A DNA stretch of 43,726 bases, from positions 1-43,726 of the forward strand of contig JAEUHH010000054.1 in NCBI GenBank assembly GCA_016795505.1, read 5' to 3'. Below the pieces are notes generated by a model, which worked only from the letters and a program-made list of their open reading frames with translations, did no database searches and had not been told where the DNA came from. Shown one piece after another: positions 1 through 43,726 of this stretch. Each line of letters begins with the position of its first letter. Position 1 is the stretch's first letter. The position numbers and the translations under genes were made by a program. The stretch comes from Verrucomicrobiales bacterium. Its GTDB lineage: Bacteria; Verrucomicrobiota; Verrucomicrobiia; Verrucomicrobiales; DEV007.

Positions 1-82
1 CCCCCCCCCACGTCATCCCCCCCCTCCCGCCATACGCGAGTGCGTTAATTGACTGGAGTTCAGACGTTTGCTCTCCCGATCT
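1..82. other. Sequencing-adapter artefact at contig end
   Basis: Bases 51-82 follow the Illumina TruSeq read-2 adapter almost base for base. They contain GACTGGAGTTCAGACGT, then TGCTCT and CCGATCT, with about two mismatches over 32 bases. Just upstream, CATACG at 31-36 matches the P7 flow-cell sequence, and the bases between would be a sample index. The run starts with a string of C. This is library adapter carried into the assembly and not genomic DNA, so genomic sequence probably begins near base 83. Confidence 0.88.
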
Positions 83-85
83 AGC

Positions 86-218
86 GCCACCGGACCGACC
101 GCCACCGGACCGAACGCCACCGGACCGAACGCCACCGGACCGAACGCCCCCGGACCGAACGCCACCGGACCGAACGCCACCGGACCGAACGCCACCGGGC
201 CAACGCCACCGGGTCGCC
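86..218. repeat. 15-bp tandem repeat array (first block)
   Basis: About nine head-to-tail copies of a 15-bp unit, consensus GCCACCGGACCGAAC, start at 86, 101, 116, 131, 146, 161, 176 and 191, then a degenerate copy at 205. All frames are open because the unit length is a multiple of three and the unit lacks stops, so the translated products are low-complexity and not credible proteins. The array abuts the adapter artefact, so its true length is unknown. Confidence 0.85.
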
Positions 219-224
219 CGAACC

Positions 225-738
225 GAGCGCCAACGGCGCGCCCGCATACCAGCCCAGGGCAACGCCCTGGGTATCCACACGCCCCCGACAGAACGCCCTG
301 AAGGGGCGTCGCATCCGCCACCTCGTCCGGCCAACGATGCGGCGCCCCTTCAGGACGCTCTATTCTATCTGGGGCCGGTTCCCAGGGCGTTGCCCTGGGC
401 TGGTATGCCGTCGGGCCTTCAGCCCGGTTTCAGGAACAGCATTCAATCTCCCGTCACCCACCGGACCGAACGCCAACGGGCCGCCCGACCCGAGCGCCAA
501 CGGCGCACCCGCATACCAGCCCAGGGCAACGCCCTGGGTATCCGCACGCCCCCGACAGAACGCCCTGAAGGGGCGTCGCATCCGCCACCTCGTCCAGCCA
601 ACGATGCGGCGCCCCTTCAGGGCGCTCTATTCTATCTGGGGCCGGTTCCCAGGGCGTTGCCCTGGGCTGGTATGCCGTCGGGCCTTCAGCCCGGTTTCAG
701 GAACAGCATTCAATCTTCCGTCACCCACCGGACCGAAC
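225..738. repeat. 267-bp tandem duplication with nested hairpins
   Basis: Bases 225-491 and 492-738 are near-identical copies with a 267-bp offset. Each copy carries three inverted structures. CCCAGGGC and GCCCTGGG around a short loop appear twice in opposite orientation (near 251 and 382 in copy 1). A long stem joins CCTGAAGGGGCG (296-307) to CGCCCCTTCAGG (343-354). The third is a GGGCCTTCAGCCC hairpin near 413. There is no start or codon pattern of a real gene. This looks like an extragenic palindromic mosaic of the sort often mis-called as short proteins in Planctomycetota and Verrucomicrobiota. Confidence 0.8.
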
Positions 739-805
739 GCCACCGGGCCGACGCCACCGGACCGAACGCCACCGGACCGAACGCCACCGGACCGAACGCC
801 AACGG
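725..805. repeat. 15-bp tandem repeat array (second block)
   Basis: About five more copies of the GCCACCGGACCGAAC unit directly follow the second 267-bp copy, with one degenerate unit reading CCACCGGGCCGA. They match the units at 86-218, so the 15-bp array flanks the duplicated block on both sides. Confidence 0.75.
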
Positions 806-931
806 CGCGCCCGCATACCCCTCGGCCCCTCTTTCCGCCCGTCGCCATCCGTCGCCATCCGTGGGCCTTTATTTCTCATTCCAGGCTCATTGGTCTCACC
901 AACAGATCGGGCGACCAGTCAGTGTGTGGGA

Positions 932-1336
932 GTCGCCTCCCCGACCGTCGAAATGGCGATTGCCAGTCTCCGGGTCGCCTCCCCGACCGTCGAAATGGCG
1001 ACTACCAGTCTCCGGGTCGCCTCCCCGACCGTCGAAAAGACGACTGCCAGTCTCCAGGTCGCCTCCCCGACCGTCGAAATGGCGATTGCCAGTCTCCGGG
1101 TCGCCTCCCCGACCGTCGAAAAGGTGATTGCCAGTCTCCCGGTCGCCTCCTCGACCGTCGAAAAGACGATTGCCAGTCTCCGGGTCGCCTCCTCGACCGT
1201 CGAAAAGACGACTGCCAGTCTCCGGGTCGCCTCCCCGACCGTCGAAAAGACGATTGCCAGTCTCCGGGTCGCCTCCCCGACCGTCGAAAAGACGACTGCC
1301 AGTCTCCGGGACGCCTCCCCGACCGTCGAAAAGGCA
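932..1336. repeat. 42-bp minisatellite, ten copies
   Basis: Ten uninterrupted 42-bp units start at 932, 974, 1016, 1058, 1100, 1142, 1184, 1226, 1268 and 1310; the last is partial. Each begins GTCGCCTCCCCGACCGTCG and ends TGCCAGTCTCCGG. Units differ at a few fixed places: AATGGCG or AAAGACG, GATTG or GACTG, and CCCCGACC or CCTCGACC. There are no unique spacers, so this is not a CRISPR array. All six frames are largely open because 42 is divisible by three. It ends about 120 bp before the next gene. Confidence 0.9.
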
Positions 1337-1454
1337 GATCACGGGGATCACTTCAAAACCTCATCCTTCCGTGGAATTCCGTGTTTTCCGTGGGCACTCA
1401 TTTTCCTTTTTGGGCTAAAGTGAGCCTCTTACCACCTCCACCTACTGCCTGCCC

Positions 1455-2234
1455 ATGCACGCCGCGCTCCGACTCGCCCTGATCACTGGCATCGTGCTGC
1501 TGGTCATCGGGATGACCGTTTACTTCCTCCGCGAAATCCAGAAAAGCCGGGCCGAAACGCCCGCCGCTGCGTCCGGCGGCTCGGCCGTGACCCTGAACCA
1601 GCCGCCGCCCGATGCCACGAAGGGCAAAGCCAAAGCCACCGGCTGGGTCCCGCCCGAGGGCGATCCGGTGCAGCGCTTTCGCGAGCTGAAAAATGCCAGC
1701 GCCCAGGAGCGCAAGGACCTGATTTCCAATTTCATGGCCCTCGGCCACGAGCGGAATCCCGCCATGCTCATCGAGGCGCTCAAGGACCCGTCCACCGACA
1801 TCCGGGTCTTTGCCGTCGAGAGCGCCAGCACCCTGACCGAGGAGGAGTCCACTCTGGTCCTGCAGGAAGCCGCCGCGAATGACAATGCCGATGCCCGCGA
1901 TATGGCCTGGAGCATCGCCGCACCCTATCCCATGCCCGCGAAGGTCAAGATCTATGGCTCTGCCCTGACTCGCGGCAGTGACGAGATCGCCGCCGAGGCG
2001 TTTGAGGAAATGAGCGTGACGCCCGAGATGCCGTTGTTTGAGATGATGCTGTTTCACTCCGTCGATCCCAACCTCCCCGAGCCCCGCCGCCAGCGGCTGC
2101 TGCAGGAGATGCAGGTCTGGCTGGAGCCCGGCGGCGGCGATGTGCCGACCTTCGGCGAATCGAAGGAACTGCTCGCGTGGTGGGAGGCGAATCGGAAGAA
2201 CTACGATCAGTTCATGCTGCGGGTGGATCAGTGA
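1455..2234 (+). CDS. Membrane-anchored HEAT-like repeat protein
   Basis: A 259-residue protein of unknown function. Residues about 7-25 form one hydrophobic helix with few charges before it, which fits an inner-membrane anchor with the rest outside the cytoplasm. After a Pro/Ala/Gly linker (about 35-65), residues about 75-200 are short paired helices with the look of HEAT repeats, including the segment ALKDPSTDIRVFAVESAS. Such repeats usually serve as protein-binding scaffolds. The end is aromatic and charged (LLAWWEANRKNYDQF). The ATG at 1455 is chosen because it leads straight into the membrane segment. The 42-bp repeat array lies upstream and htpG starts 67 bp downstream, so the two may be co-transcribed. 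The partner is unknown. Confidence 0.7.
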   Translation: MHAALRLALITGIVLLVIGMTVYFLREIQKSRAETPAAASGGSAVTLNQPPPDATKGKAKATGWVPPEGDPVQRFRELKNASAQERKDLISNFMALGHERNPAMLIEALKDPSTDIRVFAVESASTLTEEESTLVLQEAAANDNADARDMAWSIAAPYPMPAKVKIYGSALTRGSDEIAAEAFEEMSVTPEMPLFEMMLFHSVDPNLPEPRRQRLLQEMQVWLEPGGGDVPTFGESKELLAWWEANRKNYDQFMLRVDQ

Positions 2235-2301
2235 GCCGGCGGGCGTGATTCCCGCCCTGCGGCTTGACAAGCCGGTAAATCCGATTACCCGAAACACCAC
2301 C

Positions 2302-4167
2302 ATGTCCGAAAATACCCATACCCACGCATTCCAGGCCGAGGTCCGGCAGTTGCTGGACATCGTCATCCACTCCCTCTACACCGACAAAGAGATCTTCGTC
2401 CGCGAACTGGTCTCCAATGCGTCCGACGCGCTGGAAAAGCTCCGGCACCTCCAGCTCACGGAGAAGGAGATTTTCGAGGTGGAGGAGCCGCTCGAGATCC
2501 GCATCACCACCGACGAGACGGCGAACACGCTGACCATCGCCGACTCCGGCATCGGGATGACCCGCGAGGAATTGGTCGAAAACCTCGGCACCATCGCCCA
2601 CTCGGGGTCGAAGAAATTCATGCAGGCCCTGTCCGAGGCCGGGCAGAAGGAGTCGGCCCTGATCGGGCAGTTCGGCGTCGGCTTTTACTCCGCCTTCATG
2701 GTCGCCGATGACGTGAAGGTCTATACCCACAGCTGGCGCACCGATGCGGACCACCTCGTTTGGAGCAGCGACGGCCGCACCGGCTACGACATCGACGAGG
2801 CCCCCGGCCAGAAACGCGGCTGCCGCGTCGTGGTCCACCTGCGCGAGGACCAGAAGGAGTTCGCCCAGCCCCACCGCATCAAGGGCATCCTCGAGAGCTA
2901 CTCCAGCTTCGTCCCCTTCCCCATCCTGCTCAACGGCGAGCGGGTCAACACCGTGGAGGCCCTGTGGCGCAAGCCGAAGAGCGAGATCACCGACGAGCAA
3001 TACACCGAGTTCTACAAGTTCATCGGCAAGGCCTGGGACGAGCCGCGCTACCGCATGCACTTCAGCGCCGACGCGCCGCTGGAGATCAATGCCCTGCTCT
3101 TCGTGCCGAAGGAAAACACCGAGCTGTTCGGCTTCGGCCAGATGGAGCCCGGCGTGTCGCTGTATTGCAAGAACGTCCTCATCGACGACAAACCCGCCGG
3201 CCTGCTGCCCGAGTGGCTGCGCTTCCTGCGCGGCATCATCGACAGCGCCGACCTGCCGCTCAACATCAGCCGCGAATCGATGCAGGACAGCGCGCTGGTG
3301 CGGAAGCTCAACCGCGTCGTCGCCAAACGTTTCCTGAAGTTCCTCGATGGGGAAGCCCGGTCCGACGCCGAGAAATACCGCGACTTTTACACCAAGTTCA
3401 GCCGCTTCCTCAAGGAGGGCGTCGCCACCGATGCCGAGAACAAGGATGCCATCGCCAAGCTGCTCCGCTACGAGTCGTCCATGACCGAGCCCGGCGAGCT
3501 GACCAGTCTGGATGACTACCTGACGCGCGCGAAGGACGGCCAGGACCGCATTTTCTACCTCATCGGCGACAACCGCGCCGCCATCGAGGCCGGCCCCTAT
3601 CTGGAGGCCTTCCAGGCCCGCGGTCTGGAGGTGCTCTATCTGACCGAGCCGATCGACGACTACGTCATCCGCAGTCTCGGCCGCTTTGAGGAAAAGACCC
3701 TCGTCTCTGCCGACCGCGCCGATCTGGATCTCGGCGAGCCCACCACACCCGCCGAAACCGGCGAGCCGCTGCCCGAGGATCGCCTGACCGGCCTGTGCGA
3801 TTTCATCGCCGGTGAGATCGGCGATCTGCGGGTCGAAAAGGTCGAAGCCGGCAACCGCCTGGTCGGCAGCCCGGCCGCGGCGCTGAATCCCGACGAATTC
3901 CTCACCGCCCAGATGCGCCGCATGATGCAGGCCATGAACCCCGACGAGGCCCCACCGCCGCTGAAGGTGCGCCTGGAGATCAATCCCCGCCACGACTTGA
4001 TCCGCAAGCTCGACGCCGCCCGTGACACTGATCCCGAACTCGCGCGTCTCGTCGCCGCCCAACTGTTCGACAACGCCCTCTTCGCCGCCGGCCTGCTTGA
4101 GGACAAAAAATCGATCATTGCCCGCGGCTATGACCTGATGGATCGGGCGCTGAAGTCGCAGCCCTGA
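2302..4167 (+). CDS. htpG: Chaperone protein HtpG (Hsp90)
   Basis: Cytosolic Hsp90-family ATP-dependent chaperone, 621 residues, about the length of Escherichia coli HtpG. The N-terminal GHKL ATPase motifs are intact: ELVSNASDA at 35-43 (catalytic Glu and Mg-binding Asn), DSGIGMT at 81-87 and GQFGVGFY at 122-129, with GTIAHSGSKKF in the lid. The middle domain carries the conserved SRESMQ-type catalytic-loop segment (NISRESMQD), and a C-terminal dimerisation domain follows. The reading frame stays open upstream to 2140, but the homologous N-terminus starts at the ATG at 2302. No strong Shine-Dalgarno is visible. The gene stands between the HEAT-like protein and gatC. Confidence 0.97.
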   Translation: MSENTHTHAFQAEVRQLLDIVIHSLYTDKEIFVRELVSNASDALEKLRHLQLTEKEIFEVEEPLEIRITTDETANTLTIADSGIGMTREELVENLGTIAHSGSKKFMQALSEAGQKESALIGQFGVGFYSAFMVADDVKVYTHSWRTDADHLVWSSDGRTGYDIDEAPGQKRGCRVVVHLREDQKEFAQPHRIKGILESYSSFVPFPILLNGERVNTVEALWRKPKSEITDEQYTEFYKFIGKAWDEPRYRMHFSADAPLEINALLFVPKENTELFGFGQMEPGVSLYCKNVLIDDKPAGLLPEWLRFLRGIIDSADLPLNISRESMQDSALVRKLNRVVAKRFLKFLDGEARSDAEKYRDFYTKFSRFLKEGVATDAENKDAIAKLLRYESSMTEPGELTSLDDYLTRAKDGQDRIFYLIGDNRAAIEAGPYLEAFQARGLEVLYLTEPIDDYVIRSLGRFEEKTLVSADRADLDLGEPTTPAETGEPLPEDRLTGLCDFIAGEIGDLRVEKVEAGNRLVGSPAAALNPDEFLTAQMRRMMQAMNPDEAPPPLKVRLEINPRHDLIRKLDAARDTDPELARLVAAQLFDNALFAAGLLEDKKSIIARGYDLMDRALKSQP

Positions 4168-4265
4168 TGGAGGCGCAAAGGGCCCGGCGAAGCACCGGCG
4201 GCATCCCCGGTTGATTCCCGGGCCGGATTCGCCACATTGTCCGCCATTCGCCCCCGCCTCGCGCC

Positions 4266-4541
4266 ATGGATGTCACCACCGTCGCCAATCTCGCCCGTCT
4301 CGCCCTGACCCCGGAGGAGACGGCCCGCTTCCAGACTCAACTCGATCACATCCTCGGACACATCGAGCAACTGAACCGAGTCGACGTCTCCGGTATCGAA
4401 GCCACCGCCCACGCCAATCCGATTCTCGATGTGATGCGGGCCGACGAGCCGCACGGGCACAGTTTTTCCGCCGACGAGGCACTCGCCAACGCCCCGGAAC
4501 GCAGTCAGGACCAGTTCCGGGTCGTCAAAGTGGTCGAGTGA
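4266..4541 (+). CDS. gatC: Glu-tRNA(Gln)/Asp-tRNA(Asn) amidotransferase subunit C
   Basis: A 91-residue GatC, the small subunit that helps assemble the GatCAB transamidosome, which turns mischarged Glu-tRNA(Gln) or Asp-tRNA(Asn) into the amidated form. Recognisable features are the N-terminal VANLARLAL helix, the LDHILGHIEQLNRVDVSGIE segment, the Pro/Asp-rich DEPHGH region and the final FRVVKVVE strand that packs on GatA. Length is typical. No gatA or gatB follows: the next gene is convergent and ends 15 bp away, so the other subunits must be encoded elsewhere. It may share a transcript with htpG, 98 bp upstream. Confidence 0.93.
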   Translation: MDVTTVANLARLALTPEETARFQTQLDHILGHIEQLNRVDVSGIEATAHANPILDVMRADEPHGHSFSADEALANAPERSQDQFRVVKVVE

Positions 4542-4556
4542 GGCCGGACTCCCCGA

Positions 4557-5858
4557 TCAGGCCGCCGCGACGGCGCCGCGCTCGGGGATTTTCATGCCGT
4601 AGTCGAGGTCGGCGGGCAGGGCGCAGATTTCTTCGATTGCCGCGAAGAGATCGTCGAACTCCATGCCATACACATTGCCGATCAGGAGGTCGGTCAGCTT
4701 GGGCCGCAGCTCCGGGTGGGCTTTGACCAGCTTGCCGAAGCTGAAATTCTCGTTGTAGAAGGCGTAAACGATCTTCCGCATCCGCTCCATGCCCAGGCAG
4801 ACCTGCTCGCCGTAGTGCTGGAAACGACCCGCACTCACGTCACCGGCCGTCAGGGCCTCGTCGATGGCATCGGCAGCCAGTTCACCCGACTTCAGGGCCA
4901 GAAACACGCCGGACGAGAACACCGGGTCGAGGAACCCGAACGCATCGCCCACCAGTACGGCGCCATCGTCGGCGCAATACTTCGAGCGATAGCTGTATTC
5001 GCCGGTCACCCAGTACTCACCCACCTGCCGGGCTGGGGCGAGATGCGACTCGATCCATTTGTTCTCGTGGATCTCGCGGGCCATGATCTCGGCCGGGTCG
5101 CGGGTGTCACGGAACAGGTAGTCCCGCTCCGCCACCACCCCGACGCTGACGCGATTGTCCCGCATCGGGATGTACCAGAACCAGCCTTTTCCCGGCAGAT
5201 ACGCCACCGTAGTGGAGCCGGCGTCGAGCCCCGGATCGCGCACCGCATCCTCGTAGTAGGTCCAGATGGCCACTTTGTTGAGCATCGGGTCGCGGGAGCG
5301 CCAGCGATTTTTCGACACCATCAGGGCGTCACGACCGGTCGCGTCGACCGTCACCGGGGCGAACCACGTGTCCTGCCGCCCGTCGCGGCTCTCCGAGCGC
5401 ACCCCGACGATGCGGCCGTCGGACTCGTCGCGGATCGTGTCGAGCACCTTCGTCTCCTCCAGCACCACGGCGCCATTCCCGCGGGCTTTGTCCATCAGCA
5501 TCTGGTCGAACACCATGCGCTCCACCTGCCAGGTCGTGGCCGAGGGATGGTCGTAGTGCTGGAAAAAGTAAAACGGCCGCGACACCATGCCGTCGGTGGC
5601 CACGAACTGGACCGACAGCTTCTGGGTGAAGCCGATCTCGTCCATTTTCTCCGCCAGGCCCAGCCGGTTCAGCGTGTACCAGCAAAAGGGCATCATCGAT
5701 TCGCCGATGTGGTAGCGGGGAAATTTCTCCTTCTCCAACACCAGCACCCGGCGGCCTTTTTCAGCGAGGAGGGCGGCGGTCGTGCAGCCGGCAGGACCGG
5801 CGCCGATCACGATCACGTCCCAGGGCTTGTCGGTTTCAGTGGGGTCGATCGCTTTCAT
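4557..5858 (-). CDS. FAD-dependent halogenase-like oxidoreductase
   Basis: A 433-residue flavoprotein of the tryptophan-halogenase / geranylgeranyl-reductase superfamily. Visible motifs are GAGPAG at 19-24 (FAD dinucleotide fold), PRYHIGESMMP at 47-57, a Lys at 80 in FTQKLSVQF, GWFWYIPM at 225-232 and GDAFGFLDPVFSSGV at 304-318 (FAD phosphate loop). GWFWYIPM matches the WxWxIP signature of flavin-dependent halogenases, and the Lys sits where phenolic halogenases such as CmlS and PltA keep their chloramine Lys. That match is by eye. It ends an operon, 27 bp after a chorismate-lyase-like gene, so a phenolic or enolic substrate is plausible. A reductase or hydroxylase role cannot be excluded. 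No partner flavin reductase is visible. Confidence 0.8.
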   Translation of the reverse strand: MKAIDPTETDKPWDVIVIGAGPAGCTTAALLAEKGRRVLVLEKEKFPRYHIGESMMPFCWYTLNRLGLAEKMDEIGFTQKLSVQFVATDGMVSRPFYFFQHYDHPSATTWQVERMVFDQMLMDKARGNGAVVLEETKVLDTIRDESDGRIVGVRSESRDGRQDTWFAPVTVDATGRDALMVSKNRWRSRDPMLNKVAIWTYYEDAVRDPGLDAGSTTVAYLPGKGWFWYIPMRDNRVSVGVVAERDYLFRDTRDPAEIMAREIHENKWIESHLAPARQVGEYWVTGEYSYRSKYCADDGAVLVGDAFGFLDPVFSSGVFLALKSGELAADAIDEALTAGDVSAGRFQHYGEQVCLGMERMRKIVYAFYNENFSFGKLVKAHPELRPKLTDLLIGNVYGMEFDDLFAAIEEICALPADLDYGMKIPERGAVAAA

Positions 5859-5885
5859 GGGGGTAATCTAATTCTTTTTTGGAAA

Positions 5886-6518
5886 CTATGAGCCAAACTT
5901 ATTTACGCCACCAATCCAACGCTCGGATTCATCGCTCCGTGGCAAAATTTCGACGATGTCCGCCATCGCCATGCCGTCATCATCGACGAGTTGGTTGCAA
6001 CGGCCGTAGAGCGTCGTCCCCGCGGCCTGGCGCAGGGTGCGGCCCATCATCTCATCCGCCGGCACGGAGAAAAAAGCCGACGGACTCCCATGATGCGGCA
6101 CCCGGCAGTCACCCAGGATGGCGCCCAGCGGCACGCGCCCCTCGACCACCAGATCGCGGGCCTCACCCGGCAGACTGCTGAGATGGATGCCGATGGCGCC
6201 GAACTCCACCGGCAGATCCGAGGCCGCCGCGTGCAGCGTCACCATGCGGAGCAGGTAGTCGTCCGTCAGGACCCGCTCGTGGACTTCCAGATAGAGCTTG
6301 GAATGATGGAACGCCGCCAGCGTCGGCGTCATGTCGTTTTCATGCACCAGCAGGGACCGGTAGGGATAGGGCATCTCCTTCCCGGACAGAAACTGAAAGT
6401 CGGGCAGCGGCTGCCCGGCTCGTTCATAAAAGAAATGCAGCGGCATCAGCCAATGAAGCGCCTGGGCCAGATCGGCCGAGTCACTCGCCTGGGCCGCCCG
6501 GTCAGGTGTAGCGGGCAT
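5886..6518 (-). CDS. Chorismate pyruvate-lyase-like (UbiC-fold) protein
   Basis: A 210-residue protein that aligns by eye to chorismate lyase, which splits chorismate to 4-hydroxybenzoate and pyruvate. ENDMTPTL (60-67) matches the UbiC DSMT segment. YLLRMVTL (88-95) matches YWLREILL, putting Arg91 at UbiC Arg76. RVPLGAIL (128-135) matches TPLGRYL. YGRCNQLV (171-178) matches WGRRSRL. VEILP (189-193) matches TELFLP, putting Glu190 at UbiC Glu155. The key Arg and Glu that bind the carboxylates are therefore kept. The family also includes DUF98 proteins such as mycobacterial Rv2949c. Its start overlaps the end of the radical SAM gene by 17 bp, a sign of translational coupling. It has no signal peptide. 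It could instead bind a related enolpyruvyl or hydroxybenzoate ligand. Confidence 0.75.
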   Translation of the reverse strand: MPATPDRAAQASDSADLAQALHWLMPLHFFYERAGQPLPDFQFLSGKEMPYPYRSLLVHENDMTPTLAAFHHSKLYLEVHERVLTDDYLLRMVTLHAAASDLPVEFGAIGIHLSSLPGEARDLVVEGRVPLGAILGDCRVPHHGSPSAFFSVPADEMMGRTLRQAAGTTLYGRCNQLVDDDGMAMADIVEILPRSDESERWIGGVNKFGS

Positions 6519-7905
6519 CGCGGTGGTGAGGCAGGAAGAACTCGTGGAGCAGACGGTCGATCTGGAGCATGCCCTCTCGATGCAGGGTGATCACATCACC
6601 CTCAACGGTCAGGAAGCCTTCTTTTTCGATGTACTGGAGCTGCTTGGCATACCGTTGGATCGGATCGACGCCGTATTTCTCCCGGATCGCCGAGATGTCG
6701 AGTTGCCCGAGTTTTAGTTGCAGGATGAACTCGCGGATGAAGCGCTCCTCCTCGTTCGTCGGGTAGGCGCGGAAGATCGGCAGCCGCCCGGCATCGATCT
6801 CCATCATGTAGGGTCCCACATCGGCCTGATTCTGGTAATGCACCCCGCCGAACTCGCCAAACGAGGCCACCCCTGCCGAGAGCAAATCGGCCCCGGTCCA
6901 GAGACTGTCACGATAGACGAACTTCACCGTCTTCGGGTCCTTCACCACCGTGTAGGCGCTGTTCACCGTGTAGCCCGCGGCGACGAAGCGGTCGAAAGCC
7001 CAGCTCACCCAGCGGCGCTTCGTCGGCCAGTCGGCCACCGGGGCGGTCACCTGGCCGCTTTCCTTCATCTGTTTGTAGATCGTCGTGTTGTACGGGATCT
7101 CCATCTGGTAGATCGTCACGCAGTCGGGCTGCTGCTCGATCGCGGTGTCCACGCAGCGCTGCCAGTTTTCCTCCGTCTCATCCATCATCCCGGCGATCAG
7201 GTCGATGTTGAGTTGCTGAAAGCCGAGCGTTTTGGCGAAATCGATCGCCCGATAGGCTTCCTTCGACCGGTGGGCGCGGCCATTGACCTCCAGGATGTGG
7301 TCGTTGAAGGCCTCAATGCCCAGACTCAGGCGCGTCACCCCGATTTCGCGGATCGCCTCCAGCTTTTTCTCCGTCAGAGTGCCCGGCTCCGCCTCGAAGG
7401 CCACCTCCTCCGTTTCATCCCACGGAAACAGCTCCTTCATCCGCCCCGTCAGGTCCTGCAGTTGCTGGATCGACAGATAGCTCGGCGTGCCGCCGCCGAA
7501 ATAGACGAACTGCGGCTTTCGCCCCGCCAGATAGGGCTTTTGCGAATACATCTCGAACTCGCGCAGCCCCGCCTGGATGTAGGCATTGATCTCCGCCGCA
7601 TTCTTGTCCGTGTAGACGCGGAAATAGCAGAAGTGGCAGCGCTTCCGGCAAAACGGGATGTGGAAATACAGACCCAGCTTGGTATCCACCGGCGCCGGTC
7701 GCTCCAGGACCGACTCAACCGACGGCTTCATCTCCGGCTTCCAGAACGAAAACGGCGGATAATTCGCCACGAAGTAGTTACCCGCCTCAGTCTTCTCCGC
7801 CGCGCCGTGGGCCTTGTCGGTTTGCAGGGGCGTGCGGATGGCCGGCAGCGTCCCGGCGATCCCGGAGGCGGCATTCGTTTCAGCGTCGTCGGTGGGCTCG
7901 ATCAT
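6502..7905 (-). CDS. HemN/HemW-like radical SAM enzyme
   Basis: A 467-residue radical SAM protein. The [4Fe-4S] motif is C86-x3-C90-x2-C93 within FHIPFCRKRCHFCYF, and FGGGTPSYL (136-144) is the SAM-binding glycine motif in the form used by the coproporphyrinogen oxidase / HemW group. RLSLGIEAFNDHILEVNGR and IDLIAGMMDETEENW also follow that group, and a HemN C-terminal-like region runs from about 370. Residues 1-70 are a non-conserved extension. It opens the operon with the chorismate-lyase-like and halogenase-like genes. That context points to tailoring of a small molecule, such as class C methylation or cyclopropanation, more than to heme synthesis. The sequence alone does not settle the reaction. 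Confidence 0.85.
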   Translation of the reverse strand: MIEPTDDAETNAASGIAGTLPAIRTPLQTDKAHGAAEKTEAGNYFVANYPPFSFWKPEMKPSVESVLERPAPVDTKLGLYFHIPFCRKRCHFCYFRVYTDKNAAEINAYIQAGLREFEMYSQKPYLAGRKPQFVYFGGGTPSYLSIQQLQDLTGRMKELFPWDETEEVAFEAEPGTLTEKKLEAIREIGVTRLSLGIEAFNDHILEVNGRAHRSKEAYRAIDFAKTLGFQQLNIDLIAGMMDETEENWQRCVDTAIEQQPDCVTIYQMEIPYNTTIYKQMKESGQVTAPVADWPTKRRWVSWAFDRFVAAGYTVNSAYTVVKDPKTVKFVYRDSLWTGADLLSAGVASFGEFGGVHYQNQADVGPYMMEIDAGRLPIFRAYPTNEEERFIREFILQLKLGQLDISAIREKYGVDPIQRYAKQLQYIEKEGFLTVEGDVITLHREGMLQIDRLLHEFFLPHHRDARYT

Positions 7906-8035
7906 GGCAGGGAGGTCAAAAACCGGGGGAAAAAGTTTTCAGATGGGGAAAATGCCGGGAATCGGAAGCAGCCGCGCTTCCCTCCGACCATACACCAGCC
8001 CGCCCCGCCCGCAAACAGCCTTGCCGCCTGCGGCG

Positions 8036-8084
8036 GAAATCCGAAATCCGAAACAGCCTCAAACTTTGAACTTTGAACTTTGAA
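8036..8084. repeat. Heptamer repeats after the PQQ-propeller gene
   Basis: Two and a half copies of a GAAATCC-type heptamer (8036-8055) precede three perfect copies of CTTTGAA at 8064-8070, 8071-8077 and 8078-8084. Read on the coding strand of the neighbouring propeller gene, this is AGTTCAA repeated, starting about ten bases after its stop codon. The same array in the same relative position follows the second propeller gene at 22407. The gap 7906-8093 holds no other feature. Confidence 0.75.
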
Positions 8085-8093
8085 CTCCGAGTT

Positions 8094-9341
8094 TCACCCT
8101 TTCGCCCCCCGGAACCCATAAACCACCCCATCCTCCCCGCAGATCACCAACACCCCGCGCGACAGGGCCGGCGCGGAGAAAATCTGCGCCCCGAGGTCGT
8201 AGTTCCACAGCTCCGTGCCGTCGGCCGGATTCAGCGCGTAGAGCCGGCCATCCATCCCGCCGATCCAGATCGCGCTCTCGCACACCAGCGGCGAGCTTTC
8301 GAAATCCCGCCGACCTTGGAAGGCCCAGACCTCCTTGCCCGTGACCCGATCATAGGCCGCGAGCCGCTTGTCCGTGCCCGGAACGATCACCGTCTTCTCC
8401 GTCACCGCCGGCGAGCCGTGATACTCCACCCCCGTTGCCGTTTTCCACACGATCTCGCCTGTCGCCACCTGCACCGCCACCACCTCGCCTCCATAGTGCG
8501 CCACGTAGGCGATGCCGTCGCGGACCGCCGCCGAGTTGGCGATGTACTGGCCCAGTTCCACCTGGTGGACCTTTTCCCCCGACAGCCCGTGCACGATGTG
8601 CAGATAGCCATCGCAGCCACCAAAGATCAGCCCCGGCAGCCCCGCCTCGATCGATGGAGTCGCCATCACGTAGTTCTCCGTCTCGTGCTTCCAGCGCACC
8701 GCTCCATCCGCCACCGCCGCCGAGTAGAGGTGGAAATCGTGGCTGCCGAAAAAGATGCGCCACTCCTTCGTGCCCGTCGCCGGATCGGTCACCTCCAGGG
8801 CATTCACCCCGCCCTCGATCTTGTCGTCCGCCTCGATGCGCCAGACCTCCTTGCCCGTGGCCACATCGACGGCATACATGATTCCGAACGTGTCCCCGAA
8901 GAACACCCGGCCCTGCACCACCGCCGCCGGCGCCGTGATGGTCCCCTCGGCCTCGAAAGTCCAGACCGCCGCGCCCGTCGCCAGATCCAGACAATAAAAC
9001 TTCGCATCCTGACCACCCACATAGACCTTCCCATCAGCGATCACCGGCGAGGCCTTGAAAGGCGGACGCTTCTTCCCCTCCTCCACCGGCGGCTCAAACG
9101 TCCACGCCGGCTCCAGCGGCGCCGCCAGATCCTCCCGCGAGATGCCCTGCATCTCCGGATCCCCGCGGAACAGCGGCCAGTCCTGCGTCACCGCCGCTTC
9201 CGCAGCCGGCTCGGACTCGGTCGAGCCCTCCGCCTCCCCATCATCCGCCGACGGCGAACAAGACACCAGCCCCAGAGCGGCAGCCAGCAAACCGGAGAGA
9301 CTGAAAACGGGCGAAAACAGGCGGAAACAGCGCTTCATCAT
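8094..9341 (-). CDS. PQQ-type beta-propeller lipoprotein
   Basis: A 415-residue exported protein. Residues 1-28 are a lipoprotein signal ending in the lipobox LVSC, with Cys28 the predicted lipidation site; an adjacent second Met codon is an alternative start. After an acidic linker (about 30-50) the chain is a PQQ-like/pyrrolo-quinoline beta-propeller. The blade pattern recurs many times: VYVGGQDAKFYCLDLATGAAVWTF, then DVATGKEVWRIEA, VATGEIVWKTATG and RVTGKEVWAFQGR. Most relatives of this secreted type are not shown to bind PQQ. They are scaffold-like and are often called outer-membrane-assembly BamB-like or hypothetical. No catalytic calcium or PQQ ligands can be assigned here. A second, separate propeller gene lies at 21047. 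Confidence 0.88.
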   Translation of the reverse strand: MMKRCFRLFSPVFSLSGLLAAALGLVSCSPSADDGEAEGSTESEPAAEAAVTQDWPLFRGDPEMQGISREDLAAPLEPAWTFEPPVEEGKKRPPFKASPVIADGKVYVGGQDAKFYCLDLATGAAVWTFEAEGTITAPAAVVQGRVFFGDTFGIMYAVDVATGKEVWRIEADDKIEGGVNALEVTDPATGTKEWRIFFGSHDFHLYSAAVADGAVRWKHETENYVMATPSIEAGLPGLIFGGCDGYLHIVHGLSGEKVHQVELGQYIANSAAVRDGIAYVAHYGGEVVAVQVATGEIVWKTATGVEYHGSPAVTEKTVIVPGTDKRLAAYDRVTGKEVWAFQGRRDFESSPLVCESAIWIGGMDGRLYALNPADGTELWNYDLGAQIFSAPALSRGVLVICGEDGVVYGFRGAKG

Positions 9342-9709
9342 CGCGGCAAACGTGCCTCAAGCCACCCGTCACGCAAGCCCACCATGCCGCCATTCGCACC
9401 GAATCCTCCCGCCGTCCCATAATTCTGCACGGCCGCATCCAGAAAAATTTTCGGCATCACCCGGTTTCAAGACAACGACCCCTCAGGGGTACAAGACCTT
9501 GCCAGTGTCGTTTCCTGAACAAAAACAACCTTAGCCGAAGGCCTTCAGCTGCATGAGTCAATAGAGCATTGCACATCAATTATAGGACCTCACATCGATC
9601 GCCGAATCCTTCCAATTCAATTGACAAGCCAAGCATTTGAACCCTCAAAAAAGCGTGCCGCCCTCCGAGGTACGAAAGCCTTGATGACTCCTTCAACTTT
9701 CCAAAATGA
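9342..9709. other. Non-coding gap with one hairpin
   Basis: No credible gene is visible in these 368 bases. ACCCCTCAGGGGT at 9478-9490 is a five-base-pair inverted repeat with a TCA loop and no T-tract, so it is not a convincing terminator. From about 9540 on, base composition turns AT-rich and stays so through the next gene. A GGTTCAAAT-like string on the minus strand near 9635 lacks a tRNA stem. Confidence 0.6.
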
Positions 9710-10207
9710 CTACGGCTCTAAACCATTTCCTCCGCAACGAGGGCAACGACCACCAGCACCACCATCCCCCCAACACTGAATACAGGTTTCGTGAACATGT
9801 TCACTCTTGGGTGACTCTCTCTGTTGATTTAATTCAACCCCATCCGCCAACTTTATTAGTTTTTTATTCCTACGTTTGAGCTCTTCAACCTCTGATTTGA
9901 GATCTGCAATAAAAGTATTTTGAAGAGCCACCTTCTTTTTCAATTCATTACTCTCATTCTCTAACCTCTCTAAATTTCCGTAAATCTCTCTCGCAGCACG
10001 AACTTTGATCCAAAGCTGTTCAGGTGGATGACGTGGCTCAATCTCCCCCGCACAAACGGAAACAAACCTTTTTTGCAGTTCCGTTTTAGGTTCAATTTCC
10101 CCAGATTCCAACGATTCAAACCATGCTCCGTATTTTTTTAAATATTCCCAATCGTCTTTGGATAGAACCATGGCTTCATTGATCAGCCAATACATGAATC
10201 GCGACAT
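9710..10207 (-). CDS. MaoP-like (DUF413) domain, coiled coil and DnaJ-type zinc motif
   Basis: A 165-residue cytosolic protein with three parts. Residues about 18-72 resemble E. coli MaoP/YifE (DUF413): the pattern LKKYGAWFESLESGEIEP, then FVSVCAGEIEP and EQLWIKV, parallels MaoP LLERHGYAFNEL, FVAVCRGEREP and ERVWSKY. Residues about 75-120 are a Leu/Glu/Lys heptad coiled coil. Residues 142-161 are C142-x2-C145-W-G-D-G, then C155-x2-C158-G-G-N-G, the CxxCxGxG form of the DnaJ zinc-binding repeat. MaoP acts in E. coli chromosome macrodomain organisation, but the function here is unknown. The gene is much more AT-rich than its neighbours, suggesting transfer. Met13 is an alternative start close to the domain. 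Confidence 0.75.
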   Translation of the reverse strand: MSRFMYWLINEAMVLSKDDWEYLKKYGAWFESLESGEIEPKTELQKRFVSVCAGEIEPRHPPEQLWIKVRAAREIYGNLERLENESNELKKKVALQNTFIADLKSEVEELKRRNKKLIKLADGVELNQQRESPKSEHVHETCIQCWGDGGAGGRCPRCGGNGLEP

Positions 10208-10415
10208 GACACCGAGCTCTTTCCCGAAATACGTTAGCCAGCGTGAAAAAACAATTCACATTGGGAGGTAAATTTAGAAAAATGATTTAAATAATTTTTT
10301 TGTCAAGCCCTTTGTCCCATTCACTATCTGGAGATGCCCAACCTCCACTCAGTTCAACCTCACAGCAGACCTTCCTAAAACCCACCGGCCCCGCCCGGTC
10401 GTTGCCCTGCTTCTT

Positions 10416-10464
10416 TTCCGATCCAACCGAGTTCGATCGCCGATGCAACCGGGTTCGATCGGAA
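10416..10464. repeat. Dispersed 48-bp palindromic element, copy A
   Basis: An imperfect inverted repeat with outer arms TTCCGATC and GATCGGAA and centre GATCGCCGATGC. Inner arms carry AACCGAGTTCGATCG and CGATGCAACCGGGTTC. It shares architecture and core words with the copies at 19667, 30070 and 43420. All four lie between genes. Confidence 0.75.
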
Positions 10465-10623
10465 CCATTGCCACCGATCATTGGCCAGCAAAGCGCCAGG
10501 AATTCCCACTTGGACGGAACACCGGCAGCCCCAATCGAGGCACAGCTCACCCCGGCACCGTAACCGCTGACACCAACCCGCAACGCGAAACACCGGAACC
10601 GCGGAGCGGTTCTCCCTGAATAG

Positions 10624-10645
10624 CCAGGGGTCGAACGACCCCTGG
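10624..10645. repeat. Perfect inverted repeat hairpin
   Basis: CCAGGGGTCG and CGACCCCTGG are separated by AA, about 75 bp past the end of the oxidoreductase gene on the minus strand. There is no T-run on either side, so it is better read as an extragenic palindrome than as an intrinsic terminator. Confidence 0.7.
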
Positions 10646-10717
10646 TCAACCGCCGAATCACGAGCCCAACCCCGGAGGGGTTGTCCCATGGGGCTTTCCC
10701 GCCGCCGTCGGATCGCC

Positions 10718-12004
10718 TTACAGCTTCCACCCCTCGCGATAGGCCTCGCGACCCCAGAGCTTCATGCCTTCGGGGCTGTTGACGAGGTCGCCGGTCTCGG
10801 GGTTCACATCGAGCGAACCACCGGTGCGGAAGGCGATGTTGCCATAGTGACAGAGCATGGTGGAAATCTGGCCGTCGGCGATGGGCTGGTTCAGGGTGGC
10901 GCCCTCACGCACAGCAGCGGCGAAATTGCTGAAATGCGGCACGTCACTCGGCTTCTCGGTGTTTTTGCCGATCTCCTTGCCGTCGTTGTCATACACGGTG
11001 TAGGCGGCGCCGTTGAAATCCATCATCCCGCCCTCGCCGTAAATGGCGACGAAGGTGTTGGTCTCCGGCTTGCGACGGTGGCAACTGCTGCATTCCCAAT
11101 TGATCCCCATGCCACCGGCGAAATCGTAGGTCGCCTGGCAGGTGTCGGGTGTCTCCTGGTCGTCGTCGTAGTGGTAGCGCCCGCCATTGCAGGTCACCCG
11201 GGTCGGGTAGTCGACGCCGAGGGCCCAACGGGCGATATCGAGACCGTGGGGGCCGTTGTTACCCAGTTCACCGCCGCCGTAGTACCAGTGCCAGTGCCAG
11301 TTGTAGTGCACCAGATTGTCCTTGAACGGCCGGTCGGGCAGCGGTCCCTGCCAGAGCGTCCAGTCCAGCTCGGCCGGCGGCGTGGTGACCATGCCCTTGC
11401 CGATGCTGGGCCGGCTGTTGGTGTACCAGCAACGCGCATAGAGAAGCCTGCCGATGATCCCCTCGCGCAGTTTCTGGACGCCCTCGACGGTGCCGGGATA
11501 GCTGCGACGCTGGGTGCCCATCTGGACCTGCCGGCCGGTCTCGCGGGCGACCTGCACCATGCGGCGGGCCTCCCAGGGGTCGTAACTGCCGGGCTTTTCG
11601 ACGTAAACGTGCTTGCCGGCCTGGCAGGCGAGGATGGTCGCGGGCGCATGCCAGAAATTCGGCGCGGCGATGGAAATGGCGTCGATCTCGGGGTCGTCGA
11701 GGATGCGGCGGAAATCGGTGATTTTCTGCGGCGGCTTTTCCTGCTTGCCCTCCATGGTCTTGAAGCCGGAGGCGAGGCGATTCTGGTCGACGTCGCACAC
11801 GTAGGCGACTTCGGCATTGGGCACGTCGAGATAGCCGCGGATGTGGCCCTGGCCGCGCCCGAGTCCCATCACGCCGACACGAAAACGCTCGTTCGCTCCC
11901 TTGGCTTGGCCGAGCAGGAGATTCGGCCCCGAAGCCACCGCGGCCGCGGCGGCGAGTGTGGAGGTCTGTTTCAGAAAGGAGCGGCGGCTGTCGGGTGTGT
12001 TCAT
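10718..12004 (-). CDS. Tat-exported Gfo/Idh/MocA family oxidoreductase
   Basis: A 428-residue NAD(P)-dependent sugar-type oxidoreductase exported folded by the Tat system. SRRSFLKQ at 6-13 is the twin-arginine motif, followed by an Ala-rich segment to about residue 30. The Rossmann loop is VGVMGLGRGQG (43-53), and EKPGSYDPWEA (136-146) holds the family's EKP catalytic-domain motif. The C-terminal half carries the GGELGNNGPHGLDIARWALG segment typical of the secreted group. The start is the ATG at 12004, which has GGAG six bases upstream; a TTG twelve bases earlier is in frame but less likely. Likely substrate is a sugar or sugar derivative in the periplasm. It is divergent from the photolyase-related gene, with 122 bp between. 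Confidence 0.92.
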   Translation of the reverse strand: MNTPDSRRSFLKQTSTLAAAAAVASGPNLLLGQAKGANERFRVGVMGLGRGQGHIRGYLDVPNAEVAYVCDVDQNRLASGFKTMEGKQEKPPQKITDFRRILDDPEIDAISIAAPNFWHAPATILACQAGKHVYVEKPGSYDPWEARRMVQVARETGRQVQMGTQRRSYPGTVEGVQKLREGIIGRLLYARCWYTNSRPSIGKGMVTTPPAELDWTLWQGPLPDRPFKDNLVHYNWHWHWYYGGGELGNNGPHGLDIARWALGVDYPTRVTCNGGRYHYDDDQETPDTCQATYDFAGGMGINWECSSCHRRKPETNTFVAIYGEGGMMDFNGAAYTVYDNDGKEIGKNTEKPSDVPHFSNFAAAVREGATLNQPIADGQISTMLCHYGNIAFRTGGSLDVNPETGDLVNSPEGMKLWGREAYREGWKL

Positions 12005-12126
12005 GATGGTCTCCAACTGTAGCGAATCGGGCGGCTCCGGGTCAATCTCCCCGGAATGGCCGAATCGCGGGACCGCGGCGCCAGCGAGAGGCGTAACGCG
12101 ATCGCACTCCGCCCTCTGTCCGCCCG

Positions 12127-13644
12127 ATGAAATCCGCCCGCCGCGATGCCCCTGCTGAGATCACCCTGATCTTCCCCCACCAGCTTTTCGATCCCCACCC
12201 CGCCCTGCCACCGCGAGGAACGGTCGCGCTGATCGAGGACTCGCTCTTCTTTGGCGACGATCCGCACTGGCCGCTGCGGTTCCACCGGCAAAAGCTCGTG
12301 CTGCACCGGGCCTCGATGCGCCACTATGCCGCCACGCTGAAATCCCGCGGACACCGGGTCCTCTACCAGTCGCATAACCCGGGGAAAGCCACGGCCACCC
12401 ATCTCGAGGCGCTGGCGGCGGATGGCTGCCGGCATTTTCGCGTAGCCGATCCGGTGGACGATGTCCTCGCGCGTCGCTTGCGCCGCTTCGCCACGCGAAC
12501 GGGGCTCTCGCTTGGCCTGGTGGAAACGCCGATGTTTCTCACGCCGCAGAGCTTTCTGGACGAGCACTTTGGCCGGGGTCACAAGCCCTTCATGGCGCGA
12601 TTCTACGAGGCGCAACGCCGTCGACTCGGTCTGCTGCTCGAACCCGATGGCAGGCCCCTCGGTGGCCAGTGGAGCTATGACGTGGAGAACCGCAAGCGGC
12701 TCCCCGCCGGTCTCGTGCCGCCTCTGGAGCCAGCCATCCCGGCGGATCTGATCACCCGCGAGGCGATCGCCCATGTCGAAGTCACCTACCCGGACCACCC
12801 GGGCCGCACGACCGGATTTGCCTACCCCGTCACTCACGCGGCCGCGGCGGCGTGGCTGGACCGCTTTCTGGCGGAGCGGCTGGCTGGCTTCGGCGATTAC
12901 GAGGATGCCATCAGCCGGCGGCACCGGACGCTTTTTCACGGCGTTCTGACCCCGATGCTGAACATCGGCCTGCTGACGCCGTCGCAGGTCATCGAGCGCA
13001 CTCTGGACTTCGCCGCCGACCAGCCGGTGCCGCTGAATTCGCTGGAGGGCTTCGTCCGCCAGATCGTCGGCTGGCGGGAATTCATGCGGGCCATGTACGA
13101 TCGCCACGGCGTCGAAATGCGGAACGGAAACTTCTTCGGCCACGATCGCCCCATCCCGCGGGCCTTCTACGAGGGCACCACCGGACTGCCGCCGGCCGAC
13201 GATGCCATTCGCCGCGCCCTCGATCATGGCTGGTGCCACCACATCGAGCGGCTCATGGTGCTGGGCAACCTGATGCTCCTCTGCGGCTTCCATCCGGCGC
13301 GGGTGTGCGACTGGTTCATGGAGCTGTTCATCGACGCCTACGACTGGGTCATGGTGCCGAATGTCTATGGCATGAGCCAGTTCGCCGATGGCGGGCTGTT
13401 CACCACCAAGCCCTACCTCTCCGGATCGAACTATCTGCGGAAAATGTCCGACTACCCCGCCGGCGACTGGTGCGCCACGTGGGATGCCCTGTTCTGGACG
13501 TTCATCGACCGGCATGGCGCGTTCTTCCGCTCTCAGCCGCGCCTGTCCATGATGGCGAGGCATCTGGACCGCATGGGACCGGCAGCCCTAGCCGGCCACC
13601 AGGAGCGGTCCAGCGCCTTTCTCGAGCGACTCGGTGCCGGCTGA
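12127..13644 (+). CDS. Photolyase/cryptochrome-related protein (PhrB-like family)
   Basis: A 505-residue flavoprotein of the deoxyribodipyrimidine-photolyase-related (DPRP/PhrB) group, which in characterised members repairs (6-4) photoproducts by light. The N-terminal domain (about 10-230) holds IFPHQLFD and EDSLFFGD; the FAD-binding helical domain follows with LNSLEGFVRQIVGWREF (303-319), HHIERLMVLGN (371-381), DAYDWVMVPNVYGMSQFADGG (403-423) and TKPYLSGSNYLRKMSDY (427-443). In iron-sulfur members a CxxC follows MSDY and an ACPFN follows later. Here the segment is PAGDWCATWDALFW (444-457), so those Cys ligands are missing and the 4Fe-4S cluster is probably absent. Cys occur only at 101, 370, 386, 394 and 449. 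Confidence 0.9.
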   Translation: MKSARRDAPAEITLIFPHQLFDPHPALPPRGTVALIEDSLFFGDDPHWPLRFHRQKLVLHRASMRHYAATLKSRGHRVLYQSHNPGKATATHLEALAADGCRHFRVADPVDDVLARRLRRFATRTGLSLGLVETPMFLTPQSFLDEHFGRGHKPFMARFYEAQRRRLGLLLEPDGRPLGGQWSYDVENRKRLPAGLVPPLEPAIPADLITREAIAHVEVTYPDHPGRTTGFAYPVTHAAAAAWLDRFLAERLAGFGDYEDAISRRHRTLFHGVLTPMLNIGLLTPSQVIERTLDFAADQPVPLNSLEGFVRQIVGWREFMRAMYDRHGVEMRNGNFFGHDRPIPRAFYEGTTGLPPADDAIRRALDHGWCHHIERLMVLGNLMLLCGFHPARVCDWFMELFIDAYDWVMVPNVYGMSQFADGGLFTTKPYLSGSNYLRKMSDYPAGDWCATWDALFWTFIDRHGAFFRSQPRLSMMARHLDRMGPAALAGHQERSSAFLERLGAG

Positions 13645-13680
13645 ATGCGCCGTGGCTTACGCGATGGCGGACTTGTTCCT

Positions 13681-13695
13681 TTCGGCGCCAAATGG
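13681..13695. promoter_or_regulatory. Shared intergenic motif TTCGGCGCCAAATGG (copy 1)
   Basis: The same 15 bases occur again at 27512-27526, and a reverse-complement core (GCGCCATTTGGC) lies at 25933-25944. This copy ends 13 bases before the DUF1080 gene start. A regulatory role is only a guess. Confidence 0.3.
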
Positions 13696-13708
13696 TGCAA
13701 TCCCCGCC

Positions 13709-15154
13709 ATGAAACCCAGTTCGCTCGCCCTGTCATCCGCCTGCCTCGCCCTCGGCCTGGCGGTTCCCCTCGCCGCCCAGGAAGCGGCCAAAAAACCCGA
13801 TCCCAACATCGAAGCCACCAAGCGCCCGCTCGCCATCCTTGAGAAAGCGGCGTGGACGGAGCTGTTCAACGGCAAGGACCTGACCGGCTGGAAGCCCACC
13901 GAGGGCTATAAGGTCGTCGACGGCGTGCTCGTCTGCGAAAAGGGCGCCAAGAACCTCTACACGGAGAAGGAATACAGCGATTTCGCCCTCAGCTTTGAGT
14001 TCAAGTTCGAAGACGGCGGCAACAACGGCATCGGCATTCGCGTCCCCGACGGCGGTCACGCCGCCAGTGAGGGCATGGAAATTCAGGTGCTCGACCACAA
14101 CAGCAAGCGCTACCAGGGCGAAGCCGAGATCGACGGCAAAAAGCACAAGGTCTCCTGGCTGAAGCCCTGGCAATACCATGGCTCCATCTACGGCATCTAC
14201 CCCGCCAAGACCGGCTACCTGAAGGGCCCGGGCGAGTGGAACCAGCAGACCATCGTCGCCATCGAGGATCACATCATGGTCATCCTCAACGGAGCCGTCA
14301 TCGTCGACGCCTTCCTCGAGGACATCACTCCCGTCGATGGCGCCGAACACAAAGGCATGAAGAACAAGTCCGGGCACATCATGCTCTCGGGCCACTCCGA
14401 CCCGATGGAGTTCCGCGGCTTCAAGGTCGCCGACCTCACCGCCAGCAAGCCGGTCCTCGAAGGCGCTCAGGACAACACCCCGCCGGCCGGCTTTTCCGCC
14501 CTGTTCAATGGCAAGGATCTCTCGGGCTGGAAGGGCCTCGCCCACAACAACGCCACCGAACGCCGCGCCCTCACCGGCGATGCGTTGAAGGAAGCCCAAT
14601 CCAAGGCCGATCAGGTCATGAAAGACCACTGGCGGGTCGAGAACGGCGTCCTCATTTACGACGGCAAGGGCGCCAGTCTCTGCACCGCGAAGGACTACGG
14701 CGACTTCGAGTTCTACTGCGACTGGAAAATACCGCCGGGGGCCGATAGCGGCATCTACCTGCGCGGCACGCCCCAAGTGCAGATCTGGGATCCGTGGGAT
14801 CCGCGCAAAAAAGACGGTACCTTGCCGGTGGACGCCAAGGAGTGGGTCGAGCAATACAAAAACGGTCGCAACCTCGGCTCCGGCTCGCTATGGAACAACA
14901 AACGGGCCAAAAACCTGCCCCTCGTCCTCGCCGACAAGCCCCCGGGCGAGTGGAACACCTTCCTCATGCGCATGGTCGGTGACAAGGTGAGCATCTGGCT
15001 GAACGGAAAGCTCGTCGTCGATCGCACCGAGCTGGAAAACTACTGGGACAAGGAGGGCAAACTCCCGCTGCCCCGCGCCGACCAGATCGAACTCCAACAC
15101 CACGGCAGCGAACTTTACTTCAAGAATCTTTATATTCGGGAACTGCCGTATTAA
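13709..15154 (+). CDS. Secreted protein with two DUF1080 (3-keto-disaccharide hydrolase) domains
   Basis: A 481-residue exported protein. Residues 1-24 are a signal peptide ending AAQ. The first DUF1080 domain (about 50-250) starts WTELFNGKDLTGWKP and the second (about 275-480) starts FSALFNGKDLSGWKG. Both carry the pattern of a jelly-roll (concanavalin-like) fold with a DFALSFEFKF / DFEFYCDWKI strand and N-G-I-G-I-R or S-G-I-Y-L-R. DUF1080 enzymes are reported to cleave 3-keto-disaccharides or act on glycans; the substrate here is not known. The chosen ATG leads directly into the signal peptide; an upstream in-frame ATG at 13634 overlaps the photolyase-related gene and is unlikely. Confidence 0.9.
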   Translation: MKPSSLALSSACLALGLAVPLAAQEAAKKPDPNIEATKRPLAILEKAAWTELFNGKDLTGWKPTEGYKVVDGVLVCEKGAKNLYTEKEYSDFALSFEFKFEDGGNNGIGIRVPDGGHAASEGMEIQVLDHNSKRYQGEAEIDGKKHKVSWLKPWQYHGSIYGIYPAKTGYLKGPGEWNQQTIVAIEDHIMVILNGAVIVDAFLEDITPVDGAEHKGMKNKSGHIMLSGHSDPMEFRGFKVADLTASKPVLEGAQDNTPPAGFSALFNGKDLSGWKGLAHNNATERRALTGDALKEAQSKADQVMKDHWRVENGVLIYDGKGASLCTAKDYGDFEFYCDWKIPPGADSGIYLRGTPQVQIWDPWDPRKKDGTLPVDAKEWVEQYKNGRNLGSGSLWNNKRAKNLPLVLADKPPGEWNTFLMRMVGDKVSIWLNGKLVVDRTELENYWDKEGKLPLPRADQIELQHHGSELYFKNLYIRELPY

Positions 15155-15202
15155 AAAGCGCTTCCGCCCTTTTTTACGCCTTCTTTTTAAAAACCGGACT
15201 TT

Positions 15203-15267
15203 GCCCCATTCCCGGAAAAATTGCTCGGGTCGCAATTGCGGCGCTTGCATTCCCGGATCAATGGGGC
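15203..15267. repeat. Inverted repeat upstream of the cytochrome/FGE gene
   Basis: GCCCCATT at 15203-15210 is matched by AATGGGGC at 15260-15267, and a CCCGG word lies inside each arm. It lies 40-100 bp before the gene start. It could be an operator or only an extragenic palindrome. Confidence 0.4.
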
Positions 15268-15306
15268 TTTCCTGTTTGCCTCCAAAAGTTTGGAAATTTT
15301 AGAATT

Positions 15307-17007
15307 ATGCACCCCTATCACAAAATTTTTGCGGTCACGGGCTCCTTCACCACCCTGCTGGCCACGGCCATAGCCCAGGATGCCAAATTGCCGGAAGTCG
15401 TGCCGGTCGATTTCGTGGCTGACGTGAAACCCCTGCTCGAGGGCGCCTGCATCCAGTGCCACAACCCCGAGAAGATGGAGTCCGAAGGGGGCGATTACGA
15501 CATGACCACCAAGGCGGCCGCTTTTGGAGGCGGACCAGCCTACGGAGGCGATGTCATCCGCCCCAAGGAGGCCAATGACAGCCCCGTTTACTGGATGACG
15601 ACGGTCCACCTCGACGATCCCAAGGACCCCGAGGCCATGCCGCCGAAAAAGCCGCTCAACGAACAGCAGCAACAGGTGCTTTTCTCCTGGATTCAGTCCG
15701 GCGCCGAGTGGCCCGAGGGCGTCACACTGGACACGAAGCCCCGGGTCAATTACCAGAACGTCCGCCCCCTGCTGGCGAAGTTCGATGCTCTGACCCGCAA
15801 CGACCTCACCACCCTCTCCTACTGGGTGGAGCAGGGTGCCGACTGGTCCGCCGTTGCCGGCGGCGAAGGCCCCAAGGACGATCTCGCCCTGACCGAAAAA
15901 GTCCGCACCAAGATTCTGGCCGAATCCAAGGAAAAGGCCGAGGCGGACATGACCGATTACACCAACGTCATCCCCAAGACCCAGGTCAAATACGACATGG
16001 TGGCCATCAAGGGCGGCGAGTTCATGATGGGCAGCCCCGAGTCCGAGAGCGCCCGGAATGCCGACGAAGGCCCCCAGCACAAGGTCAAGATCTCCCCTTT
16101 CTGGATGGGCAAATTCGAGGTCACGTGGGATCAGTATGAGCCCTTCATGATCACCGACGTGGCCCGCAACAAGGACGGCTCGCCCCAGAAGATCGAGCAG
16201 AATGCCGAGCCGGTCGACGTCATCTCCAGCCCGACCACGCCCTATCAGGAAATGAGCTTCGGCATGGGCACCCAGGGCTTCCCCGCCATCTGCATGACCG
16301 AACACGCCGCCCTGAAGTTCTGCCAGTGGCTCAGCGCCCAGACTGGTCACTACTACCGCCTGCCCACCGAGGCCGAGTGGGAATACGCCTGCCGCGCCGG
16401 CACCACCACCGCCTACCACTTCGGCGACGACCCCTCCAAGATCGAGGAATACGCCGTGCTTGACCCGAATCAGACCCGCACCGGCTATGAGAAAGTCGGC
16501 ACCAAAAAGCCGAACCCCTGGGGCCTCTACGACATGCACGGCAACGTGCTGGAATGGTGCCTCGACCAGTACAAAGCCGACGCCTATGCCGACCGCACCG
16601 GCGTGTCGGACAATCCCTACGTGCGCCCGACCACCCTCTATCCCCGCGTCGCCCGCGGCGGCTCCTGGTACGACACCGCCGACCTGCTGCGCAGCGCCGC
16701 CCGCACCGCCTCCCATCCCGACTGGAAGGTCCAGGACCCCCAGTTGCCCAAGTCCATCTGGTATCACACTGACGCCACCTGGCTGGGCTTCCGCCTCGTC
16801 CGCCCGCTGGACATCCCCGATGCCGAGACCATGAACGACATCTGGAATCAGGGCACCCGCGATGAGCAAAAGGAAGAGGCGCCCAAGCCCAAAACGCCCA
16901 AAGCCATCGAACTCGAAGGCAAAGTGAAGCCCCTCATCGAGCGCGGCGGCCCCTTCACCAAGGAAGAGCGGGCCCTCCTCGCCGAATGGGTCAAAGAAAG
17001 CCTCTGA
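15307..17007 (+). CDS. Cytochrome c / formylglycine-generating-enzyme-like fusion protein
   Basis: A 566-residue exported protein with a signal peptide at 1-24. Residues about 36-145 are a planctomycete-type cytochrome c domain with heme motif CIQCH (48-52) and a possible distal Met in EAMPPKK. Residues about 228-500 form an FGE-sulfatase/SUMF1-like C-type-lectin domain: MVAIKGGEFMMGSPESES, PFWMGKFEVTW, YRLPTEAEWEYACRAG, GLYDMHGNVLEWCLDQY, RVARGGSW and LGFRLVRPL. Such domains appear in heme-containing secreted proteins of Verrucomicrobiota and Planctomycetota. The FGE domain lacks evidence for true formylglycine generation, as the catalytic Cys pair is not visible. A short Lys/Glu/Pro-rich tail ends the chain. 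A strong terminator follows. Confidence 0.88.
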   Translation: MHPYHKIFAVTGSFTTLLATAIAQDAKLPEVVPVDFVADVKPLLEGACIQCHNPEKMESEGGDYDMTTKAAAFGGGPAYGGDVIRPKEANDSPVYWMTTVHLDDPKDPEAMPPKKPLNEQQQQVLFSWIQSGAEWPEGVTLDTKPRVNYQNVRPLLAKFDALTRNDLTTLSYWVEQGADWSAVAGGEGPKDDLALTEKVRTKILAESKEKAEADMTDYTNVIPKTQVKYDMVAIKGGEFMMGSPESESARNADEGPQHKVKISPFWMGKFEVTWDQYEPFMITDVARNKDGSPQKIEQNAEPVDVISSPTTPYQEMSFGMGTQGFPAICMTEHAALKFCQWLSAQTGHYYRLPTEAEWEYACRAGTTTAYHFGDDPSKIEEYAVLDPNQTRTGYEKVGTKKPNPWGLYDMHGNVLEWCLDQYKADAYADRTGVSDNPYVRPTTLYPRVARGGSWYDTADLLRSAARTASHPDWKVQDPQLPKSIWYHTDATWLGFRLVRPLDIPDAETMNDIWNQGTRDEQKEEAPKPKTPKAIELEGKVKPLIERGGPFTKEERALLAEWVKESL

Positions 17008-17085
17008 ATTCTCCTCCCCTTTAAGACTGCAAACCTCCGAAACAAACAGACTTTCCCCCTGATGTCGCTTTCCATCAGGCTTCCG

Positions 17086-17120
17086 AAGACGGGCTCCGAG
17101 AGGAGCCCGTCTTTCTTTTC
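17086..17120 (+). terminator. Rho-independent terminator after the cytochrome/FGE gene
   Basis: AGACGGGCTCC (17087-17097), loop GAGA, and GGAGCCCGTCT (17102-17112) form a perfect eleven-base-pair GC-rich stem, followed by TTCTTTTC. It lies about 80 bp past the stop. On the opposite strand no T-tract follows, so it acts mainly on the plus strand. Confidence 0.9.
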
Positions 17121-17128
17121 TGGGGAGG

Positions 17129-18400
17129 TCAGGGTCCAAGTTTCGCCACCTTCTCCCGGAAACCCGCGATCCGATGGAAGGTCGTCAGGTTGCTGTCATG
17201 TCCCCGCGGCGGCTTGATTCCCTCCAGCACGTAGGCGGTCCGCGACGCGATCACCAAATCCCCGCCGTCGAAGTCGAAATTCAGATACTGAAATGCCTCA
17301 TAGTCCACCTGAGGTGACTCCAGGAAGACTTCCACCACCCGCCAGTCCCGCAGATCGCGCGAAACCAGCAGAGCCGCCGCGTTGCGGATCAGTTCCGGCG
17401 GCCAGCCCGAGTCCCGGTAGGCCGGCAGAACGGGATTCGACAAGGCCAGAAACAGCCCCGTCTCCGGATCGCGACCCACGGCAAATTTCTTCTCCCCACC
17501 GGGAAAATCGACCCACTCCGCCGCCGACGGCACGTGAAATCGCTCCGCCTGCCCGGCTTTCACCCGCAGCAGCACCGTCTTTGGCAGGCCGCCGATCTTC
17601 GGCAGGATCACCACGCCCGTCTCCGGCGACGCCACCACTTGGGCCTCCGTGATGACGAGCTGCTCCGCGGGCGCTGCCGGACCGAGTTTGGCTTTGTCCG
17701 AAAGCACCCATGACTCCGCCGACAGCAGATCGGCATCGGCCGGAGCCGACATCACTCGCCGCCCCCCCACCGCCAACCAGATGCGCCCCTCATGAAAAGC
17801 CGGTCGCTGCGGCGTGCCGCCGAAGGTCCCTTTCAGAAGCAGTCCACTCCGTCCATCGACCGGCTCCGTCCACGTGGCCCCGCCATCGACCGATCGCCGG
17901 ATCACGATGTCACCGGGCGCCGCCGAATAGCCCCATAGATACAGCGATCCGTCGTGGAGAAACAGACTGCCCCGCTTCATTCCCCGCAGCACCGCAATCG
18001 ACTCCCAAGTCTCGCCCCGATCCCGCGAGCGAAAGACCTGCGTCGTCCCTGCCACCTCGGCACCTGACCCGGAGCCGAACAGATTGTCCGCGATCACATA
18101 CTCGCCCGGTCCCAGCACCGCGATGGCCGGCGATCCGGTGTAAATCGCCTGCCGCGTCAGCCGCTCCCACCAGCCCGGCACCGGCAGCCGATGCACCAGC
18201 ACCCCGGGCAGCGGAACGGGAGCCCCCGCCGTCTCACCGCGCCGACAAGCCGGCTCCGTCAACGGCGCGGCCAGGGCCAACAGCAGCGCCAGCCGGCGGG
18301 CCAGAGCTGGCTTTCGCTCACCAGCCGGCCGGCAGATCCGGAATCGTCTCCCGCAGGATCTCCCGGATCGCCGTGCGCTCCGCATTCGACAGATAGGCAT
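17129..18400 (-). CDS. Sialidase-like beta-propeller, probable lipoprotein
   Basis: About 423 residues in this reading. Residues from about 90 on form a BNR/sialidase-type propeller: FRSRDRGETWESI and RRSVDGGATWTEP are Asp-box motifs (S-x-D-x-G-x-T-W). Catalytic residues for sialidase (Arg triad, Tyr/Glu nucleophile pair) cannot be assigned, so the enzyme activity is open. A hydrophobic stretch LALLLALAAPLTEPAC, with a Cys after it, is a likely lipoprotein signal. The start is uncertain: the first in-frame ATG at 18400 lies 83 bp inside the cytochrome gene, and it is not clear whether that ATG, the ATG at 18385 or a later non-ATG codon is used. The overlap suggests coupled translation with the cytochrome gene. 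Confidence 0.65.
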   Translation of the reverse strand: MPICRMRSARRSGRSCGRRFRICRPAGERKPALARRLALLLALAAPLTEPACRRGETAGAPVPLPGVLVHRLPVPGWWERLTRQAIYTGSPAIAVLGPGEYVIADNLFGSGSGAEVAGTTQVFRSRDRGETWESIAVLRGMKRGSLFLHDGSLYLWGYSAAPGDIVIRRSVDGGATWTEPVDGRSGLLLKGTFGGTPQRPAFHEGRIWLAVGGRRVMSAPADADLLSAESWVLSDKAKLGPAAPAEQLVITEAQVVASPETGVVILPKIGGLPKTVLLRVKAGQAERFHVPSAAEWVDFPGGEKKFAVGRDPETGLFLALSNPVLPAYRDSGWPPELIRNAAALLVSRDLRDWRVVEVFLESPQVDYEAFQYLNFDFDGGDLVIASRTAYVLEGIKPPRGHDSNLTTFHRIAGFREKVAKLGP

Positions 18401-19619
18401 AGTCGCGACCGCCCGTGGCGGGATTCAGCGCCTCTCCGAGCCGCCGGTAGACGTGATTCTTGAACACCGCCGGCAGCGATTGAAACACGTCGGTGTAGAT
18501 CATATAGCTGCACCGGTACTCGAACATCCGGTCCTTCAGATTCAGGTCCCGCAGCGAGCGCCCCTTCTTGTCCGGCCGTTTCGATGCCAGAAAGTCCGCC
18601 GCATAGGGCCGCTCACCGGGCAGCCCCTTTTCGGGAAACGCCGCCTCGTCCGCGAACAGGAGATAACGCACCAACATGTCCGCCTGCTGCTTCAGCGTCT
18701 CGATGTGCTTCGGATCCCGCAGTTGACCGCGGCCTTCGTGCAGATAGTAGCGCGCCCGATAGCCCGCCTCCAGCACCCGGTTCACAAAGCCGGCCTGGTG
18801 CTCGTGGATCAGTTGCGGCAGCACGTCGCTGGTGGCCACCGGATATTTGTTCCAGTCGAAATTCTGCCCCGGTTCCAGCGGCGTCGTCAGAGTCTCGCCA
18901 TTTTGCAGCCGCCCCACCAGATTGCCCCAGTGCTTCTCCATCGTTTCCGCCCCGGTCAGGTGCCAGCCGCCGAAACGATCGGAAAACGGGATGTGGTGCC
19001 CGGTGTCCTCGCGCCGGTAGGAATCGATCGAGCCGCCCGTGGGCCCCGGGATCACTGACTTGATCACGATCCCCGGCACGTGCCGCGTGTCCTCGTTCGC
19101 GTGGCAATTCATGCAGCGCGCCGACCGCTCCGGCACCGGCGGGCGACCGTCCAGTTGGATGTCGAAAATGTAGAAAATGCCCCCGATCTCCGGGTCGATC
19201 GACACGATCTCGATCTTCCCGCCCGGCATCCAGCCCAGATAGAGATCCTCGTTGAAAAAGAGCGCCCGCGGGTTCCGCGGCGAGATCAGCCGCAGTTGCA
19301 GACTCGTCGTCGAGAAAAGCAGCATCTGCGAGGTCGCCGGGATCTCCAGCACCTTCAGCACGCTCTCCACGTAGGCTTTTTCACTGCTCGTATCCAGCGC
19401 CACCCGCCCCTCGGCGAAGTCCTTCATCATCCCGGTGAACCGGTCCTTCAGCGGGCGTTTCCAATAGTCATGCGCCGGAGACTCCAGATCGGTGAAGTGA
19501 AACTCCTCGTCCGTCTGCGGCGCCTCCTGGCCCCCGGCCACCGACGCCAAAGCCAGCCCCGCCGCCAAAAACAGCGCCGCGAGTCCCGGCTTCGTTGCCT
19601 GTCGTGTCCGAGGGATCAT
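18318..19619 (-). CDS. Secreted mono-heme cytochrome-like protein
   Basis: A 433-residue exported protein. Residues 1-30 are a signal peptide (AALFLAAGLALASVAGG). One c-type heme motif, CMNCH at 169-173 (SARCMNCHANED), is the only recognisable cofactor site. No other domain is recognisable. A region of His/Asp/Trp-rich segments (HIPFSDRFGGWHL, PGQNFDWNKYPVATSD) may bind the heme's sixth ligand or a metal. The C-terminal part has many helices. The sialidase-like gene directly follows with overlapping ends, so the two are probably one operon. The ATG at 19619 is preferred over the upstream one because it opens the signal peptide. Confidence 0.82.
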   Translation of the reverse strand: MIPRTRQATKPGLAALFLAAGLALASVAGGQEAPQTDEEFHFTDLESPAHDYWKRPLKDRFTGMMKDFAEGRVALDTSSEKAYVESVLKVLEIPATSQMLLFSTTSLQLRLISPRNPRALFFNEDLYLGWMPGGKIEIVSIDPEIGGIFYIFDIQLDGRPPVPERSARCMNCHANEDTRHVPGIVIKSVIPGPTGGSIDSYRREDTGHHIPFSDRFGGWHLTGAETMEKHWGNLVGRLQNGETLTTPLEPGQNFDWNKYPVATSDVLPQLIHEHQAGFVNRVLEAGYRARYYLHEGRGQLRDPKHIETLKQQADMLVRYLLFADEAAFPEKGLPGERPYAADFLASKRPDKKGRSLRDLNLKDRMFEYRCSYMIYTDVFQSLPAVFKNHVYRRLGEALNPATGGRDYAYLSNAERTAIREILRETIPDLPAGW

Positions 19620-19666
19620 GATCAATGGAATCCTGCCGCCCGCTTCCGGAGCGACCCTGTCTGTCC

Positions 19667-19714
19667 TCCGATGCAACAGGGTCTCATCGGCGATGCGACC
19701 CTGTTTGATCGGAA
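19667..19714. repeat. Dispersed 48-bp palindromic element, copy B
   Basis: CCGATGCAACAGGGTC near the start is matched by GACCCTGTTTGATCGG near the end, giving a 16-base stem with two mismatches; the centre CATCGGCGATG is itself palindromic. It lies between the cytochrome and ThuA-like genes, both on the minus strand. Confidence 0.8.
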
Positions 19715-19748
19715 ACGCACCCCGCCCCGGCGGAGCGCCCGCCGTCCG

Positions 19749-20852
19749 TCACTTCGCACCCGCCGCGTCGCGGTACGGCCAGGCCGGGGAGCCGGGCGGA
19801 TCCATGGCCACGGTCGCCTTGCCCAAGCCGAAATCGGCCGGCTTCAGGTTCCGCCCCGGCCAGAAATTCGGGTCCTTGATGAATCCGAAGAAGCTCGGCT
19901 GATACGGATCGACGTAGGTCACGTCGGCCATCGCCGGCACTTCCAGACCGGTCAGGTAGTAGGCGGCATTCACGATGAGGCGCCGCAGATCCGCGCTGCA
20001 CAGGTCCACCGCCGCGCCGGCCGTACTACAGAAGGCGCGGCCCTTCGTCTTGCCGTCCGGGGCGGTATACTCGCGCAGCCAGGCGAGTGCCTGGAGCGGC
20101 TCGTTCTTCGGCCCCTTCACCGGCTTCGAAGCCGGGTCCAGCGTCTCGGTCACGGCGCCGCGCAGCAGAACGGTGGCGTCGGGTTTCAGATTCTTCACCG
20201 TGTAGACATCGGACGGAGCGAAGACATCCTTCACCCCGCGCAGCACGGCGTGGCCGGCATTGGCCTCCTCGATCACGCCGCGGGCGCCCTCGGTCTTGTG
20301 TCCGCCGTGGTGGGCCACCCAGGTCTCGCCAAGGATCTTCATCCCGAAGCCGCCCTTCTGCCAGTCACCGTAGGTCCAGCCGCCGTCCGCCATCTTGCCG
20401 CTGAAGGCATGGGTGGAGGTGCGCAGGCCGATGACCGGCTTGCCGGCATTGAGGAAAGCCGTGATCGGGGCGGTCTGGTCCGGCGGCAGATCGCGGAACC
20501 GCAGCGAGACGATGAGCAGGTCGGCGTCCTTCAGCGCCTCGGTGCCGGGGATGTTTTTCTGCTGGTTGGGATCGATGTGGCCTTTGGCCGGATCGAGGGA
20601 AAACAGCACCGTGCAGTCGTAGCCGTGGCGCTGGCTCAGGATCTTCGCCAGCATCGGCAGGGCTTCCTCGGAACGGTATTCCTCGTCGCCCGCCATCAGG
20701 ACGATCTTTTTGCCCTTGCCGGGACCTTCGCCGCCCGGCAGGTGCAGCCCCGGCCCGTCGGCGGCAGACGCCGGCACCGCACCCAGTCCACAGCCAGCCG
20801 CAGCCAGCCCCATCATCACAGCACGTCGGGAAAAGTATCTTTTCATCGTCAT
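19749..20852 (-). CDS. Tat-exported ThuA-like (trehalose-utilisation) protein
   Basis: A 367-residue exported protein with a ThuA-like glutamine-amidotransferase-type alpha/beta fold. Residues 1-30 are a Tat-type signal (SRRAVMMGLAAAGCGLGAVPASAA). KKIVLMAGDEEYRSEEALPML starts the fold, and LLIVSLRFRDLPPDQ, FLNAGKPVIGLRTSTHAF, GMKILGETWVAHHGGHK and GRAFCSTAGAAVDL follow the family pattern. ThuA members in these phyla are usually secreted and found with Gfo/Idh and DUF1080 genes in sugar-processing sets; the reaction is poorly defined. Two ATGs (20852, 20846) fit the start. The divergent PQQ-propeller gene lies 194 bp away. Confidence 0.85.
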   Translation of the reverse strand: MTMKRYFSRRAVMMGLAAAGCGLGAVPASAADGPGLHLPGGEGPGKGKKIVLMAGDEEYRSEEALPMLAKILSQRHGYDCTVLFSLDPAKGHIDPNQQKNIPGTEALKDADLLIVSLRFRDLPPDQTAPITAFLNAGKPVIGLRTSTHAFSGKMADGGWTYGDWQKGGFGMKILGETWVAHHGGHKTEGARGVIEEANAGHAVLRGVKDVFAPSDVYTVKNLKPDATVLLRGAVTETLDPASKPVKGPKNEPLQALAWLREYTAPDGKTKGRAFCSTAGAAVDLCSADLRRLIVNAAYYLTGLEVPAMADVTYVDPYQPSFFGFIKDPNFWPGRNLKPADFGLGKATVAMDPPGSPAWPYRDAAGAK

Positions 20853-21046
20853 CGTCGGGGATAATCCTGTTGTTTTTCCAAATCTCTCGAACCGCGCGGA
20901 CACATCGTCCGCCACGCCGCTATCTTCACCGGAAAACAGCGCATTGCCATGGCGAATTGACGGACCGGCCACGGGACGGGGCGCAGACGACTCGCGTGAT
21001 TCCGCTTTTGCGCGACGCGGCAGGCTCTGCTTCTCTGCGACCAGCC

Positions 21047-22399
21047 ATGCGAGTCTCCCCCACCCCGTTTTTCACCCTCGTCACCACCGTTTCCCTCACC
21101 GCTGCCTCCCTGTTTGGGCAGGAAAGCCATCCCTGGCCCCAGTTCCGCGGTCCGGACGGCAATGGCATCGCCAGCGCCGACGGAGTGCCGCTGAAGTGGA
21201 GCGAAAGCGAGGGCATCGCCTGGAAGACGCCCCTGCCGGGCAAGGGCTGGTCGTCGCCCGTGGTGACCGCCGCCGGCAAAGTCTGGGTCACCACCGCGAT
21301 CGAGACTACGGCGACCGATGAGGAGAAAAAGCAGCTGCTCACCCAGGCCGGCGAGGATCCCAAGCAGTTCGCCAGCCGCCAGATAGCGAAGAACGTGAAA
21401 CTCCAGGCGCTGGAGCTCGATCTGAAGACCGGCAAGCTGGAGCGCAGCCTCGATCTGTTCACGATCGAGAATCCCGACGCCATCCACGCCCTCAACAGCT
21501 ATGCTTCGCCCACGCCGGTGCTCGACGGCGACCGGCTTTTCTGCCATTTCGGCACCTACGGTACGATCTGCCTGGACATCGCCTCCGGCTCGACGGTCTG
21601 GAGCAAGCGCTTTCCGCTGGTCCACAATGTCGGCCCCGGCAGCTCGCCGTTCATCGAGGGCGACCTGCTCATCCTGACCTGCGACGGCGTGGACGTGCAG
21701 TACATCACCGCCCTCGACAAGCGCTCCGGCGAGACGGTCTGGAAAACCGATCGCCCCGCGATGCGGGCGGAAAAGGGTGACCAGAAGAAATCCTACTGCA
21801 CCCCCATCGCCCTGACCGACAAACAGGGCCGGCGCCAGCTCGTCTGCATGGGATCGCAGTGGCTCGTCAGCTACGATCCCGCCACCGGCAAGGAAATCTG
21901 GCGCCTTGACCACGGCAACGGCTTTTCCGTGGTGCCCCGCCCGGTTTACGATGCCGCCACCGGGCTCGTGATTTTCTCGACCGGCTTTGGCAAGCCCCAG
22001 CTCTGGGCCGTCAGTCCCGAAGGCAGCGGCGACCTGACCGGCACCGACCGGGTGGTGTGGAAGGAGACCAAGCGCAGCCCCGCCAAGCCGAGCCCGCTTG
22101 TGGTCGGCTCGGAGGTCTACGTGATGGAGGACGGCGGCATCGCCTCGTGCCTCGACACCGCCACCGGCCAGGCCTATTGGAGCGAGCGCACCGGCGGCAA
22201 CTACTCCGCCTCGCCCCTGCTCGCCGATGGCCGCATCTATTTTGCCAGTCAGGAAGGCAAGGTCACCGTCATCGCCCCTGGCACGACCTGGCAGGTGCTC
22301 GCCGAGAACCAACTCGACGGCCAGTTGATGGCCTCACCCGTAGCCCTCGATGGCACGCTCCTGATCCGGTCGGACAGCGCTCTTTACCGGATTCAGTGA
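21047..22399 (+). CDS. Secreted PQQ-type beta-propeller protein
   Basis: A 450-residue exported protein with a signal peptide at 1-25 (FFTLVTTVSLTAASLFG). The mature protein starts WPQFRGPDGNGIAS, the usual opening of secreted PQQ-like propellers, then repeats the blade pattern: LDLKTGKLERSLDLF, LDIASGSTVWSKRF, LDKRSGETVWKTD, YDPATGKEIWRLDHGNG and LDTATGQAYWSERTGGN. No PQQ or calcium ligands are assigned, and many relatives have no known cofactor. The ATG at 21047 opens the signal peptide; an upstream in-frame ATG at 20870 is discarded. Heptamer repeats follow its stop and mfd comes next. Confidence 0.9.
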   Translation: MRVSPTPFFTLVTTVSLTAASLFGQESHPWPQFRGPDGNGIASADGVPLKWSESEGIAWKTPLPGKGWSSPVVTAAGKVWVTTAIETTATDEEKKQLLTQAGEDPKQFASRQIAKNVKLQALELDLKTGKLERSLDLFTIENPDAIHALNSYASPTPVLDGDRLFCHFGTYGTICLDIASGSTVWSKRFPLVHNVGPGSSPFIEGDLLILTCDGVDVQYITALDKRSGETVWKTDRPAMRAEKGDQKKSYCTPIALTDKQGRRQLVCMGSQWLVSYDPATGKEIWRLDHGNGFSVVPRPVYDAATGLVIFSTGFGKPQLWAVSPEGSGDLTGTDRVVWKETKRSPAKPSPLVVGSEVYVMEDGGIASCLDTATGQAYWSERTGGNYSASPLLADGRIYFASQEGKVTVIAPGTTWQVLAENQLDGQLMASPVALDGTLLIRSDSALYRIQ

Positions 22400-22406
22400 G
22401 CTTTTT

Positions 22407-22614
22407 GGTTCGAAGTTCAAAGTTCAAAGTTCGAGGTTCCAAGTTTGGCGCTTCGTGAGGAGTTTGGGTAGGCTGCGCTCCGGGAACTTGGAACTTGGAA
22501 CTTGGAACTTGGAACTTGGAACTTGGAACTTGGAACTTGGAACTTGGAACTTGGAACTTGGAACTTGGAACTTGGAACTTGGAACTTGGAACTTGGAACT
22601 TGGAACTTGGAACT
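22407..22614. repeat. Heptamer arrays: AGTTCAA block and 18 x GGAACTT
   Basis: A degenerate array of AGTTCAA-type heptamers (GGTTCGA, AGTTCAA twice, AGTTCGA, GGTTCCA, AGTTTGG) runs 22407-22448, starting eight bases after the propeller stop. After 34 bases, GGAACTT repeats 18 times without change (22483-22608), ending in a partial copy. The two blocks are roughly inverse complements, so they could form a long hairpin. The array ends about 48 bp before the mfd start. All frames are open and the peptide is a low-complexity Lys/Phe/Gln/Val/Ser run. Confidence 0.92.
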
Positions 22615-22662
22615 CCAAACTTCGAATGATTCCCATTTCCGGCGCGCGATTTCGGCTCTACG

Positions 22663-25600
22663 ATGCGCGCCTTTGTCATGTCGAAGCGCCGCAAGCCATC
22701 CGCCCAGCCCTCGCCCCAAACGGCGACGGATCTGCTGGACCGCGCCGCGGCGGCGCCGGCCATCGCGGAACGGCTGGAGACGCTGATCGCGGGACGCACG
22801 GCTGTTTTTGACCACATCGACGCGGCGGGGCAACCGTTCTTTGCCGCACTGGCGGCCCGAGCCTGGCTGGGAGCGAAATCCAGAGGCCGCAGCGGCGCGC
22901 CCATCGTCTGGATGGCCTGCCCCCACATCAAGGCCCAGGAGAACCTGCACACCGAGCTGGCGGTCTGGGGATTGGAATCGGAATTCCTCCCCGAGCACGA
23001 GTGGGTCGGCTTCGAGGACGTGATCCCCGACCCGGAATCCGCCGCCGAGCGCCTCTCCACCCTCCAGCGGCTCTGGGAACGCCGCCAGGCCGGCCAGCCG
23101 CAGGTCATCGTGCTGTGTCAGGCGAGCTTCGAGGAAAACGTGCCCCGCCCCGGCTCCCTGACCGATCAATCGCGGCGTCTCGCCGTCGGTGCGAGCCTCG
23201 ATCCCGCGGCTCTGGCCGAGGAGTTGACCGCCGCCGGCTACGAGAAGGAGGCCCAGGTCTTCCAACGCGGCCAGTTCGCCATCCGCGGCGGCATCATCGA
23301 CATTTTCTCCTGGCAAGCCACCGCCCCGGTGCGACTGGAACTGTTCGGGGATGAAATCGAATCCATCCGCGAGTTCGACGTGGACGAGCAGACCTCGACC
23401 CGGCGCCTTGAGGCGGCCGATGTCCTGCTCAGCGAGGCCAAGCTCGAGCCCGACGGCCGCCTCGCCGACTACCTCGATGCCGACAGCGACCTCGTCATCG
23501 CCCTCGACAGCGACCTGCCCGCCGGCTTGCGCATTCTGGAGGGCGCGGCCGGAGGAGCGGAGGAGGATTTCTCCACCGCCTGCCACGACAATCCCCTCGG
23601 CGTCTTCGAGGCCGGCGACTTCATCCTCCAGGAGCAGCGCCGGCACGATTTCACCCGCCAGATGACCGACTGGCAGCGCGAGGGCTGGGCCGTGGCGATG
23701 GCTTTCCACTCTCAGGGCGAAATCGACCGCTTCCGCGAGTTGGTCCACGCCGAGCACCTCGACTCCGGCTTCCTCCAGATCATGCGGGGCTCCCTGAACC
23801 GGGGGTTCACCGTGCCCGCGGCGCGGCTGGCCGTGCTCAGCGATGCGGAGATCTTCGGCCGCTACCAGCACCAGCGCGCCCAGCGCCGCCTGCGGCTCTC
23901 CCAGCAGCGGCTGACCGCCCAGCGCCAGGCCAGCCTGACGGAATACAACTACGGCGACCTCGTCGTGCATGTGGACTACGGCATCGGGAAATTCCTCGGC
24001 ATTCGCCACCGCGACACCGACACCCGGGGCGGCGGCAAGCGTGAGGAGGTGCTGGAGATCGAATACGCCGATCAGGCCCGGCTTTTCGTCCCACTCGACC
24101 AGGCCCACCTCGTGTCCCGCTACGTCGGCACCGGGAAAAAGGCCCCCACCCTGAGCCGCCTCGGCGACAAGCGCTGGTCCCGTACCCGGCAGGATGCCGA
24201 GCGCTCCATCCTCGACTACGCCGCCCGGCTCCTGTCCGTGCAGGCCCAGCGGCAGACCCACAGCGGCTTCGCCCATCCGCCGGACAACAAATGGCAGTGG
24301 GAATTCGAGAATGCCTTCATCTACAAGGAAACGCCCGACCAACTTCGCGCCATCGACGAGACCAAGCGCGACATGGAGGGCGAGCGCCCCATGGACCGAC
24401 TCATCTGCGGCGATGTCGGCTTTGGCAAGACCGAGGTCGCCATCCGCGCCGCCTTCAAGGCCGTGATGAGCGGCAAGCAGGTCGCCGTGCTCGCCCCCAC
24501 CACCGTGCTCGCCGACCAGCACTACCACAATTTCCGCGAGCGCATGTCGGACTTCCCCGTCACCATCGACCTGCTCAGCCGCTACCGCACCGACGCCCAG
24601 CAGAAAAAGACCCTCCAGGCCATGGCCACCGGCGGCGTGGACATCGTCATCGGCACCCACCGGCTCATCTCGAAGGACATTCACTTCAAAGACCTCGGCC
24701 TCGTCGTCATCGACGAGGAACAGCGCTTCGGCGTGCAGCACAAGGAGCGCTTCAAGGACCTCTTCCGCCTCGTCGACGTGCTCACCCTCTCCGCCACGCC
24801 CATTCCCCGCACCCTCTACCTCTCCCTGATGGGCGTGATGAACATGTCCACCATCGAGACGCCCCCGCCGAACCGCTATCCCGTCACCACCTCCATCTGC
24901 CCCTACGACGAGCGTACCATCCGCGCCGCCATCCAGAAGGAACTCGCCCGCCAGGGCCAGGTCTTCTTCCTCCACAACCGGGTGAAGACCATCAACGGCA
25001 TGAAGCGCCGCATCGAGGACCTCGTTCCCGGCGCCCGCGTCGATGTCGGGCACGGCCAGATGCACGATCACGAACTCGAGGAAGTCATGGGCCGCTTCAT
25101 CCGCCAGGAGACCGACGTGCTCGTCTGCACCACCATCATCGAGAGCGGCGTCGACATTCCCAATGCCAACACCATCATCATCGACCGCGCCGACCGCTTC
25201 GGCCTCGCCGACCTCTACCAGCTCCGCGGCCGCGTCGGCCGGTCGGACCGCCGCGCCTACGCCTACCTCATGCTCCCCCGCGACATGCTCACCGTCGGCG
25301 ACGCCCGCAAGCGCATCAATGCCATCAAGCAATACTCCTCCCTCGGCGCCGGTTTCAAAATCGCCATGCGCGACCTCGAGATCCGCGGCGCCGGGAATCT
25401 CCTCGGCACCCAGCAGAGCGGCCACATCGCCGCCATTGGCTTCGACCTCTACTGCCAGCTCCTCAAGCAGAGCGTGAGCCGGCTGAAGGGCGAAACCGTC
25501 GGCGACCGCATCGAGATCCCCTGCCACATCGACTTCCTCGCCACCAACGAGGCCCAGTATCAGCAGGCGCCCCACGGCACCCTGCCCGCCTACATCCCCG

Positions 25601-25932
25601 CCAGCTACATGCCCGAGGCCCGGCTCCGCATCACCGCCTACCGACACCTCGCCGAAGCCACCGCGGTCAAAGATCTCGACGACCTGCGGAAAAATTGGAA
25701 GGACCGCTTCGGCAAATTGCCCGACGCCGCCGACTTCCTCCTCACCGCCACCGAGCTCAAAATCCGCGCCGCCCATCAGGGCATCGGCGCCGTCGAAATC
25801 AAGGATGACAAGCTCATGCTCACCAAGAAAGGCAAGTTTATCCAAATAAACGGCCGATTCCCCCGTTTGGAGGGGAAAAGCCACGCCAAAAAGCTCCGCC
25901 ACGCGGTGGACCTCGTCATGACCTTGTCATGA
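22663..25932 (+). CDS. mfd: Transcription-repair coupling factor Mfd
   Basis: A 1089-residue Mfd, a little shorter than the E. coli 1148. It frees RNA polymerase stalled at DNA damage and recruits UvrA. The N-terminal UvrB-homology region (about 10-400) is followed by the RNA-polymerase-interacting CarD-like domain (about 427-500: [19 protein letters not shown]). The RecG-type translocase has [11 protein letters not shown] from about 583 (Walker A), [15 protein letters not shown] near 684 (DEEQ), [17 protein letters not shown] and [36 protein letters not shown]-terminal TRCF domain ends the chain. The ATG at 22663 is used; Met6 (22678) is an alternative. No clear ribosome binding site is visible. 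The upstream heptamer array is close enough to affect expression. Confidence 0.95.
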
Positions 25933-25980
25933 GCGCCATTTGGCTCTAAATAATCGATCCCTCCCGATCATCGACCCCTC

Positions 25981-26970
25981 ATGAAGCCCCTTTTCACCCT
26001 CACCGTCCTCCTGACCCTGCCGCTCAGCGCCCGCGCCTCCGGCTTTCAGGAACTCAATGCCCTCAAAGCCGTCGTCAACGGCGAGTCCATCACCTCCGCC
26101 GAAGTCGACACCGCCGTCGCCACCCAGATCCAGATGTGGATCCTCGAAAACAAGAATGATCCCACCCTGACCCAGGCCAAAGTCGATGCCAAGGTCGGCG
26201 AGATGAAAAAGCAGGCCCTCTCCGACCTGATCGACCGCAAACTCATCCTCGCCGAATTCAAGAAAATGGGCGGCTCCATCAAGGAGACCTACGTCGATAC
26301 CGCCATCGACGAGTTCATCCAGAAGCGCTTCGACGGCAACCGCGAGAAGTTCAACGGCGAACTGCGCAAGAGCGGCATGACCATCAGCCAGTTCCGCGAG
26401 ATGCAGCGCGAGCAGATCACCATCCAGGCCCTCCGCAGCCAGAACGACGGCCCCGAGACCCTCATCAACACCCCCATCGAGATGCAGGCCAAATACGAGG
26501 CCATCAAAGGCGAATACGCCGAAGATCCCCAGATCATCCTGCGCATGCTCTCCATCCCCAAAGTCAAAGCCGACTCCGACGAAGCCGCCCAGAAACGCCT
26601 CGTCGATGACATCCGCCGCCAGCTCCAGGGCGGTGCCGACTTCGCCACCATGGCCAAGACCCACTCCGACGACAGCGCCGCCTCCGAGGGCGGACTCGTT
26701 GGCGGCGGCCCCATCGGCAAAGACTTCCTCAAGCCCAACCTCACCAGCATCGCCTTCAGCCTCGCCCCGCGCAAAGTCAGCGACCCCATCGACGACATCA
26801 GCCACTGGCGCCTCCTTTACGTCGATGCCCGGCAGGGCGGCGCCGTCCCGCCCTACGAGGAACTCAAAGAGACCGTCGACAAGCTCCTCACCCAGGACAA
26901 ACGCAAAGGCTACGTCGACCGCTGGCTCGAGAAGCTGCGCCGCGACGCCGGCATCCGCGTTTACGAGTGA
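25981..26970 (+). CDS. SurA/PpiC-type periplasmic peptidyl-prolyl isomerase
   Basis: A 329-residue exported protein. Residues 1-20 are a signal peptide ending in ARAS. Residues about 25-165 are a SurA N-terminal-like chaperone region (LNALKAVVNGESITSAEVD), and about 180-290 form a PpiC parvulin rotamase: ILRMLSIPK, DFATMAKTHSDDSAASEGGLVGG and FSLAPRKVSDPI. It folds outer-membrane or exported proteins. The gene sits 48 bp after mfd, and the MOSC gene overlaps its stop by four bases, so the three are likely one transcript. One parvulin domain is seen, against two in E. coli SurA. Confidence 0.88.
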   Translation: MKPLFTLTVLLTLPLSARASGFQELNALKAVVNGESITSAEVDTAVATQIQMWILENKNDPTLTQAKVDAKVGEMKKQALSDLIDRKLILAEFKKMGGSIKETYVDTAIDEFIQKRFDGNREKFNGELRKSGMTISQFREMQREQITIQALRSQNDGPETLINTPIEMQAKYEAIKGEYAEDPQIILRMLSIPKVKADSDEAAQKRLVDDIRRQLQGGADFATMAKTHSDDSAASEGGLVGGGPIGKDFLKPNLTSIAFSLAPRKVSDPIDDISHWRLLYVDARQGGAVPPYEELKETVDKLLTQDKRKGYVDRWLEKLRRDAGIRVYE

Positions 26971-27458
26971 GTGATCCCCTCCCGCCGTCGTCGCCGGTGA
27001 TCGTCGTACGCCACATCTACCTCTCCCCGGCTCACATCTACGTCGGCCACCACGGACGCGAGGCCGGAGACGAGCCCATGCAGGCCGTCGACCGCGTCGA
27101 GTGCGTCGCCGGCAGCGGCCTGCGCGGCGACCGCTACTTCGACTTCAAGCCCGACTACAAAGGCCAGGTCACCTTTTTCTCCCTCGAAGTCTGGGAGGAT
27201 CTCTGCGTCCGCTTCGGCATCCATGACAAAGGCCCCGAGACCTTCCGCCGCAACCTCATCGTCGCCGGCATCGACCTGAACACCCTCATCGGCCAGGACT
27301 TCGAGGTCCAGGGCATCCGCTTCCACGGCACCCAGGAGGCCGCCCCCTGCTACTGGATGGATCAAGCCTTCGCCCCTGGCGCCGAGCAGGCCCTCAAAGG
27401 CCGCGGCGGCCTCCGCGCCCGCATCCTCACCGACGGCTGGCTGCGGGTCGAAGAATGA
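26967..27458 (+). CDS. MOSC domain protein
   Basis: A 163-residue protein with the molybdenum-cofactor sulfurase C-terminal (MOSC) fold. It starts at a GTG overlapping the previous stop (GTGA), a sign of translational coupling. ECVAGSGLRGDRYFDF (45-60), VTFFSLEVWEDL, RRNLIVAGIDLNTLIGQDF and GTQEAAPCYWMDQAF (121-135) match the family, with Cys128 at the conserved Cys position. MOSC proteins handle sulfur or molybdenum cofactor; the substrate here is not known. It has no signal peptide, unlike its upstream neighbour. Confidence 0.88.
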   Translation: MSDPLPPSSPVIVVRHIYLSPAHIYVGHHGREAGDEPMQAVDRVECVAGSGLRGDRYFDFKPDYKGQVTFFSLEVWEDLCVRFGIHDKGPETFRRNLIVAGIDLNTLIGQDFEVQGIRFHGTQEAAPCYWMDQAFAPGAEQALKGRGGLRARILTDGWLRVEE

Positions 27459-27511
27459 TCGCCCATCGAACGACCCCGCTGCCCGCGTCCGTCGGTGTGG
27501 GCTCCGCTTTC

Positions 27512-27526
27512 TTCGGCGCCAAATGG
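27512..27526. promoter_or_regulatory. Shared intergenic motif TTCGGCGCCAAATGG (copy 2)
   Basis: Identical to 13681-13695. It lies 53 bp after the MOSC stop, in a gap between convergent genes, where a promoter would serve no visible gene. That weakens a regulatory reading and fits a short dispersed repeat better. Confidence 0.3.
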
Positions 27527-27624
27527 TCAGATTCCGAATGGCAAACTCGGCACGCTCCTTGAACGCCCACAAAAAAGTCAACCATTTCACCCTCAATCGC
27601 CGGCACATCAATCACGGCGCACAC

Positions 27625-28137
27625 CTACCTGGCTGGATCAAATCGGATATCTTCTTTTCCATAGCGGGCAATCCCGAAAATTGATTTTAATATCAGACCA
27701 ATCTTAAACTCATCTCCACCCGTTAAATCCAGGAGCGATCGTGCATCCACGCCGATAATCTCACAAAGGACAAACGGAGCAAACCCTTCACATTCCGGGG
27801 CCAGCCAAACTCTTGAATCGACTGCATCGAAAAACTCAACCGCATTCATGTCGGTAGCCCTGCCGAATGTAATCAGATCCTTGGTCGCCTGCATGACCCT
27901 CACCGTTTCAAACTCGGCAACCAATGTCGGCCACCGAATCTCCTTGTTTCGATACTCAACAAGCACGGATCTCTCCCACCTCAATAGCAAAGCGGCAAAA
28001 TCATCATTTACCTGGGAATCAGAGACATCAATTGACTTACCCATGCTGCCCGCCTTCTCTTCGCAAATCGAAGGCACGACTAAAAGCGGAATCGAGAGGG
28101 CGATGAGGGCTACCATGGATGGCTTCATATTAGGCAT
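27625..28137 (-). CDS. Small secreted protein of unknown function
   Basis: About 170 residues from the ATG at 28137 (28128 is the other candidate). A signal-like helix (MVALIALSIPLLVVPSIC) leads the chain. The rest is mixed charge with no recognised family. SRVWLAPECEGFAPFVLCEIIG holds two Cys that could pair. It follows the nuclease-like gene on the same strand by 62 bp. It is less GC-rich than the core genes nearby, which suggests an acquired patch. Function unknown. Confidence 0.5.
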   Translation of the reverse strand: MPNMKPSMVALIALSIPLLVVPSICEEKAGSMGKSIDVSDSQVNDDFAALLLRWERSVLVEYRNKEIRWPTLVAEFETVRVMQATKDLITFGRATDMNAVEFFDAVDSRVWLAPECEGFAPFVLCEIIGVDARSLLDLTGGDEFKIGLILKSIFGIARYGKEDIRFDPAR

Positions 28138-28199
28138 CAAGTCGAAGACCCGGCACCCGCTATCCGGAGAGCCAGTCCAATTGAGGATAAAAATTCTAT

Positions 28200-28775
28200 T
28201 CAAAGTTCAATCTCCAACTCGCGGTGGGGCAGAGGGATTTCCAGCAGCGACTTGGTAACGGTTGATTGTTTTAGCCTGCTGGTTACGAGTTGCCAGTTGT
28301 CCTCGAAGGCGATCAGGTCAGAAACCGTATAACGATTGTCGAGGGAACTGAAGTTGCGCGGCCTCACCCAGCCCTTTGGGTCCATCCATCTGGTGTAGGA
28401 ATCTATACAAGCTTTCTGGATGTCGAACTTCTCACAGACGAAGAACCTGTCCTCGCTCCGTGCAGCACCGAGGGCCACGCAAACGTAGATCAGATCTGGG
28501 TTATCAATCTGCCTTGGCCCCCGATTGACCTGCCTCTTGGTGGCCTCATCGATCTCGATATTAAGCCAAAGGTCGGCGCGACTTGGCCAACTGTCCCCTC
28601 GACTCGTCTTCACCTGAATCGGAATCGTCCCTAGCGTATCGTCACAAACAATTAGGTCATACTCAGGGACATTCCCTGTGAACGTCGTAGCAATCAGTCC
28701 ACGCCTGCCAAGCTCTGCACAGGTAAGATACTCGCCTATCTGACCGGCTAGTTTGTTCGAGAGTCCGCTGGCCAT
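28200..28775 (-). CDS. PD-(D/E)XK nuclease-like protein
   Basis: A 191-residue protein with a compact nuclease signature: Glu15 in GQIGEYLTCAELGRRG, Asp40 in PEYDLIVCDD and QVKTSR at 54-59 (Gln-x-Lys), the E-x(n)-D-x(13)-QxK order of the PD-(D/E)XK superfamily. Similar small proteins are often DUF4365-like or orphan restriction/homing-type nucleases, and no methylase is nearby. AGGCGGAAAAA before the ATG is a plausible ribosome binding site. It is less GC-rich than its neighbours, so transfer is likely. The activity is inferred from the motif only. Confidence 0.65.
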   Translation of the reverse strand: MASGLSNKLAGQIGEYLTCAELGRRGLIATTFTGNVPEYDLIVCDDTLGTIPIQVKTSRGDSWPSRADLWLNIEIDEATKRQVNRGPRQIDNPDLIYVCVALGAARSEDRFFVCEKFDIQKACIDSYTRWMDPKGWVRPRNFSSLDNRYTVSDLIAFEDNWQLVTSRLKQSTVTKSLLEIPLPHRELEIEL

Positions 28776-29325
28776 TTTTTCCGCCTAACAGATCGCTTTC
28801 GCATGATCGCCCGCATTGACTTTCATTTAGCGACCCGACACCACAGTAGCTACAGTTCTCCACATTGACAAGAAAATCTCCGAGTTGGGGCATCAATCCG
28901 GTCGATGGCCTGCCGGAACTCGGGGTGTCCATTCCCACCATAACATTACACCCCGCACACCCGGAGAAACGCACCCGCTCAATGCCGGAATGCACGATGA
29001 GTAAGCGTCGGTGGCGGCGACGCCTTCGGTGAACCGCCGACGGAAGGCCGCACGACCAATCAGTCCTTCGAGTTGGCGGCGCTGATCCTCCGCCGAACCG
29101 CACGCGCGCCCATCGGGAGGGGGAGCCGGAGGCTTCCCGGATATGAGCCGGCGGTGGAAGCGCAGCGGAACCGCCGGTCCCCGCCCCCACCCCAACGAGC
29201 GCCCCGGCAGGGGCGCTGGATTCCCCACGCGGGAGCCCGTCGTTCACTCTCAATCCAAAAATCGAGCCCCACGGCTTTCACGTTGCTTCCAGAAAAGAAG
29301 GCAGGAACGATCGCGAAACACTTCA
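28776..29325. other. Intergenic repeat mosaic
   Basis: No credible gene is visible in these 550 bases. From about 28960 to 29240 the sequence is a GC-rich extragenic mosaic of CGGAGG/CCGCCG words, with AGCGCCCC and GGGGCGCT around GGCA at 29198-29217 as a clear hairpin. Translated frames look like familiar spurious repeat ORFs. GCCTAAC at 28786-28792 recalls one end of an integron attC site, but no matching GTTRRRY end with a fold is seen. Confidence 0.6.
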
Positions 29326-29720
29326 TCATTTCTTGGCGGATTGGACCCATTGCCAAACAGTTTCCCATCGATAGTGTGCCGGAAAACCTCTTCCACCGGG
29401 GAAACACCCCACGAAATACACGCCAAGAATAGCCACGAAGATCAATAGAGCGACTTGCGTGATCTTGGTCAATTTTTCGGCTGCCGTCAGAGCGCTGGCG
29501 CCCGCTACTGGGAACGCCCCTCCGACTCTGATTGAGATTTGTCGCCACCCTCCGAATCCGACTCGGAACGGGTAGCGGGTTGTCCATCGCCACCTTGTCC
29601 GCTCTTCTCTTCTTTGTCTTTGGCGCGACGCTTCTCGATTACTTCGCTCTTTTCATAGTCCCCTGGTAGGGGGAAGATCAAAACCTTTTCTCCTGAAGAC
29701 GATGCGCGTCCAAAAGTCAT
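29326..29720 (-). pseudogene. Possible frameshifted small membrane protein
   Basis: One frame from the ATG at 29720 gives a 71-residue hydrophilic, Ser/Glu/Asp/Gly-rich chain (VIEKRRAKDKEEK) ending at 29505. Another frame continues downstream to a stop at 29326 and encodes a clear membrane helix (ITQVALLIFVAILGVYFVG) followed by a Trp-rich end (YRWETVWQWVQ). Neither is convincing alone, but together they would make a tail-anchored protein split by a frameshift near 29510. It could be chance. No family is recognised. Confidence 0.25.
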
Positions 29721-30130
29721 CGATGCCCTGGTGAGGGCGGTATTAAAGCCGGTCGTCTTCGAGATCGATGGCGGCTTCTGACGGTCCGGCCGGCATTTTC
29801 TGACGGGGTGGTTGAATCTGCGGGCTGAGTGATGCCGCCGAACCGGACCCTTTCATTTTATACCTTTGGGAGGAAGATCAACTCATTTCTACATCTTTCG
29901 CTGACCGGCCCAAACGGGAAAGAGGGATAGCCAGTTGGGCAACCACGCGAACGGGTGGTGGAATTCGGATATCCCCCATCACAATGAAACGAGTGGGAGT
30001 CGGGAAAGAGGATGCCGACCACCCGGCCGGCACCCCCTTTCCCTGATCGAGTAGAAAGAACTCTGGATGCCGATGAAACCCTGTTTGATCGGCGATCATA
30101 CAGAGTATCATCGGACCGTCGCCGGCGAAC
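29721..30130. other. Intergenic gap before the large secreted protein
   Basis: These 410 bases hold no convincing gene. They contain a palindromic element (copy C at 30070-30114) near the end of the large gene on the minus strand, and some low-complexity GC-rich words. Short open frames cover the palindromes only. Confidence 0.55.
30070..30114. repeat. Dispersed palindromic element, copy C
   Basis: CCGATGAAACCCTGTTTGAT is matched by the reverse complement of ATCATACAGAGTATCATCGG, with GATCGGCGATC in the middle. It lies 17 bp past the stop of the 2175-residue gene (minus strand), so it could also help end its transcript, though no T-tract follows. Confidence 0.75.
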
Positions 30131-33100
30131 TCAGGGAGCAACCACCAGCCATCCGGGTGTCAGCGTGACGCTGGACCCGGACCTGACGGAGGTGATGAAC
30201 AATCCACAGGCCGAACCGGGCTCGACGGCGTCGCCGGTGTCGTTCAGCCTCTCCTGCACCACGGCGCCATAGATGAGGCCTGCGCGTCCCGTGACCGGAT
30301 GGACGAATCGCCCGCTCAGCAGGCCAGACTTCGGCGCAAAGGTCAGCGTGACGGGATGGCTGAGGGATGCGCAGCCCAGAGCCACCATGTATTTGGCCTT
30401 CGGATCAACCGGCCTCACTCCGAGGGCTCCGGTCAGGTCGTTCGCATCAAAGAACAGGGCGTCGCCGACCTCGCCCTGCATGAGCCGGGCGGACAGCGAT
30501 GTGGCGTCGAGGATGGATGTCCCGGCGGCCGGCTCCCGGTAGAGCGAGCCTTCGGCCAGATAGGCGATGTCAGCCTGGCTGGAACTGAGGTGCATCAACT
30601 CGCCGCTCCACAGGAGCGATGGCGAGAAAGTCCCATCAGAAACCAAAGTTCCCACAAAGCTGTGAATACCACCCTTGATGACACCCATGACCGGCACGGA
30701 CTCGTCCGCGAAGGCGTAGGTGCTGGAACTGAACTTCTTGCCGTCGGCCAGTTGTCCTTTGAACGTGACAACACCGGTGTTGCGCGTGCCCGCCGCTGCA
30801 TAACCGTATTGGGTTTCTCCATCGACCTGGAGGCAGAACGTGTGTGCTCCAATCCAGGGATAGGGCGACAGACGCGACCAGCCGACCAGATCCAAAACGA
30901 ACGGCGCACCGGAAACATCGCCAGTCACCATATTCTCGGAAGCTTCTGCGAGGGTGAGGACCGCCGCCGGACCTGTCTTCGACGTCAAGGCCACGCCTGA
31001 CTGGGCCGATAGCAGGGTCACTCCCTTGGGCACCGAGTAGGCGTGTCCGCCGAAGATCAGCTTGCCGGTCAAAACGCCACGGGTGGACACTTTTGCACTG
31101 AAGTAGCCACTCGTCCCGTGAGTCGGGGTTTCGTGCCCCACCCGGCCGGCAAAAGCGCCGCCCATTTTCACAAACAGCGCCTCCACAGCCAGTCCGGGAT
31201 CGCCGGTGACGGTCAGGGGATTGCCGGAGCCAGCCGGGACACCGTTGACGGTCCATCCCCCGAAGCGGTAGCCCAGAGCGGCGTGGGCGGTGAAAGTAGT
31301 CGGAGAACCGGTGTAAACCGCCCCTCCGCCTGTCACGGTGCCGCCACCGGATTTCACCTTCGGGGTGATCTCGTAGGGATCGCCCACGACCACCTGCCTG
31401 ACGGACTGGGCTGTCTGCCCCCCTCCGTCAGTGACGCTGACCGTCACGGTGAATGGTCCGTCATGTGGGAAGACATGGCTCGGATTTACGGCTGTCTCGA
31501 CTGGAGAGCCATCACCGAAGTCCCAATCTGCCGAGTAGGGAGCCTTTCCGCCCTGGATCGTTTGGGAGAACTCAACCGTGCCTCCGCTCAAATTCTGGTG
31601 GGTGATGTCCACCGAGACCGGAGCCGTCGGAGGCACGAAGCTCACAACCAACCTGGGCCTTGCCGAGGAGGTTGCACTTTCACTGGTGTGGAAGTCGATG
31701 CCGTTGGTCCCAGCCAGGAAAGGTATGAAGACCACACCTTCGTTCGGCGCTCCATCGACCCAGGCCTGGACGGCGGCGGTGATGTCGATGCTGAGAGGAC
31801 CGATCGGAACATTGGCATTCGCATCGTTGGCCCCAAACGTCGCCAGAGGCTCAGCCACGGCCTCGACGTCGGCGGTCTGCACACCGCTGCTCAGGGAGTT
31901 CCACGTGCTGGCCTCGCTCCAGCCGGTCAGCATGCGATGCACCGTCATGCCGCTGCCGGGGTCCAGGATGGTCAGGGTCAGAGTTGCGCTGCCGACGACG
32001 CTGCCGGCGGGAATCTGGTTGGCGCCGGTGCCAATGAGATCGTCAAAGCGAAGCAGTCCCTGATTCGGCGCATTGCCGGGACTGCCATCATCACCATCGA
32101 CGCTGACATCGGGATCGTTTCCGTAGGCGGTATCGACCGCCGCGGAATCGCTCCGAATGTAGGTATCCTGAGTGCCGGTGTAACCATTCAGCCCCTGAAC
32201 CAGATCAACCGAGCCATTCGGCAGCGCGGTGAACGCCACGCGGGCCCTGGTGGAGACGCCGCCGTCGTTGTCAGTGGCCCGGGCCGTCACGGTGTATTGT
32301 CCGGGATTCACTCCCGACCAGGCAAACGTATGCGGGGCCGCGACCGTCTCACCAATTTTGGTCGTGCCGCTGAAGTACTCGACCTTGGCGATCTCTCCGT
32401 CCGTGTCAGCTGCATCGGCAACGAGAGATACCATGCCTCCCGGCACACTTGAGCCGGCCACCGGAGTGGTCAGGGCAATGGTGGGCGGCCCGTTCGAGGG
32501 ATTGGTCACGGTCACCGTCACGGGGGTGGAATCCGTCGCACCGCCCTGATTGTCGATGGCGCGGGCAAAGACCGTGTGCGTTCCGCTGATGGCAGGCCAG
32601 GCAAACTCATACGGCTCTGCCGCGGCCTGACCGATTAGAACGTCGTCGGCATAAAACTCAACCCGATCGATCGCCCCATCCGGATCCGTCGCCGTGGCGG
32701 CAAAGTCGACCGTGGCTGGCTTCGCAACCGCGCTCCCCGCCGTCGGGGCGTCAAGCGTGATGGTGGGCGCCTGATTGGCGGCGCTGGTGAAGCTACGGGG
32801 CGAGCTACCCAGGGAATTCGGTCCGTCGCTGACGGCCGCATACCACTCGTATTCGGTCTGCGGCTCCAGTCCGGTCCAGTCCAGCGTCGCAGTCGATTCA
32901 CCGGCCGAAACAGGCACCGTACCCAGCGGCACCCAAGGCACCGCGCCAGGGCCCATCTGGTAGGGAAGCACGAACTCACTGTCCGCGTCCGTCTCATACT
33001 GCCCGGTCGTGGTGCGATAGGTCTTGGCGGTGATCGTGTTGTTCGCCGGAGAGAACACGAAGTACCTCAGCCAAGACCCTCCCCCACCCTGTCCGTCGGT

Positions 33101-36100
33101 GCGGCTCTGGTAGTCCTGGAGGACGGTATGAACCGTGCGCCCCTCGAACGTATCCGCGCGCTGGCCTTCACCGTGGATATGGCCGCAGAGCATGAGGAAG
33201 AGGTTCGGGTTGTCCTTGAGGGCATCGTAGATAGCCTGCCCCTGGCCTCCCCAACTGGCGGGATTACCCGTTCCGATGAGCCAGTGGCTGGTCACGATGG
33301 CCCGGCGATCGGGATGGGCTTTCAACAACGCATCCGCCCAGTCCAGCACCGCCTGGCTGGCGGAGGAGCGATACTCGAGATTGACGATGATGAAGTCCAT
33401 CCCGCTGGCACTGAACAGTTGATAGTTGTTGTCATTGTTGACGCCGAAGTTGCCCCCGAAATAAGGGCGACCCGCCCAACGGGACACGCCGAAATACTGA
33501 TTCCAGTACAGGCTGGCCCCGTCGGGACTGCCTATCGGCTGCTGGTCGTGATTTCCCGGAGCGCCACCCCAGGGAATCCCGTGAGTGAGCAGGGTTGTCA
33601 GCGGATTCTCCAGAATGTCCATGGCGGAGTCGGCATTGATCCATTCCTGCTGCACGGCATCGCCATTCTGAACCATGTCACCCATGTGGGCCACGAACGC
33701 GATGTTGAGCGCATCCTTCTGACTGACGATCCAGTTGGTCTGCGACAGGAACTGCGGGAGGCGGTTGTTATTGTTCTCCGAATAGAACTGCGTGTCAGGA
33801 AGCGTGACCAGGGTGAAGTCCGGTCCGGGTGCGGTGGTCTTCCTTCTCCCGTAGAACGTCACATTCAGAGCCTGACTCTCGGGATCAGCCACGCCTGCCG
33901 TCAGCGTCACCTGCCCACCTGCGCCGGCACCGATCGCATCATCAGCCGGAGCCGTCAGTGAGATGGTGGGAGCCTGATTGACGACGACTTCAACCGAAAC
34001 CGGTTCGGAGATCGTGGTCGCCGTCATGTTATCCGTGGCCTTCGCGGTGAGCACATGCCCGCCGATCGGAGCACCCGTCCAGACGAACGCATGCGGAGCG
34101 GTCGTGGTCTGGCCCAGTTTGGTGGCTCCCGCGAAATACTCCACTTTCACCACGTCGCCGTCAGTGTCTGAAGCATCGACCGCGATCGCGATGTCGGTGC
34201 CGGAGAGAATCGTGGCATTCACTGCCGGAGAGGTGATGGCCACCGAGGGCGGAGTCGTCAGAGGGGCGAGCACCGTCAAGTTCACCGGCGATGAGGTCGC
34301 CGTGGCTCCGAAGTCATCCGTAGCCCTGGCCTTCAACACGTAACTGCCCTGAGAAAGCCCCGGCAGGGCGATCGCATAAGGCGCTTCCGCATCTTCGCCA
34401 ATCGGGACATTGTCCACGAGGAACTCGACCTTCGCCACATCTCCGTCGTCCGAGGCATCTGCCGTTACCATCAATGTGGCCGGTGCATTGACCGAGGTGT
34501 TGTCAGCCGGCGCCGTCAGGGTCACCGAAGGCGGATCGTTGACAATCAGGGACGCTCCTTCGATCCAGACCGGACCGCCAGTGAGCGTACCCGGAACGGT
34601 GCCGCTCGCGGTGTTGCCGATACCATCGTTCAGGCCAAATCGCCCTTTCAATCCAGGAGCGGAAAGAATTTCCAAGTCTTTGTTGGCGGCGATCTGAACT
34701 GCACTCCTTGCATGGTCCCACACGCGGACTTCATCGATCGCCCCGGCAAAGAAACCGGCGGGCGCCCCGGTGGATGTCATCGCCGTGGCGATGCCAAAGT
34801 GCTGGATGCTGTCGTAGCGCGGCAGTGTGCCGGCAGGAGCACTGGCGGTGCCGACCGCCACGCCGTCCAGATACATCGTCCAAACGCCGGTGGTCCCGTC
34901 ATAGGTGACCGCCGCGTGATACCACTGTCCGTTGACCACCGGCGTATTCGTCGCCGTGATTGGATAGTTTTGCCCATTCGTGAAGGCTTCGAAGTCCGCA
35001 GTCAGAAGGCCACCCGTGGTGAGTCCGAAGATGTAGTTGCAGTCAACATTGCTACCATCGCTCTCCCCCCTGCCTTTCGAAAAGAGAGGAACCACCGTGA
35101 CCCCGCCGCTTCCCGACGTGGTCGTCACGCCGACACCGTCTTTGCGAAACCAGCATTCCAATGTGAAGCCATTGCCGGACGGCCCTCCCGCTCCCAACTC
35201 CGGAGCGGCTCCCATGGTCACGTAGTCGTTCACTCCATCGAACTGCAAAGCCGTGTTGGCTGGAAGATTGCCCGGATCGAGCGTCACTGTCACCGCCACC
35301 GCCGCACTCGTGGTGGCATAGCCATCGTTGTCAGTCGCTTTGGCGGTGATCGCGTAGGTGCCCACCGACAAATTGGAAAGCGAGGCCTCATAGGGAGCCA
35401 GCGTATCCACACCGGCGGAGATTCCATTCACGAAGAACTCGACCTGCGTCACCGTTCCACCCGCTCCATCGCTCGCCGAAGCCTGAACGGTGACATTGGC
35501 CGGCGTGACGGTTGTAGTACCCGTCAAGGGCGATGTGATCTCCACCTCCGGCACAACTGGCGCCTCGAAGAAGGCGAAGCTGAACATGTCTTCCGCGGCA
35601 CTGGCGCCATCCTCCAGCACGGGCGCACCAGTGGTCGGGATGTCGCGACTCTCGATGATCCACCGACTGTTCGCCGAATCCCATTGGTAGGACACGATAT
35701 TATCCGAGTTGTTCGTGCCGCCACCCTCGGGGCTCACCATGAGAACTCCCGTCGAATGAGTCTGTCCCGGAATGGAAAGGTACCACTGACCCACGCCGCC
35801 TTTGGTCACCGTAAACGTCCCGCCAGTCACATCCGTGGTTCCGTCGCTGTTCACCCGTCCGACCGCCTTGAGCAACTTGGTCCCCACCGCCGATGCCGGC
35901 AGGTAAACAAATGCGATGGGATCCTGCTCGTTGGTCGTGCCGCTGACTCCATTGTCTCGCACAAACATGGAGAAAGAGCCATTCGCATTCGCCCGGCTGG
36001 CGGCGTAGTTGTCTTCGTTCTTCGCATGGTTGACCAGAAGAATCCCATTCTGCGACGTGTGCGAGGCATTGATCGAAGTCAGATTCAGGCCAAACACCCC

Positions 36101-36658
36101 GCTGCCGGCAGTGGTAAACTGGGTGCCCAAGTTGATCCCTGCGCTGGCGGTCAACGTGTTGGTGGTCCCACCATTGGTCCCCGTGCTGTTCCGTGCAAAG
36201 CCGGCCAGCCAGTCATTGTAGCGAAAATATACCGCCGCCACGTTGATATTGGCCTCAATGCTGTCGGTTCCCGGCAGTGCCAGGAACACCGGAATGTAAT
36301 ATCCGTTTCCCGAGAAATCGATGGCACTCGTGGCATAGAAAAGCCCGGTGGCACTGCCTTTCGCATCGTTGTTCCGACCATTCTCAGTGACAGCGGTCAT
36401 AAAAACCCCGTTGGCAAGGTCGTTCGCCGTACCCGCTGAGATGTAGTAGTCACCGCGATTGGTCGCAGAAGTCACCGAGAAATTCGGTGAGCTCCCGGCG
36501 GCCTTGGTGACGGAGACCGAGGTGGTGTTGTTGTTGGCGTCGTTTTGCACGACATCGATATTTCCAAACTCAGTGGCTTGGCCGAAGAGTCCCGACACGC
36601 TGGCGAGCAGCGCGGTCAGGACCGATAGCGTTGGCAGGTGTAGTTGACGCATTTTCAT
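30131..36658 (-). CDS. Giant secreted phosphoesterase/Ig/LamG protein
   Basis: A 2175-residue exported protein. A signal peptide (about 1-26) precedes a non-recognised region to about 365. Next come a bacterial Ig-like (Big_7-type) domain, a LamG-like domain (about 465-680, ALQFDGVNDYVTMG), three more Ig-like domains, and a calcineurin-type metallophosphoesterase (about 945-1230: DTQFYSE, HMGDMVQNG, GAPGNHDQQ, SHWLIG, GHIHGE). Two more Ig-like domains follow, then a DNRLRE-like beta domain (about 1480-1670), a PKD domain (WDFGDGSPVE), an InlB-like segment (GGWTVNGVP) and a C-terminal beta module from about 1826, shared with the protein at 37962. The phosphoesterase motifs are complete, so it may be active on surface phosphodiesters. 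TPR gene upstream, 22 bp apart. Confidence 0.85.
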   Translation of the reverse strand: MKMRQLHLPTLSVLTALLASVSGLFGQATEFGNIDVVQNDANNNTTSVSVTKAAGSSPNFSVTSATNRGDYYISAGTANDLANGVFMTAVTENGRNNDAKGSATGLFYATSAIDFSGNGYYIPVFLALPGTDSIEANINVAAVYFRYNDWLAGFARNSTGTNGGTTNTLTASAGINLGTQFTTAGSGVFGLNLTSINASHTSQNGILLVNHAKNEDNYAASRANANGSFSMFVRDNGVSGTTNEQDPIAFVYLPASAVGTKLLKAVGRVNSDGTTDVTGGTFTVTKGGVGQWYLSIPGQTHSTGVLMVSPEGGGTNNSDNIVSYQWDSANSRWIIESRDIPTTGAPVLEDGASAAEDMFSFAFFEAPVVPEVEITSPLTGTTTVTPANVTVQASASDGAGGTVTQVEFFVNGISAGVDTLAPYEASLSNLSVGTYAITAKATDNDGYATTSAAVAVTVTLDPGNLPANTALQFDGVNDYVTMGAAPELGAGGPSGNGFTLECWFRKDGVGVTTTSGSGGVTVVPLFSKGRGESDGSNVDCNYIFGLTTGGLLTADFEAFTNGQNYPITATNTPVVNGQWYHAAVTYDGTTGVWTMYLDGVAVGTASAPAGTLPRYDSIQHFGIATAMTSTGAPAGFFAGAIDEVRVWDHARSAVQIAANKDLEILSAPGLKGRFGLNDGIGNTASGTVPGTLTGGPVWIEGASLIVNDPPSVTLTAPADNTSVNAPATLMVTADASDDGDVAKVEFLVDNVPIGEDAEAPYAIALPGLSQGSYVLKARATDDFGATATSSPVNLTVLAPLTTPPSVAITSPAVNATILSGTDIAIAVDASDTDGDVVKVEYFAGATKLGQTTTAPHAFVWTGAPIGGHVLTAKATDNMTATTISEPVSVEVVVNQAPTISLTAPADDAIGAGAGGQVTLTAGVADPESQALNVTFYGRRKTTAPGPDFTLVTLPDTQFYSENNNNRLPQFLSQTNWIVSQKDALNIAFVAHMGDMVQNGDAVQQEWINADSAMDILENPLTTLLTHGIPWGGAPGNHDQQPIGSPDGASLYWNQYFGVSRWAGRPYFGGNFGVNNDNNYQLFSASGMDFIIVNLEYRSSASQAVLDWADALLKAHPDRRAIVTSHWLIGTGNPASWGGQGQAIYDALKDNPNLFLMLCGHIHGEGQRADTFEGRTVHTVLQDYQSRTDGQGGGGSWLRYFVFSPANNTITAKTYRTTTGQYETDADSEFVLPYQMGPGAVPWVPLGTVPVSAGESTATLDWTGLEPQTEYEWYAAVSDGPNSLGSSPRSFTSAANQAPTITLDAPTAGSAVAKPATVDFAATATDPDGAIDRVEFYADDVLIGQAAAEPYEFAWPAISGTHTVFARAIDNQGGATDSTPVTVTVTNPSNGPPTIALTTPVAGSSVPGGMVSLVADAADTDGEIAKVEYFSGTTKIGETVAAPHTFAWSGVNPGQYTVTARATDNDGGVSTRARVAFTALPNGSVDLVQGLNGYTGTQDTYIRSDSAAVDTAYGNDPDVSVDGDDGSPGNAPNQGLLRFDDLIGTGANQIPAGSVVGSATLTLTILDPGSGMTVHRMLTGWSEASTWNSLSSGVQTADVEAVAEPLATFGANDANANVPIGPLSIDITAAVQAWVDGAPNEGVVFIPFLAGTNGIDFHTSESATSSARPRLVVSFVPPTAPVSVDITHQNLSGGTVEFSQTIQGGKAPYSADWDFGDGSPVETAVNPSHVFPHDGPFTVTVSVTDGGGQTAQSVRQVVVGDPYEITPKVKSGGGTVTGGGAVYTGSPTTFTAHAALGYRFGGWTVNGVPAGSGNPLTVTGDPGLAVEALFVKMGGAFAGRVGHETPTHGTSGYFSAKVSTRGVLTGKLIFGGHAYSVPKGVTLLSAQSGVALTSKTGPAAVLTLAEASENMVTGDVSGAPFVLDLVGWSRLSPYPWIGAHTFCLQVDGETQYGYAAAGTRNTGVVTFKGQLADGKKFSSSTYAFADESVPVMGVIKGGIHSFVGTLVSDGTFSPSLLWSGELMHLSSSQADIAYLAEGSLYREPAAGTSILDATSLSARLMQGEVGDALFFDANDLTGALGVRPVDPKAKYMVALGCASLSHPVTLTFAPKSGLLSGRFVHPVTGRAGLIYGAVVQERLNDTGDAVEPGSACGLFITSVRSGSSVTLTPGWLVVAP

Positions 36659-36680
36659 GACAGTAGTGGGAGAGAAAGCT

Positions 36681-37538
36681 TCAGGGAGCAGGCGCGGGTG
36701 CCGCAACCACCGGAGACAGGACGACTTCACCCAAGGCCCGCTGGGCATCCGCGAGCAGCGCAAGATTCTGGGGAGTGCCTCGCTCGAGATTCGGCAGAGA
36801 CTGCAACGCCGCCAGCAACTCGGACCAGGCTTTCTTGGAATCCGCCGGGCGGTCCGCCATTTCCAGAATCCTGGCCCGTTCAGCCAGCCAGGGCTCGGGC
36901 CGAGGCGCCTGCAACTTCAGGGCGTCCACCCGACGAAGAGCCGCATCCCACAATCCCGCAGCCCGCTCGATCTCCAGAACGGTTCGCAACAGTTCCGGAT
37001 CAGCCCCCACTTCACCGACGGCTTCATCCGCAAGTTGACTCGCCTCAAAGACCTCTCCCGCCGCCGCCACCGCGCGGATCTGATCGACGATGACATCGAT
37101 GGTGATCACCGGCATCAGCTTCCTCCCCCGGGTAAGATCGGCCACTGCGCCAACCGCATCAGACATCGCATACCGAAGGCGCCCTCTGGCCACCCAGGCT
37201 AGACCATCGCCCGGGCACTTATCCAAATGATCATCAAACGCCCTCCGGGCCGATTCCATCTGCCCCGCCTGCCACAGCGCCCTGCCTCGCAGGTAGCTGG
37301 TCCGATGGGCTTCGGGCTCGATCGATTCGACAATTTCAATCTCCGCAAGCGCCAGACGCCACTCCTCATGGTCAACATGCGCCCTAGCCAGTTCCAGATG
37401 GAGGGAGGGATTCTCAGGATCGGAGCGGAGTCGATCAACCAAAGCAGAAACCACATCGTGATAGGCTCCATGGCCGCTCCCGAGTTGGGGAAAGGACAAC
37501 AGACAAGCAAATAGCGAAGTGATGCAGAGAACCCTCAC
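36681..37538 (-). CDS. Secreted TPR-repeat protein
   Basis: A 285-residue exported protein. Residues 1-22 are a signal peptide (MRVLCITSLFACLLSFPQLGSG). From about 30 the chain is tetratricopeptide repeats: PSLHLELARAHVDHEEWRLALAEIEI, YLRGRALWQAGQMESARRAF and GLAWVARGRLRYAMSDAVGAV. TPRs bind partner proteins, and the 2175-residue secreted protein is encoded 22 bp downstream on the same strand, so they are probably co-made and may work together. The tail ends in an Ala/Pro run (VVAAPAPAP). No enzyme motif is present. A 13-bp palindrome sits 58 bp upstream. Confidence 0.85.
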   Translation of the reverse strand: MRVLCITSLFACLLSFPQLGSGHGAYHDVVSALVDRLRSDPENPSLHLELARAHVDHEEWRLALAEIEIVESIEPEAHRTSYLRGRALWQAGQMESARRAFDDHLDKCPGDGLAWVARGRLRYAMSDAVGAVADLTRGRKLMPVITIDVIVDQIRAVAAAGEVFEASQLADEAVGEVGADPELLRTVLEIERAAGLWDAALRRVDALKLQAPRPEPWLAERARILEMADRPADSKKAWSELLAALQSLPNLERGTPQNLALLADAQRALGEVVLSPVVAAPAPAP

Positions 37539-37595
37539 GGCGGCACGGTTTAGCCCCTCCCGCTCTCATTCTCCATCTGAGTTCGGCAAACAAAC

Positions 37596-37608
37596 TGTCA
37601 CCGTGACA
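37596..37608. promoter_or_regulatory. Candidate operator TGTCACCGTGACA
   Basis: A perfect 13-base odd palindrome (TGTCAC-C-GTGACA) lies about 58 bp upstream of the TPR gene start, in the 265-bp gap before a small plus-strand ORF. The position and symmetry fit a dimeric regulator site for the TPR/giant-protein operon. No regulator gene is nearby, and a chance palindrome is possible. Confidence 0.35.
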
Positions 37609-37803
37609 ATTTCGAAACGCAGCGTAGAGGACCCCAACTCCGCTCAGTACATTTCGTTTCTCTTCCCAATTCGACCACGCATCTGAAGCCGGTTGGCACG
37701 CCAGTCTTCTGGTGATCGTGGGGCAATTTCTTGACACAACCGGCCTTGAGATTGCCACCCCATCAGTCACCTTGAACGGGCGCAACGAAGTCGCGGTTGA
37801 CCG

Positions 37804-37923
37804 ATGCTGAACGGCCAAATCATCCCCGGACTGACGATCCTGACTTTGATCGGGATCGCTGTGATCATCGTCATCGTCCTCGCCACGATCCGCTCTCGGA
37901 AGCGCAAGCGGAACCGGCGCTGA
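37804..37923 (+). CDS. 39-residue single-span membrane peptide
   Basis: A short ORF of 39 codons encodes one very hydrophobic helix (about 10-28, LTILTLIGIAVIIVIVLAT) followed by a strongly basic tail (RSRKRKRNRR). The charges favour an N-out, C-in topology or a sorting-tail-like segment. No clear ribosome binding site lies before the ATG. It is convergent with the beta-helix gene, which ends 38 bp away. The composition is distinctive enough to list, but translation is unproven and a chance ORF is possible. Confidence 0.4.
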   Translation: MLNGQIIPGLTILTLIGIAVIIVIVLATIRSRKRKRNRR

Positions 37924-37961
37924 TTAGACCTTTCGTCCTGAATCTCACCGGCTCGGCTCCG

Positions 37962-40900
37962 CTAATTTGCCCCCCATTCCACCGAGGCCCTCTCGCCAGC
38001 GGGGCCAGGATACTGGCCATAGGCCCGGTTCGCCTTGCGGAGGATGACGCCGGCATGGCGGATGATCGCGGGGCGGCCATTCACGACCGTTTGAAAGGCG
38101 CCGCTGTAAAACCCGTTCACCGGATCGATCCGCAGCGACATCGGCGGCGTCACCCGCGGGGTCACGATATGATTCGGCTCGAGGGTGAACACCCAATCGT
38201 CGGGCTCGGGCGCGTAAAGGCCGTCGCCAAAGATCATCCGGGCATTGTCGGAACCATTCGCGAGGTTCAGCACGCGCTCACCCACGGCGGGGCGCACGTG
38301 CAGGCAGGCTTCCAGGCCCACCGTGCCATCGATCGCCGCACCGACCTCCCAGTGCAGCGGGCCATCGACATCGGAGCCGGCGAGGTCGCGATGTTGCAGC
38401 CACCCGCTCAGCGAACCCGCACCCCGGTTGAGCAGGGCGAGCAGCGGCATTTCCCCCGCCGCGGACAGGCCGGAGGCGGCGGCAAAGGGCGTGCCATTCC
38501 CTGCCACTCCGGAAACGCTCACCGCCCCGGTGGTCGCAATGGTCATGATGCCATAGCCATGGGCCTGGGGCAGACCGCTCATCGCGACGGCCGGCAGCAC
38601 GAAGGGATAACGACCCGCCTGAGGCGCGGGATTGGTCCGGCTCCACGGCACCCGCTCCAGGCGGACGGTGGCATCCACGGCCGGCGTGAGCAGCGAGGCA
38701 TCGGCCTTGAGGGTGCCGGAAAGGCTGTCCCCCACTCCGGGCTGGTCCATGTCGAGTTCCAGCGTGAGCGGCGTAGTGCCCCGGCGCGCCAGGGCGAGCA
38801 CGCCACCATCGCCCGTGAGCGGATCAAAGACTCCCCGAAAACCCTGACGCACGCCTCCGAGCACCAGCACCCCGGAATAGGCTCCGGATGGCGCCAGTGT
38901 CAGGGAAAGGAGCGCACGGGTCGCATGATCGGCCACCGGCTCGGTGCCCAGGCCCCAGTAAACGCCCGCGGTTTTCGTGAACAGTGTGTCCACCACGATC
39001 GCCAGCCGCCGCGAGGTGCGGTTGCCGGAGGCATCGCGCGCCCAGATCGTGATCCACCAAGTACCCGCCGCCTGCGGGGTGCCGGTCAGCAGGCGCGTCC
39101 CGGCATTCCAGGACAGCCCCGGCGGCAGCGCCCCGCTGAGTCCCCATTCCGACGCGGGACCATTGGTGACGAGCGGAAAAAAGGACAGCCCGTTCGCCAC
39201 CGTGCCGCGGATGGTGTCGTGTTGAGCGATGGCGATGCGTCCCGGCTGGGCAGGCATCAGGGTCACGCGGCCGGCGGCGTCCGATCCGGGATAGTAGCCC
39301 ACCGCGCGGTTTTGCCGCCGCAGAAAGACCCCGCCGAAAGGCCGCCGGATCGCTTTCGGCCCGGAAAAGTCGAGAAAACTGCCGCCGAACAGGCCGTTTG
39401 CCGCCCGCGTCGCCATCACGATGCCACTGGCGCCGGGAAACAGCGCCCGGCTGGCGGCGTCGAGGGTGAAAAGACTGTCGCCCGGCGCGGGATCGATGTC
39501 GGCGGGGCCAAACAACGCCAGCGCATTGTCCGCCGCGTTCGCCACCGTCAGCAGCCGCTCGCCCACCACCGGCGTCGCATGCCGCGAGCCCACCAGCGGA
39601 GCCTGGCCGGTGAAACCGCCGGGATAGAGCGCCTCGGCGGCATTACCGGCTTTGTGCCAGTGAAAGGGGCCATGCGCATCGTTCGTGCCGTCGTTGCCGA
39701 GCGTGACGACTCCGCTCAGCCAGCCGCCCGCCGGATAGGGACGGCCGCAGACGAAAAAACGCCCGTCCCGTGTCACAGCGCCACTTTGCTTGATGGCTCG
39801 ACCATCGGGCAGTTGCAGCGAAAACACCGCCAGTCCCTTGGCCGGCACGGAAAGGTGCCCATAGCCTGACGCCTGAGGCAGGCCCGAGCCAGCCGTCGGC
39901 TCTAGTCCCAGCGTGAAAAGGCCGGCGTGGGGATTCGGCACGCCGGCCACCGCCCCCCCGACGACCGGTGAATCGAGCGCTCCCGCCTCGACGCTTCCCG
40001 TCACCGGTAGATCAGCATCGCTGAAATCAATCTCCAGCGTGACCACGAGCGGATCCAAGCCGGTCCGGGCGATCGGAGGAAGTGTAACCCGGCCCGCCGT
40101 GTCGCATTGCCCCGACAGATTGTAACGACGCAGGCCGTGGATCAGCACGCCGGTCAGGCGGAGCCGGGCATCGACCTGAAACGCCAGCAGGCCGCGCAGA
40201 TCATCATCCGTCGCCGCCGGAGCGAACAGCCCGGTGAACGCCGCCCCGCTGGCGATCGCAGCCGGCGCCGAGATCGTCGCCGAGATCTCCGCCGAGAAAG
40301 CCGACGGCGTCCCGTCGCGCAGTGCCCGAATTCGGTAGCGGTAAACCGAGCCCGGCTGGCCCGTGGCATCCACATGCTGGCGGGCATCGGCCGGCAGATT
40401 GACCAGGGTCGAAAAAGCCCCCGTTCCCGCTGCCCGCTGAATCTCAAAGCCGGTGTGATCCGCCCCGCTCATCGCCCAACTCATCGGCACGGTCGTCTGC
40501 GGTGTGTTGCGTTGGTAATCAAAACCCGTCGGTGCGCCCGGCGGAGCCACGGCGAACTCATACGCTCCGAGATCGACCCGGCCATTCACGACGCGGGCAT
40601 TCCCTGCGGCATCGGTTTCCCCCGAGGCGGCCACGAAGCCTGGATCGCCCCGATCGATCGGGTAGGCACCCGGCAGCAACGCGAAGTTTTCCGAGCCCAC
40701 GGGATCGGTGAGACCGGCCTGGCTTTCCACCGCCACCTGAAAAAACAAGCCGCCGTCGAGTTCATCCGGCACATTGGCGCCGGGATTGTAGTTCACATTC
40801 CGCCAGTAGAACTTCGCACCCGCCTGTCCTGCGGGATGGCAGTAAAGATTGTAGTCGAACACATTCCCGGTGTTCACCGTGAACGCATTGCCGATCATCA

Positions 40901-42083
40901 GCGACTGGGCGCCGGCGACGATCAGGTTGTGGGTGAACACGGAGTTCCGCACATCGTGCTGCAGCACGATCTCCCCGCTGTAGGTGGCGTCGGTGTCGTT
41001 CCGCCACAGCGTGTTGTGGGTGAAGGAGCAGTCTTCCACGTAGCCGCGGTTCGTGTCATAGCCGCCCGTGAAAATACCGCCCATGTGATTGAGCCACAGC
41101 ACATTGTCCCGCACCCGGATGCGGCTGGCCGCCCGACCGGCGTGCTCACTGGCGATCTCGATGCCGATGTTGCACCGGTGTACCCGGTTGCGCTCGATCA
41201 CGATGTCCGCGCCGCCATCGACATAGATCCCCGCCGCCGAGCGTCCGCCACCGTAGGCCGGGTTGGCGATCGTATCGATGTCGTGGACGAGATTGTCCGA
41301 GACCGTGCCGTTGCGCGCCCGGTCCAGCGCCGCATTGCCGATGGTGCCCTCGTAGCCGATCAGATCGATCCCGATGTTGTTGCAGTGGTGGACATGGTTC
41401 TCGCTGATCAGAAAGCCCGAGACATTCCCATTCAGCACCATCGCCTCGCTGTTTCCCAGCACCAGATCGCGCAACTCATTGCGCCGGATCGTCAGTTGGG
41501 TCACTCCGCCCGTCGTATCGCCGTAGCAGGCGATGCCGTGGGCATTGCCATTGTTGTGATTCGTCGCGATCGAGTGGATCAGGTTGTCCTCGATGGTGAG
41601 ATTCGCACAGGTGCCCGAGAGGTAGATGCCCGAGGGCGTGATGCTCTGGGTCGAGGTGCTGAAATTCCGGATCTCAAAGCCGCGAAACACCAGATGGCTG
41701 CATTGGTAGAATTCCACCAAAGCCGACGCGTTCGACGTGACCGTCAGCGTCGAACCGTCGATGACCGGCGACTCCCCTGCCGCCGCCTCGAACACCGCCG
41801 GACTGGCCAGCGAGCCGGCTTTGGCAAAAAAGCCCACCTGCTCCCGATAGACCCCGGTGCGCACCTTGATCGTCACCCCGGGAGCGATCGCATTCGCCGC
41901 CCGTTGCAGCGTCCGCCACGGAGCCAGCGCCGATCCTGAGGCGTTGTCATTGCCCGTCGGACTCACGTAGTAGTCAACCGCCCCCGCCAACCCGCCGCCC
42001 AGCAGCCACAGGCCGAGGAAAGCCGCCCCACACCGGCGGGGCAACCCGGCGAAGCGGGCGGGACTGTGGCTGAAACGGGACAT
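37962..42083 (-). CDS. Giant secreted parallel beta-helix protein with two C-terminal modules
   Basis: A 1373-residue exported protein. Residues 1-36 are a signal peptide. YYVSPTGNDNASGSALAPW (about 38-56) starts a DUF1565/right-handed beta-helix domain (to about 500) with recurring N-x-I/V-x-x-N and IYVDGG patterns, typical of polysaccharide lyases and hydrolases. Residues about 520-600 resemble a fibronectin- or Ig-like domain. Two copies of a large beta module follow, about 615-990 and 1040-1373, separated by a putative-Ig (LTGTPQAAG) domain. Both modules have a G-x-F-G-G/S-F segment and an RAVGYYPG or RAYGQYPG ending. Substrate is probably an extracellular glycan, with no catalytic residues assigned. 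The gene starts 245 bp from the divergent thioredoxin-like gene. Confidence 0.88.
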   Translation of the reverse strand: MSRFSHSPARFAGLPRRCGAAFLGLWLLGGGLAGAVDYYVSPTGNDNASGSALAPWRTLQRAANAIAPGVTIKVRTGVYREQVGFFAKAGSLASPAVFEAAAGESPVIDGSTLTVTSNASALVEFYQCSHLVFRGFEIRNFSTSTQSITPSGIYLSGTCANLTIEDNLIHSIATNHNNGNAHGIACYGDTTGGVTQLTIRRNELRDLVLGNSEAMVLNGNVSGFLISENHVHHCNNIGIDLIGYEGTIGNAALDRARNGTVSDNLVHDIDTIANPAYGGGRSAAGIYVDGGADIVIERNRVHRCNIGIEIASEHAGRAASRIRVRDNVLWLNHMGGIFTGGYDTNRGYVEDCSFTHNTLWRNDTDATYSGEIVLQHDVRNSVFTHNLIVAGAQSLMIGNAFTVNTGNVFDYNLYCHPAGQAGAKFYWRNVNYNPGANVPDELDGGLFFQVAVESQAGLTDPVGSENFALLPGAYPIDRGDPGFVAASGETDAAGNARVVNGRVDLGAYEFAVAPPGAPTGFDYQRNTPQTTVPMSWAMSGADHTGFEIQRAAGTGAFSTLVNLPADARQHVDATGQPGSVYRYRIRALRDGTPSAFSAEISATISAPAAIASGAAFTGLFAPAATDDDLRGLLAFQVDARLRLTGVLIHGLRRYNLSGQCDTAGRVTLPPIARTGLDPLVVTLEIDFSDADLPVTGSVEAGALDSPVVGGAVAGVPNPHAGLFTLGLEPTAGSGLPQASGYGHLSVPAKGLAVFSLQLPDGRAIKQSGAVTRDGRFFVCGRPYPAGGWLSGVVTLGNDGTNDAHGPFHWHKAGNAAEALYPGGFTGQAPLVGSRHATPVVGERLLTVANAADNALALFGPADIDPAPGDSLFTLDAASRALFPGASGIVMATRAANGLFGGSFLDFSGPKAIRRPFGGVFLRRQNRAVGYYPGSDAAGRVTLMPAQPGRIAIAQHDTIRGTVANGLSFFPLVTNGPASEWGLSGALPPGLSWNAGTRLLTGTPQAAGTWWITIWARDASGNRTSRRLAIVVDTLFTKTAGVYWGLGTEPVADHATRALLSLTLAPSGAYSGVLVLGGVRQGFRGVFDPLTGDGGVLALARRGTTPLTLELDMDQPGVGDSLSGTLKADASLLTPAVDATVRLERVPWSRTNPAPQAGRYPFVLPAVAMSGLPQAHGYGIMTIATTGAVSVSGVAGNGTPFAAASGLSAAGEMPLLALLNRGAGSLSGWLQHRDLAGSDVDGPLHWEVGAAIDGTVGLEACLHVRPAVGERVLNLANGSDNARMIFGDGLYAPEPDDWVFTLEPNHIVTPRVTPPMSLRIDPVNGFYSGAFQTVVNGRPAIIRHAGVILRKANRAYGQYPGPAGERASVEWGAN

Positions 42084-42327
42084 GCGCGGACAATGGCGGA
42101 AAAAGGAAAAGCCGACCGGAAAGACACCGCCTCCGGCACGGGAATCTCAATCTAGCATTTTTAAAAGCTGTAAAAAGTAACAAAAACCCATCATGAGACG
42201 GATGGTCGCGCCCTTATCATCACGAAAAAAGATGCCTTTTTGTGAAAATGGCGGAAAAATGTCCCCAGCAGGCGCTCTGCCGCCATCGGCCGGCGCCTGG
42301 AGCTACCACTCGCCCCTCCTCGACCCC

Positions 42328-43080
42328 ATGAAACCCCGCACCTCCTCCGGCACCTTCGCCATCACTGCGGCCCTCGCCCTGCTGACGGCTGCCAGCCTCA
42401 CCATCGCCCAGGCCGAAAGCCGGCAATGGACCAACCGCGACGGCAAATCGCTGACCGGCGAACTGAAAGCCGTCAACGGCGACCAGGCCACCCTCCTCAT
42501 CGGCGGCCGGCAGTTCGACATCGCCATCGCCACCCTCTCGGATGCCGACCAGGCCTTCATCAAGGAATGGCAGGCCACCGCCGCGACCCAGGCCGATCCC
42601 GCCAAAGCCTACGACACGCCCGTGATGAAGGCCCTGGAGGGCAATCTGCTCAAGTTGGAGGGCCGTCGCCTCTCCGATTTCGCCCTCGCCTCGCCTGAGA
42701 AGATCGAAGTCATCGCCTTTTACTCCTCCGCCTCCTGGTGCGGTCCCTGCCATGCCTTCACGCCGAACCTCAGCCGGGCCTACGAGAGCCTGAAGAAAAA
42801 GTACGACAACTTCGAGCTCGTCCTGCTCTCCGCCGACCAGGACAAAGGCGCTTGGGATGAATACGTGAAGGAATACCGCATGCCCTTCCCCGTCCTCGAC
42901 CACGACGCCGGGCGCGACGCCTCCGCGCTGAGGGCGGGCAAAAACGCCAATTTCATCCCCGCCATCCACATCCTCGCCCGCGACGGCACTGTGCTCGACG
43001 ACGCGAGCGGCGGCGCCTCGGCCAGCCTGCGCAAGTTGGAGGAGATCCTCAAGGAACGCGCCGAGAAGAAGGACACCTGA
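42328..43080 (+). CDS. Secreted thioredoxin-like protein with SHD1-like domain
   Basis: A 250-residue exported protein. Residues 1-29 are a signal peptide. Residues about 32-80 (RQWTNRDGKSLTGELKAVN ... ATLSDADQAFIKEW) look like an SLA1-homology domain 1, common in exported proteins of these phyla. Residues about 100-245 form a thioredoxin/nucleoredoxin-type domain with the redox motif WCGPC at 137-141 and a cis-Pro segment NFIPAIHIL. It may reduce or form disulfides in exported proteins, or transfer electrons to cytochromes. The ATG at 42328 opens the signal peptide; an upstream in-frame ATG at 42193 gives an unlikely extension. Confidence 0.85.
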   Translation: MKPRTSSGTFAITAALALLTAASLTIAQAESRQWTNRDGKSLTGELKAVNGDQATLLIGGRQFDIAIATLSDADQAFIKEWQATAATQADPAKAYDTPVMKALEGNLLKLEGRRLSDFALASPEKIEVIAFYSSASWCGPCHAFTPNLSRAYESLKKKYDNFELVLLSADQDKGAWDEYVKEYRMPFPVLDHDAGRDASALRAGKNANFIPAIHILARDGTVLDDASGGASASLRKLEEILKERAEKKDT

Positions 43081-43115
43081 GAGGGCGTCCCTTTTCCCCC
43101 GGAGAGCGGGGCGTT

Positions 43116-43295
43116 TCACGCGGCGGATCGTTCGCGCGCATCGAGACAACCGGCTTCCACCCGGCCGGACTCCCGGCAGCGGAGCAGTTGCACGTGCACG
43201 CGGATCAGATTCCGCGCTTCCTCCCGCACCAGCGGATTCCGGCTGTGGCGCCGGCCCCACTGGGAGCGGATGATCTGGCGGACTTTGTCACTCAT
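43116..43295 (-). CDS. Small hypothetical protein
   Basis: A 59-residue ORF from the ATG at 43295. The chain (MSDKVRQIIRSQWGRR ... REEARNLIRVHVQLLRCRES) is basic and could form an amphipathic helix. There is no recognised family and no clear ribosome binding site. It is convergent with the thioredoxin-like gene, 35 bp away. The codon use looks plausible for a gene, but it could be chance. Confidence 0.35.
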   Translation of the reverse strand: MSDKVRQIIRSQWGRRHSRNPLVREEARNLIRVHVQLLRCRESGRVEAGCLDARERSAA

Positions 43296-43419
43296 GGTCG
43301 TCGAGAGGTCGGTGGCCGAAGCCGGAGGCATCGGTAAAAGGGAATACGCTCCCCGGAGCCCCCGGCTTACAAAATTCTTTGCCGTTCGACTCCCCGGTGT
43401 GACCGGATATGCGGCACCG

Positions 43420-43470
43420 TTTCCGATCAAACTCTGTTCGATCGGCGATGATACCCTGTTGCATCGGAAA
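43420..43470. repeat. Dispersed palindromic element, copy D
   Basis: TTTCCGATCAAACTCTGTTC is matched by the reverse complement of ATGATACCCTGTTGCATCGG, with GATCGGCGATG at the centre and TTTCCGAT / ATCGGAAA at the ends. It is the fourth copy in this window and lies between a small ORF and the partial glycosyltransferase. Confidence 0.8.
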
Positions 43471-43587
43471 CCCGGGTGACGGCAAATCGACTTGCGCCGC
43501 CCATGGCCGGGAATTACCTGTTCGCGCCGTGCCGCCGGGGACTTTGAAGCCGGCGGAATTCCGCGTCGGAGCCCGCCCAACCGGTCG

Positions 43588-43726
43588 ATGACCCCACCCG
43601 CCAGAACCCAGGACGATGAACGACCGCCAGCCCCCTCCACCGGTGCGCTGCCGTTGATTTCGATCGTCGTTCCCACCTACAATCACGCGCATTTCCTGCC
43701 CCGCGCGCTCGATTCGGCCCTGAGCC
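43588..43726 (+). CDS. GT2-family glycosyltransferase, N-terminus only
   Basis: The ATG at 43588 opens a frame that runs off the window edge after 46 codons. After a Pro/Asp-rich start (MTPPARTQDDERPPAPSTGA) comes LPLISIVVPTYNHAHFLPRA, the classical first beta strand and loop of family 2 glycosyltransferases, with the nucleotide-sugar-binding VVPTYN. The rest of the domain and the catalytic Asp motifs lie outside the window. Role is probably surface polysaccharide or glycoconjugate synthesis; the exact sugar cannot be told. Confidence 0.85.
   Translation, partial: MTPPARTQDDERPPAPSTGALPLISIVVPTYNHAHFLPRALDSALS

Follow-up and report, generated by a model that had tools for sequence, protein, structure and literature searches.

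A folded three-unit beta module at the C-termini of giant Verrucomicrobiota proteins as a candidate surface sorting or retention domain

How very large, secreted-looking proteins of Verrucomicrobiota reach the cell surface and stay there is, to our knowledge, largely unknown. The window analyzed here, the whole stretch of 43,726 nucleotides from a Verrucomicrobiales bacterium (genome G000, 6.55 Mb, 96.6% complete), encodes two giant proteins sharing a module of ∼340 residues. The relevant features of the window are:

30131..36658, minus strand: protein A, 2175 aa, with a signal-peptide-like N-terminus, Big_7 Ig repeats, LamG, a phosphoesterase-like stretch, DNRLRE, PKD, an InlB-type repeat and the module
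about 30134..31168, minus strand: module copy A, C-terminal end of protein A (residues 1831–2168; E 3e-47, iterated profile)
36681..37538, minus strand: TPR-repeat ORF, 285 aa, between the giant genes A and B
37962..42083, minus strand: protein B, 1373 aa, with a right-handed beta-helix, choice-of-anchor Q, module B1, He_PIG and module B2
40554..40691, minus strand: choice-of-anchor Q domain of protein B (NF041518, 30.7 bits, cut-off 25; residues 465–510, upstream of both modules)
about 39219..40253, minus strand: module copy B1 of protein B (profile and BLASTP)
about 37965..38984, minus strand: module copy B2, C-terminal end of protein B (profile; AlphaFold2 pLDDT 77.7, pTM 0.80)
38646..38984, minus strand: B2 unit 1, predicted eight-strand barrel (top solved match HphA, 8gmm_A, Z 9.8)
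38295..38633, minus strand: B2 unit 2, predicted eight-strand barrel (top solved match fHbp chimera, 5nqp_B, Z 9.8)
37965..38282, minus strand: B2 unit 3, eight predicted strands at lower confidence, structural matches weak

The initial annotation had assigned one module to the 2175-residue protein and two to the 1373-residue protein, and pairwise comparison bore this out. BLASTP aligned B1 with B2 at 30% identity (E 1e-23) and copy A with B2 at 23% identity (E 3e-11), and a whole-protein run joined A to B1 (E 8e-5). Smith-Waterman scores of B1–B2, A–B2 and A–B1 were 35, 19 and 7 s.d. above those of residue shuffles (300 each), respectively. Judged by these alignments, the three window copies are homologous. 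The interval 37962–40230 proposed at the outset spans B1 and B2 but misses the copy in protein A, and the suggested ‘Y-x-P’ ending fits B1 and B2 whereas copy A ends differently. Pfam and NCBIfam models match the upstream domains of both proteins, not the module. The phosphoesterase-like stretch of protein A, which looks calcineurin-like by an unscored motif, is absent from the Pfam output, and NCBIfam gives only PRK11148 (E 0.028).

The three copies first counted proved to belong to a larger set: a profile of the three sequences gave 21 matches in the same genome, at about 20 places (protein C48 was matched twice through split halves, and two of the matches are truncated at contig ends). The profile approach also reached beyond the window proteins and beyond this species. 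Full scans with an 18-sequence profile yielded 28, 33, 22 and 54 matches in four Verrucomicrobiaceae genomes (family f3, same order as G000) and 18, 11 and 6 in three further genomes, counts that split matches may inflate slightly. At least one match was present in 25 of 288 genomes of the phylum and, with a wider profile, in 42 of 387 genomes of a second phylum sample; with five to seven candidates scored per genome, both figures describe presence, not copy number. The distribution is therefore patchy, yet extends beyond one family. A contig scan with a pattern from member A4 added 22 further loci, all from Verrucomicrobia, among them Brevifollis gellanilyticus, Prosthecobacter MAGs and a Spartobacteria MAG; the pattern is too narrow for this to establish that the module is confined to the phylum. 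In these searches the module was met only in Verrucomicrobiota; an IMG/VR scan and a tblastn search of plasmids returned no module match. No Pfam or NCBIfam model describes it and no family matched more than one of 27 members (E up to 0.1), no PDB sequence matched (E up to 1), and the open papers searched contained no description of it.

Several irregular members were observed. Several contig ends of G000 (C84, C83, C46, C75 and C92; loci L035, L036, L027, L022 and L191) lie inside near-identical copies of module-bearing or choice_anch_I genes, as do C46:25-384 and C75:25-384, and the family's repeats thus seem to break the assembly. Three profile matches, L011 (G000:C65:43106-44101), L064 (G234:C56) and G234:C11:12815-13780, each contain one in-frame stop (TGA, TAG, TAA); these may be decayed copies, stretches that run past the true end, or errors. 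Genomes of family f33 (G079, G083, G179, G191, G232, G252, G263, G266, G284 and others) mostly show one weak match each, mainly to units 1 and 2 and mostly in frames of 1.3–1.9 thousand residues, perhaps a separate subfamily that has no unit 3.

The module lies predominantly at the C-terminus. ORFs that are complete or almost so represent 89 module proteins; in 83 of them, against 7.4 expected under uniform placement, no more than 30 residues follow the module, and in 81 no more than 16. C-terminal placement holds even in proteins of 5–6 thousand residues. In the 22 further loci, tails measured 0–6 residues in all 28 profile rows. The six exceptions (L127, L133, L092, L023, L103, L105) continue for 126–471 residues. 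Two modules in one protein occur in three cases (window protein B, L024, L086), whereas two G000 proteins, L031 and L034, consist of little beyond a signal peptide and the module. Same-strand tandem pairs of module genes are frequent (L146, L147, L154, L167, L099, L135). The initial annotation's term ‘mobile’ was not supported if taken to mean an element that wanders: the module keeps a fixed C-terminal place and has been duplicated both inside proteins, as tandem pairs, and across the proteome. By a home-made rule, a signal-peptide-like start is present in 90 of the 104 module ORFs whose 5′ ends are complete, versus 207 of 417 neighbouring ORFs, many of which are probably spurious. The expected enrichment at the C-termini of largely exported-looking proteins was thus observed. 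A likewise home-made rule detected no lipobox in the 104 ORFs.

Ig-like or He_PIG domains often adjoin the module, He_PIG being present in 46 of 84 proteins. Within 520 aa upstream of the module, NCBIfam identified choice-of-anchor D, Q and I in 16, 2 and 1 of 84 proteins, respectively (raw counts), and M36 peptidase models designated by name as myxosortase-, rhombosortase- and T9SS-dependent in 5, 4 and 3 of 84. Going by the NCBI naming convention, choice-of-anchor domains presumably precede exchangeable C-terminal anchors.

PEP-CTERM resembles the module in being C-terminal, in having many copies per genome, and in following varied N-terminal domains in proteins that start with a signal peptide. 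It consists, however, of a motif, a transmembrane helix and a basic tail, whereas the module is a folded domain according to the models below. Direct reading of the C-termini of module proteins revealed no PEP-CTERM tail (PEP motif, transmembrane helix, basic cluster). Exosortase (PF09721) was found in 212 of 288 phylum genomes. No exosortase match was obtained in G000, so that the module occurs in a genome where exosortase is undetected, and PEP-CTERM (PF07589) gave 0 matches there while the other 10 of 11 tested genomes were positive. Of the other 24 genomes with the module in the 288-genome sample, 23 also carry exosortase, which speaks against a wholesale exchange of the two systems; replacement in those genomes would proceed protein by protein and not genome-wide.

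Homologous proteins can bear either ending, and so can genes located upstream of one particular gene cassette. The choice_anch_I family is present in 21 of 288 genomes. In G045, G260 and G134 the family member finishes with PEP-CTERM. In G190, G187, G199 and G000:C46 it finishes with the module, which G000:C92 also carries; for G190, G187 and G199 the module frames were paired across scans by contig and length. Other members have neither ending, lie in incomplete stretches, or have a misread frame (L190, L199, L200). A second case was reached through clustering of neighbouring genes and concerns the Verru_Chthon cassette, on which our literature search found no paper. Of 20 sites fetched, 7 have a gene with a PEP-CTERM ending just upstream of cassette protein A (TIGR02600), 62–249 bp away; of the other 13, one has no ORF, six have another gene at ≤288 bp and six have their longest ORF 432–2779 bp away. 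At five further sites the upstream gene ends in the module (G199:C5, G199:C3, G190:C2, G190:C9 and G187:C3, with G190:C2 and G187:C3 judged by coordinates only); these come from one genus and probably two gene lineages. Among eight giant genes of 5–6 thousand residues (G199, G190, G187, G234), four end in PEP-CTERM, four carry the module and none has both; one of the module-bearing four has its frame broken by a stop near the module end. As a separate observation, Verru_Chthon_A matches numbered 21 and 31 in G066 and G217, where the module was not detected, versus 3–6 in four module-rich f3 genomes, with some matches split, and the two systems look anti-correlated among these six f3 genomes.

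The module thus occupies the place that a short surface-sorting tag takes in other bacteria, and for this reason a sorting or anchoring role is probable. The choice-of-anchor context, the exchange between PEP-CTERM and module, and a genome in which neither exosortase nor PEP-CTERM was detected point the same way, and such a device would probably be of a new type. We propose, with a probability of about 0.6, that it is an exosortase-independent C-terminal surface sorting or retention domain of Verrucomicrobiota, in which a folded domain stands in for PEP-CTERM. The anchoring or secretion role put forward in the initial annotation gains support from the domain context and the apparent replacement. 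Some observations speak against this reading: six of 89 proteins run on past the module, a tag used once per protein would not be expected in the tandem pairs that several proteins show, the Ig-like domain choice_anch_D is common, and a single genus supplies all five cassette examples.

The protein would cross the inner membrane by means of its signal peptide, and the long Ig, beta-helix or enzyme region and the terminal module would fold in the periplasm. An envelope component may then recognize the barrel module non-covalently and carry the protein out, hold it at the surface, or both. We infer the surface location, the recognizing partner, the export route and the main role (anchor versus export). 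Type II-like export is a guess; followed by retention, it is plausible because all eight module-rich genomes carry several secretins (5–8 matches each). Clustering of 637 neighbouring ORFs from 97 loci revealed no recurrent outer-membrane translocon, which likewise counts against the sorting reading; the most frequent neighbour families were sulfatase-like (by sequence reading), ABC ATPase and others.

Structure prediction provided a further view of the module. With a 27-sequence alignment, AlphaFold2 modelled the Brevifollis copy at pLDDT 90.1 and pTM 0.88, with 23 listed strands of at least three residues plus short bridges, while window B2 has 24 listed strands whose predicted order matches. 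The early description of a shared beta module with matching strands is therefore consistent with the models, and the module is read as three successive units of eight strands; from its strand order, unit 3 would also close as a barrel. Profile comparison with hhalign identified units 1 and 2 as related repeats (E 2.9e-5; 0 of 60 column shuffles reached this score), units 1 and 3 have a hairpin in common (E 3.2e-4; 0 of 60), and a relation of units 2 and 3 was unsupported (E 0.076; 2 of 60 as high). Among 110 sequences the conserved positions are mostly glycines, with no conserved His/Cys set. Apart from glycines, conservation is strongest at aromatic or polar positions that cluster in unit 2, namely D150 (95%), W204 (95%), Y214 (84%), Y173 (76%), Y108 (68%) and K206 (68%).

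A cluster of this kind in unit 2 (D150, W204, Y214, Y173, K206) would suit a domain that binds surface polysaccharide or envelope glycan and retains the protein in a lectin-like manner, with export handled elsewhere, and the lectin propellers PLL and AFL appear low in the Foldseek list. The conserved aromatics may, however, form the barrel core, and no CBM family passed in 27 members, the one CBM_6 match having E 0.0087. We regard glycan binding as a doubtful, though still reasonable, alternative.

The structural neighbours suggest another possibility, namely that the barrels are a Slam/T11SS-like outer-membrane export signal, as proposed for TbpB, fHbp, HphA and NilC, acting via an as yet unrecognised translocon. 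The two top Foldseek matches were to TbpB (E 3.7e-5 and 6.3e-5); a viral structure library gave a weak lipocalin-like match (E 4.5e-4). The Brevifollis copy matched 1jju (Z 9.0), NHBA and fHbp (8.7) and HphA (8.0), and its unit 3 had a sole match, the C-terminal region of an arabinanase (Z 5.3). Window B2 matched HphA and fHbp at 9.8, with further values of 9.5 and 9.3 and with 1jju (8.4) and nitrobindin (6.6) below; for its units 1 and 2 the top seven rows are all Slam-cargo-type proteins (HphA, fHbp, NHBA; Z 8.8–9.8). Across the predicted models, units 1 and 2 resemble NHBA, fHbp and HphA as eight-stranded meander barrels at modest Z of 8.7–9.8. T11SS cargo is described as variable N-terminal domains followed by a C-terminal eight-stranded barrel (PMC12282271, PMC9100927), the barrels being proposed targeting domains (PMC12282271, PMC9100927, PMC8560813). 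The module likewise combines C-terminal eight-strand barrel units with variable N-terminal partners. However, the meander barrel is a widespread arrangement, and Z values of 8–10 are modest; Slam cargo has one barrel per lobe whereas the module has three units in a row, the third weakly matched; and neither a lipobox nor a sequence family match was detected for module proteins, neither the TbpB barrel nor any other cargo-barrel Pfam family matching in 27 members (E up to 0.1). Slam itself (DUF560, PF04575) was not detected in G000 and six of the seven other module-rich genomes, which weighs against a sorting role through this machinery as well. The remaining genome, G187, gave a partial Slam/SlipAM match (L168, G187:C1:1071258-1071767; 24.4 bits versus a 22-bit cut-off) in a 535-aa frame, and the sensitivity of the search rests on this match because none of 14 control genomes matched. 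The resemblance is one of fold only, and a Slam-like signal seems unlikely to us.

The domain was also compared with other C-terminal sorting systems. The T9SS C-terminal sorting domain is folded and beta-rich and is found on large modular secreted proteins. The module shares these traits but is about 340 residues long, compared with the 72 model positions of TIGR04183. Searches with TIGR04183 and SprA_N gave no support for T9SS membership: the one TIGR04183 hit in G000 scored 18.7 bits, below the cut-off of 23, none of 27 module members matched, and G234 had one match of 23.4 bits; SprA (PF14349) had 0 matches in 10 genomes and likewise 0 in the controls. An autotransporter (type V) beta-domain was rejected, as no such family was found in 27 members and the predicted folds divide into three units of eight strands each instead of forming a single 12-strand barrel. 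GlyGly-CTERM, handled by rhombosortase, sorts T2SS cargo to the surface in Vibrio (PMC13393428), and MYXO-CTERM with myxosortase is a C-terminal surface-sorting tag (PMC11980579). Both are C-terminal like the module, but they are short processed tails, whereas the module is folded and has no such tail.

An all-beta domain so often located beside Ig-like and He_PIG domains could instead be a folding cap that stabilizes long beta-rich proteins against proteolysis and has no part in sorting. We consider this improbable: such a cap would not explain the exchange with PEP-CTERM in homologous proteins, and L031 and L034 present the module with a signal peptide alone. That the module has no sorting function and serves as an enzyme or in ligand uptake is highly improbable, as it sits on very many different proteins per genome with mostly glycine conservation and no conserved His/Cys set, even though it lies away from the C-terminus in six proteins and T11SS hemophores of related fold bind heme, though through their N-terminal parts (PMC8560813).

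The sorting or retention reading might tentatively be taken further, in that the triple-barrel domain would mark the substrates of a new Verrucomicrobiota export-and-retention pathway, independent of exosortase, T9SS and Slam, serving dozens of giant proteins per cell and involving a putative outer-membrane partner. A folded C-terminal mark singles out dozens of candidate substrates in each genome and offers a testable handle for finding the export or anchoring machinery. A model of the module would let annotators label many proteins whose C-termini are blank in current family models, and the module may explain how giant surface proteins are accommodated in a genome that has no detectable exosortase.
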